In this document: positions 1-64,000 of the stretch, piece after piece | Position numbering within the stretch: position 1 is the stretch's first letter | How the letters are laid out: each line of letters begins with the position of its first letter | Origin: Verrucomicrobiia bacterium DG1235 | GTDB lineage: Bacteria; Verrucomicrobiota; Verrucomicrobiia; Opitutales; Opitutaceae | Direction: 5' to 3' | DNA: 64,000 bases | Assembly (NCBI GenBank): GCA_000155695.1 | Contig: DS990592.1 | Span: forward strand, 4,167,820-4,231,819 | Notes under the pieces: model-generated | Told to the model about the DNA's origin: nothing | What the model saw: only the letters and a program-made list of their open reading frames with translations | Database searches by the model: none | Program-made: the position numbers and the translations under genes

Positions 1-136
1 CCTTCGCGGTTTGTAATAAGATACCCCGAATCCCGAACGGGTCTACGCCTAGTGATTTTTTGTTTGTGAAAAAGTCGGAGCTTGAGCCCTTCGCAGCTGC
101 ACTCATGGTGTGCTCGTTCCTAACGCAACGTTTACC
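1..136 (+). other. metH 5' leader (truncated by window edge)
   Basis: This stretch precedes the chosen metH start at 137. It holds a run of six T at 56-61 and only weak pairing just before it (for example CCCG at 32-35 with CGGG at 38-41). I see no convincing cobalamin or SAM riboswitch core and no strong Shine-Dalgarno sequence. A riboswitch aptamer could lie upstream of the window edge, which cannot be judged here. Confidence 0.3.
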
Positions 137-3100
137 ATGTCTGTGCTCGATTCCCAGTCCCTACCACTTTCCGAAACTTTCCTTCGCCTACGTCACTTGC
201 TTGGCGAGCGGATTCTATTCCTTGATGGGGCGATGGGCACGATGATCCAGCGTCACAAGCTCGAGGAAGCGGATTTTCGCCGCGGCCATTTCGAAGGGCA
301 CGCCAAGGACCTGAAGGGCAACAACGAGCTGCTCTCTCTCACGCGTCCGGAAATCATCGCCGAGATTCACAAGGCATTTCTCGAAGCGGGCTCTGATATT
401 ATAGAGACGAATACTTTCAGCGCGACGACCATTGCCCAGGCGGACTACGGTTTGGAGCATAAGGTGAAGGAGCTTAATGTCGCTTCGGCCCGAGTCGCGA
501 AGCAGGCGGTGGCGGATTTCGTGGCGACCAACCCGGGTCGCGAGTGTTTCGTCGCCGGGGCGATTGGTCCGACGAATCGTACGGCATCACTCTCGCCGGA
601 CGTGAATCGTCCCGAATACCGAGCGGTGACTTTCGACGATCTGCGCGAAGCGTATCTCGAGCAGATTCGCGCTCTTGGCGAAGCAGGGGTCGATTTGTTT
701 TTGCCGGAAACGACTTTTGATACGCTCAATCTCAAGGCATGTATTTTCGCTCTCGAGGAGTATTTCGAAGAAAGAGGCGAGCGTATGCCAGTCATGCTCA
801 GTGTCACGATAACGGATGCTTCCGGTCGCACGCTTTCCGGTCAGACAATCGAGGCGTTCTGGAATTCGGTGTCGCATGCTCGCCCGTTAAGCGTGGGCAT
901 TAATTGCGCTCTAGGAGCTCAGGATATGCGTCCCTACATCGAGTCGCTATCCAAGATCGCGGATTGCTATATCAGTTGTTATCCCAATGCGGGATTGCCT
1001 AATCCGCTTAGCGAAACGGGCTATGACGAGCTTCCGGCGGATACGGCTCGGTTTCTCGAGGATTTTGCTCAGAACAGTTTCGTGAATCTTATCGGGGGTT
1101 GTTGCGGGACTACGCCTGAGCACATAAAGGCGATTGCCGACAAGGCCCGCGAATACCCGTCTCGTCCGATCCCTGTAATTGAGCCAGCACTACGTCTTTC
1201 AGGACTAGAACCGTTCGAGGTGATTGGCGAGAAAGCGCCGTTCGTAATGGTGGGCGAGCGGACAAACGTGACCGGTTCTCCGCGCTTTCGAAAGCTGATC
1301 AAGGAAGAGAAGTTTGACGATGCTCTGGCTGTCGCTCGCCAGCAGGTGGAGAACGGGGCGAACATTATCGATATAAATTTCGACGAGGGCATGCTGGATA
1401 GCGAGGCGTGCATGACGAAGTTTCTGAATCTCGTCGCCAGCGAACCGGATATTTCTCGAGTGCCGATCATGATCGACTCCTCCAAGTGGTCGGTCATCGA
1501 GGCGGGGCTCAAGTGCGCTCAAGGCAAGTGCGTGGTAAACTCCATCAGCCTGAAGGAAGGCGAGGAAAAATTTCTGCAGTCCGCGTCATTGGTTCGTCGA
1601 TACGGAGCGGCAGTGATTGTGATGGCTTTCGATGAGGTAGGGCAAGCTGCGACGCGTCAAGACAAGGTTCGCATCTGTAAGCGAGCGTATGACTTGCTTG
1701 TCGAGAAGCTGAACTTTCCGCCGGAAGACATCATCTTCGATCCGAACATTTTGACCGTTGGCACCGGCATGGAGGAGCATTCGAATTATGCCGTCGATTT
1801 CATCGAAGCGACTCGGGAGATAAAGGAGCGTTGTCCTCATGCTCGGGTAAGCGGGGGTGTATCCAATGTTTCATTCTCCTTTCGCGGAAACAACCCGGTG
1901 CGCGAAGCGATTCATGCCGCATTTCTTTACCACGCGATCCACGCCGGCCTCGACATGGGCATCGTCAACGCTGGGATGCTGGCGGTCTACGACGAGATCG
2001 ATCCAAAGCTCCGGGATTTGGTTGAGGATGTTCTACTCAATCGGAGCGAAGACGCGACAGAGCTCTTGATCGAACTCGCCGAGGAAGTGAAGGCCAATTC
2101 GTCTGGGAAGAAAGTAGAGGAAAAGATCGATGAGTGGCGGTCCGGTACGGTGGAAGAGCGTTTGTCTCACTCTTTAGTGAAGGGGATATCGACCTTTGTT
2201 GACGAGGACGCGGAGGAGGCTCGGCTGAAGTTGGCTCGTCCGCTTGACGTGATCGAAGGACCCTTGATGGATGGGATGAAAATCGTCGGCAAGCTCTTCG
2301 GCGAAGGGAAGATGTTTCTGCCTCAGGTAGTGAAGTCTGCTCGCGTGATGAAGAAGGCGGTGGCTCACTTGACTCCCTTCATGGAAGCGGAGAAGCAGGA
2401 CAACACTAGCTCTTCGCGTGGAAAGATCGTGCTCGCTACGGTGAAGGGCGACGTGCACGACATCGGCAAGAATATTGTCGGCGTGGTTCTTAGCTGTAAC
2501 AACTACGAGATTGTCGATCTAGGCGTGATGGTAGCATGCGATAAGATTTTGAATACGGCTCGTGAGATTGGGGCGGACGCGATCGGTCTGAGCGGACTGA
2601 TTACGCCATCACTCGATGAGATGATCCATGCGGCGAAGGAAATGGAGCGTCAGGGATTCAAGGTGCCTTTGCTCATTGGAGGCGCTACTACGAGCAAGGC
2701 TCACACTGCGATTAAGATTTCCGAGCACTATAGTGGACCGGTGGTTCATGTGACCGATGCGTCACTTGTCGTAGGCGTTTGCAATGACTTGATGAATCCG
2801 GAAACGAAGGACACGTTTATCCAGGAACTGGATACAGCCCAAGCGGGACTTCGCGAGCGTCATGCTGCGGGTGGCACGAATCAGGCTCGTCTGCTTTCGC
2901 TTGCTCAGGCTCGCGAGAAGGCGTTTGTGCCCGATTGGGTGAAGGCGGATCTTGCGAAGCCGGAGGCCTATGGGCTGAAGGTGTGGGAGGATGTCGACCT
3001 CGCTACGGTGGCTGAGTACATCGACTGGTCTCCGTTCTTTTGGACGTGGGAGCTCAAGGGCGTTTATCCAGCGATTTTGAAGAGTCCAAAGTATGGGAAG

Positions 3101-3865
3101 CAAGCGACGGAGCTTTTTGAAGATGCTCAGGTTTTGCTGAAGCGTGTTATCGAGGAGCGTCGTTTCCGTTTGCGTGGCGTGACGGCTTTTTGGCCTGCGA
3201 ACTCCGAGGGCGAGGACGTGGTCCTATGGGCGGACGAGTCGGCTCAGCAGGAGCTCGCTCGTTTTCATTTCCTTCGCCAGCAGAAGGAGAAGGTTGGCGA
3301 TGACACGTACTACAGTTTGGCGGACTTCATTGCACCGAAGGCGTCTGGTAGACTGGACGCGCTGGGTGGTTTCGCCGTGACGGCAGGGGAAGAGGTGGAG
3401 GCCTTTGCTCACACCTTTAAGGATGCGGGCGATGATTATTCGGCGATCTTGGTTCAGTCCTTGGGCGACCGTTTTGCTGAGGCGCTTGCCGAGTATCTGC
3501 ATAAGCTCGTCCGCGAGCAGTGGGGATTTGGCAAGGGCGAGAATCTTGCGATCGTAGACTTGATAAAGGAGAAGTATCGCGGCGTGCGCCCGGCGGCTGG
3601 CTATCCCGCTTGTCCGGACCATACCGAGAAGGCGACGCTTTGGGATTTGTTGTCTGCGGAGGAGAATACGGGCGTGTCTCTGACGTCGAGTTTCGCGATG
3701 AATCCTGGCAGTTCGGTTTCCGGTTTGTATTTCGGAAATGAAGAAGCCCGCTATTTTAATGTGGGCAAGATTGAGCGAGACCAAGTCGAAGACTATGCGC
3801 GCCGTAAGGGCATAGCGCTAGAAGTCGCGGAGAAGTGGCTCATGCCAAATCTCGCGTATAGCTGA
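137..3865 (+). CDS. metH: Methionine synthase, cobalamin-dependent
   Basis: Transfers the methyl group of methyltetrahydrofolate to homocysteine through methylcobalamin in the cytoplasm. The 1242-residue product has the full MetH module order: homocysteine-binding barrel (about 15-330) with the zinc cysteines in INCALG and [10 protein letters not shown], pterin-binding domain (about 350-620, [10 protein letters not shown]), B12 cap and B12-binding domains (about 640-880, cobalt-ligand histidine in DVHDIGKN), and the C-terminal AdoMet activation domain (about 910-1230). An in-frame GTG at 110 would add nine residues. I prefer ATG 137 because the conserved fold starts just after it, but neither start has a clear ribosome-binding site. 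It is a single gene, convergent with the LysR gene. B12 dependence matches nrdJ elsewhere in the window. Confidence 0.97.
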
Positions 3866-4161
3866 ATCGGATACAGCAGCTTGTGAAAGGCGCCGAAGTG
3901 TCTGCTCAGATTTGAGCGGCGGGGCCTTCGACGTGCCCGAGGAATAGGCTCTGTGCGACAAAACGAAGACTCGTTTGTAGTGATTCGGGCGCGAGCCCGT
4001 CTTTGGCATAAGCGATGCTGTTTAGAGGTCCGTCCCTGGCAACAGGGATTGAGGGAGTGACGCTCCTGTCATTGTTTGACAGAAGCAGACAATCCGGGGC
4101 CGGCGTTAGGGGTTATCGCTGGCCCCGACTGTTTGCGAAGGAGTGAAGCAATCCGGGACTG
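3866..4161. other. Hairpin-dense intergenic region, candidate structured RNA
   Basis: This 296-base gap between convergent metH and lysR is almost entirely palindromic. Seen directly: CTGCTCA/TGAGCGG around loop GATT (3902-3919); AAACGA/TCGTTT around AGAC (3961-3976); CGGGC/GCCCG closed by GCGA (3986-3999); GCAT/ATGC (4006-4018); TCCCTG/CAGGGA closed by GCAA (4033-4048); GGAG/CTCC (4054-4066) or the alternative CTGTCA/TGACAG (4066-4082); and a long stem at 4085-4136. Two loops are GNRA tetraloops on the + strand, a common feature of folded RNAs. I do not recognise it as RNase P RNA, tmRNA, 6S or SRP RNA. It could be a non-coding RNA, a 3'-UTR element or an extragenic repeat. Confidence 0.35.
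4085..4136. terminator. Long inverted repeat, probable bidirectional terminator
   Basis: An outer stem (4085-4091 with 4130-4136) and an inner GC-rich stem (4095-4105 with 4117-4127, one G-T pair) enclose an 11-base loop, giving about 18 paired positions. It lies between convergent metH and the LysR gene, where a shared terminator is expected. No T-tract follows in either direction, so a factor-dependent or structural role is possible. Confidence 0.45.
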
Positions 4162-5055
4162 CTAGTCCGCCATGAGATCCGTGCCGGTGAGGATCTCGAT
4201 GAACTTCTTCATGGCAGGAGTGAGCACGCGGCCTTTGCGGTGAAGAATGCCGAGCGGGCGGTCGAAGGCTGGACCTTCGATGGGCACCGCTACGAGGGAT
4301 CCTTGCTTGATTTCCTGCAGGACGGTTGCCTTCGGAACGATGGCGATGCCGGCGTCGATTTCCACGGCGCGTTTCACGGTTTCGATGTTGTCGAATTCCA
4401 TGACCGGATCGATTTCGATCTTCTGATCCTTGAGGATTTGGTCCACGGCCTTGCGGGTCGGGATGTCCGGATCGAAGCTGATGAACTTGTGATTCGCGAG
4501 CGAGGAGAGCTGGAGGTTCGTCTCTTTAGCCAATGGATTTTCCGGGTGGCAAATGGTGATGAGGCGATCCTTGCGGAAGTCGGTGATTTCGATTTGGCGG
4601 TTCTTTTGCGGGAAGGCGACCAGTCCGAAATCGACCGAGTTGTGCAGGATGTCTTCGTACACGAGATTGGAGCGACGGTACTCGACGCGCACGTTCACGT
4701 TTGGAAATTCGCTGAGGAAGCTTTTAATATAGGGTGGAAGCTCGTGAAGGCCGATGCTGTAGATGGTGGAGATGCGAATGGTGCCGGAGATGACTTTTCG
4801 CATTTCCATCAGCTCGCTGAGCAACTTTTCGTAGCCGTGCAGGATTTCCTTGGCTGATTGGTAAACGCGCTCGCCTTCGCGTGTCAGCTGGAACTGTTTT
4901 TGGCTGCGGTCGATAAGGAGAGCAGCGAAATGTTTCTCCATGGATCTTGCCTGCTGACTGACGGCCGACTGCGTCACGCCGTTAAGGCGGGCGGCCTTGG
5001 AAAAGCTTTTGGTTTCGACTAAGTCGGCGAAGATCTTGAAGTTATCGATTTGCAT
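4162..5055 (-). CDS. LysR-family transcriptional regulator
   Basis: A 297-residue DNA-binding regulator of ordinary LysR length. Residues about 1-62 form the winged helix-turn-helix (FSKAARLNGVTQSAVSQQ). About 90-290 form the two-lobed periplasmic-binding-like effector domain. It is divergent from yggS across 69 bases that contain a 10-bp tandem repeat, the usual position for a LysR operator and autoregulation. It is convergent with metH. The effector and regulon cannot be told from sequence. General resemblance is to the CysL/CbbR-like branch, but this is only an impression. Confidence 0.93.
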   Translation of the reverse strand: MQIDNFKIFADLVETKSFSKAARLNGVTQSAVSQQARSMEKHFAALLIDRSQKQFQLTREGERVYQSAKEILHGYEKLLSELMEMRKVISGTIRISTIYSIGLHELPPYIKSFLSEFPNVNVRVEYRRSNLVYEDILHNSVDFGLVAFPQKNRQIEITDFRKDRLITICHPENPLAKETNLQLSSLANHKFISFDPDIPTRKAVDQILKDQKIEIDPVMEFDNIETVKRAVEIDAGIAIVPKATVLQEIKQGSLVAVPIEGPAFDRPLGILHRKGRVLTPAMKKFIEILTGTDLMAD

Positions 5056-5081
5056 GAGCTTATTTGTTAAGGTCGAATTTA

Positions 5082-5101
5082 TAATTAATGCTAATTAATG
5101 C
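5082..5101. promoter_or_regulatory. Tandem 10-bp repeat, candidate LysR operator
   Basis: Two perfect head-to-tail copies of TAATTAATGC occupy 5082-5091 and 5092-5101, inside the lysR/yggS divergent promoter region. The 10-bp period would place both copies on the same face of the helix. The repeat also contains the inverted form ATTAAT-N4-ATTAAT. Binding by the adjacent LysR protein is inferred from position. Confidence 0.45.
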
Positions 5102-5124
5102 AATACTAAACAGTAGAAAACTTA

Positions 5125-5823
5125 ATGATAATATCGTTTAATGATTTCCAGGCTAATCTCAAAGAGGTTGTGGAGAAAATTCATGCTTCCTGCGAGAAGG
5201 CGGGACGTGCGGTGGATACGGTAAAATTGTTGCCTGTGACGAAGAATCATCCTGTGGATGCGGCTCGCTACGCATGGGATGCGGGGCTGCTATCGGTGGG
5301 CGAAAATCGAGTGCAGGAAGCCTTGGGAAAAATGGACGACGTGGACTCGCGGCTTTGTTGGGAGTTGATCGGGCCTTTGCAGAGCAACAAGGCGAAGAAG
5401 GTGGCTGAGCGATTCGGGCGGGTGCAGACGGTGGATCGCGTGAAGATTGCTACAGCTTTGGATCGCTATGCGGCAGAGGCGGGGCGTCGTCTGCCGGTGT
5501 TGTTGCAGATCAATGCGGGGCGGGATCCGGCGAAGTCGGGCGCGGAGCTGGAGGATGCTGCGGCTTTGTTGGAAGCTTTATTAAAGTGCGAGAGTCTGCA
5601 GGTGGATGGATTGATGACGATCGCACCGCTTTCTGAGGATGCGGATGTGGCCCGTCGTTGCTTTGCGCGTCTGAGAGAGTGTCGCGACGGCTTGAGCAAG
5701 TCCTTCGGAATCGACTTGCTGGAGCTTTCAATGGGTATGAGCGGAGATATGGAGGAGGCGATTCTCGAAGGCAGCACGATGGTGCGGGTCGGGACGGCTC
5801 TTTTCGGAAGCCGTGGTTACTAG
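5125..5823 (+). CDS. YggS-family pyridoxal-phosphate homeostasis protein
   Basis: A 232-residue cytoplasmic protein of the YggS/PLPBP family. This fold resembles the N-terminal domain of alanine racemase and buffers pyridoxal 5'-phosphate rather than catalysing a known reaction. The lysine in LLPVTKNHP (about residue 39) is in the expected position for the PLP Schiff base. The family signature near the end (LSMGMSGDMEEAI then VRVGTALFG) is intact. ATG 5125 is the only sensible start, though it lacks a clear ribosome-binding site. It is divergent from the LysR gene and 21 bases upstream of an oxidoreductase gene, so the two may be cotranscribed. Confidence 0.93.
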   Translation: MIISFNDFQANLKEVVEKIHASCEKAGRAVDTVKLLPVTKNHPVDAARYAWDAGLLSVGENRVQEALGKMDDVDSRLCWELIGPLQSNKAKKVAERFGRVQTVDRVKIATALDRYAAEAGRRLPVLLQINAGRDPAKSGAELEDAAALLEALLKCESLQVDGLMTIAPLSEDADVARRCFARLRECRDGLSKSFGIDLLELSMGMSGDMEEAILEGSTMVRVGTALFGSRGY

Positions 5824-5844
5824 GATTTTAGATCAAGAAAAAGC

Positions 5845-6948
5845 ATGAGTCAGCCAGCCAAAATCGGTGTCATCGGCTGTGGGAACATCAGCCCGCAGTA
5901 TTTCAATGGAGCTAAGCTTTACGGGCAGATCGAAATCGTCGCTTGCGCGGATATCAACATGGAGCTGGCTCGATCGAGAGCGGAGGAGTTTGGTTTGCCG
6001 CGAGCGGTAACGGTCGATGCGTTGCTCGCGGATCCGGAGATCGACATCGTGCTCAACCTTACGACGCCGCAGTTTCATGCTCCGGTGAACAAGCGAATTT
6101 TGGAGGCGGGCAAGCACGCGTATTGCGAGAAGCCGTTTGCGACCAGCCGTAGCGAGGGGCGTGAGGTGCTCGAGCTGGCGATGAAGTTGGGGCTTCGCGT
6201 GGGATGCGCTCCGGATACGTTTTTGAGTTCGCCGCTGCAGACCGCGCGAAAGCTAGTGGATGACGGCTTCGTGGGTAAGGCCTTTGGCGGAGCTGCGGTT
6301 TTCGCCTGCGCGGGTCATGAGCGTTGGCATCCGAATCCTGAGTTCTATTACAAGAAAGGCGGGGGGCCGGTGCTGGACATGGCACCTTACTACCTTACGG
6401 CCTTGGCGAATCTCTTTGGTCCGGCGGTCTCGGTTGTCGCTTCCGGAAAGCGAACCTTCGCTGAGCGAACAATTGGCAGCGAGCCACTAAAGGGGAGCAA
6501 GATCCAGGTCGAAACGCCGACCCACAATCTCAGTCTTATCGAGTACGCGAATGGGGCAACGGTGAGCGCGATGTTTAGTTTCGACGTGCAGGGCTTGCAC
6601 GACATGCCTCTGCTTACGGTTTACGGGACGGAGGGAAATCTTTCTTTGCCCGACCCGAATTGGTTTAGCGGAGCGCTTCGCGTGAGTCGAAGTGACGATA
6701 CGGAGTGGGAGGAGTTGTCTCTGCAGCACAACTACGAAGGTGCGCGCAGTCTCGGTCTCGCGGACATGGCGGCGGCGATCGCGGGGGATCGTCCGCATCG
6801 AGCAAATGGGGATCTAGCGTTTCATGTTTTTGATACGATGCTCGCTTGCGAAGAGGCGGCTGAAAGTGGGGGGCGAGTTGAGATAGCTTCCACTTTCGAG
6901 CGTTTGCCGGTGATCGGGGCGTCAGAGGGGGATGAGCCCCTCTTCTAG
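5845..6948 (+). CDS. Gfo/Idh/MocA-family oxidoreductase (cytoplasmic)
   Basis: A 367-residue NAD(P)-dependent sugar or polyol dehydrogenase-like protein. The N-terminal Rossmann fold starts immediately (GVIGCGNI near residue 8), and the family motif GKHAYCEKPF lies near residue 95, followed by the alpha/beta substrate domain. Unlike the two paralogues near 17-20 kb it has no Tat signal, so it should act in the cytoplasm. It follows yggS by 21 bases and precedes the Nudix gene by 54 bases. The substrate is not predictable from sequence alone. Confidence 0.9.
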   Translation: MSQPAKIGVIGCGNISPQYFNGAKLYGQIEIVACADINMELARSRAEEFGLPRAVTVDALLADPEIDIVLNLTTPQFHAPVNKRILEAGKHAYCEKPFATSRSEGREVLELAMKLGLRVGCAPDTFLSSPLQTARKLVDDGFVGKAFGGAAVFACAGHERWHPNPEFYYKKGGGPVLDMAPYYLTALANLFGPAVSVVASGKRTFAERTIGSEPLKGSKIQVETPTHNLSLIEYANGATVSAMFSFDVQGLHDMPLLTVYGTEGNLSLPDPNWFSGALRVSRSDDTEWEELSLQHNYEGARSLGLADMAAAIAGDRPHRANGDLAFHVFDTMLACEEAAESGGRVEIASTFERLPVIGASEGDEPLF

Positions 6949-7002
6949 ATAGAGCGCTTTGTAGCGTAGAAAAGCGTTGTCGCCGGGACGGCACTTGGCA
7001 GG

Positions 7003-7530
7003 ATGCCGCTCGTGTCCACATCTGAGACCAGTCCCGTCGAGCGCAGCGGCCGATTCCGTCTTGGCGCCTTGCTGTACTTTATCGATGAAGCAGGTCGCTT
7101 GCTTTTGATGCGTCGAAGCCGTCAGCCAAACCTCGGTCTTTGGTGCGCGGTGGGCGGGAAGCTGGAAATGCCCACTGGCGAGTCGCCGTATGAGTGCGCG
7201 ACTCGCGAGGCGAAGGAAGAGGTCGGCGTCAGCATCGCGGCAAGCGATTTGGCTTTGCGCTGCATCCTGTCGGAGAAGGATTACGAGGGTACGGGGCATT
7301 GGCTGATGTTTGTTTTTCAGGTTAAGGCTCCGCTGCGGGCATTGCCTGAGCAAATTGAGGAGGGAGAGTTTCGATTCTTCGAGCTGGCGGATCTTCCCGC
7401 GATTGAAATGCCGGAGTTGGATCGTGAGATTCTCTTGAATCGAATTCTGTCCGATAGCGGAAGTTTGCACGTGCTGCGCTCGGATGGCGAAGGCTTGCCT
7501 CTGGTCGAAGAAAGCAAGGTCGAGGGCTGA
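7003..7530 (+). CDS. Nudix hydrolase, possible dihydroneopterin triphosphate pyrophosphatase
   Basis: A 175-residue Nudix-fold hydrolase that would cleave a nucleoside diphosphate-X type substrate. The Nudix helix is recognisable with the catalytic REAKEEVGV segment (about residues 67-75). The segment between the first glycine and first glutamate is two residues longer than the canonical five (GKLEMPTGE). Only one base separates it from pabA, the first of six folate genes. That position suggests it could be the FolQ/NudB-type enzyme removing pyrophosphate from dihydroneopterin triphosphate, a step with no other candidate in the cluster. The family is certain; the substrate is inferred from context. 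Confidence 0.88.
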   Translation: MPLVSTSETSPVERSGRFRLGALLYFIDEAGRLLLMRRSRQPNLGLWCAVGGKLEMPTGESPYECATREAKEEVGVSIAASDLALRCILSEKDYEGTGHWLMFVFQVKAPLRALPEQIEEGEFRFFELADLPAIEMPELDREILLNRILSDSGSLHVLRSDGEGLPLVEESKVEG

Positions 7531-7531
7531 G

Positions 7532-8101
7532 ATGATTCTGCTGGTCGACAACTACGATTCATTCACCTACAATCTCTTCCAGTACCTTCGCATGTTGGGG
7601 AAGGAAGTCGTGGTAAGGAGGAACGACGAAGTGACGGTGGACGAGGTCCGAGCGCTGGATCCCAGCTTGATCGTGATTTCTCCGGGACCGGGCGGTCCTA
7701 AGGATACGGGTGTTTGTATGCAGATATTGGATGCGTTTCACGCGACTACTCCTATTCTGGGAATCTGCTTGGGGATGCAGACGATCGCCGCGTACTTCGG
7801 CGGATCGGTCGAACACGCTCTGGCTCCGGTGCATGGAAAGGTGCGGGAAATACAGCATGATGGGAGCGGACTGTTTTCGGGATTGAAGAATCCGCTGCGG
7901 GTAACTCGGTATCACTCGCTCGTGGTCGCGGAGTCTTCGCTTCCGAGTTCGCTCGAGGTGAGCGCTCGCTCGGCGGAAGGAGAGATTATGGGGATTCGCC
8001 ATCGGTCGTATCCAATTTTTGGAGTCCAATTTCATCCTGAGGCTTACCTGACGGAACAAGGACTGGAGCTGCTTAAGAATGCGTTGGAGGCGGGCAGGTG
8101 A
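7532..8101 (+). CDS. pabA: Aminodeoxychorismate synthase glutamine amidotransferase
   Basis: A 189-residue class I glutamine amidotransferase that delivers ammonia to the PabB subunit. The product opens with the family start MILLVDNYDSFTYNL. The nucleophile cysteine is in GICLGMQ (about residue 78) and the His-Glu pair in FHPEAYLTE (about residue 171). Longer in-frame starts inside the Nudix gene are possible, but ATG 7532, one base after the Nudix stop, fits the family length. Its stop overlaps the pabB start (TGATG). PabA and TrpG are often the same protein; the folate neighbours favour the PabA role, and dual use in tryptophan synthesis is possible. Confidence 0.94.
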   Translation: MILLVDNYDSFTYNLFQYLRMLGKEVVVRRNDEVTVDEVRALDPSLIVISPGPGGPKDTGVCMQILDAFHATTPILGICLGMQTIAAYFGGSVEHALAPVHGKVREIQHDGSGLFSGLKNPLRVTRYHSLVVAESSLPSSLEVSARSAEGEIMGIRHRSYPIFGVQFHPEAYLTEQGLELLKNALEAGR

Positions 8102-9459
8102 TGGAGCGGAAACTCGACATCTCGTTTGATCCGATAGGCGTCGCTCGGCGAGCTTCGGCGATGCCCGGGGTCTCGTTTCTTTACAGTGGACTGACTGCGT
8201 ATGGACTGGGGCGCTACTCGATTTTGGCGGCGAATCCTTTGAAGACTTTTTCAAGTAGGGGCGGCGTGGTTCGTATCTGCGAAGGAGGAGCGGAGCGAGA
8301 GTTTAAGGCGAATGTGTTCGATGCGTTTGAGTCGGAGCTTAATGCGATGGGAAAGGCTGAAGCTGGAAGCTTGCCGTTTCAGGGAGGACCGATTGGCTAT
8401 TTCTCGTACGACGCGGGACGTTGTCTCGAGAAGACAGCGTTGGGAGAGGCGAATGGTGAGGTGGCGAACGCCCGCTTTGCGTTCTATGATGGCGGTCTCG
8501 TTTTCGATCATGTAGATCGGACAAGCTGGCTTGGGTCTACCAGCGAGAAGCTTAGCGGCGGCTTGGAGGAACTGCTTGCCGTGGCCTTGAGTGAGGACGA
8601 GCCGAGTATGGAAGCGTTCGAGTTGAGGAGTTCTTTGCAGAGCAATTTTCAACGCGAAGAGTTCGTCGAGTCCGTGCAATCGGTGCGTGAGAGCATTCGC
8701 AAGGGGGATGTGTATCAGGTAAACCTTTCGCAACGGTTTGAAGCAAAGTGCGAAGGGGCTGCTTTCGATCTTTTTTCGCGTTTGGCCAAGTCGAGTCCGG
8801 CTCCTTATTCCGCGTATCTGGATTTTGGTGACGAGCAAATTGTCTCCTCGTCGCCGGAGCGTTTTCTGCAGGTGAAAGGGAGGCATGCTACGACGCGGCC
8901 GATTAAGGGGACGCGTTCGGCGGGAGCGAATGATGAGGAGGCGGCGGCTAATGCTAAGGAGCTCGAGGATTCCGAAAAGGATCGTTCGGAGCTGCTGATG
9001 ATTGTGGACTTGGAGCGCAATGATCTCGGTCGCGTTTGCGAGCCGGGGAGTATTCGGGTGGACAATTTGTTTCGCCTAGAGCGCTACGCGACTGTGATTC
9101 ACCAAACGGCGGATGTGAGCGGGGATTTGGAAACGGGTCGCGGGCCGATTGACTGTGTGAAGGCGATGTTTCCCGGGGGATCGATTACGGGCGCTCCTAA
9201 GATACGCTCGATGCAGATAATCGATGAGCTCGAACGTGGGCCGCGGGGAGTTTACACGGGATCGATCGGGTATTTCGACGCGAACGGCGGGGCTGATTTG
9301 AATATAGCGATTCGGACTTTACGTGTGGCAGATGGAAGCTTGTCTTTTCAGGTTGGGGGAGGCATTGTTTGGGATAGCGATCCGGAAAGTGAATACGAGG
9401 AGACGCTCTTAAAGGCGAAGGCGATGATACGAGCTTTGAAAGGCGAAGGGAATGAATAG
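8101..9459 (+). CDS. pabB: Aminodeoxychorismate synthase component I
   Basis: Converts chorismate plus ammonia to 4-amino-4-deoxychorismate, the first step of p-aminobenzoate synthesis. The 452-residue protein has the chorismate-binding fold. The lysine in PIKGTR is typical of PabB, where anthranilate synthases have alanine. The C-terminal active-site block (PGGSITGAPKIRSMQ, YTGSIGYF) is intact. ATG 8101 overlaps the pabA stop. A GTG three bases earlier is also in frame. The gene is followed by pabC with an 8-base overlap, so the three pab genes are probably translationally coupled. Confidence 0.94.
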   Translation: MERKLDISFDPIGVARRASAMPGVSFLYSGLTAYGLGRYSILAANPLKTFSSRGGVVRICEGGAEREFKANVFDAFESELNAMGKAEAGSLPFQGGPIGYFSYDAGRCLEKTALGEANGEVANARFAFYDGGLVFDHVDRTSWLGSTSEKLSGGLEELLAVALSEDEPSMEAFELRSSLQSNFQREEFVESVQSVRESIRKGDVYQVNLSQRFEAKCEGAAFDLFSRLAKSSPAPYSAYLDFGDEQIVSSSPERFLQVKGRHATTRPIKGTRSAGANDEEAAANAKELEDSEKDRSELLMIVDLERNDLGRVCEPGSIRVDNLFRLERYATVIHQTADVSGDLETGRGPIDCVKAMFPGGSITGAPKIRSMQIIDELERGPRGVYTGSIGYFDANGGADLNIAIRTLRVADGSLSFQVGGGIVWDSDPESEYEETLLKAKAMIRALKGEGNE

Positions 9460-10288
9460 GCTTTTTCTAGATGGAGAATTGCTTGAGCGGGTCTCTGTTT
9501 CGATGCCCTTGTTGAGTCGCGGTTTCGCGTATGGCTACGGCGTATTCGAGACGATGAAGTTCATCGATGGGGAGCCGTGCTTTTTTGCCGAGCATTTGGA
9601 ACGCTTGCGTAGGGCTGCCGCCGGGGCAGGACTGAAAGTGGATCTAGACGAGGCGATCATGCGCGAGCAAGCGTATCGATTGTTTGAGGCGGAAGGCTGC
9701 AGGAGTGGCGTATTCAAGATTGTGATATCGGATACGGGAGAGAATCGGCAGCTTGCGATGTTTGTACGATCGGCCGGATTGTCTGAGATGGCGATGCCGC
9801 TGCGGCTGATGGCGTCGAAGGTAGTGAAGGCTTCGCGGGCTTTCACGAGCAGGCACAAGACTTTGAACTATATGGAGTCGGTCTTGGAGCTTGAGGCAGC
9901 GAAGGCGGCGGGGGGCGACGAATGTGTTTTTCGCAACGAGCATGGGCAGCTGACCGAGTGCGCGATCGCCAATTTGTTTTTCGTGAAAGGCGGTGTTTTG
10001 AAGACGCCCGAGTTGGAGTGTGGCTTGCTGGATGGAATCGTTCGATCGAAGGTGATAGGACTTGCTCGAGCCGGTGGAACTCAGGTTGAGGAAGGGCGGT
10101 TCACCGAGGCTGATCTGCTCGCGGCGGATGAGGTGTTTGTAACGAGTTCCGGAAACGGTCCGCGGTCGGTTGGAAGCTATCGGGCTCTCGATGGAAGCGA
10201 GGTGACGTATCGGTCTGCGCTTCTTCCGGCCTTGCGTGACGGGTTTTTGAAATTGGAGAGCGAGGATGTTCGCTTGAACGCGGTATGA
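9452..10288 (+). CDS. pabC: Aminodeoxychorismate lyase
   Basis: A 278-residue class IV PLP enzyme (branched-chain/D-amino-acid aminotransferase fold) that eliminates pyruvate from aminodeoxychorismate to give p-aminobenzoate. The PLP lysine is in SRHKTLNYM (about residue 140), and the phosphate-binding segment with LTECAIANLF follows. The start SRGFAYGYGVFET is typical of the family. It overlaps pabB at ATGAATAG and overlaps folP by four bases (ATGA). The alternative, a D-amino-acid transaminase, is disfavoured by its place between pabB and folP. Confidence 0.92.
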   Translation: MNRLFLDGELLERVSVSMPLLSRGFAYGYGVFETMKFIDGEPCFFAEHLERLRRAAAGAGLKVDLDEAIMREQAYRLFEAEGCRSGVFKIVISDTGENRQLAMFVRSAGLSEMAMPLRLMASKVVKASRAFTSRHKTLNYMESVLELEAAKAAGGDECVFRNEHGQLTECAIANLFFVKGGVLKTPELECGLLDGIVRSKVIGLARAGGTQVEEGRFTEADLLAADEVFVTSSGNGPRSVGSYRALDGSEVTYRSALLPALRDGFLKLESEDVRLNAV

Positions 10289-11130
10289 GCAAGGCGATTG
10301 AGTGGACTGTAAAGGATGCTCGTGTCGAGTTGGGGACGCGTTCCGTGATTGTGGGAATCCTAAACGCGACTCCGGATAGCTTTTCCGATGGTGGACAAGT
10401 CGATAGCGTGGAGTCGGCTGTGGCGCGTGCGCTTCGGATGTTGGATGACGGAGCTGGAATCATAGACGTCGGGGGCGAGTCGACGCGGCCAGGCTTTGAG
10501 CCGGTAAGTCCGGAAGACGAAATTGGGCGGGTGGTACCGGTGATTGAAGATCTTATTGGGAAGAGACCCGACTGTATTCTTTCAGTTGATACGTCGAAGG
10601 CGATTGTGGCAGAGGCGGCATTGAAGGCGGGAGCTCGAGTAGTGAATGACATTTGGGGATTTCAGTTCGATCCTGAGATGGCGGCTGTGGCGGCTGCGAG
10701 TTCGGCTGGCGTGATTCTGATGAGAAACGGTCGTGATGGAGAGCTTGGTGGATCGGTGCTGAATCGGATTCGGGCGAGTTGGGAGAAGTCTTTGAGGCTG
10801 GCATCGGCGGCAGGCGTAGCGGAGAGCGCGATCGCTCTCGACCCGGGGGTTGGCTTTGGAACGACGCGGCAGGAGGATTTGGAGATTTTACGCGGATTGG
10901 AAGTGCTGCGCAGCTTTGGTTTCCCATTGATGCTTGGGGCTTCGCGGAAGCGTATTACGGCGCAGCCGAAGGGATTGCCGTTAGAAAAGCGTTTGGAGGC
11001 GACTTTGGCGACGTCTGTTGCTGGAGTGATGGCTGGCGTTGAGTTGTTTCGTGTGCACGATGTCGCGGAAAATGCGCGTGCGCTTGACTTTTCGGATTTG
11101 ATCTATCGAGGAGGTCGCTTGGATGAATAG
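10285..11130 (+). CDS. folP: Dihydropteroate synthase
   Basis: A TIM-barrel enzyme of 281 residues that joins p-aminobenzoate to the pterin pyrophosphate, the target of sulfonamides. Both family signatures are visible: ILNATPDSFSDGG (about residues 28-40) and IIDVGGESTRPG (about 59-70). The phosphate-binding ALDPGVGFG follows near 188. The start ATG overlaps the pabC stop. The last eight bases are shared with folB through ATGAATAG. It uses the products of pabABC upstream and of folK downstream. Confidence 0.96.
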   Translation: MSKAIEWTVKDARVELGTRSVIVGILNATPDSFSDGGQVDSVESAVARALRMLDDGAGIIDVGGESTRPGFEPVSPEDEIGRVVPVIEDLIGKRPDCILSVDTSKAIVAEAALKAGARVVNDIWGFQFDPEMAAVAAASSAGVILMRNGRDGELGGSVLNRIRASWEKSLRLASAAGVAESAIALDPGVGFGTTRQEDLEILRGLEVLRSFGFPLMLGASRKRITAQPKGLPLEKRLEATLATSVAGVMAGVELFRVHDVAENARALDFSDLIYRGGRLDE

Positions 11131-11500
11131 AAAATTGGATACGATATTTTTGGAAGGTGTAGAGCTTTTTGGATACATCGGTGTGTTCGAGGATGAAAAG
11201 CGAAACGGGCAGACTTTTTATATCGATGTGGAGCTCGGCGTGGATTTGAGGAAGGCGGGCCGGAGTGATATTCTTGCTCAGACGGTGAGCTATGCTGAGG
11301 TGTTCGCGCTGGCCGAGCAGTTGATGGATGAGGCTCGCTGCGATTTGATCGAAAGCTATGCTGAGCAGCTCTCGGAGGAGATTTTCAGCTACTTTGATTT
11401 GGTGCAGGAAGTGGCGGTTACGGTGCGAAAGCCGGAGGCGCCGATAGACGGTAAGTTTAGATCGGTAGGAGTGACGATACGTCGTGAGCGAGATGAATAG
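11123..11500 (+). CDS. folB: Dihydroneopterin aldolase
   Basis: A 125-residue tunnelling-fold enzyme that splits dihydroneopterin into 6-hydroxymethyl-dihydropterin and glycolaldehyde. Length is normal. The family core is visible: FYIDVELGVD, the YAEVF segment, ESYAEQLSEEIF with the conserved glutamate, and VRKPEAPIDG. The start overlaps folP and the end overlaps folK, both at ATGAATAG. Neighbouring folP and folK carry out the following steps of the same pathway. Confidence 0.93.
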   Translation: MNRKLDTIFLEGVELFGYIGVFEDEKRNGQTFYIDVELGVDLRKAGRSDILAQTVSYAEVFALAEQLMDEARCDLIESYAEQLSEEIFSYFDLVQEVAVTVRKPEAPIDGKFRSVGVTIRRERDE

Positions 11501-12326
11501 AGTTTATCTGGGAATGGGGTCAAATCTGGGCTGCAAGGTTGGGAATATTCGCCGGGCAGTTTCTTTTTTGAAGGAGATGGACGGTATTCAGAATGTGGAG
11601 CTATCCTCTTTTTATAAGACAGAGCCAGTGGGCAAAACGGATCAGGATTGGTTTGTGAATGCGGTGGCTCGTCTGGAAACATCTTTATCGGCTAGGGAGT
11701 TGCTAGACGCCTGTTTGGAGATTGAAAGGAAGCTCAAGCGCGTTCGCGACGAGCGTTGGGGCCCGCGAACCTTGGATATTGATATCCTTTTGTTTGGTGA
11801 ATCTCGAATCGAGGAAGAGAGCTTGCAGGTTCCGCATCCGCGTATTCGGGAGCGAGCATTCGTCTTGAAGCCATTGCTTGAGCTAGACGCGGACTTGGAG
11901 TGGGCGGGAGTTCGCTATGGCGATTCGCTGAACTCAGTTCGCAGTCAAGGTATTGAGCGAATGGAGTCTGTGGTGGCGATTTTAGGAGCGAGCGACAAGC
12001 CGGAGCGCTATGCGAACATGGCTCAGAGGTTTTTGGTGGAAAAGGGTCACCAAGTGGCGCTGGTCGCGCCGCGAGGCGAGTCGATTCTTGGGGTGGCTGT
12101 GGATAGGCGCGTTGAGGAATGTAATAGTCCTGTGGATACGGTAACGCTCTACATTGGCTCCGCTCGAGTGGGCGGAGTGGTTGAAGGGCTTTTGCAGGTG
12201 ATGCCGCGTCGCGTGATCTTTAATCCTGGAACGGAGAACGCTACAGTTCGCGAGGCGCTGGAAGCGGCGGGTATTGAGACTTTGGAGGCTTGTACGCTTG
12301 TGATGCTGCGTACGGGGCAGTTCTAG
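11493..12326 (+). CDS. folK: HPPK (FolK) fused to a CoA-binding (YccU-like) domain
   Basis: A 277-residue two-part protein. Residues 1 to about 155 are 6-hydroxymethyl-dihydropterin pyrophosphokinase: start MNRVYLGMGSNLG, FYKTEPVGKTDQDWF, and the signature RWGPRTLDIDILLFG. After a short linker, residues about 160-277 form a Rossmann-like CoA-binding domain of the YccU/CoA_binding_2 type (VVAILGASDKPERYA, then RVIFNPGTEN). Free-standing FolK is about 160 residues, so this is a fusion. No frameshift or internal stop separates the parts. A GTG at 11484 is a less likely start; ATG 11493 repeats the ATGAATAG overlap. The stop codon overlaps that of the converging pilin gene within CTAG. Confidence 0.93.
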   Translation: MNRVYLGMGSNLGCKVGNIRRAVSFLKEMDGIQNVELSSFYKTEPVGKTDQDWFVNAVARLETSLSARELLDACLEIERKLKRVRDERWGPRTLDIDILLFGESRIEEESLQVPHPRIRERAFVLKPLLELDADLEWAGVRYGDSLNSVRSQGIERMESVVAILGASDKPERYANMAQRFLVEKGHQVALVAPRGESILGVAVDRRVEECNSPVDTVTLYIGSARVGGVVEGLLQVMPRRVIFNPGTENATVREALEAAGIETLEACTLVMLRTGQF

Positions 12327-12793
12327 TCTTCGATGACGTAGTAGTAGCGATCGGCTTCGAGTTTCTGGAAGAAGCCGGTGGAGAGGTCTCCGTCGTCGAT
12401 GCGTTTGTCAACGAGGGCGAATATTTCGTCGTTTTCGGTGGGGCGATGTACGCCGACTGCGGAGGTGAAGTCTCCGAGGTCGTTGTGTTCAAAGTCCCAC
12501 TGGCCGCCGAGGGAGCTGCCGAGCTCGAATTTTCGTTTGGAGAAGTAGCCTTCGAGTTCAGGCGGGAATTCGCCGGTCGAGGAGTCTTCAACCCACCAGC
12601 CTGATTCGAGCGAGTATTGGGCACCTGCGTTTGCGAGGGTGCGAATATCCGATGCGAAGGTGGCCGCCCGGGAGTTTCGGAGGTATTGTTGGAAGAAGGG
12701 AATGGCGATTGAGGCGAGCACTCCGACAACAGCGACGGCGATCATCAGTTCGATTAGGGTGAAGCCTTGTTTTGTGTTTTTCGCTGTATTCAT
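12323..12793 (-). CDS. Type IV pilin-like (pseudopilin) protein
   Basis: A 156-residue secreted or surface protein with a class III prepilin leader. KQGFTLIELMIAVAVVGVLA gives a glycine cleavage site, Glu at position five of the mature protein, and a hydrophobic alpha-1 helix. The C-terminal domain is unremarkable and could belong to a type II secretion minor pseudopilin or a type IV pilus component. No pilus assembly, prepilin peptidase or secretin gene is nearby, so it must use machinery encoded elsewhere. It converges on folK with the two stop codons overlapping. Such orphan pilins are frequent in Verrucomicrobiota (general knowledge). Confidence 0.85.
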   Translation of the reverse strand: MNTAKNTKQGFTLIELMIAVAVVGVLASIAIPFFQQYLRNSRAATFASDIRTLANAGAQYSLESGWWVEDSSTGEFPPELEGYFSKRKFELGSSLGGQWDFEHNDLGDFTSAVGVHRPTENDEIFALVDKRIDDGDLSTGFFQKLEADRYYYVIED

Positions 12794-12890
12794 ACAAGTT
12801 GGAGTTGTTTTAGGCTCGCGGAGCGCGCAGGCAGAGACTCGGCTTTATTATCGTCCGCTGGCCTATGCGACTGCTAGAGAAAATCGCACG

Positions 12891-12906
12891 GACTTTTTTA
12901 AAAGTC
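12891..12906. other. Small inverted repeat downstream of uup
   Basis: GACTTT (12891-12896) pairs with AAAGTC (12901-12906) around TTTA. It lies in the 199-base gap between the pilin start (12793) and the uup stop (12993). It may help end uup transcription or belong to the pilin promoter region. It has no convincing T-tract, so the role is open. Nothing else is evident in this gap. Confidence 0.25.
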
Positions 12907-12992
12907 TGCTAAATTTCAGGCATGCCGATCGATGTAGAGTGTGCTACTCAGTAGTTATAGAGTGGATACTCAGTGCTTTTAGGCTTACTGGC

Positions 12993-14849
12993 TTATGTGT
13001 TGGTATCGGTAAGGGACTCCTTGAGCGCCTCTAATTCTTCCCACCGTTCGAAGCTGGTCTCGAGTTTCGCTTCGATTTCGCTCATTTCGGATTTCAGGTC
13101 TCCGACTTTGTTGTCGGCTTCCTGGTAGGTCGCGGGATCGGCCAGTTGTTCGATGATGGCCTCTTTGCGTTTTTCGAGGTCATCGATGAGTTGGGGAATG
13201 GCTTCGAGCTCGTTGCGAAGCTTGTTGGTGAACTTCGGCTTCTTGTCTTTCCAGCTATTGCGGCTCGGCTTGGAGGGCGCTTGGGCAGCGGGCTTTGCGT
13301 CTTGGAGGGAGCGGTGTTTTTGCCAGTCGTTGTATCCGCCCGGGTGTTCGGTGACTTGACCGCCGGTTTCGAGGACGAAGAGGGTGGTAATGGTGTTTTC
13401 GAGGAATTCGCGGTCGTGGCTGACGAGCAGGAGGGTGCCGTCGAACTCGAGGATGCGCTCTTCGAGCAGCTCGAGGGTTTCGGCGTCGAGGTCGTTGGTC
13501 GGCTCGTCGAGAACGAGGAGATTGGCTGGCTGGGTGAAGAGGCGGGCGAGCAGGAGGCGGTTTCGCTCTCCGCCGGAGAGGGTTTTGATGGAGGCTCTGG
13601 CGCGGTCGGGGGTGAAGAGAAAGTCCTGTAGGTAGGTCATGACGTGGCGCTGCTTGCCATTGACGAGGACGGTTTCGTTTCCGTCGGCCACGTTCTCGAA
13701 GACGGTCTTTTCGTAGTCGAGCTGGTCGCGCATTTGGTCGAAGTAGGCGATGGCGAGCTTTGTGCCGTGTTCGACGGTGCCGGTGGTCGGCGCGAGTTTG
13801 CCGAGCAGGAGTTTGAGCAGGGTGGTCTTACCCGAGCCGTTGGGGCCGATGACTCCGATGCGGTCTCCGCGCATGATGGTGGCGTCGAAGGGCTGGAGGA
13901 TTTGGGTATCTCCGTAGGATACGGTCGCCTGAAGGGCGGTGATGACTTTTGCTCCCGAGGTGTTGCTTTGCTGGAGGGAGAAAGAGGCGGCTCCGGATCG
14001 GGTTCTCCATGATTTGCGCTCGTCGCGCATTTTCTTGAGGGCGAGGACGCGTCCTTCGTTGCGGGTGCGGCGGGCTTTGATGCCTTTGCGCAGCCAGGCT
14101 TCCTCTTGGGAGAGTTTCTTTTCGAAGGCGGCCCGGTTTTTGGCTTCGATTTCCAGAAGCTCCTCTTTGCGGGTGAGGTAGGTTTCGTAGTCGCAGCGGT
14201 AGCTGTTGAGCTGGGCGAGGTCGACTTCGACGATGCGGGTGGCGAGGCGCTTGAGGAAGGAGCGGTCGTGTGTGACGAAGAGGAGGGTGAGCTTGCTGCC
14301 GATGAGGAAGTCTTCGAGCCAGAGGATGGAGTCGATATCGAGGTGGTTGGTCGGCTCGTCGAGGATGAGGACGCTGGGTTCGCAGACGAGGGCTTTTCCG
14401 AGGAGGGCGCGGCGTTTGAGTCCTCCGGAGAGGGTGGGGAAGCGGGCGTCGGGGTCGAGCTGGAGGTCTTTGAGGGTTTGCTCGATGCGGGCTTCCATCT
14501 GCCATTGGCGTTCTGGATCGAGGTGGTCGTGGGGAAGGTCTGCGTGGAGAGCTGCGAGGGCTTCGCCTTCGGCGCCGAATCCGGAGGTGACGATTTCGCG
14601 GACGGTGGCGTCGAGATCTTGTGGAATCTCCTGGGGCAGGGCGGTGGCGATGCCGCCTTCCGGGAAGGTGATGGAGCCGGAGTTGGCGCCGTATTCACCG
14701 GAGATGACTTTGAGGAGGGTGGATTTGCCGGCTCCGTTTCGTCCGAGCACGCAGACGCGTTCGCCGCGGTCTATGTGCAGGCTGGCGTTTTCCAGTACGG
14801 CGGGTCCGCTGAAGCTGATGGTCAATTCTGTGACGCTGAGAACGGGCAT
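12993..14849 (-). CDS. uup: ABC-F ATPase, Uup-like
   Basis: A 618-residue soluble ABC-F protein with two nucleotide-binding domains and no membrane segment; this family acts on the ribosome. Domain 1 has GRNGAGKST and LILDEPTNHLD. Domain 2 has GPNGSGKTT, a LSGGERNR signature and LLVLDEPTNDLD. They are joined by the charged P-site tRNA interaction linker (about 240-300). The C-terminal 75 residues form a charged coiled coil with a preceding proline/alanine/lysine linker, the hallmark of the Uup subgroup. It is divergent from the acyl-CoA ligase gene. A second ABC-F gene lies at 56.3 kb. Confidence 0.92.
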   Translation of the reverse strand: MPVLSVTELTISFSGPAVLENASLHIDRGERVCVLGRNGAGKSTLLKVISGEYGANSGSITFPEGGIATALPQEIPQDLDATVREIVTSGFGAEGEALAALHADLPHDHLDPERQWQMEARIEQTLKDLQLDPDARFPTLSGGLKRRALLGKALVCEPSVLILDEPTNHLDIDSILWLEDFLIGSKLTLLFVTHDRSFLKRLATRIVEVDLAQLNSYRCDYETYLTRKEELLEIEAKNRAAFEKKLSQEEAWLRKGIKARRTRNEGRVLALKKMRDERKSWRTRSGAASFSLQQSNTSGAKVITALQATVSYGDTQILQPFDATIMRGDRIGVIGPNGSGKTTLLKLLLGKLAPTTGTVEHGTKLAIAYFDQMRDQLDYEKTVFENVADGNETVLVNGKQRHVMTYLQDFLFTPDRARASIKTLSGGERNRLLLARLFTQPANLLVLDEPTNDLDAETLELLEERILEFDGTLLLVSHDREFLENTITTLFVLETGGQVTEHPGGYNDWQKHRSLQDAKPAAQAPSKPSRNSWKDKKPKFTNKLRNELEAIPQLIDDLEKRKEAIIEQLADPATYQEADNKVGDLKSEMSEIEAKLETSFERWEELEALKESLTDTNT

Positions 14850-15037
14850 GTGTTATTCCTTGTTTCGAGGCTAGGTGTATAGGCTAGAGGAGGGCGGAGC
14901 TGGCAATGGGAAAATGAGACTACGCTGCTCTCTCGCTTTAGTATTAGGGGTGGTGGGAAAGATTAGAGAGCCTTCTTACTTGAAACACGGGGGATGGGTG
15001 ATCACAGATTAGTTCCCCTCCCCATTCCCTCGTTTTC

Positions 15038-16954
15038 ATGAAGTTTCAAGGTATCGCAGCAGAGAATCTCGCGGAAGTTTATCGACTCGCAGCGGAGCGT
15101 TATGGCGACATGCCGGCGTTTGCTACTCGTATTAAGAGCGGTGTCTTCAAGCCAGTCAGCTATCGGGATCTCTATGATTTTGGCCTGTTTTTGGGCACTG
15201 CGTTGATTGAGCTTGGCGTGGAAGCTCGCGATCATGTGGCGATTTTATCGGACAATCGGGTGGAGTGGAACATCGCCGACTACGCGGTTTTGATGTGCGG
15301 AGCTGCGGACGTGCCTCGGGGCGCGGACGTGACGAATCAGGAAATTGAATACATCCTGGCTCATTCGGACTCGAAGGTGGTTTTCGTGGAAAGCGCTCGC
15401 TTGCTCGAGCGGGTGATCCGCGTGATGCCGAAATTGGACAAGGTCGAGCATTTGGTGCTGATGGACCCCAAGGCCGAACCGCCCAAGGGCGTGCGGGGAC
15501 TTTATGAGCTTGTGGACTGGGGCAAGGAGTTGCGGGAGCAGGGAGATCGTCGCGTGGAGGAGCGCATGGCTCAGATCCGACCGGACGATTTGTTTACCTT
15601 GATCTACACTTCGGGCACGACGGGCACGCCGAAGGGTGTGCAATTGACTCATTCCAATATGGCGTCGCAGGTGCGAAATCTGCCTTTTTGTCTCGAGCAG
15701 GATGATCGCATGCTCTCGATCTTGCCGGTGTGGCATAGCTATGAGCGGGTGTTTCACATGATCGCGGTGAGTAACGGGTGCTGCACTTATTTCACTAGCT
15801 TGAGAACGATTGCAGATGACTTGAAGACGGTGAAGCCGACGATCATGGCTTCGGCTCCGCGGCTTTGGGAGAATCTGTACTTGCGGATCATGAAGAATGT
15901 GAAGGAGTCGCATTGGATTCGTCGCGGCTTGTTTAGGGCGGCTTATTTCAGCTCTCGAATGGTGAAGGGATCGACGTTCTTTTTTCAGCGCAAGGAGATG
16001 GACCTGACGGGGCGCAGTATTGGCGAGACGCTTGGCAAGGTTTTGTCGGGGGTCTTCAAGATCATGCTGTTTCTTCCGCTTTATGTAGCTTTAAACGCTG
16101 TTGTATTGGAGAAATTGAGACAGATCGTTGGAGGCAGCTTTAAGGGGACTGTTTCTGGCGGCGGCGCTCTTCAGCCGCATGTGGACGAGTTCTTCAACTA
16201 CATTGGAGTGCCTGTGAAGGAGGGCTATGGATTGACGGAGACATCTCCTGTTGCCGCGGTGCGCACAGTCCCAAAGCTTGTGATCGGCACGGTGGGGCCG
16301 CTTTATCCTGAAACGGAGTTGCGTATTCTGGATCTGAACACTGGAGAAATCTTGTATCCTAACACTAAGTACAGGGCCAATGGTCGCGGGCAAAAAGGTG
16401 AGATTCACCTCAAGGGGCCGCAGGTGATGAAGGGCTACTACAAGAACCCTGAGGCGACGGATCGCGTGCTGAAGGAAGGCTGGTTCAATACGGGCGATAT
16501 TGGCATGTACACTTTTAACGACTGCCTAAAGATCATGGGTCGCTCGAAAGACACTATCGTGCTTCTCAACGGCGAGAATTTGGAGCCGATCCCGATCGAG
16601 GCGAAGCTTTGCGAGTCGCCGTTGATCGATCAGTGCATGGTTGTCGGTCAGGACAAGAAGCATTTGGGGGCTTTGGTGGTGCCATCGCTTGAGGGTTTTG
16701 CTGCCGCTGGCATAAAGGCGGAAACACTGACGGAGCTGGCCGGTAGCAAGGAGGCGGTGCGTTTGATTCACGAGGAGGCGAAGCGTTTCATCTCGTTCGA
16801 CAACGGGTTCAAGAAGTACGAGCACGTGCATAGCTTGAAGTTGTTGGACAAGCCGTTTGAGGTTGGGGACGAAATGACCAATACCTTCAAGATCAAGCGT
16901 CACGTGGTGGACGATAAGTACCACCACTTTATCAATAAAATGTTTGAATCCTGA
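15038..16954 (+). CDS. Long-chain fatty acid-CoA ligase (AMP-forming)
   Basis: A 638-residue adenylate-forming enzyme that activates fatty acids with ATP and CoA. The phosphate loop IYTSGTTGTPKGV is near residue 188, the adenine motif GYGLTETSPV near 395, and TGDIG near 485. The length and the insert before the C-terminal lobe fit the long-chain (LC-FACS) group rather than acetyl-CoA synthetase. A short hydrophobic stretch near residues 335-355 (FKIMLFLPLYVALNAVV) could favour membrane contact. It stands alone, 160 bases before the seven-gene operon, with no visible strong terminator between them. Confidence 0.9.
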   Translation: MKFQGIAAENLAEVYRLAAERYGDMPAFATRIKSGVFKPVSYRDLYDFGLFLGTALIELGVEARDHVAILSDNRVEWNIADYAVLMCGAADVPRGADVTNQEIEYILAHSDSKVVFVESARLLERVIRVMPKLDKVEHLVLMDPKAEPPKGVRGLYELVDWGKELREQGDRRVEERMAQIRPDDLFTLIYTSGTTGTPKGVQLTHSNMASQVRNLPFCLEQDDRMLSILPVWHSYERVFHMIAVSNGCCTYFTSLRTIADDLKTVKPTIMASAPRLWENLYLRIMKNVKESHWIRRGLFRAAYFSSRMVKGSTFFFQRKEMDLTGRSIGETLGKVLSGVFKIMLFLPLYVALNAVVLEKLRQIVGGSFKGTVSGGGALQPHVDEFFNYIGVPVKEGYGLTETSPVAAVRTVPKLVIGTVGPLYPETELRILDLNTGEILYPNTKYRANGRGQKGEIHLKGPQVMKGYYKNPEATDRVLKEGWFNTGDIGMYTFNDCLKIMGRSKDTIVLLNGENLEPIPIEAKLCESPLIDQCMVVGQDKKHLGALVVPSLEGFAAAGIKAETLTELAGSKEAVRLIHEEAKRFISFDNGFKKYEHVHSLKLLDKPFEVGDEMTNTFKIKRHVVDDKYHHFINKMFES

Positions 16955-17114
16955 TTCTCGTCCGACTCACGCCTTATGGCGCAAATCACTGCAAATAATA
17001 TTCCAAAGATATATCGATAAATCATTGCATTCGTGTTGGACGTCGCGTAGTGGTGCGCTTAGGTAAATTAAGTGTCGCTAATAGCAGCGGCGTTTAACAC
17101 CCAACCCCTGTCAA

Positions 17115-18461
17115 ATGGAACCCTTATCACGGCGTGAAATGATAAAGGCCTCGGCCTTGGCGACCGCTGGCGCGATCGCTTTTCCTAACGTAATGCTCGG
17201 TCAGTCCGGGCTTTCTGCTAATAGCAAGGTGAATATCGCCTTCGTTGGAGCGGGAGGCCGCGGCAAAAACAACATCCAGGCGTTGGCCCGCGAGAATATC
17301 GTGGCTCTTTGCGATGTGGACGAAGAACGGTCGGCCGAGATGCGAGCGGAAGTCCCGAACGCGAAGTATTTTAAAGACTATCGAGTAATGCTTGATCAGA
17401 TGGGGTCGGAGATTGACGCCGTCGTGATTACGACTCCGGATCACATGCACTATCCGATCGCCATGTGGGCGATCGCCAATGGCAAGCACGTCTATTGCGA
17501 GAAGCCTTTGACTCGCTGCATCTGGGAGGCTCGCGATCTTCGTCGAGCGGCTTCCGAGGCGGGTGTCATTACTCAGATGGGCAACCAAGGCCACACTTAT
17601 GCGGGGCTTCGTTTGATTCAAGAGTGGTACGCGGCGGGAATTTTGGGAGAGGTGAAGGACGTCTACCACTGGACGAACCGTCCTTTCTGGCCGCAGGGCT
17701 ATCTTTCGCGTCCGTCTGAAAAGGTGCCGGCTCATGTTGACTACGACTTGTGGTTGGGGGTTGCTCCGAAGAAGTCTTATTCCAGCGCGATTCTGCCCTT
17801 TAACTGGCGTGGTTGGCGTGACTATGGCTGCGGAAGCGTGGGCGATATGGCGTGTCATATCATGGACGCTTCCTACAGCGGCCTCGGTTTAGGTTATCCG
17901 GAGTGGGTCGAGGCCCAGGGCACGCGCTTTAACAATAATACGTTCCCGTCGGCTATGACGGTGCAGTTCGGATTTAAGACAAAGAAGGGGACTGACCTGA
18001 CGGCTCACTGGTTCGAGGGCGGTCCTAAGCCGATTGGCATTAAGAACGTCCCGACAGACTTTTTCCGCAGCGATCAGTATGGCCGCGACACTGCGAACGG
18101 CACGTTTATCGTTGGTGAGGATATCACGATCTATACGGATACTTATTCGAGTAGCGTGCGCGTCTTCCCGGATGAGAAGTTCGATGAAATCAAGCCGAAC
18201 TTGCCTGAGAAGACTCTCCCAAGAATCAAGGGTGGTCCGCAGAAGGAATTTGCCGATGCGATCCGTAATGGAACGATGCCGGGCTCGAACTTTGACTATG
18301 CGGCGCCGTTCACGGAGGTCGCTTTACTCGGAAACGTGTCGCTCTATGCGGGTGAGCGTATTGAGTACGACCCTAAGAAAATGAGAGTTAAGAACGTGAA
18401 AAGCGCGAATAAGTACCTGCGTAGCTTGTACGATTACAATAAGGAGTTCTTGCCTGCCTAA
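17115..18461 (+). CDS. Tat-exported Gfo/Idh/MocA-family oxidoreductase 1
   Basis: A 448-residue dehydrogenase-like protein with a twin-arginine signal (SRREMIKAS followed by a hydrophobic stretch), so it should be folded with its nicotinamide cofactor before export to the periplasm. The Rossmann motif FVGAGGRGKNN is near residue 44 and the family motif YCEKPLTRC near 130. It heads a unit of seven closely spaced or overlapping genes. Tat-exported members are common in Verrucomicrobiota and Bacteroidota and are thought to act on sugars or glycosides (established family knowledge, exact substrate unknown). Confidence 0.9.
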   Translation: MEPLSRREMIKASALATAGAIAFPNVMLGQSGLSANSKVNIAFVGAGGRGKNNIQALARENIVALCDVDEERSAEMRAEVPNAKYFKDYRVMLDQMGSEIDAVVITTPDHMHYPIAMWAIANGKHVYCEKPLTRCIWEARDLRRAASEAGVITQMGNQGHTYAGLRLIQEWYAAGILGEVKDVYHWTNRPFWPQGYLSRPSEKVPAHVDYDLWLGVAPKKSYSSAILPFNWRGWRDYGCGSVGDMACHIMDASYSGLGLGYPEWVEAQGTRFNNNTFPSAMTVQFGFKTKKGTDLTAHWFEGGPKPIGIKNVPTDFFRSDQYGRDTANGTFIVGEDITIYTDTYSSSVRVFPDEKFDEIKPNLPEKTLPRIKGGPQKEFADAIRNGTMPGSNFDYAAPFTEVALLGNVSLYAGERIEYDPKKMRVKNVKSANKYLRSLYDYNKEFLPA

Positions 18462-18505
18462 GCTCCCTTTAGGAATCGAGAACGATATAATAAAAAGGAA
18501 ACGAG

Positions 18506-19039
18506 ATGAAAGAAGAAGACTCTGGGAATGGATTCCAGGTTGATAGTTGCGGAGCGTCGATAGCGTTCTTGCTTTTACGCGTATGGCTTGGGGTTCGGTC
18601 TCTTTTGACTGGTCTTGAGAAGTTCGCGGGAATTGAGACGAAGCAGCGTCCGTTGTTGGATGAATTTGGCGATCCGGACATCAGCGGAGCCATGGTGAAC
18701 GTGAAGGAGAAGGTGTATGGGTTTTCCCACTACCATGGGTTGCCGAAGCCGCTCTACGACAAGTTTGCCGCTGAGCCTCTGATGCCGGTATGGATGCTTG
18801 ATCTCTATTCGGGCGTGCTGGGCTATATCCTGCTGTTGCTAGGGGTACTGCTTCTTCTCGGAGCGCTTCCTCGCATCACGCTCCTCGCGAGTGGACTGGT
18901 CTACGTCAGTCTTTCTGTCGGTCTCATTCTGCTCAACGAAAGCGGTGGTATTGCTTGGCTTGCCACTCACATGATCCTCATCGCTCTGGCTGCGGTACTT
19001 GTTAAGTACAACCGGTTCGCGATCGGTAACAAACTATAG
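18506..19039 (+). CDS. DoxX-like membrane protein 1
   Basis: A 177-residue inner-membrane protein with about four hydrophobic segments (near 20-40, 100-118, 122-142 and 150-170) and a soluble insertion between the first and second. The opening FLLLRVWLGVRSLLTGLEKFAG is the DoxX-type start. AGGA precedes the ATG at a good distance. It sits between two exported oxidoreductases with gaps of 44 and 18 bases, suggesting a membrane partner or electron-transfer role, which is inference. A paralogue lies at 26570-27028. Confidence 0.75.
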   Translation: MKEEDSGNGFQVDSCGASIAFLLLRVWLGVRSLLTGLEKFAGIETKQRPLLDEFGDPDISGAMVNVKEKVYGFSHYHGLPKPLYDKFAAEPLMPVWMLDLYSGVLGYILLLLGVLLLLGALPRITLLASGLVYVSLSVGLILLNESGGIAWLATHMILIALAAVLVKYNRFAIGNKL

Positions 19040-19057
19040 AAGAAAAGGACTATTCGA

Positions 19058-20386
19058 ATGTCGGATGAACCGAAATCAAAACCCCTCTTTCGTAGGGATT
19101 TCATAAAGACAGGCTTGATTGCTGGAGGCGGGATTATGATCGCGCCTCATCTGGCCCGAGCTCAGTCGGCGAATGGCGAGGTGAATGTCGCTCTCATCGG
19201 TCTTGGGGTCCAGGGTCGTGTATTGCTCGACTCGATGTTGAACATCCCCGGAATCCGCTTCCGCGCGGTTTGCGATATCTGGGAGTACAGTCGTCGCTAC
19301 GGGCAGAGAAAGCTGCAGAAGGAAGGCTTTGAAGTTAACGTTTACGAGAACATCGAGGACTTGCTCGACAAGGAGAAGGATCTTGATGTGGCGATCGTTG
19401 CGACGCCTGACTTCTGGCACGCTCGCCATACGAATTTATGCTTGAAGGCGGGGCTGCACGTGTACTGCGAAAAGATGATGGCGCGCACTGTGGAAGAAGC
19501 TCGTTCGATGGTGCTCACTGCACGCGAAACGGGAAAGCTTCTACAGATCGGTCACCAGCGTAGAAGCAATCCGCGCTACCAGCACGCGTATAACAACCTT
19601 ATCCAGAAGGCGAAGATTCCGGGTCGTATCACCAACCTAAACGGTCAGTGGAATCGAGCGGTCACTCCAGACATTGGCTGGCCAAAGAAGTACGCTTTGC
19701 CCGACGATATCCTCAAGCGTTACGGCTACGAGGACATGCACCAGTTCCGCAACTGGCGTTGGTTCAAGGATCTTAGCGGTGGTCCGATTTCGGATCTCGG
19801 CGCTCACCAGATCGATATTTTCAACTGGTTCCTCGATGCGTATCCAAAAAATGTATTCGCGAGTGGTGGAGCTGACTACTATCCGAATCGCGAGTGGTAT
19901 GACAACGTGATGGTGATCTACGAATACGACACGTCTTACGGACCGGTTCGCGCATTTTACCAGACGCTCACGACCACCAGCGCAGGTGGCGGCTATTGGG
20001 AGTATTTCATGGGCGATGAAGGCGCTGTTAAGATGTCGGAGAATCCAAACCTCTCGAAGATCTTCCGCGAGGAAGGCGCTCCAAGCTGGGACAAGTGGAT
20101 TGACCTGCACTATTTGACCCAAGAGGAAGCTCCACCGCCTGCGGAAGATGCTAAGGTCGACGTGCGCGAGACGGCTCCGCTGGCCAAGTTCGATATCCCT
20201 ATCGTGCTCGACAAGCCACCGCATCAGCCGCACTTGGAGAATTTCTTCGCTGCGGTGCATGGAAAAGCCAAGCTCAACGCCGATGGTGAACATTCCTTCA
20301 AGAGTGAGGTCGGCATCTTCCGGGTGAACGAGGCTGTGGAGGCGAAGTGCCTTCTCGAGTTCTCTCCATCAGACTTTGAAGCTTAA
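19058..20386 (+). CDS. Tat-exported Gfo/Idh/MocA-family oxidoreductase 2
   Basis: A 442-residue second exported oxidoreductase. The N-terminus has FRRDFIKTG plus a glycine-rich hydrophobic core and an ARAQS-type cleavage site. The NAD-binding motif LIGLGVQGRV is near residue 48, and HVYCEKMMARTVEEA replaces the usual EKP with EKM, an unusual change in the conserved lysine-proline motif. It is distant from the first copy, so it probably has a different substrate or the two form a mixed complex. It is 18 bases after the DoxX-like gene and 12 before a secreted discoidin-like gene. Confidence 0.88.
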   Translation: MSDEPKSKPLFRRDFIKTGLIAGGGIMIAPHLARAQSANGEVNVALIGLGVQGRVLLDSMLNIPGIRFRAVCDIWEYSRRYGQRKLQKEGFEVNVYENIEDLLDKEKDLDVAIVATPDFWHARHTNLCLKAGLHVYCEKMMARTVEEARSMVLTARETGKLLQIGHQRRSNPRYQHAYNNLIQKAKIPGRITNLNGQWNRAVTPDIGWPKKYALPDDILKRYGYEDMHQFRNWRWFKDLSGGPISDLGAHQIDIFNWFLDAYPKNVFASGGADYYPNREWYDNVMVIYEYDTSYGPVRAFYQTLTTTSAGGGYWEYFMGDEGAVKMSENPNLSKIFREEGAPSWDKWIDLHYLTQEEAPPPAEDAKVDVRETAPLAKFDIPIVLDKPPHQPHLENFFAAVHGKAKLNADGEHSFKSEVGIFRVNEAVEAKCLLEFSPSDFEA

Positions 20387-20398
20387 TCAAAACGAATT

Positions 20399-21046
20399 AT
20401 GACAAAGAAAATTTTATCAATCGCGCTTGTATCCGTCGTGCCCTTACTGGCGGCTGCAGAAAAGGTTCAGATCGAATTGGAATACCCGCCTCCATTTTTG
20501 ACGGGTACGCCGGTGCCGATCTCGTTGCCGAATCTCGAGTCTCCCGATGCTCCTCAAGCGGCTGTGTATGCGCCTGCTGGCGTCGAGAATATCGCCTATG
20601 AAAAGGAGGTCACTTCCAGTGACGACTTTCCGATAATCGGTGAACTCGAGCTGGTGACTGATGGCGACAAGGAAAGTGAGGAAGGCTATTTTGTTGAGCT
20701 CGCTCAAGGCCCGCAATGGGTGCAGATCGATCTCGAGGATGAGGCGAAGCTTTATGGAATCGGTATCTGGCATTTCCACACGCAGAAACGAGCCTATGTG
20801 GATATGGTTGTTCAGTTATCGAATGATGAAGACTTCTCCGATGGGGTCGTAACCGTTTTCAATAACGATCACGATAACAGCCTCGGTTTTGGTGTTGGCA
20901 AGGACATGGCCTATATTGAAACCAACCAAGGAAAGCTTATTTCGGCGAAGGAAAACTCAGCTCGCTATGTGCGTTTGTATTCAGATGGCAATACGAGTAA
21001 TGAGATGAACCATTACGTCGAGGTCGAGGTGTTTGGCGCCTACTAG
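20399..21046 (+). CDS. Secreted F5/8-type C (discoidin-like) domain protein
   Basis: A 215-residue protein with a Sec signal peptide (cleavage after about residue 20, LLAAAEK). A beta-rich domain from about 65 to 213 looks like a galactose-binding/F5/8 type C fold: NIAYEKEVTSSDDF, LVTDGDKESEEGYFVEL, WVQIDLEDEAKLYGIGIWH, and ARYVRLYSDG. This fold usually binds carbohydrate. It lacks a catalytic module, so it may present glycans to the exported oxidoreductases. Its last 14 bases overlap the next gene. Confidence 0.72.
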   Translation: MTKKILSIALVSVVPLLAAAEKVQIELEYPPPFLTGTPVPISLPNLESPDAPQAAVYAPAGVENIAYEKEVTSSDDFPIIGELELVTDGDKESEEGYFVELAQGPQWVQIDLEDEAKLYGIGIWHFHTQKRAYVDMVVQLSNDEDFSDGVVTVFNNDHDNSLGFGVGKDMAYIETNQGKLISAKENSARYVRLYSDGNTSNEMNHYVEVEVFGAY

Positions 21047-22556
21047 AAACAATCTTTACGTTTTTTGGGTCCTAGCGCTCCTCGCGCTAGGGCTCGCTTT
21101 TTGGCTGCGAATCGAAAGTTCGCAGCTTCGTCTTTTTCATGCGGATGAAGGAGTCCAATCCTATCAGGCTTGGCGTTTGATAGAAGAGGATTTCTATCGC
21201 TACGATGCGAGTGAGCATCACGGTCCTTTGCTCTATTATATTTCGAAGTGGATGTATCCACTTCTAACTGACGCGGATGGCGAGCTGACGGATGCTGGCA
21301 TGCGGCGCGTGCCAATGGTTTTCAGTTTGGCGATGATTGCCTTTGGGATTTTGGTGTTGAGACGGCGTGGTATGATTGAGGCGATTCTATGGGGGCTGAT
21401 TGTCGGAGTTGCTCCGCTTTGCGTTATTTATGGCTCCTACTTTGTTCAGGAGGCCTTGCTGGCGTGTTTTACCTTAATCTTTATAGTGACTCTCTTTTCC
21501 TATTGGCGAAATCCGAGTTGGGGCGGTGCGGCGCTAGCCGGTCTAGCTTTGGGATTAATGCATGTGACGAAGGAGACTGCGGTTCTGCATGTTGCCTCGA
21601 TTGCTCTTGCTTTGGGCGTGTTGGCGTTTGTGGGGAATGAGAAATTCAAGGCTTCGTTTTCTGTTGCGGCTAAGCATCTGGGGCTCGTTTTTGGTATCGT
21701 ATTTTTGCTTCATTGTTTTTTCTTTTCTTCCTTTTTTGAGAACCCAGCAGGGATTCTTGACGGGGTTTCTGCGTTTTTCAGTTATGCGGAGCGCTCGAAA
21801 GGACAGGGGCATGAGAAGCCATTTCTGTATTACTTTATGCTGTTGTGGCCGCATAGCCGTGAAGGTGTTGCTTGGGGAGAGTCGGCGTTCTTAGTGACTG
21901 TTGCAATTGGAGTCGGGGTATCTGTCTTTCATGCATCAAGAAACTCGTTTCGCTTTTATCTCGTTGCGTGCGGCTTGCTGTTGTTTTTTGTGTATTCGCT
22001 GATTCCATACAAGAACCCTTGGCTGCTGCTAACGCCCTATTGCTTGCTGGCCTATGCGGCGGCATGCGGGTTGGTGGAATTGGGAAATGGGATTGGCATG
22101 CGGTTTCGCTGGGCAAAATCGTGCTTGGCAATTGTTCTGGCTTTCTGGCTTGGCAGCGAGCTTTGGGGGAATGCGAAAAAGGCGGTATTTCAGTTTTCGA
22201 GCGCGAGTCGGAATCCATACCTCTACATGCATACGACTTCCCGATATGCGAAGCTATTGGATCGGCTTGAGACGGTGAAGGGTAAGGAGGATATATCTAT
22301 TTACAGTCCGGATGCGGCGTGGCCGTTGCCGTGGCATCTTCGCGGGTGGGATCGCGTTGGTTATTGGACTGATCTTGGCAGTTTTCAGGCAGGTGTTATT
22401 GATGTGATTGATACGCGTTTATTGGAGAGTGAAGCTGCTGTTATGTCTGATGGGGGATTTTGGGAGTTGCATGGCTTGCGTCCCAATACCTTGTTGGCTT
22501 TAAGGGCTTCTGACGAAATCGCGGAACGATGGATCAGGGAAAATGCTGAAGATTGA
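21033..22556 (+). CDS. Polytopic GT-C-type glycosyltransferase (Agl23/TIGR03663-like)
   Basis: A 507-residue membrane protein with roughly ten hydrophobic helices. The first helix is followed by HADEGVQSYQAW, the acidic motif expected for GT-C enzymes that use lipid-linked sugars, and then HHGPLLYY. This pattern resembles the TIGR03663 (Agl23-like) family. The apparent start is TTG at 21033, inside the end of the previous gene. No later start keeps the first helix. The C-terminal 90 residues are soluble. It is overlapped by the ApbE gene. The product could glycosylate an exported partner, which is inference. Confidence 0.75.
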   Translation: MAPTRNNLYVFWVLALLALGLAFWLRIESSQLRLFHADEGVQSYQAWRLIEEDFYRYDASEHHGPLLYYISKWMYPLLTDADGELTDAGMRRVPMVFSLAMIAFGILVLRRRGMIEAILWGLIVGVAPLCVIYGSYFVQEALLACFTLIFIVTLFSYWRNPSWGGAALAGLALGLMHVTKETAVLHVASIALALGVLAFVGNEKFKASFSVAAKHLGLVFGIVFLLHCFFFSSFFENPAGILDGVSAFFSYAERSKGQGHEKPFLYYFMLLWPHSREGVAWGESAFLVTVAIGVGVSVFHASRNSFRFYLVACGLLLFFVYSLIPYKNPWLLLTPYCLLAYAAACGLVELGNGIGMRFRWAKSCLAIVLAFWLGSELWGNAKKAVFQFSSASRNPYLYMHTTSRYAKLLDRLETVKGKEDISIYSPDAAWPLPWHLRGWDRVGYWTDLGSFQAGVIDVIDTRLLESEAAVMSDGGFWELHGLRPNTLLALRASDEIAERWIRENAED

Positions 22557-23418
22557 CGAGAGGGAAGGCCTGTATCGCTTTCGCCATGAAGCGATGGCGA
22601 CTGAGCTCGTGCTTTCACTTGGCGGAGTTGATGCAGATTACGCGCGTCAGGCGGCTCAGGCTTTTTTTGCTCGGGTGGATGAGGTCGAGGCAAAGTTGAG
22701 TTTGTATCAGGAAAGTAGTGACGTAACGCGTATTAATCTACTTGAAGCTGGTACGGAAACGCGGGTCTCGGAGGAGTGTGTCGATTGCTTGCAGGTGGCC
22801 ATGTTGGCTAGCGGTCTAACGGGCGAGAGATTTCATCCCTTTCTCGGACGGGAGTCATTGCGGAGGAAGGGTGGTGAACCTTTTTTTCTGAAGCATTTGA
22901 TGGCCGGAGAAGGAGCGCTGAAAGGTAGCCCTGCAATAGAGATTGATCCTGAAAAGCGACGAGTGATAAAGCTTGGAGAAGGTATGGTGTTGGACTTTGG
23001 CGGGATCGGAAAGGGATTCGCTTTGGATTGCGCGATGGAGGAAATCGAGGATTGGGAAGTGCCGATCGCTATGGCGAATTTCGGGGGGAGCACTTTGTTG
23101 TTTCGGGGCGAGGAGCGCGAGGGAGCTTGGACCGGTACGCTTTGCGGCGAGGCTTTGCAGCCATTTTGTTCGGGCGCGATTTCCAGTTCGGGTGTTGGCT
23201 TTCAGGGGGAGCATATCGTCGGGAGCGAGATTCGTTGGGATCGCAGTTTCGCTCGCTGCCAGTCTGCGGCTATGGCGGATGCGTTAACGACCGGAGCGAT
23301 GTTGATGAGCGAATCAGAACTGGATGCTCTAGGAGCTGCTGAGTCCGGTCTGGCTTTAGCAGCGACTTGTAGTTCTATAAATTGGGGAGTGAAACCGTTT
23401 TGCTCATGGAAGGCGTGA
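22543..23418 (+). CDS. ApbE-like FAD:protein FMN transferase
   Basis: A 291-residue ApbE-family protein, the enzyme that attaches FMN to threonine or serine of target flavoproteins. Visible blocks are FRHEAMATEL (usually AMGT, here glycine to alanine), LDFGGIGKGFALD, and the metal-binding MADALTTGAM. The usual SHIIDP is degenerate (GEHIVGSE). There is no signal peptide or lipobox, unlike many secreted ApbE proteins, so it should be cytoplasmic. It overlaps the GT-C gene by 14 bases and the GT2 gene by 13. No flavinylation target is obvious in the operon. Confidence 0.82.
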   Translation: MLKIDEREGLYRFRHEAMATELVLSLGGVDADYARQAAQAFFARVDEVEAKLSLYQESSDVTRINLLEAGTETRVSEECVDCLQVAMLASGLTGERFHPFLGRESLRRKGGEPFFLKHLMAGEGALKGSPAIEIDPEKRRVIKLGEGMVLDFGGIGKGFALDCAMEEIEDWEVPIAMANFGGSTLLFRGEEREGAWTGTLCGEALQPFCSGAISSSGVGFQGEHIVGSEIRWDRSFARCQSAAMADALTTGAMLMSESELDALGAAESGLALAATCSSINWGVKPFCSWKA

Positions 23419-24140
23419 AATTGGATTGTTTTTTAGTGATTCCCTGTTTTCACGAAAGTGAGCGTGTACCGGAATTCTTGAACCTTTTATGCGCGGAAAT
23501 CGCTTCGAGCGGGCTTTCGGTTGGGGTTCAGTTAGTCGATGACGGGTCAGGCACTCGGGAAGTGGAGCAGCTTCGGAAGGTGACTTCGCGTGTTCGAAAT
23601 GTGTATCCATTTGTTGGAGAGGTATTCGCCTTGAAAGAAAATGGAGGCAAGGGCTTGGCGATCCGATCAGGATGGGCTTTGGCCCCTGATGATTGCCCGC
23701 TGCTGGGCTTTGTCGATGCGGATGGTTCGGTCGCTGCGAGCGAAGTGGTGCGAGTCTTGCGTGTGGCTCTTGACTTGGATGAAGAGAGTCTAGTGATGGC
23801 GAGTCGAAGAGCGAAAGGAGCTCGTGTAGAGCGCTCGCTGTTTCGAAAATTTCTAGCGGGGTCTTTTTCTCTGATGACGCGTGTTTTTTATGGAATCCGA
23901 ATTTTGGATACGCAGTGCGGATGCAAGTTTGTTTCCGGGCCTTGGTATCGTGAACAAGCTCTCGCTTTCAGCGAGGATGGGTTTGGATTGGACTTGGAAC
24001 TAATCCTTCGGGCTCGGGAGAGCGGGATGTCTATCCGGGAGGTGGGAGTTGCGTGGAAGGAAGTGTCGGGGAGCAAGGTTGGCTTTGAAAGCTGCTGGAG
24101 ACTAGGCAAGGCGGTCGCGCTACGTCGGATAGGCGGTTAA
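23406..24140 (+). CDS. Glycosyltransferase family 2 protein
   Basis: A 244-residue cytoplasmic or membrane-associated GT-A enzyme. LVIPCFHESERVPEFLNLL opens the fold. Nucleotide-sugar binding residues are in QLVDDGSGT, the metal motif is in GFVDADGSVA, and DTQCGCKF and DLELILRA follow. This pattern is typical of dolichyl-phosphate mannose/glucose synthase-like enzymes that make polyprenyl-phosphate sugars. That would supply the lipid-linked donor for the GT-C protein two genes upstream. ATG 23406 (overlapping the ApbE stop) is preferred over TTG 23382. It ends 12 bases before a converging gene. Confidence 0.85.
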   Translation: MEGVKLDCFLVIPCFHESERVPEFLNLLCAEIASSGLSVGVQLVDDGSGTREVEQLRKVTSRVRNVYPFVGEVFALKENGGKGLAIRSGWALAPDDCPLLGFVDADGSVAASEVVRVLRVALDLDEESLVMASRRAKGARVERSLFRKFLAGSFSLMTRVFYGIRILDTQCGCKFVSGPWYREQALAFSEDGFGLDLELILRARESGMSIREVGVAWKEVSGSKVGFESCWRLGKAVALRRIGG

Positions 24141-24152
24141 GGCCGGATGCTT

Positions 24153-26423
24153 TTATTGGGTTTGGTCTACGGTGAGGTACTGGTTTATTGTTGGAGATTT
24201 GATTGAGGTTGTTTCGCCGTCCGGCCAATGAATGCGTAATTGGTTTATGGTTACATTTGATCCAAGGCCGAAGTTCAGGTTTGAGGCGTTTTGTCCTGAG
24301 AAGACTTCTCCGTGGGTGTAGAGCCGCTCGCTGGTGTAGTCGGGGCACTCGATGACGACTCGGGTGCCGAGGATTGGTTTTCCGGGAGTTGGGCGTAGGG
24401 TGACGCCGATCCAGTTGCCGGTGTTTTTGAGTTGATTGTGGTAGAGGTGCACGCGTTCGAGTGACTGGATGGAATCTAGTTCGATTAGGAGTAGGTCTAC
24501 GCGCCCATCACGGTCGAAGTCTTCGCCGATGACCGCTCGACCGTCGCCGCCGTGTGAAAGGCCGTAGAGGTAGGCCACGTTTAGGAAGCCTTTTCCTTCG
24601 AGGTTGAGATAGAAGTGATCTTTTTCGAATGGATTCCAGCCCATCTGATTTCCGCCTACGAGGGCTTCGGGACCGAACTGGGTGTAGAAGGAGTCAAGCT
24701 GTTCGCTAGAGAAGGCGGATTCGGAGTAGATGTCGTGAGTCCAGAAATTGGTGCAATAGTCGCGGGCGGTGGACTTTGAGAGGTAGCCGTTTGCGATGAA
24801 AATGTCCGGGTAGCTGTCGTTATTGAAGTCTTTCGAGCTGCTTCCCCAAGACCAGCCTGAGCGGGCGACGTTTTCGCTGGTTTCTCGTTGAGCGAGGTGT
24901 CCTTTGGGGTCGCCGTAGTAGAGGCGATTGCCTTTGGCGATGCGCATGCGCATTTTTTGGTGTTCGGGAAATTCGTCGCGTCCGAGCCCCATTTGCTCGA
25001 GTCGGCGAGCGGTGGTGGAGCTCATGCCTACGGCGAGGAGGTCGGTGGCTCCGTCGCGATCGAAATCAGCGAAGGCGTGGCTCATGCCGAAGAGGCTTCG
25101 GTCGTCGAGGTATTCGGAGGTTTTGTCGATGAGGGCGCCGTTTTGGTTTTCGTGTACGTCGACTCCGGAGAAGTCGCTTGTCACCAGAAGGTCAATACGC
25201 TGGTCGTGGTTAAGGTCCTGGAAGGAAGCGGTGAAGGCGCGTCGGCCGCGTTTTTGGGCGATGGAGGATTTTTCGGTGATGTCTTCGAAGAGCAGGTTGC
25301 GGTTGTTCTTGAGGAGGAAGGCGGGGCGTCCGTCGTTGGCGTCGAAGTAGGGAGTGGGGATTTTTCCGTTTTCGTAGATGGGGGCAGATTGGCCAAGGTA
25401 TATTTCCGGATATCCGTCACCGGTAATGTCACCCGCTGCAAGAAGACCGGTTTTTAAAGGCGTATCGGATTTCCAGATACCGAAAGGTTTGCCATCGAAG
25501 GAGTTGGTGGCTTTATTGAAGGTGTATGCAAAAAGGTAGGGAGCGTCAGCGGTGGAGAGGACGTACTCTATTTTTCCGTCAAGGTTGAGGTCGGCGAAAA
25601 AGGCTGCGGTGGGGAGTCCGCGGATCATGAATTTGGCCAGTTGTGTTTCCTGGAACTGGAAGTTCCCCTTGTTGAGGTAGAGGGCGTTTTTTCGGGGGAA
25701 GGCGATGTCGGGGAGTCCGTCCTGGTTGAGGTCTTCGACAAGCACGATCCCATAGGGTGTGGTGTTTGGCTTGGATTCGAGCCACTTGGTAGGCTTGGAG
25801 ATAGGCGTATTGTTTCGAGTGAGGATCTCCATTTTTTGGATACGAATGGAGTTTGGATAGCTGATTTCGTTCTCTGGGGCATCTTGCCATGCGATGGCGA
25901 GCGTGCCTTTGAGGATGTAGCGCTGCGGATTTGAATTCGGACCCGATACGTGGAGGGCAAAGGTGAAGGTGGAGGTGGGTGCTTCGTTTTCCTGGGCGTT
26001 GAAGGAGGCGTGGTGCCATTCGCTTTGCTCGATGCGGAATCCTTGGCGTTGGTAGGTTTCTACGAGCTGTCGAAAGTCGCTTTGGGAGAGCGGCTTTACC
26101 GTATCGCTGGCGGGTACGAAGGACTCGATGCCGTCTTGGTAGCTTTGGGCGTGGGTGAATGACGGTAGCTCAAAGCGATCGAAGGGGAATTGTATAAGGG
26201 CGACGGACTGGTCTTCGTGACGTCGCATCTCGTCCCAGAGGTTGATAAATGCGGTTTCGTAGCGCTGGGCGAGTTTTTCCTGTTCCCAAATGGAGCCGTC
26301 GAGGGCTTGGCGCTGGTCGATGATGGCATCGATGTCACTGGCGTTCAGCGGCGCGATTGTAAAGAGGACGAACCAGAGAATAATCGTGACTCGATGGAGG
26401 GGGCTAGGGGTAGATTGGGGCAT
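24153..26423 (-). CDS. Secreted FG-GAP (VCBS) repeat protein with ASPIC/UnbV domain
   Basis: A 756-residue secreted protein: signal peptide to about residue 28, a charged helical region, then a beta-propeller of FG-GAP calcium-binding repeats (EDLNQDGLPDIAF, FADLNLDGKIEYV, AGDITGDGYPEIYLG, QDLNHDQRIDLL, ADFDRDGATDLLAVG, KDFNNDSYPDIFIANGY, EDFDRDGRVDLLLIE). The end (about 695-750) is an ASPIC/UnbV domain with LRIHWPDGETTSI. Such proteins are abundant in Verrucomicrobiota and Planctomycetota and are thought to bind ligands at the surface. No enzyme motif is present. It is convergent with the seven-gene operon. Confidence 0.87.
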   Translation of the reverse strand: MPQSTPSPLHRVTIILWFVLFTIAPLNASDIDAIIDQRQALDGSIWEQEKLAQRYETAFINLWDEMRRHEDQSVALIQFPFDRFELPSFTHAQSYQDGIESFVPASDTVKPLSQSDFRQLVETYQRQGFRIEQSEWHHASFNAQENEAPTSTFTFALHVSGPNSNPQRYILKGTLAIAWQDAPENEISYPNSIRIQKMEILTRNNTPISKPTKWLESKPNTTPYGIVLVEDLNQDGLPDIAFPRKNALYLNKGNFQFQETQLAKFMIRGLPTAAFFADLNLDGKIEYVLSTADAPYLFAYTFNKATNSFDGKPFGIWKSDTPLKTGLLAAGDITGDGYPEIYLGQSAPIYENGKIPTPYFDANDGRPAFLLKNNRNLLFEDITEKSSIAQKRGRRAFTASFQDLNHDQRIDLLVTSDFSGVDVHENQNGALIDKTSEYLDDRSLFGMSHAFADFDRDGATDLLAVGMSSTTARRLEQMGLGRDEFPEHQKMRMRIAKGNRLYYGDPKGHLAQRETSENVARSGWSWGSSSKDFNNDSYPDIFIANGYLSKSTARDYCTNFWTHDIYSESAFSSEQLDSFYTQFGPEALVGGNQMGWNPFEKDHFYLNLEGKGFLNVAYLYGLSHGGDGRAVIGEDFDRDGRVDLLLIELDSIQSLERVHLYHNQLKNTGNWIGVTLRPTPGKPILGTRVVIECPDYTSERLYTHGEVFSGQNASNLNFGLGSNVTINQLRIHWPDGETTSIKSPTINQYLTVDQTQ

Positions 26424-26504
26424 TTGAAGGGTAATTTAATTAAGAGGCAATTTAGCGCAACATAATTGCGTTGAATTAGGACTGGGCTGAGTTCTGGAAA
26501 CGCA

Positions 26505-26535
26505 AAACGCCCCAGCCGATGTAGCTGGGACGTTT
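26505..26535 (-). terminator. Intrinsic terminator after the DoxX-like gene
   Basis: AAACG-C-CCCAGC (26505-26516) pairs with GCTGGG-A-CGTTT (26524-26535) around a 7-base loop, with one mismatch. Read on the minus strand the stem runs into a T-rich CGTTTTGCGTTT stretch. It lies 35 bases beyond the stop of the DoxX-like gene and before the FG-GAP gene start. Confidence 0.7.
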
Positions 26536-26569
26536 CGATTCGGGGTAGTTTTGTATCTAGAGTCTGCGG

Positions 26570-27028
26570 CTAGCGCAGGCTTTCAAATTTGTTGTGCCTT
26601 ACGAAGTAGAGGGCGGCGGTGGTGAAGAGGAGGTAGAAGCCGATCTCGTTCACTTTGCCGCCGTCTCCGAGGACCATTTGCCCGTAGGCGAGGGAGACGA
26701 AAGTGAGAGCGATGAGGGCGAGGACGTACTTGGTCTTGACTCCGAGGAGAAGCAGGAGTCCGAGGATGATTTCGACGTATCCGATACAGTAGGCGTAGAT
26801 GGATACGAGGAAGCCGGGAATGTCGGTCTTCTCGAAGGCTGAGATCATCCAGGGAACGACGCCGTTATAGTAGCTTTCGAAGGAATAGTCCCCGTCCTGG
26901 TTTTTGAATTTGCCGAGGCCGGCAAGCAGGAAGCGGAGGCCTAGGAAGAGCCGGAGAGAGATGAAGGCCCAAGATTCGGCGGACCAGTAGAGAGGAGACC
27001 CGTTGCGTTGCGCGGTCTTTCGTGCCAT
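26570..27028 (-). CDS. DoxX-like membrane protein 2
   Basis: A 152-residue inner-membrane protein with about four hydrophobic helices, beginning FISLRLFLGLRFLLAGLGKF after a short polar N-terminus. It resembles the DoxX-like protein at 18506-19039 (shared LGKF/LEKF, LLLLLGV, FVSLAYG/YVSLSVG and NKF/NRF near the end). It is followed by a good intrinsic terminator. Upstream at 93 bases is the BASS transporter gene on the same strand, possibly cotranscribed. Function is unknown; the family is linked to redox and membrane-stress complexes. Confidence 0.78.
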   Translation of the reverse strand: MARKTAQRNGSPLYWSAESWAFISLRLFLGLRFLLAGLGKFKNQDGDYSFESYYNGVVPWMISAFEKTDIPGFLVSIYAYCIGYVEIILGLLLLLGVKTKYVLALIALTFVSLAYGQMVLGDGGKVNEIGFYLLFTTAALYFVRHNKFESLR

Positions 27029-27121
27029 TTGCTTGTTTGGTTTGAGGTTCTTTCAAGGGTTCGAGCAAGTTGGGTAAAAGCGGGGTTTTGCTCGAGTTTC
27101 GGAGAATGGGAAAGGCGGGTT

Positions 27122-28051
27122 CTAGGGTTTGAGCCAGCCTTGGGAAAATAGATCTGCTTTCACGACGTCGTTCTCGTAGTGGAACCACTCTTTGCGGGCA
27201 ATCTTGCGCATAAAGTAGGTGACGACGGTGGAGGTGTTGACGATGAAGAATGAGTAGAGGAGCGCCGGCCAGAGGATGAGGTTGGCGATCTCCTTGTCTG
27301 GGAAGCTGAGTAGGATGATGGCGAACGCGAGAGGACCGTTCTGGATGCCGGTTTCGAGAGAAACGGTTCGACAGCTGCGTCGCGACATGCCCAAGGCGCG
27401 GCTGACCCAATAGCCGAAGAGAAAGCCCCCGAGTCCGAGTCCGATGCTGGTGAAGAGAATCGAAAGGTCGGAATTGATCATGCTGGTGAAGTTTCGCGGC
27501 AGCCAGCTGACGATGAGGAAGAGGATGACGATGATGCCGAGAGCGGCTCCGGTCTCCTCCATATTCTTTGCCCAGCGTTCGCTCCGATGACGAAGGTAGA
27601 TGCCGCCCGCGACGGGGACGAGGCAGGCGACGAGCGAGAGCATGACGGCTTTGATGTCCACCTGCAGGTTTGCCGCTTCGAAGGGAGCGGTGTAGAAGGC
27701 GAGGAGGAGCGGCATGGCCAGTAGGGCGGTGCCGGTAGTAATGGAGCTGAGCGAAATGCTGAGGGCGAGGTCTCCTTTTGCGAAGTAGTTGAAGAGACTC
27801 GATGTCGTGCCGGAGGGGCAGCAGGCCACTATGATGATTCCGATGGCCCACGCGTTGGGCATTTGGAAGAACTTTGCCATGCTGAAGGCGAGGGCGGGCA
27901 TGATTACGTATTGGGAGAGGAAGCCCACGATGACGGGTTTTGGGGTTTTAATCGCCTTTCTAAAGTCAACTAGAGAAAGGGAACATCCTAGCCCGAACAT
28001 GATGAAAAGTATCATCGCCTTCAGGAGGCTTTCCTCGAACGGGGTAATCAT
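27122..28051 (-). CDS. BASS-family (bile acid:sodium symporter-like) transporter
   Basis: A 309-residue polytopic membrane protein with about nine helices. The family features are visible: FGLGCSLSLVDF after the first helix, VACCPSGTTSSLFNYFAKGDLALSI forming the substrate/sodium crossover, and TVSLETGIQNGPLAF in the second half. The substrate is unknown; family members move organic acids such as bile acids, pyruvate or pantoate. An in-frame TTG at 28150 would add 33 residues. I prefer ATG 28051 because it begins just before the first helix. Confidence 0.85.
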   Translation of the reverse strand: MITPFEESLLKAMILFIMFGLGCSLSLVDFRKAIKTPKPVIVGFLSQYVIMPALAFSMAKFFQMPNAWAIGIIIVACCPSGTTSSLFNYFAKGDLALSISLSSITTGTALLAMPLLLAFYTAPFEAANLQVDIKAVMLSLVACLVPVAGGIYLRHRSERWAKNMEETGAALGIIVILFLIVSWLPRNFTSMINSDLSILFTSIGLGLGGFLFGYWVSRALGMSRRSCRTVSLETGIQNGPLAFAIILLSFPDKEIANLILWPALLYSFFIVNTSTVVTYFMRKIARKEWFHYENDVVKADLFSQGWLKP

Positions 28052-28201
28052 TGCTCTGCTAAAGTACTGAGGGACACAGGGTTTTCCAGAAAATAATTTG
28101 GGGTGTGCATGGCGTTTTTGCATCCAGTCTAGCGCGTATGAAGCGGTCAAACTTGGTAGATTCGCTAAAAAAAGCCGCTGAGCAGACGATTAGCTAGTGA
28201 G

Positions 28202-28672
28202 ATGAAGCGTCTTTGCATAGTGGCGTTGGCGTTTGCCTGCGTTTGCTCCGCCCGGGAGTACCAACCCAGTGAGGTGGAAATCTCTCTCCATCGTCGCGAG
28301 GTTTTCACTTTGGCGAGGGACTACATCGTGAACACTTTTAATCTTCAGCTTGTGGAGGAGGGTTCGTTCAATCCCGTGCGTTTCAATTCGAATGGCGTGT
28401 GGGGAAACTTCGAAGCTCGGATAAAGGAGCTGGGAGACGATCGCTATGAGGTGCAAGGTTGGGTGAACGCCGTTGGCCATGACCGTAATCGGATTCGTTG
28501 GACGGTGCATATTCGCTACGGCCAGCTCGATCCGGAAGGATGGCGCTATCGCAAGATTGACGAGGTCGTCGAGAATGAGCCGGAGTTTCTCGGCTGGCAG
28601 TTTGGCGACTACCACAGCATCGGCTACAAGGCTGAGTACGATCCTTTGTTTATGGCTCGTACCTTTGACTAG
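28202..28672 (+). CDS. Small secreted protein of unknown function
   Basis: A 156-residue protein not recognised. It starts with a short Sec signal peptide (MKRLCIVALAFACVCSARE), cleaved probably after CSA. The mature part is charged and predicted soluble, with EVEISLHRREVFTLARDYI and an aromatic C-terminal half (YHSIGYKAEYDPLF). It has no cysteine pairs, repeats or known enzyme motif. It is divergent from the BASS gene and convergent with the LysM amidase gene. Confidence 0.7.
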   Translation: MKRLCIVALAFACVCSAREYQPSEVEISLHRREVFTLARDYIVNTFNLQLVEEGSFNPVRFNSNGVWGNFEARIKELGDDRYEVQGWVNAVGHDRNRIRWTVHIRYGQLDPEGWRYRKIDEVVENEPEFLGWQFGDYHSIGYKAEYDPLFMARTFD

Positions 28673-28739
28673 AGCGCTGGGACGCTAGGAGCGCGGAGGG
28701 CTTGGGGCGCGAAACGTGTAAGGTTGCGCATTTCGTGTT

Positions 28740-28761
28740 CCCGGGGCAGAGGGCGCCCGGG
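28740..28761. terminator. GC-rich inverted repeat between convergent genes
   Basis: CCCGGG (28740-28745) pairs with CCCGGG (28756-28761) around a 10-base loop in the 99-base gap between the small secreted gene and the LysM amidase. No T-tract is present. A bidirectional termination role is inferred from position. Confidence 0.4.
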
Positions 28762-28771
28762 GGCTACCCTG

Positions 28772-30031
28772 TTACTTGGCGAGCTTGGCTTTGAGGGTCT
28801 TGGTGGGGAAATGCTTGCCGGGACATTCCGTGTGCTTGGGGTGTATGAGGGTGTGGGTGGTGACGCGGCTGAGCGGGACTTTGGCCTTGCTCATGAGGTA
28901 GCGGACGAGGGCTTCGAGGGTGGCCATCTGCTTGGCGGTTGGCTTGGTCTTGGAGAAGTCGCCCACGAGGCAGATGCCGATGCTTATCTGGTTGAGCGTG
29001 TAGCTCGAGAGGTGTCCGCCTTGGATTTGCTTTTTCCAGCGATCGCCGATGTGGAGCTCTCCGTCTTTCATGCCGCGGCCGTTTCCGATGACGAAGTGGT
29101 AGGCGAGTCCGTTTTCCATGCGTCGTTCTTCGCGGTGGAAGCGATCGAAGGCTTTGGCTGAGCCGCTGGCTGAGGCGCTGTGGTGGATGACGATGTGGCG
29201 CCATTGGCTGGACTTGGTACGGGTACGGTCGAGCGTTTTGAGGTCGGAGGAGGCGAGGCTGGGCTTGCTGGCGGCTGCAGCGGCGGGCGAGCCGGCGACG
29301 ACGGGGATGCGGATGACTTGTCCGATGCGGATCTTGTTGGAGTTGCGGATGGCGTTGAGCGTTTTGAGAGAGCTCAAGCTGACGCCGTAGGTTTTGGCGA
29401 TGTCGGAGAGGCTGTCTCCGCGTCGGATCTTGTAATCGATGTATTGAGTGGGCGCTGGAGCGGATGGCTGGCTTGCCGTGGGGGAGCCTGCAGATACCGG
29501 AATGCGAATGACTTGCCCGATACTGATCTTGTTTGAGTTGCGGATGGCGTTGAGGGCTTTCAGCTCGCTCAGGCTGGCTCCGTATTTTTTGGCGATGTCG
29601 GAGAGGTTGTCTCCGCGTCGGATTTTGTACTCGATGACGCTGGGGGCCGCGGCGGGGATGGTGAGTTGCTGTCCGGCGACGATCTGGTTGGCGTTGGTGA
29701 TTTGGTTGGCGCTCTTGATGGCTTCGACCGTGACTTTGTAGGCTTGGGCGATTTCGGTGAGGGTTTCGCCTTTGCGCACGCGATGGGCGGTGGTGGCTGT
29801 GGTCTCGACGGTGTCGCTGGAGGGGACGGGAATGGTGAGCTCTTGGCCGACTTTGATGCGGTTGGCGTTTGAGATCTTGTTGGCGTTTTTGATCGCCTGA
29901 GCGGTGACTTTGTAGGCCTGGGCGATTTCGGTGAGGGTTTCGCCTTTTCGCACGCGGTGAACGGTCACGGCCTCGCTAGTGGAGCTGAGCGCGGCGAGGG
30001 TGAGCGTGATGTATGCGAATAGCTTATACAT
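28772..30031 (-). CDS. LysM-repeat N-acetylmuramoyl-L-alanine amidase
   Basis: A 419-residue exported cell-wall enzyme. After a signal peptide (about 1-21) there are four LysM peptidoglycan-binding repeats (about 24-68, 84-128, 135-178, 202-245). Repeats 1-2 (RVRKGETLTEIAQAYKVT) and 3-4 (KIRRGDSLSDIAK) form two near-duplicate pairs. The C-terminal 140 residues are an Amidase_2/PGRP-like domain (HIVIHHSASASG, AYHFVIGNG, ISIGICLVGDF, THTLIHPKHTECPGKHF) with zinc-ligand histidines. It cleaves stem peptides from glycan strands. Its ATG directly abuts the TAA of the SET gene. Confidence 0.92.
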   Translation of the reverse strand: MYKLFAYITLTLAALSSTSEAVTVHRVRKGETLTEIAQAYKVTAQAIKNANKISNANRIKVGQELTIPVPSSDTVETTATTAHRVRKGETLTEIAQAYKVTVEAIKSANQITNANQIVAGQQLTIPAAAPSVIEYKIRRGDNLSDIAKKYGASLSELKALNAIRNSNKISIGQVIRIPVSAGSPTASQPSAPAPTQYIDYKIRRGDSLSDIAKTYGVSLSSLKTLNAIRNSNKIRIGQVIRIPVVAGSPAAAAASKPSLASSDLKTLDRTRTKSSQWRHIVIHHSASASGSAKAFDRFHREERRMENGLAYHFVIGNGRGMKDGELHIGDRWKKQIQGGHLSSYTLNQISIGICLVGDFSKTKPTAKQMATLEALVRYLMSKAKVPLSRVTTHTLIHPKHTECPGKHFPTKTLKAKLAK

Positions 30032-30619
30032 TTACCGGGATTCGCTGGCCGTCTTTTTCTGGCGTTTCTTGAGCTTCTTTAGTTTGCCCCAGTCCTCTTT
30101 TCGAACGATGTGGCCGACGCAGTTTTCTGAGCCGCAAAGACAGGGGTGGTCTTTCCAATGTTCCAGGGCGTAGCCGTAGTCGAAGGTAATCTCCTCGCCT
30201 TTCTTGATCTCTTTGAGCGACACGAGCCAGATTTCGCCTTCGACGTTTTGGGCTTCGCAGTTGGGCGAGCAGGAGTGGTTGGCGAGTCGGGCGATGTTCC
30301 AGTCGAAGTTTCCGTCGATATCGGTCTTGTCGTCGAGTTCGAAGATGTAGACGGCGCCGACGTCTTCGGATTGGGAGAGGTCGTGCTGACTGTTTGCGCG
30401 CTGGGTGGACTCTTTCTTTTTGACGAGTTCGCCGAGGTATTGGATGACGTATTCGTCTTCCGGTATGCGCTTGGCGGCGAAGAGTCCGCGATTGTGAATG
30501 GATGACTCGGACGCTCGGACGTAGGGAAATTCTGGCGGGTCGCCGTTTTCGTCGAGGCCGATGTAGACCGGCTTTTTCTTCTTTTTAGGAGCTTTTTTGG
30601 TTTTTGATTCTTTGCCCAT
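30032..30619 (-). CDS. SET-domain protein lysine methyltransferase
   Basis: A 195-residue protein (starting at ATG 30619; an ATG at 30664 would add 15 residues and overlap the preceding gene). It begins with a run of lysines, then a SET domain: SSIHNRGLFAAKRI binds AdoMet, NHSCSPNC carries cysteines and the pseudoknot asparagine, and EITFDYGY holds the catalytic tyrosine. A post-SET CxCxxxxC follows (CLCGSENC) for zinc. The lysine-rich tail at the C-terminus is also notable. Targets in bacteria may be ribosomal or histone-like proteins, but none is known here. It lies between a DUF167 gene and the LysM amidase, all on the minus strand. Confidence 0.88.
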   Translation of the reverse strand: MGKESKTKKAPKKKKKPVYIGLDENGDPPEFPYVRASESSIHNRGLFAAKRIPEDEYVIQYLGELVKKKESTQRANSQHDLSQSEDVGAVYIFELDDKTDIDGNFDWNIARLANHSCSPNCEAQNVEGEIWLVSLKEIKKGEEITFDYGYALEHWKDHPCLCGSENCVGHIVRKEDWGKLKKLKKRQKKTASESR

Positions 30620-30639
30620 AGGGAGCTTGGAAGGGTGGT

Positions 30640-30924
30640 TCAAGGGCGGGGAAGTCGCTGCCATTGGCTAGAGGAGAGTCGCTCGAAGGCAATCAATTTC
30701 TGTCTGCTGGTCTCTCCGCGAGCGATGCTGATTTGGTTTTTGGATACGCCGGTTTCTTTGGCGAGAAACGCGATGAGGGCTTTGTTTGCCTTGCCGTCTT
30801 GTGGGGGCGACTGGATGCGGATCTTGAGGCTGCCGTCTTCGAGCCAGCCGGCGATTTCGCTTCGGGAAGCGTTGGGCAGCACCTTGACGGAGAGGATATG
30901 CTGGCTGGTCGGGGAACTCGGCAT
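30640..30924 (-). CDS. DUF167 (YggU-like) protein
   Basis: A 94-residue small protein of the YggU/DUF167 family. LSVKVLPNASRSEIAG, LKIRIQSPPQDGKANKALIAFLAKE and ISIARGETSRQKLI are the family signatures. The biochemical function is not established. It precedes the SET gene by 20 bases (using the ATG at 30619), so the two are probably cotranscribed with the amidase gene. Confidence 0.9.
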   Translation of the reverse strand: MPSSPTSQHILSVKVLPNASRSEIAGWLEDGSLKIRIQSPPQDGKANKALIAFLAKETGVSKNQISIARGETSRQKLIAFERLSSSQWQRLPRP

Positions 30925-30998
30925 GTGCTTGGGAGTCCTTATTGGGCGCTTGCGTTTCTGGCGCGATGCAATTCTTAAAGGGGTGTAGGAAACAGAGT

Positions 30999-31463
30999 AT
31001 GCTGAATCAGAAGAATAGGGAACCGAACTTCATCGAGAAGCGTCGGCAGTGGAAAAGCAAGATGGATAAGCCGCTTTCGCGCCGGATGCTTATCATGGTT
31101 TTGCCTGCTCTTGTTTTGAGTGTTTTTGTGATGATGTCCGCTCCTTACCTGAAAATCATGGTGGAGGAGTTCATGAAGAGTGGCGATGACATGAGCTACC
31201 CGGTGGAGCTCGATATTTCCGACAAGAAGGTGGTGGAAAAGGAGGGTCCTCCTCCGGATCCGGACGCGGTCTTGCGCGATGAGTATCGCAAGCAGCTCGA
31301 GGCGGAGGGTTTCGACTGGCGGAAGAAGCCGGAAGTCGAAGGGCCGGATTTGAGCTTCGCTCGCGAGCGCGAGCTTCCGATCGTGCCGGTCGAGGTGGAG
31401 TTGCCAAACACGATGACGGAGCTCCAGTCTCGTTCAAAGAACGAAGAAGCTCCGTCAGAGTAG
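30999..31463 (+). CDS. Single-pass membrane protein of unknown function
   Basis: A 154-residue protein not recognised. A basic N-terminus (RRQWKSKMDKPLSRR) precedes one transmembrane helix (about 30-50, MLIMVLPALVLSVFVMMSA). The rest is acidic and proline-rich, likely periplasmic. ATG 30999 is preferred over upstream starts because an AGGA lies about 11 bases before it. It is divergent from the DUF167-SET-amidase group and convergent with an HDOD gene. Confidence 0.65.
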   Translation: MLNQKNREPNFIEKRRQWKSKMDKPLSRRMLIMVLPALVLSVFVMMSAPYLKIMVEEFMKSGDDMSYPVELDISDKKVVEKEGPPPDPDAVLRDEYRKQLEAEGFDWRKKPEVEGPDLSFARERELPIVPVEVELPNTMTELQSRSKNEEAPSE

Positions 31464-31473
31464 TGTTTAGGTG

Positions 31474-31489
31474 CCAGCGTTACGGCTGG
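31474..31489. terminator. Small inverted repeat between convergent genes
   Basis: CCAGC (31474-31478) pairs with GCTGG (31485-31489) around a 6-base loop in the 39-base gap between two converging genes. No T-tract follows. This is a weak terminator candidate. Confidence 0.3.
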
Positions 31490-31502
31490 GAAATTGAATT
31501 GT

Positions 31503-32327
31503 CTAGCAGGAGGAGAGTTTCCCCTGAATGACCGAGTCGGCCAAGTGTAGGCTGTCGCTTACGTCGGTGATGAGGTTCCAAAGCGTTTGTTCGCCTTCGC
31601 CGAGGAGATTGAGCACGAGCAGGTCTGGCCCGAGGGCTTGATCTGGCAGCTCGTCGACTTCGCGGATGACGCCGGTGATCCATTTGGCGAGGTTGAGCAG
31701 GCAGGCCATTTTTCCTGTGGTCTGGCAGTCGAGCGGCGAGTACTGGAAGCGAATCGGGTCGACGATGGCGCTGGGGAGTCCCCAGTCGCTCAGCATTTTG
31801 GAGCAGAGTCCGGAGAAATTGTACTTCTTGAGGCGGTTGTTGAGATTTCTGGATGTTACGCTTTCGGCTTCCGGTCGCTCGCAGTTGGCGATGCCTTCCG
31901 CGAGGGAATGGATGAGTCCGATGGTGTAGGCGCGTTGCTTGTCGAGGTTGTGCTTGTCGGCTAGGTTTTCCATGCAGACGGCGCAGGTGATGGCTCGTTT
32001 CCAGGTATCGGATGAGAGGGCGCAGTCTTGGCTGCTGCTGGGATAGGAATAGAGGCCGAGCAGGTCGTACATGCGTTGGAAGCCGATCGCGGTGACGGCT
32101 TCTTCGATGCTGAGGCAACCTTCCGGACGTTTGTCTTGGGTGAGGTTCGCTTCCCTGAGGATACGGATGGCCAGAAGAGGCTCGAGGCGGATGAGCGCCA
32201 TGATCTCGTCGGGGTTCACATTTCCTTCAGCGACGATTGATCTGAGGCTTTTTCCGATACGTGAGGCGGGGGAAAGTTTTTCGAACTGTTGCTGTAGTTG
32301 TTCGACTGTAGGATTGACTGAGTCCAT
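31503..32327 (-). CDS. HDOD-domain protein
   Basis: A 274-residue cytoplasmic protein made almost wholly of an HDOD domain (HD-related output domain), about residues 10-220. This helical fold is related to HD hydrolases but lacks their metal ligands and acts in signal transduction. Recognisable parts are IMALIRLEPLLAIRILREAN and SIEEAVTAIGFQRMYDLL. No receiver or other input domain is attached. A second HDOD gene lies upstream on the same strand, 171 bases away. Confidence 0.82.
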   Translation of the reverse strand: MDSVNPTVEQLQQQFEKLSPASRIGKSLRSIVAEGNVNPDEIMALIRLEPLLAIRILREANLTQDKRPEGCLSIEEAVTAIGFQRMYDLLGLYSYPSSSQDCALSSDTWKRAITCAVCMENLADKHNLDKQRAYTIGLIHSLAEGIANCERPEAESVTSRNLNNRLKKYNFSGLCSKMLSDWGLPSAIVDPIRFQYSPLDCQTTGKMACLLNLAKWITGVIREVDELPDQALGPDLLVLNLLGEGEQTLWNLITDVSDSLHLADSVIQGKLSSC

Positions 32328-32498
32328 GCCCAGTTTTTCGCCCGGAAACCAGCCACGTTTAGCGGCTTGAACTAGATTTGGTAATCGAGCTCAGAGGTTC
32401 GAGCAAAGCGCTGTATTACCTGTAGTATTTCCGTGGAGACTTTCCTCTATCGAGGGGTCGGGATGGCGCCTATGAAAGGGTTGTCGGAATATCGAAAG

Positions 32499-34070
32499 TC
32501 AAATCGCGGTTATGTCCTGTGACTCGATCTTTCCGTAGAGGTCGGAGATCATCGCTCGAATGTAGCGGAGGTGCTTGAGGTCGCTTTCGTTCAAGTCGAT
32601 ATGCCGTTCGTGCGAGACGGTTCCTGCGATGATGGAATAGAGGCGTCCGTCGTGGTTGACGGGTAGAATGATCAGGGAGCTGGTGTCGCCGGCGGCGTGT
32701 ATCCAGTCTGGGATAACGGAACGGATTTTTCCGGCGTTGGTGTCTTGGATGAGAATGTCTTCCTTGCGAGCGAGGCAGATGGAGAAAATGTCTTTCTTGT
32801 CGGGAGCGAGCAGGGGCCGATTTTTGACTTTGGCGAAAAGGTCGCCGATTCCGTAACGGGCTGACAGGCAGTGCGGATCGAATTCCTCGCGCACGAAAGC
32901 GAGGCAGTTTTCGAGATTTACGGCTTCCTTGAAAGCTATGCAGACCGACATGAAAACGGTCTCGAGCTTCACTTTTGAGCCGGACTGGAGGCAGAGTGAT
33001 ATGGATTCGACGGCTTGGGCGAAGGTGGCGTCGGAGAAGGTTTTGCGTTCGTCCTCGTTCATCTCGCCGACGGATTTTTGCTTTAGCTGGGCTGAGATGC
33101 GAGCGTAAGGGGGCGGTTCCGGCAGGTCTGATCCGCTTAGTCTTGCTATGAGGTTGGAGCTGGCGGGCGAGTCCTTTTCGTCGAGGCGAACGGCGCGGTT
33201 CAGGGTGCTTATGTCCTCTTCGACTTTGATTAGCGCTTCGTTGACGGTTTCGATGCTGAGCGGGTAGCTTCTGGAGAAGCGCGAGAGCACGTCTGCGAGG
33301 GCGTCGTTGAAGGCGTCCGGAGAGATTGTTTCGTCGAAGACGACGGAGCAGAGTCCGATAGAGAGGTCGGAGAGGAGGAGGATTTCGTCTTCGGTGGTTT
33401 CCGGGGGGCGGGAGATGGTTTCTTTGGTCACCGCTCGCAGCGAGTACATGATGCTTTTGGGCAGGTTTGTTTGGCTGAGAATCTTTTGTCCCAATTTGAG
33501 AGGAGTCAGGCCGAATACTTTTTCGAAAGCGAGGTCCTCGGGCATGTCGAGGGCGTGCGAGCGCGCGAGGCGGTAGTTGTCGATAAGGAAGGTGGAGAGC
33601 AGGAGTCTGCCGTAGCTGCGCAGGGAGGCGCAGACGAAGAGGAGGTCGGAGTTTAGGGAGCTTTCGGGTTGTTGGTCGAGTTGCTGGGCCAGCATTCCGC
33701 TGCAGACGCAGAGGGCGGCCACGTTTCGTTGCTCGTAGGTGTTGGCTCCTTCTCCGGCGTTTTCGGCGAGCATGAGCGAGATGGCCAGATTGCGGATTTT
33801 TTCGAAGCCGACGGTGTGGATAGCGTCAGAAATGGTGGCGACGGCGATGCCCATCGGATTGAAGCCGAGGGTGTTGGCCGAGCTGATGACTTTTTCGGTG
33901 ATGGTGGGATCGCGGCCGATCAGTTGTGAAAGCTCCTCGATTGAGATGCTGAACGCTTTTGCGGCCAGCTGTTGAATGAGTTGAATGATCTCGGTGATCG
34001 CGGTCGTCTTTTCGTCGGCGATTGCGTGTTCGATTTCAGCTATGGTCTTTCGGGCGAGCGATTCTGACAT
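32499..34070 (-). CDS. HDOD-GAF domain signalling protein
   Basis: A 523-residue cytoplasmic protein. Residues about 20-225 form an HDOD domain (ELSQLIGRDPTITEKVISSAN, ISDAIHTVGFEKIRNLAIS). A helical linker follows, and about 345-515 looks like a GAF sensor domain (FAQAVESISLCLQSG, then SLIILPVNHDGRLYSIIAG). An in-frame TTG at 34151 would add 27 residues; ATG 34070 is preferred. It is divergent from rny. The GAF ligand is unknown. Confidence 0.8.
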   Translation of the reverse strand: MSESLARKTIAEIEHAIADEKTTAITEIIQLIQQLAAKAFSISIEELSQLIGRDPTITEKVISSANTLGFNPMGIAVATISDAIHTVGFEKIRNLAISLMLAENAGEGANTYEQRNVAALCVCSGMLAQQLDQQPESSLNSDLLFVCASLRSYGRLLLSTFLIDNYRLARSHALDMPEDLAFEKVFGLTPLKLGQKILSQTNLPKSIMYSLRAVTKETISRPPETTEDEILLLSDLSIGLCSVVFDETISPDAFNDALADVLSRFSRSYPLSIETVNEALIKVEEDISTLNRAVRLDEKDSPASSNLIARLSGSDLPEPPPYARISAQLKQKSVGEMNEDERKTFSDATFAQAVESISLCLQSGSKVKLETVFMSVCIAFKEAVNLENCLAFVREEFDPHCLSARYGIGDLFAKVKNRPLLAPDKKDIFSICLARKEDILIQDTNAGKIRSVIPDWIHAAGDTSSLIILPVNHDGRLYSIIAGTVSHERHIDLNESDLKHLRYIRAMISDLYGKIESQDITAI

Positions 34071-34273
34071 GTGGGATGATTGAGAGTCGAGGGAGGGAAG
34101 TACCTGAGAAACAACAGGCTGTGGCGAGGATGGCAAACCGATCACGTACAACTTGTTTGATCCTCAAGGTCTTTTACAACTCATTTGCTTATGTTTTAGC
34201 GCTTATTAGCCATTGTTGCGGGTAGAACTTGTTATTGCGTTGCTCGTAAAATTTATTTGCCATCTGCTTATCA

Positions 34274-34305
34274 AGAGACCCCTCCTTGGGTGTCTCTCTT
34301 TTTAT
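34274..34305 (+). terminator. Intrinsic terminator hairpin in the rny leader
   Basis: AGAGAC-CCC (34274-34282) pairs with GGG-T-GTCTCT (34288-34297) around TCCTT, and the stem is followed at once by CTTTTTATAT. This is a textbook + strand terminator, yet no + strand gene lies upstream within the divergent region. It ends nine bases before the preferred rny ATG, so it would block or tune rny transcription or end a short leader RNA. Confidence 0.7.
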
Positions 34306-34313
34306 ATCTCGGT

Positions 34314-35849
34314 ATGGTAAGTTCCATTTGGATCGCCCTAGCATCTTTGGCAGTCGGCTTTGTAGGAGCGTATCTCACCTTGCGGTGGACGATGCGTCAA
34401 AGGCGTGAGCAGGCGAAAGCGGAAGCCGAGTCTCTGCTCGAATTGGCTCGTCGCAAGTCTGATATCGAGGCGCTCGAGGCCAAGGCCAAGGTGGAGCGCG
34501 AAATCGAGGGATTGCGCAGTGATTTCGAGCGGGCGGAGCAGCGTTCGGAGCTCGAGATCGAGATGAAGCTGAAGGAGATCCGCTCTCACGAGGAGTCGAT
34601 CGGCTTGCTCGACCACCAGCTTGAGTTGCGGCAGAAGCAGATCGAGAAGGAGCTCGACGAGCTGAAGGTCAACCGGGCGGACCTTTCTGAAATGTCTGCG
34701 AATATGCAGCGGACGATGGCGAATCTTGCCAGCATGGACGTGACGGAGATCAAGGAGTCTCTTCGCGAGCAGGTGCGGCTGGATTGCGCGGAGGAGCTTA
34801 AGAAACTCCGTAAGCAGGTCCTCGAGCGCTCGGAAGCGGATATTCAGCGAGAGGCCCGCCGCACGATTTTAGCGGCGATGCAGCGTATCGCCAGCAAGCC
34901 GAACAACGACATCACTGCGACCGTCGTCCAACTCCCTAATGACGACATGAAGGGCCGTATCATTGGTCGGGAGGGGCGAAACATTAAGTGTTTTGAAACG
35001 GCGACGGGTACGACGGTATTGATCGACGAGTCGCCGAGCATGGTGTTGCTTTCCTCGTTTGATCCGGTTCGTCGCGAGATTGCGAAGACGGCGCTCGAAC
35101 GGCTGGTAGCTGACGGTCGAATTCATCCGGCGACGATTGAGGAATTCGTGAGCGACGCTCGCAACGACGTGGACCAGATCGTGGAAAACGCGGGAGACGC
35201 AGCGGTCGAGCAACTCAAGATCTCGCGTCTGCATCCGGAGATCATCAGCTTGCTGGGCAAGTTGAAGTTCCGCACCTCCTATTCGCAGAACGTGCTGGAG
35301 CATTCGGTGGAGGTTGGGTTTCTGGCTTCAATCATAGCGTCCGAGCTCGGACTGGATCCGAACATAGCCAAGCGCGCCGGTCTTTTGCACGACATTGGCA
35401 AGGCGATCGACGGGGAGTATGAAGGCAGCCATGCGTTGGTCGGAGCGGATTTCGTGAAGACTCGCGGGGAGGATGCTATCGTGGTCAACGCGGTGGCCGC
35501 TCACCACGAGGAAGTCGCCCCGGAATCGCTTTACGCGGGGGTGGTGATTTTGGCCGATACGATTTCGGCGGTTCGTCCCGGAGCGCGGACGGAGACGCTC
35601 ACTTCCTACATCGATCGCTTGAAGGATCTTGAGGATGTGGCCCTTTCATTTCCGGGAGTGAGCTGCGCCTATGCGATCCAAGCGGGTCGCGAGGTGCGAG
35701 TGATCGTCGATCCGGAGCGATCAACTGACGAGGAGGCTCGGAACCTGGCGCGGGAGATTCGCGACAAGATAGAGTCGCAGCTGGAGTTTCCTAGCTCTAT
35801 TCGCGTGACGGTGGTGCGCGAGCAGCGGTACGTCGAAACGGCGAAGTAG
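34314..35849 (+). CDS. rny: Ribonuclease Y
   Basis: A membrane-anchored endoribonuclease that initiates mRNA decay, 511 residues from ATG 34314. Domain order is normal: one N-terminal transmembrane helix (about 3-24), a long coiled coil (about 30-190), a KH RNA-binding domain (GRIIGREGRNIKCFE, about 220-235), and an HD domain with the metal-binding pair in GLLHDIGKAID (about 365). An in-frame TTG at 34257 would add 19 residues and place the leader hairpin inside the gene, which I consider less likely. It is followed by a convergent lipoprotein gene. Confidence 0.95.
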   Translation: MVSSIWIALASLAVGFVGAYLTLRWTMRQRREQAKAEAESLLELARRKSDIEALEAKAKVEREIEGLRSDFERAEQRSELEIEMKLKEIRSHEESIGLLDHQLELRQKQIEKELDELKVNRADLSEMSANMQRTMANLASMDVTEIKESLREQVRLDCAEELKKLRKQVLERSEADIQREARRTILAAMQRIASKPNNDITATVVQLPNDDMKGRIIGREGRNIKCFETATGTTVLIDESPSMVLLSSFDPVRREIAKTALERLVADGRIHPATIEEFVSDARNDVDQIVENAGDAAVEQLKISRLHPEIISLLGKLKFRTSYSQNVLEHSVEVGFLASIIASELGLDPNIAKRAGLLHDIGKAIDGEYEGSHALVGADFVKTRGEDAIVVNAVAAHHEEVAPESLYAGVVILADTISAVRPGARTETLTSYIDRLKDLEDVALSFPGVSCAYAIQAGREVRVIVDPERSTDEEARNLAREIRDKIESQLEFPSSIRVTVVREQRYVETAK

Positions 35850-35861
35850 GGCTGGCTGCTC

Positions 35862-36299
35862 TTACTGCATTTCGGTTGCGAGGCGTCTGCTCAGGTCGGC
35901 GATCGAGGCGGCGAGTTTTGTTCCCATCGGCACGTTTCCGTCGTGTCCGGCGAGGTGGAGCTTGGTGGCTAGCGGCTTGAGTACGCCGATGGTGGCGAGG
36001 GCTTTTTCATTGCCTGCTGCTTTGATTTCGAGGGCTTCGAGCGTGGGCGTGAGGGCGACTTCGAGGTGATGGAACTCGACGTAAGCTGCGGCTGCGGCCG
36101 CTTTTTGTGACTCGTCGGCCAGCATGTTCAGGTGGACGAGGAGTTGGGATTTGTCGTAGTCGCTGATGTCCGCGTTTTCCCATGCTTGTATTTCGCGGGG
36201 AGCGGCGTGGACATCGTCGTAGGGGGATTCGGCGCAGCCGCCGAGCAATAGGGCGACGGTGGCTGTGGCGAGGAGTGAGAGGCGGGAAAGTCGATTCAT
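35862..36299 (-). CDS. Putative lipoprotein
   Basis: A 145-residue protein of unknown function. The signal ends in a lipobox, LLLGGC, so the cysteine near residue 22 should be lipidated. The mature part is alanine-rich and probably a helical bundle (EIQAWENADISDY, KAAAAAAYVEFHHLEVALTP). It follows the HisN-like gene by 13 bases on the same strand and converges with rny, 12 bases away. Confidence 0.72.
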   Translation of the reverse strand: MNRLSRLSLLATATVALLLGGCAESPYDDVHAAPREIQAWENADISDYDKSQLLVHLNMLADESQKAAAAAAYVEFHHLEVALTPTLEALEIKAAGNEKALATIGVLKPLATKLHLAGHDGNVPMGTKLAASIADLSRRLATEMQ

Positions 36300-36312
36300 C
36301 GTGTGGGCGCGT

Positions 36313-37077
36313 TTATTGGTTGAGTGTTTGAACTACGGATTCGTGCAGGTCTGAATTGCTGGCAATGCACGATTCTCCTTTGGCGGGGTTTCCGCCATGC
36401 CAATCGGTGATGACGGCGCCTGCTCCGCGCAACACGGGAACGAGCGCCATGATGTCCCAGGGGTTCATGATGGGATCGATCATGATATCGGCTTTTCCGG
36501 TGGCGACGAGGTAGTAGCCGAAGCAGTCGCCCCAGGTGCGGCAGAATTTCGTCTTTCCGAGCAGCTCGTCGAAGTTGGCTCCGTTTTGGTATTTGCCGAT
36601 GGCTTGCTGGTCGGTGGTGAGTAGGATGGCGTCGGAGAGCTGGATGCCTGTGCGGGCGGAGATGGGTTTGGAGTTGCAGAAGGCGCTTTGGTTGTCGCCG
36701 GAGAGGCGTTTGCGCATGACCGGATAATTAATGCAGCCGAAGAGGGGTTCGTCGTCTTTGAGCAGGGCGATCATGGTGCCGAAGAGAGGGCTGCCGGCGG
36801 TAAAGGTTTTGGTGCCGTCGATGGGGTCGACAACCCATTGGTAATCAGCTGATTCGTTTGTGTTGCCGAATTCTTCGCCCATGATGCCGTGCTCGGGGTA
36901 GAGGGTCTCGATGGCTCCGCGAATCATTTGTTCCGATTTGCGGTCGGCTGCTGTCACTGGCGTGTCGTCGCTTTTTGAGAGGACTTCTAGGTTTGGCGAA
37001 TCGAAGTACTCGAGGATGAGGCGTTCGGTTTCTTTGCAGAGCTTGCCGGTGAAGGCGTCGAATTCTTCGAATTGCAT
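36313..37077 (-). CDS. hisN: Inositol monophosphatase-family phosphatase, HisN-like
   Basis: A 254-residue metal-dependent sugar-phosphate phosphatase. The family motifs are visible: GIMGEEFG (about 65), WVVDPIDGTKTFTAG (about 80-94), and the C-terminal PWDIMAL (about 206). The DGTKTF pattern and length match the histidinol-phosphate phosphatase (HisN) branch better than SuhB, but no histidine gene lies nearby, so the substrate is provisional. It is divergent from the exonuclease gene. Confidence 0.82.
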   Translation of the reverse strand: MQFEEFDAFTGKLCKETERLILEYFDSPNLEVLSKSDDTPVTAADRKSEQMIRGAIETLYPEHGIMGEEFGNTNESADYQWVVDPIDGTKTFTAGSPLFGTMIALLKDDEPLFGCINYPVMRKRLSGDNQSAFCNSKPISARTGIQLSDAILLTTDQQAIGKYQNGANFDELLGKTKFCRTWGDCFGYYLVATGKADIMIDPIMNPWDIMALVPVLRGAGAVITDWHGGNPAKGESCIASNSDLHESVVQTLNQ

Positions 37078-37129
37078 AAGGGGCTTACTTTGCGGCGGGA
37101 GTCCTCAGTGTTAAACATAAAAAGTTTTC

Positions 37130-37142
37130 TAAGGATTCCTTA
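37130..37142. promoter_or_regulatory. Palindrome in the hisN/exonuclease divergent region
   Basis: TAAGGA-T-TCCTTA is a perfect 6-base inverted repeat with a one-base centre. It sits in the 115-base region between two divergent genes, 50 bases before the exonuclease start. A TATAAAAT sequence near 37169 could be its -10 element. An operator role is inferred only from symmetry and position. Confidence 0.3.
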
Positions 37143-37192
37143 AGAAATCTAGGCGGTTGCCAAGCCGTATAAAATCCCTTTCCTCTTCAATT

Positions 37193-37864
37193 ATGGATCC
37201 TTCTTGGGACGACTTGCCAATCCACGTCATCGATTTCGAAGGCGGCCCGCACTGCGGGATCGTGGAGTTTGGCGTTGTGACTTTGAAGGGGTCACGGATT
37301 GAGAATGTCTCGACCCGCCTCTGTCTCCCGAAGGCGTCGATCTCGCGTAAGGAGCAGGCGACGCATGGGATAAGCAACGAGGCCGTAAGTGGTTTGCTCC
37401 CGTTTGCTCAGGAGTGGGACCGCTTCGCCCATCTGCGCGAAACGGGTCCGCTAGCGGCCCATTTCGCTTCGGCGGAGAATTCGATGATCAAGGCTACGTT
37501 TCCTTATGCTCGGCGATCCGAAAACTGGATACAGCCAGGGACGAAGGGAACGGATTGGGGGCCTTGGATTGATACGGGGTACCTCTACCGCAACTACGGC
37601 GATGACGGTTCGACGCTCAAGCTGGAAGACTTGGTGATTCGTTGGGAGTTGCAGCATGAGCTCGACGAGCTAGCGGTGAAGTACTGTCCTGAAGGGCGTC
37701 GGCACTATCATTGCGCTCTTTATGATGCTCTAGCGAGCGCTCTTCTTTTACTGCTCTATTGCAGTGAGCTTCGGGAGGAGAAACCGACCTTGCCGCAGCT
37801 TTTGATCGAGAGCCAAGGAAGCGCTGCGAGCAAGCAAGCGGCGGAGCAGCAGCAGTTGTTTTAG
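37193..37864 (+). CDS. DnaQ-like 3'-5' exonuclease family protein
   Basis: A 223-residue DEDDh/DEDDy-fold exonuclease-like protein. The first motif is HVIDFEGG (Asp and Glu metal ligands, about residue 12). The third motif is in HYHCALYDALASALLL, with His and Asp, near residue 180. The second aspartate-containing motif is less clear (AAHFASAENSMIK). ATG 37193 is preferred over an upstream in-frame start at 37157. No polymerase domain is present, so it may be a proofreading-like or RNA-processing exonuclease. Confidence 0.72.
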   Translation: MDPSWDDLPIHVIDFEGGPHCGIVEFGVVTLKGSRIENVSTRLCLPKASISRKEQATHGISNEAVSGLLPFAQEWDRFAHLRETGPLAAHFASAENSMIKATFPYARRSENWIQPGTKGTDWGPWIDTGYLYRNYGDDGSTLKLEDLVIRWELQHELDELAVKYCPEGRRHYHCALYDALASALLLLLYCSELREEKPTLPQLLIESQGSAASKQAAEQQQLF

Positions 37865-37939
37865 GAAGCTGGGAAATACGGCTTTTTTGGAAGAGTGGGG
37901 TGGATCCATTTTTAGGTGGCCAAGGCTAGGTTCCGCGTG

Positions 37940-38824
37940 ATGATTCGCGTCATGAGCGGAGTCAGCTGTGTCTATCATGATCGGGCCCAATTGGGCGAAG
38001 GCGTATTTTGGAGCGAGCGGGAGCAGAAGGTCTATTGGGTCGATATCGAGGGTCATCGGGTTTGTCGTTTTGATCCGGATACAGGCGCGAATGTCTCGGT
38101 CGAAGTTGGCCAGCAAGTGGGGACGGTTGTCGAAAATAGGGATGGCGGACTCGTGGTGGCGCTAAAAGATGGCGTGTACGCTTTGGATTTCGATACTGGG
38201 ACGCTTACGAAGTGGTGTGATCCAATGGAGGGTGATCCGGACAATCGTCTCAACGATGGTAAGGCCGGTCCAGATGGACGTTTGTACGTGGGAGCTATGG
38301 GTCCGGGCGAACAGCAATGTCTGTATCGTATTGAAAAGAATACTACAGATTTTTCGGTGATTGAAAAAGGGGTCACGATTTCGAATGGTCTAGTGTGGAG
38401 CCTCGACCGTGAGACATTCTACTACATCGATAGTCCACAGCGTGTGGTGTGGGCTTATGATTTTGATATTGAAACTGGTTCGATTTCTAATCGTAGAGTG
38501 GTTGTCGACGTGACGGGCGCGAATTGCGTTCCGGATGGTATGACGATTGACTCCGAAGGGAAGCTTTGGGTCGCTTTTTGGGAGGGCTGGGGGGTGCGTC
38601 GCTACGATCCGGATACAGGTACGCTTTTGCAGGAGATCAAGCTTCCGGTCGCTCGAGTTACGACATGCGCATTTGGTGGCAAGGAATTGGATACGCTCTA
38701 TATCACGACCGCCAGCGTAGGCTTCGAGGAATCTGACTGGGAGCGAGAGCCGCAGGCGGGCGGTCTCTTTGCGGTGAAGCTAGACGTGAAGGGGATTCCG
38801 AGTTTTGCGTTTGAGCGGAAGTGA
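37940..38824 (+). CDS. SMP-30/gluconolactonase-family protein
   Basis: A 294-residue six-bladed beta-propeller hydrolase, probably a calcium- or zinc-dependent sugar lactonase. Family residues are in LGEGVFW (metal-ligand glutamate near residue 23), RLNDGKAGPDGRLYVG (about 103-118), ISNGLVWSLD, and PDGMTIDSEGKLWVAFW with the active-site aspartate. An alternative ATG at 37952 and a GTG at 37916 exist; none has a good ribosome-binding site. It stands alone, 60 bases before the integrase gene. Confidence 0.87.
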   Translation: MIRVMSGVSCVYHDRAQLGEGVFWSEREQKVYWVDIEGHRVCRFDPDTGANVSVEVGQQVGTVVENRDGGLVVALKDGVYALDFDTGTLTKWCDPMEGDPDNRLNDGKAGPDGRLYVGAMGPGEQQCLYRIEKNTTDFSVIEKGVTISNGLVWSLDRETFYYIDSPQRVVWAYDFDIETGSISNRRVVVDVTGANCVPDGMTIDSEGKLWVAFWEGWGVRRYDPDTGTLLQEIKLPVARVTTCAFGGKELDTLYITTASVGFEESDWEREPQAGGLFAVKLDVKGIPSFAFERK

Positions 38825-38884
38825 GTCTCGATTGGCATTGATAGGGCTTGATCGCTTCTGGGCGCGTTTCGTGGCATGGGGGCT

Positions 38885-40153
38885 ATGGTTGAAATTCCCT
38901 ATCTTATAGAAAATCGGTTTAAGGCAGCCTTGCTAAAGGCCTTGGTTCCCGCTTATCAGCGCAGTCACTACTTGCGGTGGTTGCGTTTCTTTTTGGAGTA
39001 TTGCGAGCAGTATCAATTGGACGCCGTGGAAGAGAGCAGCCTAGAAGCGTTCGGGAGAATGCTTTTGAAAAAGGGGCAGGGGCCGTTTCAGCGTAGGCAA
39101 GCGGAGAGGGCGGTGCGTTTGTATCTTGAATGTTTGGATACGGAGGAAGAGCTCGAGCTTTGGGATCGCGAAGAGGCTGAGGCGATAGGGGCCGAGTGGG
39201 ATGTTGTGGTTCGGAAGCTCTGCGAATGTATCCAGACGCGTCAGTACTCGACGAATACGTTGAGGACATATGTCATGTGGGTGCGGCGGTTTCAGGATTA
39301 CTTGAAAGGAAAGGCGGTCGTTGCGGTGGATGCTGAGAATGCGGCGAGCTTTTTCACCTATCTCGCCTGCGAGAAGCGAGTGGTGGCTTCGACTCAAAAT
39401 CAGGCGTTTAGCGCTTTGCTGTTTTTGTTTCGGCACGTATTGAAGCGAAGGTTCGAGGGGTTCGAGGGGGTTGTTCGGGCGAGGCGTACGAAGTATATTC
39501 CTGTGGTCTTATCGCGGGCGGAGGTGGATGCAGTTTTCGAGCAGTTGACGCATCCTTTCGATCTTGCCACGAGGCTGATGTACGGATGCGGCTTGAGGTT
39601 GTTTGAGGTGGTGAATGTGCGCGTAGGGAGCCTGAATTTCGGGGCGGGGATTCTGACTGTGCATGACGGGAAGGGGCGAAAGGATAGGACGGTGCCGCTT
39701 CCGCGCTGCTTGATGCAGGATCTCGAGCGTCAGGTAAGGAGAGTTCGGATACAATTGGGAAGGGATATCGAAGGAGGATTCGACGGGGTTTTCATGCCGG
39801 GTTCGATGGACAGAAAGGGCGGAAGTTTGGCGAAGGAGCTACCGTGGCAGTGGCTATTTCCCTATCGGAAGCTGACCTTGGTGAGAGGAACGGAAGAGCG
39901 GCGGCGCTACCATGCGCATGAAAAGAAGCTTGGTGCCGCTATTCGGGAGGCGGCGCGGCGGGTGGGGCTAGCGAAGCGGGTGACCGCGCACACGTTTCGG
40001 CATAGTTTCGCGAGTCACTTGCTGGAGGCGAACTACGATATTCGGACCATCCAGGAGCTGCTTGGTCACAGTTCTTTGGAAACGACGATGATCTATACGC
40101 ATACGGTGCGCAGCCTAACGATCAAGGAGGCTGAGAGTCCGTTGGATTTCTAG
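38885..40153 (+). CDS. Integron-type tyrosine recombinase with N-terminal extension
   Basis: A 422-residue tyrosine recombinase. The catalytic set is complete: Arg in GCGLRLFEV (about 235), Lys in [32 protein letters not shown] (about 370), LLGH and the nucleophile in TMIYTH (about 402). Between patches II and III is an extra segment with ELPWQWLFP, and the protein ends ESPLDF; both resemble IntI integrases. About 85 residues longer than a usual IntI at the N-terminus, it appears to have two successive core-binding-like helical domains (about 8-80 and 105-195). ATG 38876 is also possible; GGGGG precedes ATG 38885. No attC or attI site was recognised nearby. Confidence 0.88.
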
Positions 40154-40164
40154 TCTTTTTCTCC

Positions 40165-40626
40165 CTAGATTTTAAGAGTCATAAAAATACTGTTTGGATC
40201 GTCGCGGTAGTTGGCGAAAGGGGAGCATTCCGTGAATCCGAATTTTAGATACAGTTTTCTGGCAGGCTCGAAGAAGGGCATTGAGCCCGTTTCTAGGCTG
40301 AGGCGATCGAGTTCGTTTTTGCGAGCTTGGTCGATGATGTGTTGGAGGAGTGTGGACGCGATGCCTTGACCACGCCGGCGGGGGTCGGAGCGCATGGATT
40401 TGATTTCGCCGTGGCGGGAGTCGAGCGTTTTGAGAGCTCCGCATCCGATGAGCTCGCCTTGGTCCCATGCAGTATAGAAGGTGACATCCGGTTGGCGGAG
40501 GGAGTCGAGGTCGAGGGCGTGCTTGCTCTCGGGTGGGGAGACGGAGCGCATGTCTTCCAGGTGTTCCTCGAGGAACGTGGCGATCGCCGGGTGCGAAAGG
40601 TCGTCGAGTTGGATGAGCATAGGCAT
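40165..40626 (-). CDS. GNAT-family N-acetyltransferase
   Basis: A 153-residue acetyl-CoA-dependent acyltransferase. The pyrophosphate-binding loop RRRGQGIASTLLQHI is near residue 83, preceded by GEIKSMRS and followed by SLETGSMPFFEPARKLYLKFGF. The pattern is close to small amino-group acetyltransferases of the PanZ/YjdJ-like type. It converges on the integrase with only 11 bases between stops. Acetyltransferases are common integron cassettes, but no attC flanks this one. The target is unknown. Confidence 0.88.
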   Translation of the reverse strand: MPMLIQLDDLSHPAIATFLEEHLEDMRSVSPPESKHALDLDSLRQPDVTFYTAWDQGELIGCGALKTLDSRHGEIKSMRSDPRRRGQGIASTLLQHIIDQARKNELDRLSLETGSMPFFEPARKLYLKFGFTECSPFANYRDDPNSIFMTLKI

Positions 40627-40712
40627 TAAAATTATTTCTTGAAAGTAGTGAGGCGAGCTTTTTTAGGCGACGGAAAGCGTTTTGGTTTGCGGAAAACTCT
40701 GGTTTTTGGTGG

Positions 40713-42869
40713 GTGATTGGGGTGAGCTGTTACTCTCTTTTCTTTCGGGGCGCGATTGTCGTTCGCGTGTGGCTATTGGTGTCGATGTGTATTTGTTTAG
40801 CTGGGTCATTTGGAGTGTATTCGACCTTCGGGGATACGAGCAAATTAAGCGAAGAGGAACGAGGTCGCGGACGTTTGGTGGAACTGCGAGCTGAGATCGC
40901 GCGGCACGACGATTTGTATTACCGGAAAGCGGCACCTGAAATTAGCGATGCAGATTATGATGCACTGAAACGCGAGCTTCATCGATTGGAGGAACTGTAT
41001 CCAGATTTACAGGATGGGTTGCTCATCGTGGATGAAATCGGGGATGATCGTTCGGGTGTGCGAGGGGAGTTTCGTCATTTTGCGCCGATGTTGAGTTTGG
41101 AGAAAGCGTACACTGAGGAAGCGTTGCTTTCCTTTTACGATCGAGTTTTGAGTCAGTTGACATTTGAGGAGCTGGATTGTTTGGTAGAGCCGAAGGTGGA
41201 TGGGATGGCGATTAGCGTCTTGTATGAACGGGGGGAGTTTGTCAGGGCGGTGTCGCGGGGGAATGGGCGGGTGGGAGAAGATGTTTCTGAAAATGTGTTG
41301 AGGATTGAGGGATTACCGCGTCGACTGGAGACGGAGTCACCACCTGAACGAGTGGAGTTGAGGGGCGAGGTTTATGTGAGCTTTGAGGGATTTCGACGCT
41401 TGAATGAAGCTCGGGTAGCGGCTGGTGAGGAGCCTTTTGCGCATCCGCGCAGTTTGGCTGCTGGTTCGTTGAAGCTTGACGATCCGGAGGTGGTTTCTGA
41501 ACGGTCGCTTTCTATCGTGTTTTTTGGATACGGAGCTTTCGAACCGGTGGAAGAGGCTCCGGAGACGCAGAGCGGTTTTTACGGGTTGGCTCAATCTTGG
41601 GGGATACCGGTTTTGGAGGAATTGAGAAAGACTCGCGGGACTGAGGCGTTGCTAGCTGCGGTTCGAGAAATGGAGGAGCGTCGAGTGTTGTATCCATTTC
41701 CTATGGACGGGGCGGTTGTGAAAATCGATCGGGCGGATGTTCAAAGGGAGTTAGGTTTAGGTACATCGGCTCCGCGTTGGGCGATGGCTTATAAGTTTGC
41801 CGAGAAGCGAGTGGAGACGCGTTTGTTGGGAATAAGGATTCAAGTCGGTCGGACTGGTCTGCTGACTCCGGTAGCGGAGTTGGAGGAGATAAGGCTTGGC
41901 GGAAGCTCTATTCGGCGGGCGAGCTTGCACAATGGTGGCGTGATAGAGCGGATGGATCTACGGATAGGCGATGTCGTCTATTTGGAGAGGGCGGGTGAAG
42001 TGATTCCGAACGTGGTGGGGGTGAATCTTGCGAAACGGAAGTCAAGTTCTACCAAATATGTTTTTCCAGATTTGTGCCCGTCGTGTGGATACGCTGCGGA
42101 ACTAGATGAGGGAAGAGTGGAGAGGTATTGCCGGAGCTCGACTTGTCCTGCTCAGGCGCAGAGAAAAATCGAGCACTTCGCTTCTAGTCGGGCAGTTGGA
42201 ATAGAGGGCATCGGGCCAGCGAAAATTGCCGATTTGATGGATGCTGGACTGGTGGAGACTGTAGCGGACCTGTATTTGCTTGAGGTTCCGGATTTGGTGC
42301 AAGCGGGGGTGGGGTCAGAAGCGGTTGCCCGAAAATTGGTGAGTGAGATTTCAGGGAGTAGGGCAGCTTCTTTGTGGAGGGTATTGTTTGGTCTCGGGAT
42401 TCCGGAAGTGGGGGTGTCGCGTTCGAAGAAGTTGGCTGCGGCCTACGGAGATTTGGCCGCATTTGCTCGGGCCAGCGCTTTGGATTTCTCTCCAGGTGGT
42501 AGGGCTGCGGAGGTCGGATTCGGTCCGGTAGCGAGGGAAGCGGTGCTTGCGTATTTGTCGCTTGACGAGAATCGAGAGCTGATTGGGAGGCTTGTTGAGT
42601 TAGGATTGGGGGCGCGTAGCGAAGTGATGGATACTAGAAGCGAAGTGGCAGGCACGATTTTTGTCTTTACAGGCGCGCTAGAGGGATTGAGCAGGAAAGA
42701 GGCGATGGCGTTGGTCGAGGCGGCGGGAGCGGAGACTCGTTCGGCGGTGAGTAGCGCTTGTGACTTTCTTGTGGTTGGGAAGGAGCCCGGCGCGAAATTG
42801 CAGAAGGCTCGGGAGTTGGGTGTGGAGGTGATCGGCTTGGAAAAGTTTCGGCGCCTGCTCGGACTGTGA
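40713..42869 (+). CDS. ligA: NAD-dependent DNA ligase with hydrophobic N-terminus
   Basis: Seals nicks using NAD+. The 718-residue product has domain Ia (ARHDDLYYRKAAPEISDADYD), the adenylated lysine in EPKVDGMAI (about 160), OB fold (about 375-455), a four-cysteine zinc finger (CPSCG...CRSSTCPAQ), helix-hairpin-helix repeats and a C-terminal BRCT domain (about 645-718). From the GTG at 40713 the first 35 residues are hydrophobic (VWLLVSMCICLAGSFGVY), resembling a signal or anchor and unusual for LigA. A GTG at 40815 would remove it and begin just before the conserved domain. The choice cannot be settled from sequence alone. Confidence 0.93.
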   Translation: MIGVSCYSLFFRGAIVVRVWLLVSMCICLAGSFGVYSTFGDTSKLSEEERGRGRLVELRAEIARHDDLYYRKAAPEISDADYDALKRELHRLEELYPDLQDGLLIVDEIGDDRSGVRGEFRHFAPMLSLEKAYTEEALLSFYDRVLSQLTFEELDCLVEPKVDGMAISVLYERGEFVRAVSRGNGRVGEDVSENVLRIEGLPRRLETESPPERVELRGEVYVSFEGFRRLNEARVAAGEEPFAHPRSLAAGSLKLDDPEVVSERSLSIVFFGYGAFEPVEEAPETQSGFYGLAQSWGIPVLEELRKTRGTEALLAAVREMEERRVLYPFPMDGAVVKIDRADVQRELGLGTSAPRWAMAYKFAEKRVETRLLGIRIQVGRTGLLTPVAELEEIRLGGSSIRRASLHNGGVIERMDLRIGDVVYLERAGEVIPNVVGVNLAKRKSSSTKYVFPDLCPSCGYAAELDEGRVERYCRSSTCPAQAQRKIEHFASSRAVGIEGIGPAKIADLMDAGLVETVADLYLLEVPDLVQAGVGSEAVARKLVSEISGSRAASLWRVLFGLGIPEVGVSRSKKLAAAYGDLAAFARASALDFSPGGRAAEVGFGPVAREAVLAYLSLDENRELIGRLVELGLGARSEVMDTRSEVAGTIFVFTGALEGLSRKEAMALVEAAGAETRSAVSSACDFLVVGKEPGAKLQKARELGVEVIGLEKFRRLLGL

Positions 42870-42881
42870 AGTTTTGATGCC

Positions 42882-42902
42882 TCAGGGGATGCCCTGATTA
42901 TT
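42882..42902 (+). terminator. Intrinsic terminator after ligA
   Basis: TCAGGG (42882-42887) pairs with CCCTGA (42892-42897) around GATG, 12 bases beyond the ligA stop, followed by a short AT-rich TTATT tail. The stem is short and the T-tract weak. Confidence 0.5.
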
Positions 42903-43326
42903 ATCAAGCCACCTAATGTGAGTTATAAAAAAATAAAGGGCATTGAGTATCAGGCATTTAAAGATAGATCTGTAATTAATTGGCGATCCTCCCTAGTTTT
43001 GAGGCTGTTTTTATGGGAATGATTACAGTATCTTACCTTGCCTGAACGAGGAGCATTACTAGATCGGTGGGTGTCGTTAAGCCAGACTTCGCTTGTCCTT
43101 GGTCGAGCTGGTCGGCGTAGCGTTCCCACTGTTTCTTGCTGTAACCTTAGAATGGATACGATAGCTTTCTTAATTGTCGAAGGTCGCCGTTTGGGCGTGT
43201 TTTCGGGATTTTGAAAGATGTGTGTTTTTCTTATGGTATCGGCGAAGATTCCACACCTCTAGCCCCTCCTGTTTCTTCTGATCTTTTGAGCGCCTTGTGC
43301 GTTTCGAACACCTATCTGCTTATACT
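42903..43326 (+). other. Long nrdJ leader/intergenic region
   Basis: This stretch of over 400 bases lacks an obvious intact gene. A possible promoter is TTGAAA (43211-43216) with TGGTAT 17 bases later (43234-43239). On the minus strand a stop-free stretch of about 37 codons runs from about 43149 to 43037 (begins GYSKKQWERYADQLDQG), which may be a gene remnant but could be chance. A cobalamin riboswitch would make sense before a B12-dependent enzyme, but I cannot find its core. An in-frame GTG at 43297 would extend nrdJ by ten residues. Confidence 0.35.
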
Positions 43327-46300
43327 ATGAAATCACTCGACGTCCCTTCTCCAAGTACTGAAACAAGTCTCAATGTTGGCTTTGGCCAATCCATCCAATT
43401 GGATCCGCGCGAAGACTTGCTGGGGGGATTGACGATTGAGCGCGTCTTCACGGAAGACGGGAAGAATCCTTACGAGAGCATTGTCTGGGAGCGACGGGAC
43501 GTGGTGATCATGGACTGGAAGACCGGCAAGCCCAGCTATGAGCGTAAGGGAGTGGAAGTGCCATCTTTTTGGGCGGAGAACGCTTTGAAGATCACGGCGA
43601 GCAAGTATCTGTTTGGACGGGATCCCGATACGCCGGAGTACGAGGATTCTGTGCGGCATGCGTTTGATCGTATTGCGAATACCTATACGGTCTGGGGCTG
43701 GCGTCATGGCTACTTCGCGACGACGGGCGACGCGCTCGCATACAACCATGAGTTGAAGTATCTTTTGGCGTACCAGATGTGGGCGCCGAATTCGCCGGTT
43801 TGGTTTAACATCGGGCACTGGGAGCAATGGCGTTGGGGACGTCCGGACCTAAGGCCGACGATGGATAATCGCGGCAACAAGGCCTATAAGGCGATCATTC
43901 CGGAGGGAGATGACGACGACCGGAATCTAGAAGTGAAGGAGCTGTCGAACGCTTATACGCATCCGCAGGCCTCGGCTTGTTTCTTGATGGGCATCGAGGA
44001 CTCGATGGAGAAGATCCTCAGTCATCAGATCGCGGAAGGGGGAGTTTTTTCGAGTGGTTCGGGGATAGGCGTGAATCTCTCTTCGATTCGTTCGTCCAAG
44101 GAGCCGATTGCGGGCAAGGGTTTTGCCTCGGGTCCTATCTCTTTTGACAAGGGCTTCGATCGGATGGCGGGCGCGATCAAGTCGGGTGGAAAGACGCGCC
44201 GAGCGGCTCGCATGGTGCTGTTGTTCGCGGATCACCCTGACATCTTTCAGTTCATCTCTACCAAGAATGAGCAAGAGGACATCGGTAAGATTGTGTTGCG
44301 CGAGCATAACGTATCGGTGGCTTTGAAGAAGAAGGCTGAGGTGTTTGCGGTGAAAGGTTCGCCTGCGGAGCGGATGGCTGCGCGGATCGTGCTCGACATG
44401 CCGATGGTGACCGATCGGCAGTACGATTCCGGTATGGACGAGCTGCTTTACGGCGAGACCTTGGGGCATCAGAACGCGAATCATTCTGTGTCGCTTAAGG
44501 GCGACTTTTGGAAGGCGTACCAGACGAAGGGCGAATACGCGACGCGCTGGGTGAGCGATCCGACCAAGGTTGAGGATACGTTTAAGGCCGAGGAGATTCT
44601 CGACGCGATTGCCGAGTGTGTTTGGCACAATGCGGAGCCCGGCACCCATAACAACGACTTCATAAACATCTGGAATCCGGTGAAGTCCGACGGCGACATT
44701 TCCACCAGCAATCCTTGTTCGGAGTACCTGCATCTCAATTTCACCTCATGTAACCTTTCGAGCTTCAACGTCTTTCGTTTCTACGATCGCGATGAGAAGA
44801 AGATGAAGGTGGAGAAACTGCAGAAGGCGATTCGCCTAGCGATGATAGCGGCGGATTTGAACATCGAGGAAGGCGGTTTCCCTATCTCGGAAATCGCGGC
44901 GGGGACGTATCGCTATCGCACTACAGGGATTGGCTACGCGAATGTGGGCGGTCTTCTGATGGCGATGGGGATTCCCTATGATAGCGATGAAGGGCGCTTG
45001 ATTGCGAGTCAGTTGGTGAGTCTTCTCACTTCGACTTGTTGGAAGGCCAGTTCTGAGATGGGGCAGGAGCTCGGGGCGTATCCAAGATTTGAATCTACGG
45101 AAGCGGATCTGCGCGAAGTGCTAGAGCTGCACAAGGCGGTGCAGGATCTCTCCGGCGCGTTTGCCGAGGGGAAGGACGTCGAAAAGGAGGCGGAGGTTAT
45201 CTTTAAGAAGCGCGGCTCGCGCTTGCCGATGTCGCAGGGACTGACTGCTCTCGACGTGCTTAAAGGCTATGCGAAGAGCTTTGAGAAGCATTCGGTCGAT
45301 GCTCCGGAAATTGCAAAGCAGCTTCAGGATGTGAACGCGGCGACTTGGACTGAAGTTCTCGCTGCGAAGCGCTTCCGTAACAGCTTTACTACGGTGATGG
45401 CTCCGACTGGGACCATCTCCGCTCCAATGGGCGTCTACGACGAGGGAACGACTTCGGCCGAGCCAGATTATACTTTGGTCAAGTACAAGAATCTCTCTGG
45501 TGGCGGAATGCTTAAGATGTTTAATACCTTGGCTCTTGAGGGCTTGCGTACCCAAGGATACACTACGCATCAGGTTCGAGAAGCCGCGCTTGAGGTGGCA
45601 GGGTTGGATGGACTTTTCACGGCTTGTGACTCGAAGATGGCCGCCGTGGCTCGACACCTGAGGCACTATATGGAGGAAAGTCAGATTGGGCCGATTCGCC
45701 ATAAGTTGAACGAGCTGATTGGGTTTAAGATTGGCGATGCGAGCAAGCTGGAAGCTTGTCTGGAAGAGCTTCGTGAAAAGGGCCAGACTGGAGGGGCCAA
45801 TGATGAAGAGTCAATTGTGTTGGCAGGTGCGAGTCACGTGGAGGACATTCCTTGGCTGAAGTCTGAGCATCTTGGCGCCTTCGATTGCTCTGCTACCTCG
45901 GGCACGGGAGTGCGTTCGATCCAAGCCAAGGGGCATATGAGAATGTTGGGAGCGATTCAGCCGTTTCTTTCAGGGGCCACGTCGAAGACGGTGAATTTGC
46001 CGTACACGGCGACGCGTGAAGATATTAAGCAATGTCTGGTCGACTGCCATGAGATGGGCGTGAAGTGCGTCGCGCTCTACCGCGCCGATTCGAAGGGAAT
46101 TTCCGTGTTTAACGTAGATACGCCGGAAGGTCGGAAGTGGAATCCTGAATACGTTTGGGACGGGCTTGTGGAAGGCGTTCGTCAGCAGGTAGGCGAGATC
46201 GTGCAGGAGGCCAGCAAGCCGCGGCGCGTGCGTTTGCCCGGTCGTCGTCTTTCTCAGACTTTGAAGTTCGAAGTGGGCGGCGGGCTGATGGAAGGATTCC

Positions 46301-46821
46301 TCACGGTGGGGGTTTATCCAGACGGAAGCTGTGGCGAGGTGTTTGGTCGTGTGGGCCAGGCTGGTTCGTTCGCGAACGGAATGTTCGAGAGTTTCTGTAA
46401 GGCGTTTTCGATTTCGCTGCAGTACGGAGTTCCGCTGTCGAGTTTGGTCGAGTCTTTCCGCTACACGGCCTTCGATCCGAGCGGGTTTACGAAGGTGGGC
46501 GACCAGGATGGGGTGGCGGACCAGATCAAGAGCTGTAAGAGCGTGGTCGATGCGATGATGCAAATCCTGCAATGGCTATTCCCGGAATCGAATGGGGAGC
46601 GCTTGTTGGATTATGCGGCGAATGTCGAGCATGTCGCCAAGACCGAGAGTGGTGACGTGACGGTGACGCCGGTTGAGGCGAAGAAGAGCGACTTGTTTAA
46701 GAGTATTCAGAACAAGAGCGCGGAGTCCTGTCCGAAATGCGGCTCGATGGCTTATGTGCACGATGGCAAGTGCCGTTCGTGTCGTGACTGCGGATTTAAG
46801 GATGGAGGCTGCGGCGAGTAG
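43327..46821 (+). CDS. nrdJ: Class II (adenosylcobalamin-dependent) ribonucleotide reductase
   Basis: Makes deoxyribonucleotides with or without oxygen, using adenosylcobalamin to form the thiyl radical. The 1164-residue protein shows PQASACFLMGIEDSM, GSGIGVNLSSIRSS, the active-site NPCSEY, and APTGTISAPMGVYDEG. After the barrel come a TSCPD domain (about 960-1095, VYPDGSCGEVFGRVG) and a C-terminal four-cysteine zinc motif (CPKCGS...CRSCRDCG). Length and order match the bacterial B12-dependent RNR family. ATG 43327 is preferred. It is followed by a strong terminator and, with metH, indicates dependence on cobalamin supply. Confidence 0.95.
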   Translation: MKSLDVPSPSTETSLNVGFGQSIQLDPREDLLGGLTIERVFTEDGKNPYESIVWERRDVVIMDWKTGKPSYERKGVEVPSFWAENALKITASKYLFGRDPDTPEYEDSVRHAFDRIANTYTVWGWRHGYFATTGDALAYNHELKYLLAYQMWAPNSPVWFNIGHWEQWRWGRPDLRPTMDNRGNKAYKAIIPEGDDDDRNLEVKELSNAYTHPQASACFLMGIEDSMEKILSHQIAEGGVFSSGSGIGVNLSSIRSSKEPIAGKGFASGPISFDKGFDRMAGAIKSGGKTRRAARMVLLFADHPDIFQFISTKNEQEDIGKIVLREHNVSVALKKKAEVFAVKGSPAERMAARIVLDMPMVTDRQYDSGMDELLYGETLGHQNANHSVSLKGDFWKAYQTKGEYATRWVSDPTKVEDTFKAEEILDAIAECVWHNAEPGTHNNDFINIWNPVKSDGDISTSNPCSEYLHLNFTSCNLSSFNVFRFYDRDEKKMKVEKLQKAIRLAMIAADLNIEEGGFPISEIAAGTYRYRTTGIGYANVGGLLMAMGIPYDSDEGRLIASQLVSLLTSTCWKASSEMGQELGAYPRFESTEADLREVLELHKAVQDLSGAFAEGKDVEKEAEVIFKKRGSRLPMSQGLTALDVLKGYAKSFEKHSVDAPEIAKQLQDVNAATWTEVLAAKRFRNSFTTVMAPTGTISAPMGVYDEGTTSAEPDYTLVKYKNLSGGGMLKMFNTLALEGLRTQGYTTHQVREAALEVAGLDGLFTACDSKMAAVARHLRHYMEESQIGPIRHKLNELIGFKIGDASKLEACLEELREKGQTGGANDEESIVLAGASHVEDIPWLKSEHLGAFDCSATSGTGVRSIQAKGHMRMLGAIQPFLSGATSKTVNLPYTATREDIKQCLVDCHEMGVKCVALYRADSKGISVFNVDTPEGRKWNPEYVWDGLVEGVRQQVGEIVQEASKPRRVRLPGRRLSQTLKFEVGGGLMEGFLTVGVYPDGSCGEVFGRVGQAGSFANGMFESFCKAFSISLQYGVPLSSLVESFRYTAFDPSGFTKVGDQDGVADQIKSCKSVVDAMMQILQWLFPESNGERLLDYAANVEHVAKTESGDVTVTPVEAKKSDLFKSIQNKSAESCPKCGSMAYVHDGKCRSCRDCGFKDGGCGE

Positions 46822-46837
46822 AACCTCTGCAAGCGAG

Positions 46838-46873
46838 ATAGGGCATCAGGCGGTGCCTTATATCGATTTTTTT
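46838..46873 (+). terminator. Intrinsic terminator after nrdJ
   Basis: ATAGGGCA (46838-46845) pairs with TGCCTTAT (46854-46861, one G-T pair) around an 8-base loop. A run of seven T follows at 46867-46873 after a short spacer. It lies 16 bases beyond the nrdJ stop. Confidence 0.65.
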
Positions 46874-46900
46874 GAAGAATAATATATATACCCAATACTT

Positions 46901-47302
46901 ATGAAAAGTGGAGATCCCGAACCCATTGATGATTTGTCGCTAGTGATGGCCTCGAAGCGAAGCGCGCCTTCTCGAACATTGGAGATCGTTTCGAAGTCAG
47001 CCAACTGGCTGAAGGCGGCGCTGAAAGGAGCGGGGGTGAGTTTTAACTACTCGTCCTGCGAGGCGGAGGATCACTATGGCTACGCTGCGATATCAATTGT
47101 GAGAAAGTATCATGGCCAGCCGGCGTGTTTGGATATCAAGATAGCGGAGATTCGCGATACCGCTTATGTATTCGCCGATGTACGTTCCTTGGGTAAGTCC
47201 GAGGGCACGATGTTTCCGTTTTTTGGTGATTTGCATTCCGATGGTGAGCGTGATCTTTTGCTGCACTATATTGCCGATTTCGTGATCAGCGCGGACGTCT
47301 AG
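46901..47302 (+). CDS. Conserved-looking protein of unknown function
   Basis: A 133-residue soluble protein without signal peptide or membrane segment. I do not recognise the family. It has a polar N-terminus, then an alternating alpha/beta pattern (LEIVSKSANWLKAALKGAGVSF, YGYAAISIVRKYHG, YVFADVRSLGKSEG). An AT-rich box (ATAATATATATA near 46880) just upstream may be its own promoter, since the nrdJ terminator precedes it. The function is unknown; proximity to nrdJ is the only context. Confidence 0.6.
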   Translation: MKSGDPEPIDDLSLVMASKRSAPSRTLEIVSKSANWLKAALKGAGVSFNYSSCEAEDHYGYAAISIVRKYHGQPACLDIKIAEIRDTAYVFADVRSLGKSEGTMFPFFGDLHSDGERDLLLHYIADFVISADV

Positions 47303-47408
47303 GATCGCGGCGCGAAACTGCTCACAGAGGATACTGAGAAGACGCGTGGCGAGCAGGTGTCTTCGCTTCGCATGAGTATTGCTTTAGTCGGCGCCCATCC
47401 AGGCAGTT

Positions 47409-50330
47409 TTATTGCGTGCCGAGCTTCGCTCTGAGGAAGAAGGAGGTAGCTGGCACGGAAAGGTGTCGCCGGCTTTCCGAGCTTTGTTCGCTGGAGGGTG
47501 TGTAGGGCGTCCAGCTTTCGAGATCGGGGCTGGACTCGAGGGGGAAGTCGGAGCCGTCGGGGCGTTTGGAGATGGTGAGGATTTGTTTGGTCGAATCGGA
47601 GGGATCGACTGACAGCGTGTATTCAAAGTATGAATTCGCATCTGTTAGATCCAGGCCTGTTTCGTATTCGAAGAGGTTGGAATCTTTGTCGCCGTCTTTG
47701 TCGGCCAGGGGCCAGTAAGTGGTATCTGTGGTATCGATACCGAGTGTTTCGAGGTAGGTGAAGTAAGCGGAGTTGAAGCCTTGGGTGATGGTGAATTCGG
47801 AATCGCCAAAGCTGAGGGTGGCGGTACGGTCTTGGTTGGTGCCGTTGGCTGCGATGAGGAGGGTAATATCAGTTGTCTTCCAGCCGGATGTGGGAGTGAG
47901 GCGCAGCCAGTCCGAATCGGATTGAGCGGTCCAGTAGGTGTTGGCTTCGAGGTGAAGGGCACCTGTGGTGGCTTCCTCCTGGTAAACGGAGGTGGAGGAG
48001 CTGGGAAAGAAGCTGGCTGTGTATTGATCAAGGTTGCCGACATCGATGCCGAGGGTGTCTCGCCAAAGAGCGATGGTGGCGACGCTGGGAGCATCGGCGG
48101 AAAAGTCGATGAAGTTGTGGTGGAGATCGATGCCGTAGGTGGGGGTGATGGCTTCAAGCGACGAGATGTCGGTGATGTGATTGGCGTAGATTTGCAGGTA
48201 GGAGAGGGAAGTGAGAGTGGCGAGCGGGCTGGGGTCTAAGATGCGGTTGTTATCGATTTCGAGCCGAGTGAGGGAAGTCAGGCCTGAGAGGAAATGGATG
48301 TCTTCGATCTCGTTGTAGCGTATGGATAAGTATGCGAGATTTGTGAGATTCGATATTGGTGAGAAGTCGATTCCGGTAATGCTGTGGGCAGAGAGGATTT
48401 GGAGTTGGTTGAGGCTCTGGATGGGAGCGATGCTTTGGATGGGGTTTTCTCCAATACTGAGATCCGTAAGGGCGTCCAAGCCCGTAAGGGGCGCAAGTTC
48501 GGAGACCTTGTTGGTCTCGATGGAAAGCTGTGAGAGGATCGATAGATTCGAAAGTGGATCGATGTTTTCGATTAGGTTGTTTGGCACCTGCAACGATTGT
48601 AGTTTCGTGAGTGTTTCGAGCCCTGAAAGGTTGGAAATTGCGTTGTTGCCTGCGGAGAGGCGTTCGAGCTTCTGCAAGCTCGAGGCGAAAGCGAGGCTTG
48701 TGAGCTCGCTGTCTTCGATTGTCAGGTTTTTGAGATTCGTGAGCGAGGCAAGGGGGGCGGGGTCGAAGGTTGGGTTGGATTGTATGGTGAGCGTCGTGAG
48801 GTTTGTGAGGAGGCTGATCGGGCTGAAGTCGGTGACAGCGTGGCCTGTCAGTTGAAGCTCGCTTAGGTTCTGGGCGTATTCGAGTCCTTCCAAGCTTTTG
48901 ATTTGCTGGGACTCCTCAGGATCGTAGAGATGGCTCGTCAGGTTTGACAGACTACTGAGATCGCTTGCGGCTAGGACTCCAGTTGGTTTGACAATCGCTG
49001 CTCTAAGTAGGGCTTCTAAGGCAGGATCGAGTTCGAGTTCTGTGTAAGGATCCTGGCTGACTTCGAATGATTGTTCGTTGATCGTGATCATTGCGGAGCG
49101 TCGATCACCGGTGAGGTTTTCTGTAGCAGTTGCATTGAGGTCTGCGCTGATGTATCCAAATTCTGGATCGAGGGTTAGCCAGTCGGCGTCGGTTTGGGCT
49201 GACCAATAGGTGTTGGAGCCAATGGTAGCTACGCGTGTTGTTTGGCTGGGGTAGGTGAGAAGCGGTACTTTATAGAGGATGGAGAGGTTCGCTATTTTTT
49301 GATTGTCGATCGAAAATGAGCTGAGGCTTCCTTCGAGGAGCGAAATGGCTGCTGCATCGGAATCGAGGTCGATGAAGTTGTTGTCGAGGTAGAGGGTATG
49401 CAGCTGGTCGAGGCTGCTGAGGTCTGGGAGTGACGAGATGTGGTTGCCGCTGAGAGCGGCGTATTGAAGGTTGGGGAAGTTGGTTAGGAGATCGATACTC
49501 TGTAGGTGATTGTTGGTCGCGTAGAGTGTTATAAGATTTGTTAGATTGGAATATGGGGCGAGGGACTCGAGTTCTGTATATTGTAAATCTAGTTGGGTGA
49601 TGCTCGGTAGGTTCAGGCTGCCCGTGGGATTGGATAGTGGGTTTCGCTGTAAGCTGAGAAAGGTCAGCTTGGGTAGGGAATGGAGCTGTGAAAGAATGCT
49701 GATTTGGTTGAGTGTGAGGGATAGGGACTTGAGGGAATCTGAGTTTGATAGGAGTGATGCGTCGGCTATTTGATTGTCGCTTAAACTCAATGTTTCAAGT
49801 TTTGGGAAGTTGGATACGTTTGGCGGGGTTGTTATGTTGTTTGATATGAGGTCTAAGTATTCAAGATTTGGGTACGAATAAAGGAAGTCGACGTTTGAGA
49901 TTTTATTGAAGCCGAGTAGTAGTTGATTGAGGTTGGGCAAGTGGGGAAAGGTATCGAAATCGATATTTGGATTCTTGCCCAGATTTAGGGTCTTGAGGTT
50001 GCTTAGATTTTGAATGGGGCTGAGGTCTGAGATGTCGTTTCCAAAGAGATTCAATGTGCCGAGTGTGGTGGCGTATTGGAGTCCTTCGAGGTTGGCGATC
50101 TTGGGCCCGTAGTCCGTATCGTTATAACGGTCGTAGTTAATTGAAGAAAGCGTGACTAGCATCGAGTCGGTGATTGGGCCTTCGTTTATGTTGAGTGTTT
50201 CTCTGACGACCGCTTCAAGTGTGGCGTCTGGAAACGTGACTTCCAAAGCAGAAGTGTTTGATGAGATCCAGAGGGAGGCGAGAAGGGCGAGGAAAGCGTG
50301 CCGTAGTTTCGGAAAAGAAATGGAGGGCAT
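47409..50330 (-). CDS. Secreted twin LRR-BACON surface protein
   Basis: A 973-residue exported protein with a signal peptide (about 1-28) and two matching halves. Each half has about a dozen internalin-like 22-residue leucine-rich repeats (about 80-345 and 455-750) followed by a BACON-like beta domain (about 360-430 and 785-855) with a shared TYWSAQTDADWL/TYWTAQSDSDWL core. The second BACON domain is followed by an EF-hand-like segment (DKDGDKDSNLFEYETGLD) and a terminal domain ending SFFLRAKLG that resembles C-termini of many Verrucomicrobiota surface proteins. Role likely ligand or matrix binding. Confidence 0.85.
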   Translation of the reverse strand: MPSISFPKLRHAFLALLASLWISSNTSALEVTFPDATLEAVVRETLNINEGPITDSMLVTLSSINYDRYNDTDYGPKIANLEGLQYATTLGTLNLFGNDISDLSPIQNLSNLKTLNLGKNPNIDFDTFPHLPNLNQLLLGFNKISNVDFLYSYPNLEYLDLISNNITTPPNVSNFPKLETLSLSDNQIADASLLSNSDSLKSLSLTLNQISILSQLHSLPKLTFLSLQRNPLSNPTGSLNLPSITQLDLQYTELESLAPYSNLTNLITLYATNNHLQSIDLLTNFPNLQYAALSGNHISSLPDLSSLDQLHTLYLDNNFIDLDSDAAAISLLEGSLSSFSIDNQKIANLSILYKVPLLTYPSQTTRVATIGSNTYWSAQTDADWLTLDPEFGYISADLNATATENLTGDRRSAMITINEQSFEVSQDPYTELELDPALEALLRAAIVKPTGVLAASDLSSLSNLTSHLYDPEESQQIKSLEGLEYAQNLSELQLTGHAVTDFSPISLLTNLTTLTIQSNPTFDPAPLASLTNLKNLTIEDSELTSLAFASSLQKLERLSAGNNAISNLSGLETLTKLQSLQVPNNLIENIDPLSNLSILSQLSIETNKVSELAPLTGLDALTDLSIGENPIQSIAPIQSLNQLQILSAHSITGIDFSPISNLTNLAYLSIRYNEIEDIHFLSGLTSLTRLEIDNNRILDPSPLATLTSLSYLQIYANHITDISSLEAITPTYGIDLHHNFIDFSADAPSVATIALWRDTLGIDVGNLDQYTASFFPSSSTSVYQEEATTGALHLEANTYWTAQSDSDWLRLTPTSGWKTTDITLLIAANGTNQDRTATLSFGDSEFTITQGFNSAYFTYLETLGIDTTDTTYWPLADKDGDKDSNLFEYETGLDLTDANSYFEYTLSVDPSDSTKQILTISKRPDGSDFPLESSPDLESWTPYTPSSEQSSESRRHLSVPATSFFLRAKLGTQ

Positions 50331-50433
50331 AGTTCGGGGATTTTATTTAAGGGATTTAGAGTATTTTGAACTATTACTGAGTCGGTGTTGCGATTGGTCA
50401 ATAGGCAAAGCAACCAAGAGTTTAGTACAAAAG

Positions 50434-50453
50434 GTACGCGAGAAAACGCGTAC
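50434..50453 (-). terminator. Intrinsic terminator after the FtsX permease gene
   Basis: GTACGCG (50434-50440) pairs with CGCGTAC (50447-50453) around a 6-base loop. On the minus strand the stem runs into CTTTTGT. It lies 20 bases beyond the permease stop and before the LRR gene start. Confidence 0.6.
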
Positions 50454-50473
50454 GGATTTATTGCCCACTCAGT

Positions 50474-52828
50474 TCACTCCCGCATGAGGATTTCGAGTTT
50501 TGGGGTTTTGGTGGAGCTGCTGGCTAGGGTGAGGATGGTCGTGAAGGCGGAGACGAGAGCGATGGATATGATTATGGCAGAAAGGGCGGGCAGGTGGATG
50601 TTGTAGAGGTCGGCCTTGAAGGCGTAGAGGCCGAGGTAAAAGATGGCGACGCCGCAGGCGAATCCGATGAGGGTGATTTTTAGGCCTCTGAAGACTTCGC
50701 TCCAGAAGAGCTCTGTGGTGGGCTGGCCGATGGCGTGCCGGATGGCGAATTCGCGCTGGCGGAGGGCGATGATGTAGCTTTGGTAGCCGTAGATTCCGCT
50801 TAGGGAGAGGAAGAGTCCGACGAGGCTGAGGGTGAGGAGGATAATGAAGCCGAGCCGAGGGGCGGCGAGGATCTCATCCCAGATTGTATCGATGGTTTCG
50901 ATACTGACGATGACGGCTTCAGGATCGATTTCTTGGATTTTTTCGGAGATGAGGCGGCCGTGGATTTCGGGAAGGACGGGGTGGGAGAGGAAGAGGTTGA
51001 GGACGAAGCGGTTTTGGTAGAAGGGGATGTAGATTTTGGGGCGAATATTGCCGCTGACGGTATCGGGCACGTTTTGCACAACGGCGACTATTTCGCCGAA
51101 TCCAGTCCCTTCCCAAGGGGCGATGCGTCGGCCGAGGGGTTCGGTGTCGGGGAATTCCTTGTCGGCGTAGGCTTGGTTGATGATGTACTTTTCGTGGGGC
51201 CATTTGGTGGCGTCTTCGCGGAGGAAATCGCGGCCTTTGTAGATATCGATACCCATGGTTTCGAAATAGCCGGGCGAGACGAAGGCAGCGGAAATCCATT
51301 CCGGCTCTTCTTTTTTGGGTTCGCCTTCGACCATGATTTGACCGCCGCCGCTGTTATGTAGGGGGAGTGCGTTTGAGGTGGAGTAGGCTTCGACTCCGCC
51401 TAGCTCGAGGAGAGCGTTGCCGATGCGGTTGAGGCGATTGCTGACTACGTTTGAGTATTCGGTTTCCTGTGACGCGAGGGCCATGTTGATGCAAAGGAGC
51501 CGTTGCTCGTTGTGGCTGGCTTTGACGGAGCCTTCGCTTTGCAGGGAATTGAGGAAGGCGCCGCAGCCGAGGATGCAGACGGTGACGAGGGCGACCTGGA
51601 AGATGACTCCGGTGATGGAGAGCCTGTTCTTTGCTGAGTAGCGAGAGCCGGCAGCTCTTCCTCGGGTGAGCAGGCTGTCGCCTGCGGAGAAGAAGGTAAT
51701 GAGCGGAAAGCTGACGTGTAGTGTGACGAGCATGACAAGCATGGTTGTCAGTATCGCGAGAGGGAGGGGTTCGACGAGGCGGCTGAGCGGAATGACGCCG
51801 TAGTTGACTCCCCAGAAATAATTGTAGAGCTGGACGATGGTTACGGAGCAAAGGGCGACACCGACGATTGAGACGACTACGAGGTTTGAGAATCCGCGCA
51901 GGAAGCGAAAGAGGATGTGCTTGGGGCGGGCTCCGAGGGCTGCCATGACTTTGAGGTCGGCGGAGATGGCGACGCTGCGGGTGACGAGCATCAGCAGTTG
52001 GTTGACGGTGCCGAGGAGGAAGAGGAATCCGGTGACGAGGAAGAGGACGAGGAAGAGGCGATACATGCCCGGACGGCGTTGTATCCGGAAATCGGTTTCA
52101 CTGAGTACTTTGGCCGAGTAGGTGAAGCCGAGGCGTTCTTTGACGTCTTCGAGGGCGGCTGCGATTTGCAGGTTGGCGACGTTGGTTTTACTGGGGTCGA
52201 GGCGGGCGAGGAGCTGGTAGTTGAGGGCCCCGTCGATCTCGTATTGCCAGGAGAGTGGGTTTTGTTGGATGGGGGCCCAGACGTTTATGTCTGCCATGGA
52301 GTCCAGGAAGGGGAAGTCGTTGGTAACGATGCCGACGACTTCGAAGGCTTGGCCTTTGACGAAGACTTGGGCGCCTGCTTGGAAGGGTTTGCCCGGGCGA
52401 AGTTTTTCCCAGCTATTTTGGTTGAGGACGGCGACTTTGGCGGCGCCCGGTTTGTCGTCGGTATCGTCGAAGAAGCGTCCGCCGACGAGGTTGCCGTTTT
52501 TAACGACGTCGTAGAAGGAGCCGCTGGCCCAGGCGATGTCTGACCAGAGGGCATTCTCTTCGAGGTAGACGGCGATGCCGCGCTCGAGGAAGGTGGCGCT
52601 GAGGGAGTCGAAGGCGTCGCAGGTTTCCGAGAATCTGCGGAAGTCTGGGTAGCTGAGGTCGCCGCGGGAGCCTATGGAGCTGGAGATGCGATAGAGGGTG
52701 GCGGGGTCTTCCACCTTGAGGTCGCCGTAGAAGAATCGCTGCAGGAAGGTGATCATCACCAAGTTGCAGGTGAGGGTGGAGATCATTAGGAGGGCGATGA
52801 GACTCCGGTAGAGGAGGCGACTAGTCAT
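50474..52828 (-). CDS. Duplicated orphan FtsX-like permease (ADOP type)
   Basis: A 784-residue inner-membrane protein with two MacB-like periplasmic domains (about 50-240 and 425-610) and two sets of FtsX-type helices (about 255-390 and 640-770), preceded by an N-terminal helix (about 5-27). LRQREFAIRHAIGQP is the typical FtsX cytoplasmic loop. This fused two-half design matches the Acidobacterial duplicated orphan permease (ADOP) type. No ATPase or membrane fusion partner is encoded nearby. An in-frame TTG at 52867 is a less likely start; ATG 52828 is preferred. The substrate is unknown. Confidence 0.82.
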   Translation of the reverse strand: MTSRLLYRSLIALLMISTLTCNLVMITFLQRFFYGDLKVEDPATLYRISSSIGSRGDLSYPDFRRFSETCDAFDSLSATFLERGIAVYLEENALWSDIAWASGSFYDVVKNGNLVGGRFFDDTDDKPGAAKVAVLNQNSWEKLRPGKPFQAGAQVFVKGQAFEVVGIVTNDFPFLDSMADINVWAPIQQNPLSWQYEIDGALNYQLLARLDPSKTNVANLQIAAALEDVKERLGFTYSAKVLSETDFRIQRRPGMYRLFLVLFLVTGFLFLLGTVNQLLMLVTRSVAISADLKVMAALGARPKHILFRFLRGFSNLVVVSIVGVALCSVTIVQLYNYFWGVNYGVIPLSRLVEPLPLAILTTMLVMLVTLHVSFPLITFFSAGDSLLTRGRAAGSRYSAKNRLSITGVIFQVALVTVCILGCGAFLNSLQSEGSVKASHNEQRLLCINMALASQETEYSNVVSNRLNRIGNALLELGGVEAYSTSNALPLHNSGGGQIMVEGEPKKEEPEWISAAFVSPGYFETMGIDIYKGRDFLREDATKWPHEKYIINQAYADKEFPDTEPLGRRIAPWEGTGFGEIVAVVQNVPDTVSGNIRPKIYIPFYQNRFVLNLFLSHPVLPEIHGRLISEKIQEIDPEAVIVSIETIDTIWDEILAAPRLGFIILLTLSLVGLFLSLSGIYGYQSYIIALRQREFAIRHAIGQPTTELFWSEVFRGLKITLIGFACGVAIFYLGLYAFKADLYNIHLPALSAIIISIALVSAFTTILTLASSSTKTPKLEILMRE

Positions 52829-53077
52829 GGGGGGAATGCGAATTTTGGGAGGGTTCACGTCCGGCAAAGAAAGGAATCTTTAAGTAAACCAACCACAATA
52901 AACGTAAATACTCGTTCCTCAAAAATCGATTTGTTACTTGAATTTTCAATTCAGGGTGAATGATCTTGTCGCTTCGCTTCAACTTGAGGCGCCATCGCCT
53001 TAGTGCAATTGTTGGATGCTTCGTTATGCGAGTAGATACTCGTCATCAATGTTGATAATATTCGGTGAAAGAGAGGC

Positions 53078-55411
53078 TTAAGTCGTCAATTCTTGCTCTA
53101 GCGATTTTAGCCAAGTATTCTGGGCTTCTTGTGTGAGCGACAATAGCTCATTTCGTGTTCGGTTGCGTGGGTTCCAGTCCACGGTAAGTCGCTCCGCGGT
53201 GATGTGGAGATTTTTGTGAATTCTCGCAAGCCGCTCTTGAAGCTTGGTTTTGGCGTTCCGCTCTGTTGGCAGGCTGTTGAAGTGCCAATACATTCGTATT
53301 GAATTTGTGATTACGTTTTTAAGCCGATTTAGGCATGTCTCAGAAGGTGAGATAGCATTTTCGACTTCTTCGAATTGGAAACGTAGGAGCGCTTGTTGGA
53401 CGAGAGCTAATCCTGTCTGCAGATTTTGGGAGCTACCAGTTTTGTTTTCGCAGATATGGCGAAGCAAGAAACCGTAGGAAAGCTCGGAGATGCCTTCGAC
53501 GAATGACCAATTTTCGCTAGATATGGAATTCTGTGTTGGTTCTTGGATACAGATTTGTGAAATGGCAGAGCTAAGTTCGGATCGGTAGTCCGAATTTCTC
53601 TTTTCTGAGAAAGGAGTGTCTATCGGAATGGTTTTGAGCTTCGCGTCTCGATTCTCTCGAATCGTTTGGTAGATTCTTGGGTCGAGAGCAGCGATGCCGG
53701 CTTTCCATGATAAATCCCATTCGCCTTCCATTGAATAGAGTAGGGATAGGTTTGCGAAAGGATAGGAGTAGAATGTTTCGCTTTCGAGCGCCGAGAAGTA
53801 GAGATTGTACTCGGCTGTACCGAACTGTTTATCTTCTCTGAGGGCTTGATTGGTTGCCTTGCATTGGATGAGGCTAAGGTATAAGCGGGCGTAGCCGAGG
53901 TTGTTTTGTATTCGTGTGCTGGAGTGGAGAGCGAAATCTGGGGATTTTTTCTGTATGTGTTTTTCACATACGCGTAGACCTTTTTCGTAGACATGGATTG
54001 CCTTTTTTAGATCTTTGGACGAGTTGGTTGTTTTTGAGTTTTTTCGGCGTTTTCGGTAATTGACTTCGTTTTGATCAAAAAAGTCGTGGCAATGGTAGAG
54101 TAGGGCGAGTGTTTGGAAGCCAAGGGGCAGTCGAGCTCCTACGAGAGGGAAGAGTTTTGAAAAAGGGTTGAGCAGAGCGAATTTTGGGAATCGAGCACGG
54201 GCTGCGCCCAAAAATCGGATACCTTTCTGGAGACTGTTTTTCTCGTTTTTATATTCGCTTAGGAAGTCGGTGTTTTCGGCATCGAAGGTACCGAATCGGT
54301 GGGCCTTTTGGGTGAAAATGCGGGCGAGGAAAACTTTGGAAAGTCCGGTGACGTAGTATTGCGATGCTCGGTCGATTTGAGGTTGGTTGTTGATGTCCTT
54401 TTCTTTCAGGAGGAAGCTTGGGGTGAATGATTGGCGGGTGGAGATCCTTCGGTTTCGCTGGTAGGTCTTGGCGTCTGCAATCGCTTTTTCGAATATCGCT
54501 TGGGCTTGCTCGAACATGCCGGTGGATTTGTTTCGATGATGAAAGAAGATGACTCCTTTGAGGACTTGCAGGGTGAGGAACTGAGGATCTTTTTCCAGGA
54601 TTTCGTCGATACGGGCTAGGAGGTCGCTGTGGTGTTGATCGAAGTCTGGAGTGCCGTAGGTCTGGTAGGCGATATGCAGCTGTTTGGCGAGGGCGTAGAA
54701 ATCTTGGAAAGCGGCGAAATCGCGACAGAGTTGGCTTTCTGCTTCGAAGAACATTCGCTGGGCTGCTTCTTCTGCAAGACCGGCAAAGAGTGTATCGTTT
54801 TCATCGATGTTTTCTAGTCGTTTCTTGACGCAGATGTAGGTGTCTGATTCTGGGTTTCCGGAGTCGATGGAAACGGCCTGGAAGTTCTCTCTTAGGTGGA
54901 GTTCGACTTTGAATTGTCTTGCTTGCGCTTCTTGTCGAAGGCGATTGAGCAGAGCAGCAGTCGCAACTTCCATGGGGCTAAGATCTTCGACGTAGTCGAG
55001 CAGGCCCTCTGCTTCGCTTTTACTGTTCAAGCCGAATCCTTCTGTGGTCAGGATCTCCGACATCTGAAGCTGAAGCATCGGGGGAAAGGCTTGCTCTACG
55101 ATTTTAGATAGGTTCGCATTCAGCTCGTCGCCGAACTTTTTTGAGGATGATTCTTTTTGTTCGAGGAGCTCGGCGGTTTTGGTAGTGAAATAGTATCCGA
55201 TCCGGCTAGAACGCTTTCTTTCGACGATGATGACGTAGGTCGCTCCCACTGCGAAAAGAATCGTATTTGTAATATTGATACCGAATGCGAAATTCAGCGA
55301 TGATCCAGTTATGACCTGGTAGGCAAGGTCTATTAAATCGTAACTATATAAAGTTTGTGAAGCGAGATAGAGTACGAAAGCTATTTTAAGAATGAAGGCT
55401 GTTATCTTCAT
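53078..55411 (-). CDS. Large membrane-anchored helical protein of unknown function
   Basis: A 777-residue protein I do not recognise. Two N-terminal hydrophobic helices (about 5-23 and 45-63) anchor it. The rest is probably cytoplasmic, mostly helical, and includes TPR-like stretches (AQAIFEKAIADAKTY near 310; AIHVYEKGLRVCEKHI near 495; IQNNLGYARLYLSL near 530). No enzyme motif is visible. Codon use is AT-richer than in adjacent genes (many AAA, TTT, ATT), suggesting recent transfer. The next gene upstream on the same strand, a GGCT-like protein, is only 31 bases away, so the two probably form one unit. Confidence 0.75.
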   Translation of the reverse strand: MKITAFILKIAFVLYLASQTLYSYDLIDLAYQVITGSSLNFAFGINITNTILFAVGATYVIIVERKRSSRIGYYFTTKTAELLEQKESSSKKFGDELNANLSKIVEQAFPPMLQLQMSEILTTEGFGLNSKSEAEGLLDYVEDLSPMEVATAALLNRLRQEAQARQFKVELHLRENFQAVSIDSGNPESDTYICVKKRLENIDENDTLFAGLAEEAAQRMFFEAESQLCRDFAAFQDFYALAKQLHIAYQTYGTPDFDQHHSDLLARIDEILEKDPQFLTLQVLKGVIFFHHRNKSTGMFEQAQAIFEKAIADAKTYQRNRRISTRQSFTPSFLLKEKDINNQPQIDRASQYYVTGLSKVFLARIFTQKAHRFGTFDAENTDFLSEYKNEKNSLQKGIRFLGAARARFPKFALLNPFSKLFPLVGARLPLGFQTLALLYHCHDFFDQNEVNYRKRRKNSKTTNSSKDLKKAIHVYEKGLRVCEKHIQKKSPDFALHSSTRIQNNLGYARLYLSLIQCKATNQALREDKQFGTAEYNLYFSALESETFYSYPFANLSLLYSMEGEWDLSWKAGIAALDPRIYQTIRENRDAKLKTIPIDTPFSEKRNSDYRSELSSAISQICIQEPTQNSISSENWSFVEGISELSYGFLLRHICENKTGSSQNLQTGLALVQQALLRFQFEEVENAISPSETCLNRLKNVITNSIRMYWHFNSLPTERNAKTKLQERLARIHKNLHITAERLTVDWNPRNRTRNELLSLTQEAQNTWLKSLEQELTT

Positions 55412-55442
55412 TTGGTAAAAGCGGGTTTTGGAGCGCTCTGAG

Positions 55443-56123
55443 TTAGCGTCGCTTCAAATACTGGGATAGCGTTGTCGTCTTGTCTGCTAAGATACAGGTA
55501 GTATCGAAGAAGTCTAAGAAGCTTTCGGAGATGGCTGCGGCCCCTTTTCGGCAGAGTTCCACGTATTCGACGTGTGGGAGGATGGAATCGTCGTAGGGAT
55601 AGTATCCTTTGACTGAGGGGTTAGGTAGGAGCTCGAATATATAGCCGGTCTGTAGTTCTGCGTCGGTTTTTTCCCAGTCGGTGAAGACGATGGGTTTGAG
55701 GGAGTAGTGCTTTTCTCGTTCTCTCAATGGGTCGAGTCGATCGATGTCCACGTGGGTGAGGATGCCGTTGAATTGGTCTTCCGCTTCGCCGCTGGCCTCG
55801 CAGTTTAGGGCGGCAACGAAGGGTGAGCTCAGTGGCGTGTGGTAGCGTTCTTGCAACAAGCTTGGCGGCATCCGGTAGTTGAAAATGCGTTTGGCTCCGA
55901 AGGCTCGCACGGATTTACGTCGTGATTGACTGTCGACGTTTATGGTTCGCTCCGCTGAGGCTTGACTAATGAGGCTGCCATAGCCGACGAGGGGAAGTTG
56001 AGGAAGGCTTGAATTTTCCATCCATGCCTCGAGGCCTTTCCAAGGGTAGGTAAAACTAGGATAGTATTCGCCGCACTTGGCGAGGGCGGTGGCGATTTTC
56101 ACTCGATCCGATTCGAAATTCAT
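55443..56123 (-). CDS. Gamma-glutamylcyclotransferase-like (GGCT-fold) protein
   Basis: A 226-residue cytoplasmic protein with features of the GGCT/AIG2-like fold: VGYGSLISQ (about 47-55) as substrate-binding loop, then YRMPPSLLQ, NGILTHVDIDRLDPLREREKHY with a possible catalytic glutamate near 136, and TGYIFEL. The size and extensions differ from ChaC and human GGCT, so the substrate may not be a gamma-glutamyl peptide. It is the first gene of a two-gene unit with the 777-residue membrane protein. The family assignment is by motif, the role is unknown. Confidence 0.68.
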   Translation of the reverse strand: MNFESDRVKIATALAKCGEYYPSFTYPWKGLEAWMENSSLPQLPLVGYGSLISQASAERTINVDSQSRRKSVRAFGAKRIFNYRMPPSLLQERYHTPLSSPFVAALNCEASGEAEDQFNGILTHVDIDRLDPLREREKHYSLKPIVFTDWEKTDAELQTGYIFELLPNPSVKGYYPYDDSILPHVEYVELCRKGAAAISESFLDFFDTTCILADKTTTLSQYLKRR

Positions 56124-56318
56124 CGATAGGAAGGAGAGTTAGATTTGTTTAGGAGGCAACAAGAGAAATGCTTTGTTCGGTGAACGGAACCATAGGGGCT
56201 ACTCTGTGTCTTTTCACGTTTTTGATGTGCTTTTGAATTCAAAGTATGGATACAAGGGAACTTGGATCTGGGTTGTTTTGCTTTTGCCTGCTAGTAGGAT
56301 GGATCCTTGCGGAGATTG

Positions 56319-58253
<1,935 letters not shown>

Positions 58254-58287
58254 GGAGTGAGCGAGTTGAAAGGGAGAGATTTCTGCC

Positions 58288-58313
58288 CACGAATATCACG
58301 AATGGGCACGAAT
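58288..58313. repeat. CACGAAT short-period repeat
   Basis: Three copies of CACGAAT occur at 58288-58294, 58297-58303 and 58307-58313, with periods of 9 and 10 bases. It lies between sufU and the ABC-F gene. It resembles the degenerate CACGAA/CACAAAG-type arrays seen in intergenic spaces of several environmental bacteria. Its function is unknown. Confidence 0.6.
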
Positions 58314-58342
58314 TGGTTTTGAAGTATTAGAGACAGAGTGTG

Positions 58343-58774
58343 CTAGAGTTTTAGGTAGGCTTCGAAGGGGAGGGTGGCACAGCGGATGCGGCTGGGGAAG
58401 GCGAGGACTCCGGTGAGGGAGGCGAGATCGCCGGGGAGGGTTTCGAGGTCTGGGGTTTGGGTGTTGGGCTTTTTGGCGTTTTGGAAAATGGATACGAGGG
58501 AGTCGGCGAAGGTTTGGGCTTCGGGGGTGGGGAGGGTGGCTAGGTGTTGGGTCATCATGCTGGCGGAGGCGAGGCAGATGGTGCAGGCTTGGGCGGTGAA
58601 GGTGATTTGCTTGGAGCCGTCGTCGTTGGTTTTTTGATACACGGTGATCTCGTCGCCGCAGAGGGGGTTGCGCAGGGTGGCGTGCGGGGCGTCGGGCAGG
58701 GCGTGGTTGTTGAGCGGCTGCTTGCTGTGGGCGAGGAGGGTTTGCTTGTAGAGTTGTTGGATGTCGGGATTCAT
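58343..58774 (-). CDS. sufU: SufU-like iron-sulfur cluster assembly protein
   Basis: A 143-residue protein of the IscU/SufU fold. The three conserved cysteine sites are visible: NPLCGDE, ACTICLASAS and RIRCATLPF, with the aspartate after the first cysteine as in zinc-containing SufU. It receives sulfur from SufS, whose gene lies directly upstream at a 101-base gap filled by a short repeat. It acts in the cytoplasm in cluster assembly; no sufBCD is in the window. Confidence 0.9.
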   Translation of the reverse strand: MNPDIQQLYKQTLLAHSKQPLNNHALPDAPHATLRNPLCGDEITVYQKTNDDGSKQITFTAQACTICLASASMMTQHLATLPTPEAQTFADSLVSIFQNAKKPNTQTPDLETLPGDLASLTGVLAFPSRIRCATLPFEAYLKL

Positions 58775-58787
58775 GAGGTGGCTGATA

Positions 58788-58828
58788 GTGGTTTTTGATT
58801 AACCACAAAAGGCACAGAAATCACAAAA
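58788..58828. repeat. Hairpin plus CACAAAA short-period repeat between sufS and sufU
   Basis: GTGGTT (58788-58793) pairs with AACCAC (58801-58806), and a period-9 series follows: CACAAAA at 58804-58810, CACAGAA at 58813-58819, CACAAAA at 58822-58828. It is of the same general class as the CACGAAT array on the other side of sufU. It occupies much of the sufS-sufU gap. Confidence 0.6.
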
Positions 58829-58875
58829 GGATCGGGCTGCTTAATCGCGTGACAAGCACGCTCCCACAATTTGGG

Positions 58876-60132
58876 CTAGAGGAAGAGGATGGCGGTTTTT
58901 TTGAGGGCGGCGGCGAGGGCGTCGACGTCGGCTGGGGTGTTGTAGAGGGAGAAGGAGGCGCGGGCGGTGGCGTTGACGCCGAGGCGGTGCATGAGGGGCT
59001 CGCAGCAGTGGTGGCCGGAGCGGATGGCGACGCCTTCGGTGTCGAGCACGGTGCCGATGTCGTGGGGATGGGCGTCGCCCATGGTGAAGGAGATGGCGCC
59101 GGAGCGTACGCGGGGGTTGCCGATGATTTTGAGGCCGTCGATTTGGGAGAGCTTGGCGACGGCGTATTCAATGAGTTGTGACTCGTAGTCGTGAATGGCT
59201 TGGAGGCCGGCGCTGGAAAGGTAGTCGATGGCGGCTCCGAGGCCGATGGCGCCTTCGATGTGGGGGGTGCCGGCTTCGAAGCGGGAGGGTGGCTCTTTGA
59301 AGGTGGAGCCTTGGAAGGTGACGTGGGCGATCATGTCTCCGCCGCCTTGGTAGGGCCGCATGGTGTCGAGCAGGGCGCGGCGTCCGTAGAGGAGGCCAAT
59401 GCCGGTGGGTCCGTAGATTTTGTGGCCAGAGGCGATGAGGAAGTCGCAGCCGAGGGCTTGCACGTCCAGCGGCATGTGCTGGATGGCTTGGGCGGCGTCG
59501 ACGAGGGTGGGGATGCCGGCGGCTTTGGCTTGGGCGAGCAGGGGCTTGATGTCGTTGACGGTGCCGATGGCGTTGGAGACGTAGGTGATGGCGAGGAGCT
59601 TTGTCTTCTCGTTGAGGAGCTGGTCGAAGGTGGAGAGGTCGAGGTCGACGTCGTCGGTGACGGGAATGACCTTGAGGATGGCTCCGGTGCGTTCGCAGAG
59701 GAGTTGCCAGGGAACAATGTTGGCGTGGTGTTCCATGGCGGAGATGAGAATCTCGTCGCCTGGCTGAATCTTGGGTTCGAGGTAGGAGTGGGCGACGAGG
59801 TTGACGGACTCGGTGGCGCCGCGGGTGAAGACGATTTCGGAATCGTCGGCTGCGTTGATGAAGCGGGCTATTTTGCCGCGGGCTTCTTCGTAGGCGCCGG
59901 TGGCCTCGGTGGAGAGGAGGTGGACGCCGCGGTGGATATTGGCGTTTTCGTGGGAGTAGTAGCGGGTGATGGCGTCGATGACGGACTGCGGCTTCTGGGT
60001 GGATGCGGCGTTGTCGAGGTAGACGAGCGGCTTGCCGTGCACGGAGCGCTGGAGGATGGGGAAGTCGGCTCGCACGTGGGCGAGGGCTTCAGGAATGGCG
60101 GGCGGTGTGGGCTGTCTGGCTGTTTGCGTCAT
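58876..60132 (-). CDS. sufS: Cysteine desulfurase SufS
   Basis: A 418-residue PLP enzyme that takes sulfur from cysteine for SufU. YLDNAASTQKP is near residue 38, the PLP lysine is in ASGHKIYGPTG (about 236), and the persulfide-forming cysteine is in RSGHHCCEP (about 373). SGAISFTMGDAHPHDIG and the length match group II (SufS/CsdA) desulfurases. The start at ATG 60132 gives a 19-residue polar extension before the fold. It heads the minus-strand sufS-sufU-ABC-F group and is divergent from the helicase gene. Confidence 0.95.
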   Translation of the reverse strand: MTQTARQPTPPAIPEALAHVRADFPILQRSVHGKPLVYLDNAASTQKPQSVIDAITRYYSHENANIHRGVHLLSTEATGAYEEARGKIARFINAADDSEIVFTRGATESVNLVAHSYLEPKIQPGDEILISAMEHHANIVPWQLLCERTGAILKVIPVTDDVDLDLSTFDQLLNEKTKLLAITYVSNAIGTVNDIKPLLAQAKAAGIPTLVDAAQAIQHMPLDVQALGCDFLIASGHKIYGPTGIGLLYGRRALLDTMRPYQGGGDMIAHVTFQGSTFKEPPSRFEAGTPHIEGAIGLGAAIDYLSSAGLQAIHDYESQLIEYAVAKLSQIDGLKIIGNPRVRSGAISFTMGDAHPHDIGTVLDTEGVAIRSGHHCCEPLMHRLGVNATARASFSLYNTPADVDALAAALKKTAILFL

Positions 60133-60245
60133 GACGGTGTGGGAAGCTAACGAAGGGGAGTGGGGTGTCGATTGTGTTTTGGGTGTGGATTGGGCGTGTT
60201 ATTTGTTGGCTTGCTTCGCGTTGGGGGGATCAACATATACGCTGG

Positions 60246-61445
60246 ATGCCATTTTCAGGACTTGGGTTATCGGAACCTATCAACAAGGCGCTCAGCGAGC
60301 TCGGCTTCGAAAAGCCAACCCCAATTCAGGAACAAGCGATCCCTATCGTATTGGAAGGTAGGGACTTGATCGGATCGGCCCAGACGGGCACGGGGAAGAC
60401 GGCGGCGTTTGGATTGCCGATTTTGCAGCGGATCGTGCCCGGCAAGCCGTTTCAGTGCTTGATTCTCGAGCCGACGCGCGAGCTAGCGGCGCAGGTCGAG
60501 GAGGCTTTGACGGTGTTTGCCAAGAATTTGGGAATCAAGATCGGGCTGATTTATGGCGGGGTGAAGTATGGCGGACAGCTGAAGATGATGGAGGGCGGCG
60601 CGGAGATCATCGTGGCGACTCCGGGGCGTTTGCTGGACCATTTAGGGCAGGGCAACCTGAGCTTGAAGCAGATGGACTACCTGGTGCTTGACGAGGTGGA
60701 TCGGATGCTGGACATGGGTTTCCTGCCGGATGTGAAGCGGATCGTGCAGAACTATTGTTCGGCGGAGCGTCAGACGCTTTTGTTCACGGCGACGATGCCG
60801 GCGGCGATTAAGACTTTGACCGGCTGGGTATTGAAGAATCCGGCGGTGGTGGAGATTGGCAAGAACCGCTCTGCGGCGGAGACGGTGAGCCATGCGTTTT
60901 ATCCGGTGGTGGAGCGGCAGAAGTACAAGTTGCTCCTGGAATTGCTGGAACGCACGCACTACGAGAGCGTGCTAATTTTCACGCGAACGAAGTTCAACGC
61001 GGACATGATCACGCGGCGTCTCGAGCGTTTGGATCACAAGGTTGCCGCCTTGCACTCGGACCGTTCTCAGTCGGAGCGGACGGCTGCGCTAAAGGGCTTT
61101 AAAGACGGTAGGTACGAAGTGCTGGTGGCGACGGATATCGCGGCTCGCGGCTTGGATATCGCGGGCGTGACGCACGTGATCAATTATGACGTGCCGCTGC
61201 ATGCGGAGGACTACGTGCATCGCATTGGCCGAACGGGGCGCGCTTCGAAGGAAGGTGACGCGTTTACGCTTTTGACGGAGGATGAGGTGAAGAACGCGGC
61301 GGCGATCGAGCATTTCATCGGCAAGAAGGTTGAGCGCAAGAAGCTGGATGGTTTCGAGTACATGTACTCGGCTCTTTTCAACGCTCAGGAGAAGTCGGCT
61401 GCGGCTGGTCCGCGTTCGCGCTTGTTCGGCCGTTCGGGGCGTTAG
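60246..61445 (+). CDS. DEAD-box RNA helicase, RhlE-like
   Basis: A 399-residue RNA helicase. Motifs in order: Q motif PTPIQEQAIP, motif I AQTGTGKT (about 45), Ia PTRELAAQ, Ib TPGRLLDH, motif II with DEVD in place of DEAD, motif III FTATMP, then domain 2 with RGLDIAGVTHVINYD and HRIGRTGRA. A start upstream at 60165 would add 27 residues of poor similarity; ATG 60246 is preferred. The C-terminal tail is short and ends RSRLFGRSGR. It lacks a long arginine/glycine-rich tail. Role in ribosome assembly or RNA turnover is inferred. Confidence 0.9.
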   Translation: MPFSGLGLSEPINKALSELGFEKPTPIQEQAIPIVLEGRDLIGSAQTGTGKTAAFGLPILQRIVPGKPFQCLILEPTRELAAQVEEALTVFAKNLGIKIGLIYGGVKYGGQLKMMEGGAEIIVATPGRLLDHLGQGNLSLKQMDYLVLDEVDRMLDMGFLPDVKRIVQNYCSAERQTLLFTATMPAAIKTLTGWVLKNPAVVEIGKNRSAAETVSHAFYPVVERQKYKLLLELLERTHYESVLIFTRTKFNADMITRRLERLDHKVAALHSDRSQSERTAALKGFKDGRYEVLVATDIAARGLDIAGVTHVINYDVPLHAEDYVHRIGRTGRASKEGDAFTLLTEDEVKNAAAIEHFIGKKVERKKLDGFEYMYSALFNAQEKSAAAGPRSRLFGRSGR

Positions 61446-61515
61446 GCAAGCTCCTTGGTTCTGGGGGATCTACCTTCGTCTTTGGAAGCTTTTTCAGGTG
61501 TTGTCGGAGGTCGCC

Positions 61516-62055
61516 CTAGCGGGTGTTTTCGTGGTTCCATTTGGACACGAGTTGGAATGACATCTCATAGATTCCGGTAGGATCGAAGGGTTTGTATATG
61601 ATTTCCACGGGAGTTTTGGGGCCAAGACGTTGGGCGATTTCCTCTTCGGAGTAATCTGAGTAGGCGGTCACGATGACGAAGGTAATCTTGTCGTCGAGTT
61701 CGCGAATTCTCTCGATGGTTTCGAGTCCATCCCACCCGGGCGGCATGCGCATATCGACGAAGGCCAAGGGATAGCGAATTTTTTTCGCTTTGTGTTTCCT
61801 GACCAATTCGTAGGCTTCCTCTCCCTGGTAGGCGGACTGGAGCTGGAAATTGCGCACGCGATTTTTCCCAGAGGAAGATTCGTCGTCGCCGAGTAGGATC
61901 TTCTCGAGCTCGTCCAGTTTTTGCTCGTCTCCGTCTCGCTGGTCCGGGCAGAGGACGGCTTGGTAGTCGCGGTGGAGGGAGTGATTGTCGTCAATGATCA
62001 AGATGGACCGGTTCTTGAGTTCAGATAAATCGATTTTTACGGGTTTTGAAGACAT
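61516..62055 (-). CDS. Receiver-only response regulator with inserted loop
   Basis: A 179-residue CheY-like protein. ILIIDDNHSLH supplies the acidic pair, FVDMRMPPGWDG the phosphorylation aspartate (about 101), TFVIVTAYSD the switch threonine, and IIYKPFDP the lysine (about 155). An insertion of about 40 acidic residues (CPDQRDGDEQKLDELEKI onward) lies between the first helix and second strand, which is not usual for receivers. No output domain follows, so it should act by protein contacts. No histidine kinase is adjacent. Confidence 0.87.
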   Translation of the reverse strand: MSSKPVKIDLSELKNRSILIIDDNHSLHRDYQAVLCPDQRDGDEQKLDELEKILLGDDESSSGKNRVRNFQLQSAYQGEEAYELVRKHKAKKIRYPLAFVDMRMPPGWDGLETIERIRELDDKITFVIVTAYSDYSEEEIAQRLGPKTPVEIIYKPFDPTGIYEMSFQLVSKWNHENTR

Positions 62056-62180
62056 AGGATGTTCGCTGAGGAGAGAGGAATACTACTATCCTCGATCTAT
62101 AAAAATGCAACAAACGACTAAGTGGTTTTGGGTATGCTGTTGAGGATTATCGAAGCTTTTACCTCTCATATGTTATCTGG

Positions 62181-63116
62181 CTAGCGAGCGATTTCGGCGA
62201 TGGTGGCGTTTCCGTTTTGATCGACCTCGATGATGAGCGGGGTTTCCACGATGCGAGCGGGAGAGGTCGGATACTGACGGAAAGTGATGGTGGCGGATGA
62301 CGGTAGTCGGTTCTGTTTCATTTGGGCGCTATTGACGTCGTAGCGATTGTGGTGGTCTTGGTTGACGAGCTCGATTTGGGCGATGGATACCGCTTCGGCT
62401 TCGGATAGGCCGTTTCGGAGGTCGATTTGGGCGACTTGATCGACGATTTTCTGGTAGTTGCTTGTTGGCAGACCTCCGAAGCCGTTTCGCCGGCTTTGCT
62501 CGATGGCGTGTCCGAGGTAAGCGAGAAGTCGTTCGAGATCCGTGTCGCTTGTTAGTGTTTGGGCGGTGCGGATTTTGATGATTTGGCTGTTTACCCCTGA
62601 GACAAAAAGTTGACCTCTCTTTTGGGTGAGAGCCTCGGTGTATTGAAAGCGAGCGTGGAGAAAGGGCGTGTCGACCAGTGAAACAGTGCTGGTGGGGCCG
62701 GTTTCGAGATTTGTGTAAATGCGTTTTTTCGAGGCTTGGCTGAGGTCGCTTATGGCGTCTTGGAAGCTCCTTTGGATGACTTCTGAGTCGATGCCGGTTG
62801 GAATGATGCTGGCTTGTAGGTCGTAGACAAATACGTCGATGCGGGTGTCTGCGTTTCGATAGGTGATGGCGAGTCCGAGTCCGGGGGAGCGTTCTTCGAG
62901 CTCCACCACTGGCTGTCGAAAAAGGCTTCCCAAGGCGCCTGGAAAGTAGATGCCCGTCTTGTCGTCGAAATAGGGAGCGGGGGCGAGTTCCAGGTTTGTT
63001 CGGGGATTGGCTACCTTTACGCTCGAGCAGGAAGTGAGGAGGATGCCGGCGAGCACTCCGAGCACTGTCAACCCTGTCCGGTAGAGGGCGGGGAGGCAGC
63101 TTTTGCGTGGATTCAC
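62181..63116 (-). CDS. Putative lipoprotein of unknown function
   Basis: A 311-residue exported protein. A basic N-terminus and hydrophobic stretch end in the lipobox ILLTSC, so the cysteine near residue 30 should be lipidated. The mature part is a predicted mixed alpha/beta fold (YRNADTRIDVFVYDL; TPFLHARFQYTEALTQKRGQLFV; DTDLERLLAYLGHAIEQS). No known catalytic motif was recognised. It follows ureD on the same strand by 150 bases without obvious coupling. Confidence 0.72.
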   Translation of the reverse strand: MNPRKSCLPALYRTGLTVLGVLAGILLTSCSSVKVANPRTNLELAPAPYFDDKTGIYFPGALGSLFRQPVVELEERSPGLGLAITYRNADTRIDVFVYDLQASIIPTGIDSEVIQRSFQDAISDLSQASKKRIYTNLETGPTSTVSLVDTPFLHARFQYTEALTQKRGQLFVSGVNSQIIKIRTAQTLTSDTDLERLLAYLGHAIEQSRRNGFGGLPTSNYQKIVDQVAQIDLRNGLSEAEAVSIAQIELVNQDHHNRYDVNSAQMKQNRLPSSATITFRQYPTSPARIVETPLIIEVDQNGNATIAEIAR

Positions 63117-63266
63117 AGGGGAGTGGAGAAGCGAGAAGGGTTTTTACGGTCTGGTGGGGCGGTAGAAGAATATACGCCTGAGACAGAAGAAAAACGGCAG
63201 GGCGTTTTGTTCATGTTTTTTCCGGTAAATACGAGCTTTTGGTAGAGGGGTGTGCCCGTGGAAGAC

Positions 63267-64000
63267 TCACTGTCTTCTCAGCTCGGTGGGGTTCCGGCCG
63301 ATCTCCGCGTAAAAGCGTTGGCGAGCGAAGGCGATGGCTTTGCGAGCGGTGATTGGATCTTTCGCAAGTAGCTTGATATTCCAGCAGGGGCCATTGGCGA
63401 GTTGGCTGGAGCCGATTTTCAGGCCTTCGCTTTGTTTTTCGTAGATGGCTCTCCAGAAAGTGGCTGAATTTGAGAGGCGTTCGGAGACGAGTAGAATTGA
63501 AACGTAGAAGGGGTAGGTTTCTCCCAAATCGTTGGTCCAAGAGCTCGCGGAGTTTCGCCGTGGTTCGATAGTGTGTTTTTCGAGAAGGGATAGCGCTCCT
63601 TCGTAGCGTAGGGAGAGTCGGTTGCGAAAGCGTCTGAATGTGAAGGCTTCGCCGTGCGCGATACGACCTGGGGAGATGGCTTCGATGAAGAAGAGTTCGC
63701 CGCCCCTATCAACCGAGATCGTGGTCCTTTGGGTGAATGAGCTATCACCTTGGAGGATGAGCCACTCCGGATTATTTTCCAGGAAGGCGTTCGCCTCGAT
63801 GGTGAAGCGTTGGTTCCAGTTTGCCTCTTCGTTTGAATCCATTTTATGAATACGAAGTGAAGAGGGGTTTGAGACAGTGATGGCTGCTTCTGACTTGGTC
63901 CGGATGCTTAGGTCTACGGAATCGCCTGCCAGCATGCCGGCAGTTGGGCACATGAGATTGAGGAGCAGGCTGTTTCCATCCCAGTAGGGCTTTGATATGT
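63267..64000 (-). CDS. ureD: Urease accessory protein UreD (partial, 5' end outside window)
   Basis: The last 244 codons of a UreD-like nickel-incorporation chaperone. Reading continues without stop to the window edge, so the apparent ATG at 63953 is internal. UreD features: a conserved glycine pair in AGMLAGDSVDL, SSLRIHKM, NPEWLILQGDSSFTQRT, ISPGRIAHGEAFTF and RLSLRYEG. UreD works with UreF and UreG to load nickel on UreABC. The urease structural genes are expected upstream on the minus strand, beyond 64000. Confidence 0.86.
   Translation of the reverse strand, partial: ISKPYWDGNSLLLNLMCPTAGMLAGDSVDLSIRTKSEAAITVSNPSSLRIHKMDSNEEANWNQRFTIEANAFLENNPEWLILQGDSSFTQRTTISVDRGGELFFIEAISPGRIAHGEAFTFRRFRNRLSLRYEGALSLLEKHTIEPRRNSASSWTNDLGETYPFYVSILLVSERLSNSATFWRAIYEKQSEGLKIGSSQLANGPCWNIKLLAKDPITARKAIAFARQRFYAEIGRNPTELRRQ

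Follow-up and report, generated by a model that had tools for sequence, protein, structure and literature searches.

Exported Gfo/Idh/MocA proteins are very numerous in the genomes of Verrucomicrobiota and Planctomycetota. The window analysed here (the whole stretch of 64,000 nucleotides from Verrucomicrobiia bacterium DG1235) places two such proteins beside two glycosyltransferases and an ApbE-like flavin transferase, which raises the question of whether these genes belong to one system and, if so, what that system does.

The gene cluster and its conserved unit

The initial annotation had described seven plus-strand open reading frames separated by gaps of 44, 18 and 12 bases and then by overlaps of 14, 14 and 13 bases, and we find these coordinates and spacings to be exact. 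Comparisons with Pfam, profiles and folds agree with the families it had named, namely two Gfo/Idh/MocA proteins, a DoxX-like protein, a discoidin, a GT-C enzyme, an ApbE and a GT2 enzyme. By position in the window, the features are:

17115-18461, + strand: Gfo1, Tat-exported Gfo/Idh/MocA protein, optional accessory
18506-19039, + strand: DoxX-like membrane protein, core
19058-20386, + strand: Gfo2, Tat-exported Gfo/Idh/MocA dehydrogenase, core
20399-21046, + strand: Disc, secreted discoidin (F5/8 type C), core
21033-22556, + strand: GT-C membrane glycosyltransferase, TTG start, core
21066-21135, + strand: pair of terminator-like hairpins, each ending in a T-rich tail, early in the GT-C coding sequence
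22543-23418, + strand: ApbE-like flavin transferase without signal peptide, core
23406-24140, + strand: GT2, polyprenyl-phosphate-sugar synthase type, beginning with ATG at 23406; near-core

The conserved unit consists of six genes, encoding the DoxX-like protein, Gfo2, Disc, GT-C, ApbE and GT2. Gfo1, which had been counted as a full member, is an optional accessory. Its ortholog lies upstream of DoxX at 15 of 60 loci and is missing from the locus of the closest relative, Pelagicoccus mobilis, a scattered presence that rules out core membership.

Syntenic copies of the cluster occur in three phyla, Verrucomicrobiota, Acidobacteriota and Planctomycetota (Phycisphaerae). Because the identical gene order is found again in many families of Opitutales and in other phyla, the grouping is far above chance. 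Among 195 Verrucomicrobiota genomes, all 30 that hold Disc also hold GT-C and 28 of the 30 hold ApbE. Of the 26 genomes where Disc and GT-C could be placed, 10 have the two genes away from each other. Within the window's own family, both genes are present in 8 genomes and neither in 11. Several Disc genomes that were apparently negative for GT-C or ApbE in single-sequence searches proved, by profile, to carry divergent copies. Even with a profile, GT-C is missing from three Disc genomes, of which one is a 3-contig assembly, and one genome (G079) has GT-C and ApbE with Disc absent. A GT2 of the module type is found in 30 of 41 Disc genomes; it is tied to genomes with the set and often adjoins Disc. 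The enzymes are also joined physically, with ApbE-GT2 fusions at four loci (L067, L109, L110 and L121) and a GT-C-ApbE fusion in one genome. Synteny, co-occurrence even when the genes are unlinked, and gene fusions thus uphold the earlier proposal that these families belong together.

The six-gene set is apparently undescribed. The initial annotation had known of no system with this gene content, and our searches of mostly open-access literature, on ApbE with DoxX and glycosyltransferases, on TIGR03663/Agl23 and on Gfo/Idh/MocA proteins with multihaem cytochromes, turned up no published description of it.

Exported enzymes and probable electron carriers

Both Gfo/Idh/MocA proteins have N-terminal RR motifs, and the RRxF/L motif is kept in 88 of 92 Gfo2 orthologs. 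Gfo2 comprises PF01408/PF22725/PF02894 domains and, as expected of its family, combines PF01408 with the active-site Lys (K139) and His (H250); these two residues, together with D246 and D253, are invariant in all 99 orthologs. Gfo1 has PF01408/PF19051 domains and, judged by sequence, appears to lie in the neighbourhood of the glycoside 3-dehydrogenase BT_2158. The closest solved structure to Gfo2 is DgpA, and Gfo1 scores 369.8 bits with the glycoside 3-dehydrogenase model NF058561 (BT_2158 family); Gfo1 and Gfo2 (75.7 bits) both stay under the cut-off of 750 for that model. DgpA is a cytosolic enzyme, whereas Gfo2 carries a Tat signal and is linked with carriers in the membrane. GFOR of Zymomonas is a Tat-exported Gfo/Idh/MocA enzyme that binds its nicotinamide cofactor tightly, and it is among the PDB matches of Gfo2, which shares its family and export route. 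In GFOR a second sugar recycles the cofactor; in contrast, a membrane electron carrier is encoded beside Gfo2.

Disc scores slightly under the Pfam cut-offs, and its predicted fold matches CBM32/F5-8C domains (Foldseek). The N-terminal segment of Disc is rich in proline and contains Thr37, a residue shared by all 95 of 95 orthologs. A 3-keto-disaccharide hydrolase gene is found in one operon with the set, and both MFS and 3-keto-disaccharide hydrolase genes lie near some copies of the cluster.

The DoxX-like protein at 18506-19039 gave no Pfam match when tested against PF07681. It is homologous to a Pfam-DoxX protein encoded at 26570-27028 (BLASTP, E=1e-7), and its orthologs at two other loci (L069 and L072) have weak DoxX/DoxD/MauE matches. 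The same position in the locus is occupied by DoxX in 91 loci and by a cytochrome with seven CxxCH motifs in 6, and by both in none. The replacing cytochrome also carries cytochrome-b-type helices. This mutual exclusion is strong evidence for a redox role, and a seven-haem cytochrome in place of DoxX points towards an electron-transfer system.

Glycosyltransferases, ApbE and the proposed mechanism

The GT-C protein reaches 110.2 bits with TIGR03663 (Agl23), under the cut-off of 126.25. As a sequence profile gave no match to it in the PDB, we used its predicted structure; the AlphaFold model (pLDDT 91.7) matches the folds of OST/STT3, Pmt4, ArnT and ALG12 (Foldseek). Residues H36, D38 and E39 are invariant. 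GT2 has a PF00535 domain and weakly resembles ArnC-type synthases. A reaction order of GT2 followed by GT-C is plausible, because the families fit and the GT-C fold matches those of transferases that use lipid-linked sugars. The pair is comparable to ArnC/ArnT, DPM/PMT and the TIGR03663 Agl23 systems, but stands apart from them through its link to ApbE and to a dehydrogenase that is exported.

ApbE scores 76.6 bits with PF02424 (cut-off 25.6), and its S216, H224 and D246 align with the catalytic triad of the Vibrio enzyme, Ser241, His257 and Asp285. The triad is kept in 78-79 of 80 orthologs, and since it is intact, competence for flavin transfer is plausible. A hydrophobic N-terminus is absent from 84 of 85 orthologs and present in one. 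The flavinylation motif D-x-x-[S/T]-G-A-[S/T] occurs in none of the cluster proteins at ~100 loci, which leaves the cluster without a canonical target by motif, and no cluster protein is of the FMN_bind type. This is a cytosolic ApbE that apparently lacks a target of known type and is tied to glycosyltransferases.

A survey of ApbE-associated extracytosolic electron-transfer systems (Meheust et al. 2021, eLife, PMC8238504) was restricted to clusters in which a key protein bears a signal peptide or lipidation site, and its main text leaves glycosyltransferases, DoxX and Gfo proteins unmentioned. Like the systems in that survey, the present cluster brings together an ApbE-family enzyme, a redox enzyme that is exported and membrane electron carriers that can replace one another. 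Unlike them, it has a cytosolic ApbE, includes glycosyltransferases and contains neither an FMN_bind domain nor the motif. The cluster encodes no ApbE and no FMN-binding protein that is marked by a signal peptide or a lipidation site, and cytosolic ApbE tied to glycosyltransferases is a class that the main flavinylation survey left out by design (PMC8238504).

We tentatively favour a reading in which the six genes, with Gfo1 as an accessory, encode an envelope redox system, that is, an extracytoplasmic sugar dehydrogenase feeding a quinone or cytochrome and equipped with a dedicated covalent-modification branch. Gfo2 would be exported folded via Tat with NAD(P) bound and would oxidise an extracytoplasmic sugar or glycoside, with C3 as the most likely position, while the discoidin may dock either Gfo2 or its substrate. 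Electrons would pass to the DoxX-like membrane carrier and presumably on to quinone or, in other lineages, to the seven-haem cytochrome instead. In the modification branch, made up of GT2, GT-C and ApbE, a lipid-linked sugar from GT2 would be transferred by GT-C at the outer face and FMN would be transferred by the cytosolic ApbE, such that an exported partner would bear a covalent group. We infer that this modification serves Gfo2, with the group on the partner letting hydride electrons into one-electron carriers. Against this reading stand the missing flavinylation motif, the Disc genomes that have no GT2 of the module type, the three Disc genomes that lack GT-C, and G079 with its GT-C and ApbE but no Disc. 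As the set ties an exported Gfo enzyme to interchangeable electron carriers, it makes testable how the bound nicotinamide of such enzymes is re-oxidised on the outside.

Other readings of the same genes have to be weighed against this one. GT2 and GT-C might build a glycan on the outside of the cell that Gfo2, with the discoidin, oxidises, while ApbE flavinylates some partner. The Disc fold is of a carbohydrate-binding type, GT-C and GT2 are glycan enzymes, and co-occurrence would suit a pathway equally well, yet the fusion of a cytosolic ApbE to GT2 or GT-C is left unexplained and the hydrolase and MFS genes that neighbour certain copies would better suit a foreign sugar being taken up and degraded than an own glycan being modified. 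We therefore regard a surface-glycan pathway as possible but somewhat unlikely, and glycosyltransferases that serve the electron-transfer system as more likely. The same fusions remain unexplained if the cytosolic ApbE puts FMN on Gfo2 itself before Tat export and GT2 and GT-C separately glycosylate Disc or Gfo2. Tat substrates do fold in the cytosol, this ApbE has no signal peptide, and there is precedent in Klebsiella for a cytosolic ApbE that acts on a cytosolic target (PMC12052999); with no flavinylation motif in Gfo2 or any other cluster protein, we consider this unlikely.

The fusions would be accounted for if ApbE placed FMN on the polyprenyl-phosphate-linked sugar of GT2 and GT-C, at the outer face, then passed this flavin-bearing sugar on to a protein that is exported, with Thr37 of Disc as a possible site, as the fusions unite exactly these three activities. 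An acceptor that is not of the known type and the invariance of Thr37 would also fit. Such chemistry is without known precedent, however, GT2 of the module type is missing from 11 of the 41 Disc genomes, and Thr37 may be conserved for structural reasons, which together make the idea improbable; if true, covalent flavin would be installed beyond the cytoplasm by a novel route. Finally, the presence of ApbE could be incidental, with its intact triad serving FMN_bind targets of the NQR/RNF type elsewhere in the genome. FMN_bind proteins are present in some genomes, including that of the window, but of the 32 genomes that combine Disc with GT-C and ApbE, 22 show no match to FMN_bind, which argues against such proteins as the usual partner. 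The cluster ApbE is weakly associated with FMN_bind (p=0.05), compared with ~1e-19 for its association with Disc, and the window's genome has four further ApbE genes. This last reading is already disfavoured and, in our view, very improbable.

Hairpins at the discoidin/GT-C junction

The initial annotation had considered a single transcript very likely and had named a strong internal terminator as evidence to the contrary. The spacing behind that view stands, but the terminator-like hairpins at the discoidin/GT-C junction go part of the way towards such a terminator, and therefore weaken, without excluding, the case for one evenly expressed transcript. Hairpins of this kind are found at 13 of 62 Disc/GT-C junctions versus 1 of 232 other junctions. 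Similar hairpins occur at 8 of 57 GT-C starts with Disc upstream (synonymous-shuffle mean 1.3) and at 4 of 26 without it (mean 1.0), both counts exceeding the shuffles. Since they also appear at GT-C starts that lack Disc, the hairpins are not specific to the Disc/GT-C junction. The pair in the window is conserved in P. mobilis, where both sides carry a T-A to C-G change, and may possibly act as an attenuator.

Conservation of the gene cluster

Seven + strand ORFs at 17115-24140 encode, in order, Gfo1 (a Tat-exported Gfo/Idh/MocA protein), DoxX (a DoxX-like membrane protein), Gfo2 (a second Tat-exported Gfo/Idh/MocA protein), Disc (a secreted discoidin), GT-C (a membrane glycosyltransferase), ApbE (a cytosolic flavin-transferase-like protein) and GT2 (a polyprenyl-phosphate-sugar-synthase-type glycosyltransferase); their order, spacings and family assignments all agree with the initial annotation. 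The nearest named relative of Gfo2 is from Pelagicoccus mobilis (86% identity), indicating that the source organism is a Pelagicoccus-like member of the Opitutales.

Using the ApbE and GT-C proteins as queries against 132 genomes of the order, we inspected 40 neighbourhoods and found the order DoxX-Gfo2-Disc-GT-C-ApbE repeated across many families, with GT2 nearby or divergent. A Gfo2 profile scan of the genome collection yielded 80 named loci, most of which carry the same cluster, and placed it in three groups: Verrucomicrobiota, Acidobacteriota (L167 Occallatibacter, L171, L183) and Phycisphaerae (L184). The proposed synteny thus holds for these five genes with GT2, but not for Gfo1, which lies upstream in just 15 of the 60 loci having enough room. 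P. mobilis has no Gfo1 at this locus, and its DoxX gene comes immediately after one for an AMP ligase. Two other features lie nearby in the window:

24153-27028 (-), FG-GAP/ASPIC-UnbV protein and second DoxX protein, convergent to the cluster
30032-30664 (-), SET-domain protein (PF00856, 82 bits)

The same FG-GAP/ASPIC-UnbV and DoxX pair adjoins the P. mobilis cluster, and SET-domain relatives adjoin GT-C in small, host-type genomes from this order (L090, L092, L094, L096). A thioesterase-like gene adjoins GT-C in two families, f16 and f19 (L090, L092, L094, L096, L099, L100, L105); in f16, GT-C, ApbE and DoxX-Gfo2-Disc are all present at separate sites.

In a phylum-wide sample of 195 genomes (30 with Disc, 33 with a strong GT-C match, 29 with a strong ApbE match), GT-C was found in 30/30 Disc genomes (Fisher 3e-32) and ApbE in 28/30 (2e-30), p-values that ignore shared ancestry. 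The pattern within the window's own family, where 8 genomes have both Disc and GT-C and 11 have neither, therefore weighs more. Linkage alone does not explain the co-occurrence, since a distance of over 6 kb separates Disc from GT-C in 10 of the 26 genomes in which positions were available for the two genes. In the order sample, GT-C is present in 38 of 41 Disc genomes, with divergent copies recovered by profile searches, and module-type GT2 in 30 of 41. GT2 often adjoins Disc where GT-C and ApbE sit elsewhere in the genome (e.g. L193).

Proposed redox partner and substrate of Gfo2

The strongest clue to function is the replacement of DoxX by a cytochrome, which has seven CxxCH motifs in each of three counted copies and follows Gfo2 in six DoxX-less loci:

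L184:11465-13399, cytochrome after Gfo2, DoxX missing
L190:3464-6199, cytochrome after Gfo2, DoxX missing
L191:9504-12110, cytochrome after Gfo2, DoxX missing
L192, L161 and L170, cytochrome after Gfo2, DoxX missing

Among loci with Gfo2, 91 have DoxX, 6 the cytochrome, none both and 4 neither, and these four start at or near a contig edge. Verrucomicrobiota copies of the cytochrome have C-terminal membrane helices, and in L184 a separate cytochrome b561-type gene follows. The replacement argues that the membrane partner of Gfo2 carries electrons. A DoxX-like protein of ~410 residues with a large insert between membrane helices was seen at L069:9849-11087 and L070:5261-6484.

Gfo2 likely oxidises its sugar at C3, because a 3-keto-disaccharide hydrolase (PF06439) lies inside the L191 operon and the nearest solved structure is DgpA, a glycoside 3-oxidising enzyme. 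An MFS transporter family occurs near the cluster in 15 loci (L071:3550-5085 and 14 others) and perhaps imports the oxidised sugar.

Predicted glycosyl and flavin transfer

The confident AlphaFold model of GT-C (pLDDT 91.7) best matches STT3/OST, Pmt4, ArnT and ALG enzymes, so its donor is probably a lipid-linked sugar. ApbE and GT2 form a single ORF in G126/L067, L109, L110 and L121, probably one lineage. In genome G231 (L188:1595-4124), a 739-residue ORF joins the second half of GT-C to ApbE; the first half is in a different reading frame, which could reflect a frameshift or a sequencing error, the two being indistinguishable at this locus. The fusions suggest that ApbE, GT2 and GT-C work on the same material.

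The window's ApbE retains the catalytic triad and has no export signal. Its acceptor is likely of a new type, since the published flavinylation motif (PMC12052999) is absent from all cluster proteins, no FMN_bind protein occurs in 22 of the 32 genomes that combine Disc and GT-C with a strong ApbE match, and in five small genomes (G051, G065, G067, G092, G115) the cluster ApbE is the sole ApbE-like candidate among first-pass matches. A candidate modification site is Disc Thr37, invariant in 95/95 orthologs and located inside a proline-rich segment ahead of the folded domain; the predicted model has only moderate confidence at the Thr37 segment.

A search of largely open-access literature found no published description of the gene set. 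An eLife flavinylation survey retained a cluster only if a key protein had a signal peptide or lipidation site (PMC8238504), a filter that would leave out this cluster unless the exported partner were counted. We file the cluster as a variant among ApbE-associated envelope redox systems; if FMN does travel on a lipid-linked sugar moved by GT-C, that route would be its novel aspect.

Hairpins at the Disc/GT-C junction

Two adjacent terminator-like hairpins with T-rich tails lie at ~21066-21135, within the start of the GT-C gene, and the first stem is retained in P. mobilis (L108), where both of its sides carry a substitution (T-A to C-G). Such hairpins occur at 13/62 Disc/GT-C junctions versus 1/232 other cluster junctions. 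The simplest reading of these sequences is putative attenuation, which would lower transferase expression relative to the exported enzyme. Compared with synonymous shuffles, such hairpins are in excess in GT-C genes with Disc upstream (8 of 57 genes, 1.3 expected), and also in GT-C genes lacking it (4 of 26 genes, 1.0 expected).

Follow-up and report, generated by a model that had tools for sequence, protein, structure and literature searches.

A second NAD+-dependent DNA ligase with a signal-peptide-like N-terminus, putatively exported, in Verrucomicrobiia bacterium DG1235 and its relatives

The window analysed here, a stretch of 64,000 nucleotides from Verrucomicrobiia bacterium DG1235, contains on its forward strand an open reading frame that starts with GTG and encodes 718 amino acids (Table 1; the end includes the stop codon). 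The original prediction described a hydrophobic segment ahead of a complete LigA at this locus, and this description was accurate: the hydrophobic residues read as it had quoted them, and both the domain content and curated LigA models confirmed the ligase. Two genes separate the ligase from an SMP-30-like gene, namely an integron-integrase-type recombinase at 38876-40153 (+) (TIGR02249, 322 bits against a cut-off of 265) and a GNAT acetyltransferase at 40165-40626 (-). At a related locus in the same genus (L005 in genome G019), exonuclease-like, SMP-30-like, ligase and reductase genes, identified by eye, occur without the recombinase and acetyltransferase. Because the gene order is otherwise the same, these two genes look to have been gained in the window or lost in L005.

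Table 1. Coordinates of the ligase features in the window and of the short ligases found elsewhere in the phylum (the latter on their own loci)
Feature	Position	Strand	Basis or remark
Second NAD+-dependent DNA ligase, putative exported form	40713..42869	+	ORF, Pfam, curated models, structure matches
TGTTACTCT, matching TGTTACCCC in L004, L005 and L006 (window's genus)	40728..40736	+	Upstream comparison; no general second-copy feature
Hydrophobic core of signal-peptide-like segment, residues 19-36 (VWLLVSMCICLAGSFGVY)	40767..40820	+	Hydropathy
In-frame GTG, codon 35, alternative start that would drop the segment	40815..40817	+	Sequence
Domain Ia (NAD+ recognition), residues 58-99	40884..41009	+	Pfam 26.5 bits, slightly below cut-off 27; Y, D, Y, D positions kept
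Adenylation domain, residues 119-363; nucleotidyl lysine K161 at 41193-41195	41067..41801	+	Pfam, alignment
OB-fold domain, residues 368-445	41814..42047	+	Pfam
Four-cysteine zinc finger (C455, C458, C473, C478)	42075..42146	+	Alignment
Helix-hairpin-helix region, residues 496-624	42198..42584	+	Pfam
BRCT domain, residues 647-708	42651..42836	+	Pfam
Short NAD+-type ligase L184	1990-3264	-	f49 or f56
Short NAD+-type ligase L185	2381-3640	+	f49 or f56
Short NAD+-type ligase L186	2298-3560	+	f49 or f56
Short NAD+-type ligase L187	1555-2856	+	f49 or f56
Short NAD+-type ligase L188	2401-3687	+	f49 or f56

The adenylation, OB-fold, helix-hairpin-helix and BRCT domains passed their Pfam cut-offs, with domain Ia marginally below its own. 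LigA models matched the protein with 613 bits (TIGR00575, cut-off 444) and 626 bits (PRK07956, cut-off 369), and the solved E. coli LigA (2owo) aligned with residues 54 to 717 at 1.4e-126. Solved LigA chains aligned only from residue 49-58 onward, so about 50 residues at the N-terminus of the window protein are extra. In alignment, the window protein retained its nucleotidyl lysine and all conserved residues of the active site and of domain Ia. At the position of E. coli LigA R208 the window protein has lysine, as do the housekeeping copies described below, and at H23 it has tyrosine. We followed a set of such positions across the 43 second copies defined below. Positions 113, 115, 117, 118, 173, 200, 285, 290 and 314 (E. 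coli LigA numbering) were invariant in all 43, as were the domain Ia positions 22, 32, 35 and 36; R277 and the full set of four zinc cysteines were each kept in 42 of 43, and position 208 was occupied by R or K. Judged from these residues, the window gene very probably encodes an active ligase.

In the assembly that contains the window, Pfam matched the NAD+-type adenylation domain at two places, the window gene and contig C6:2006389-2007132 (-). The ligase on C6 (L093) occupies a 671-residue frame in which an ATG gives MSKASDLKRIEQLRAEIRRHDELYYRN, with no N-terminal extension. Since an ordinary LigA is thus encoded elsewhere in the same genome, the essential cytoplasmic role would not require the window copy. 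The same assembly also holds an ATP-dependent ligase domain at C6:64696-65277 (-), within an 863-residue frame (L224) that is perhaps of the LigD type.

Ligase matches were present in at least 146 of the 150 genomes of the family, and 134 loci containing a ligase frame were gathered. To keep the extension out of the grouping, each protein was trimmed to begin with the conserved core. After dropping two duplicates (L001, L002) and L033, which apparently shares a contig with L081 of genome G141, the core-only tree comprised 131 rows from family genomes and one outlier. The outlier, L034, is distant in sequence, comes from another phylum and enters no count. In this tree 88 housekeeping-type rows formed one branch with a support of 100, and the other 43 were second copies, among them the window ligase, which clustered with L004, L005, L006 and L123 of its own genus. 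The same split had a support of 100/100 in another tree, built from 85 rows; with E. coli LigA as outgroup, this tree placed the second copies beside the family's own LigAs.

Only after this grouping were the extensions scored, giving each row its most favourable start codon and calling a segment signal-like, by a hydropathy rule only, if its best 11-residue mean hydropathy was at least 1.8. Absence of the segment from relatives would have spoken against the original prediction, but relatives do have it: upstream of the core, the threshold was reached by 39 of the 43 second copies, the window included, against 0 of 84 housekeeping rows. Fisher's test gave p = 1.5e-28, a value that overstates significance because the rows are related by descent, although the separation is clean. 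The second copies below threshold (L040, L060, L090 and L125) each have a hydrophobic run by eye, although in L060 the 75 codons examined include no ATG, GTG or TTG. The BRCT region was absent from 18 of 43 second copies as opposed to 0 of 84 housekeeping rows, a loss that would fit freedom from a role in replication. Three rows inside the housekeeping clade (L120, L132 and L133), which the 84 do not include, have signals but no BRCT, and would represent either a separate origin or misplacement. Eight housekeeping LigA frames (L210, L211, L212, L214, L215, L218, L219 and L220) are 749-878 residues long where 670-690 is usual; this extra length, together with several of the frames matching the query in separate pieces, suggests an internal insertion.

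These counts bear directly on where translation of the window gene begins. As the original prediction pointed out, the GTG at codon 35 is in frame, and starting there would remove the segment: with GTG 40713 as start, the highest mean hydropathy over 11 residues is 2.68, and with GTG 40815 it is 0.32. If the true start were GTG 40815 or later, the product would be a second cytoplasmic LigA and the hydrophobic codons an untranslated leader. Such a start would leave 17-20 residues before the core, near the 8-11 of the housekeeping copies, and the window copy has neither an ATG start nor a convincing start site upstream. Nevertheless, a segment of this kind stands ahead of the core in 39 of 43 second copies, in most cases following an ATG start, whereas the upstream frames of the 84 housekeeping rows, which serve as a natural control, never contain it. 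Owing to this recurrence in relatives, we regard the shorter cytoplasmic form as very unlikely, and take GTG 40713, GTG 40722 and GTG 40767 as the candidate starts of the longer protein.

The way the extensions vary is also that of signal peptides, which usually diverge in sequence while keeping signal character. Between L119 and L126, 13 of 34 aligned extension residues were identical compared with 75 of 98 core residues. Differences between the extensions of close pairs were mostly amino-acid-changing, as in fast-evolving signal peptides, and lacked the third-position bias that would have demonstrated translation; the extensions drift apart yet remain signal-like (for example, MHSTLLRALGALVCCLFLATSVSAQ in L110 and MQLSLRRIVHLVVCALAFVVPASAQ in L126). 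In the window's genus, GTGnnCTGTTACCCC is common to L004, L005 and L006 and partly to the window, directly before the signal region, while the remaining upstream DNA is hardly alike. This element could be a piece of a promoter or operator, or a start region. A TGTTAC match was seen upstream at the level of the genus. An extended -10 element conserved ahead of second copies in general was rejected: TGnTAynnT was found upstream of 4 of 46 second copies and of 7 of 84 housekeeping ligases, and the looser TGYTAY upstream of 11 of 46 and 8 of 84, respectively.

In the window protein the hydrophobic core is preceded by the positive residues R12 and R18. Export through the Tat pathway was rejected, as a regular expression for the twin-arginine motif matched 0 of 45 N-termini. 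Alternatively, the segment might stay uncleaved and hold the ligase, as an anchor, to the outer face of the inner membrane. The window protein is without an ideal A-x-A cleavage site, its best candidates being AGS and SFG, and a lipobox-like regular expression matched 4 of 45 N-termini, which would give lipoproteins. Against such tethering, many relatives have A-x-A after the hydrophobic run, such as ASA in L126, ALA in L115 and SVSA in L110, and we find an anchor improbable. For the window protein, cleavage near residue 32-34, judged by small residues, is only a guess. The suspicion of an exported NAD+-dependent ligase nonetheless gained support at the sequence level, with the segment found in second-copy relatives and absent from this genome's housekeeping LigA (L001/L093). 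Export gains greatly in plausibility from the presence of two NAD+-type ligases in the genome, and we consider it highly probable for the window ligase.

Second copies were present in at least 56 of the 150 family genomes, a lower bound that rests on the matches listed, with the copy in genome G056 (L209) truncated where its contig ends. This number includes ten copies added after the core-only tree (L199, L202-L208, L213 and L217), which are signal-like by eye, without the threshold. Nine of the ten were found with an alignment of 42 second copies and L199 was placed in the 85-row tree. One second copy (L142) was found in G251, a genome from another family of the same order. Among 145 genomes of the phylum, at least five, from families f49 and f56, have an NAD+-type ligase of about 400 residues that ends after the OB domain and has a signal-like start (hydropathy 2.4-3.0; Table 1). 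L187 is without the equivalents of E113 and R277, and L184 without that of D36, so the short forms need not all be active. In the 85-row tree these forms sat on a branch of 2.74 and E. coli LigB on a very long branch; consequently, we do not trust the position of either.

We considered whether neighbouring genes point to a function. A fixed gene partner of the second copies was rejected, as recurrent neighbours were lineage-specific: an MBL-fold protein in 10 genomes, DprA in 3, an Rrf2-type regulator-like cluster in 9, a GroEL-like protein in 6, and a ribonucleotide reductase in 4 genomes of the window's genus. Pfam confirmed all three DprA proteins and one of the MBL proteins; the other names were given by eye. 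The gene dprA serves natural transformation. In genus g41, dprA (PF02481) comes next after the ligase, at 51, 11 and -1 nucleotides, in three of the four genomes read, all of one lineage. ComEC was present in 54 of 56 carriers of a second copy versus 77 of the 94 other family genomes (p = 0.010, uncorrected for ancestry). It was missing from two carriers, G124 and G103, the latter 65% complete, and from 17 non-carriers, five of which belong to genus g38. ComEC is a weak marker, given that 10 of the 14 control genomes, E. coli among them, also have it. The window's genome has both ComEC and DprA, a ComEA-type HHH_3 domain within a 914-residue frame, and secretin matches below the PilQ cut-off.

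Among known enzymes, the nearest precedent for an exported accessory ligase is Lig E. PMC10799422 and PMC4220977 describe it as an ATP-dependent enzyme additional to LigA, with a leader predicted to take it to the periplasm, and a role in DNA uptake has been proposed for it. PMC10799422 also reports that Lig E knock-outs of N. gonorrhoeae make less biofilm. An exported ligase might accordingly keep extracellular DNA of the biofilm matrix joined instead of aiding DNA uptake, and the carriers share no fixed competence neighbour that would speak for uptake. The dprA gene adjoining the ligase in one genus and the co-occurrence with ComEC, on the other hand, lean weakly towards uptake, and we find the biofilm role rather unlikely.

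Overall, the best explanation is that the product of the window gene is an accessory NAD+-dependent ligase that leaves the cytoplasm across the inner membrane and acts in the periplasm or envelope, perhaps mending incoming or extracellular DNA. We consider this explanation probable as a whole, while the role with incoming or extracellular DNA, taken separately, stands at about even chances. The ligase would cross the inner membrane, most likely by Sec, after which the signal would be cleaved and the enzyme would fold outside. Its lysine would be charged there from NAD+, and nicks in double-stranded DNA would be sealed. By analogy with Lig E, the likeliest purpose would be to mend nicks either in extracellular DNA or in DNA that is crossing the periplasm and has yet to reach ComEC. 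On a broader reading, which strikes us as possible though short of probable, Verrucomicrobiota evolved periplasmic NAD+-dependent ligases more than once (the family's second LigA; L120, L132 and L133; L184-L188) that do Lig E's job in uptake; E. coli LigB would then be another exported ligase that has gone unrecognised, and NAD+ would be available for use outside the inner membrane. A conserved exported branch, if confirmed, would perform NAD+-driven DNA joining outside the inner membrane, Verrucomicrobiota would have a concrete gene for natural transformation or the upkeep of extracellular DNA, and the working place of E. coli LigB would deserve a second look.

The usual view of NAD+-dependent ligases is that they serve replication in the cytoplasm. 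With housekeeping LigA (TIGR00575 / PRK07956) the window protein shares the full domain set, the catalytic residues, the zinc cysteines and scores above the curated cut-offs. It differs in having about 40 more N-terminal residues, with the signal-like segment, and in belonging to a separate tree branch of second copies, many of whose members have lost BRCT. Whereas LigA would be the sole such ligase of a genome, here the other copy takes the housekeeping place by sequence. E. coli LigB (YicF) is likewise a second NAD+-type ligase beside LigA with a signal-like start; on the same scale, the N-terminus of the K-12 protein (L135, 3489-5171 (-)) has a hydropathy of 2.75. Nevertheless, the window protein scores 156.9 bits on the LigB model, below the cut-off of 498. 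LigB has no BRCT, keeps just one of the zinc cysteines and has other residues at E113, R208, R277 and K290, while the window protein has BRCT and all four cysteines. By word search, the main text of the LigB function paper PMC5507437 contains zero words starting with signal, periplasm, secret, locali or membrane, and so does not discuss location. Among the titles and abstract openings of the best-ranked open-access literature, we found Lig E papers and unrelated ones, with no report of an exported NAD+-dependent ligase. Thus, within the open-access literature searched, an exported NAD+-dependent version of LigA descent appears to be undescribed.

The closest working analogue of the window ligase is Lig E. 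Both are accessory to LigA, both have a predicted export signal (by the hydropathy rule and family-wide in the case of the window ligase), and both are without constant neighbours; Lig E is, according to PMC8455567, essentially proteobacterial and lacking in synteny. In contrast to Lig E, a minimal ATP-type enzyme, the window ligase is of the NAD+ type and of LigA descent, with domain Ia and full domains; a Pfam scan of the window protein found NAD+-type domains and neither of the Lig E domains PF01068 and PF14743. The short forms L184-L188 combine the architecture of Lig E with the NAD+ type. By this analogy, we think that the window gene may do the job of Lig E with NAD+.
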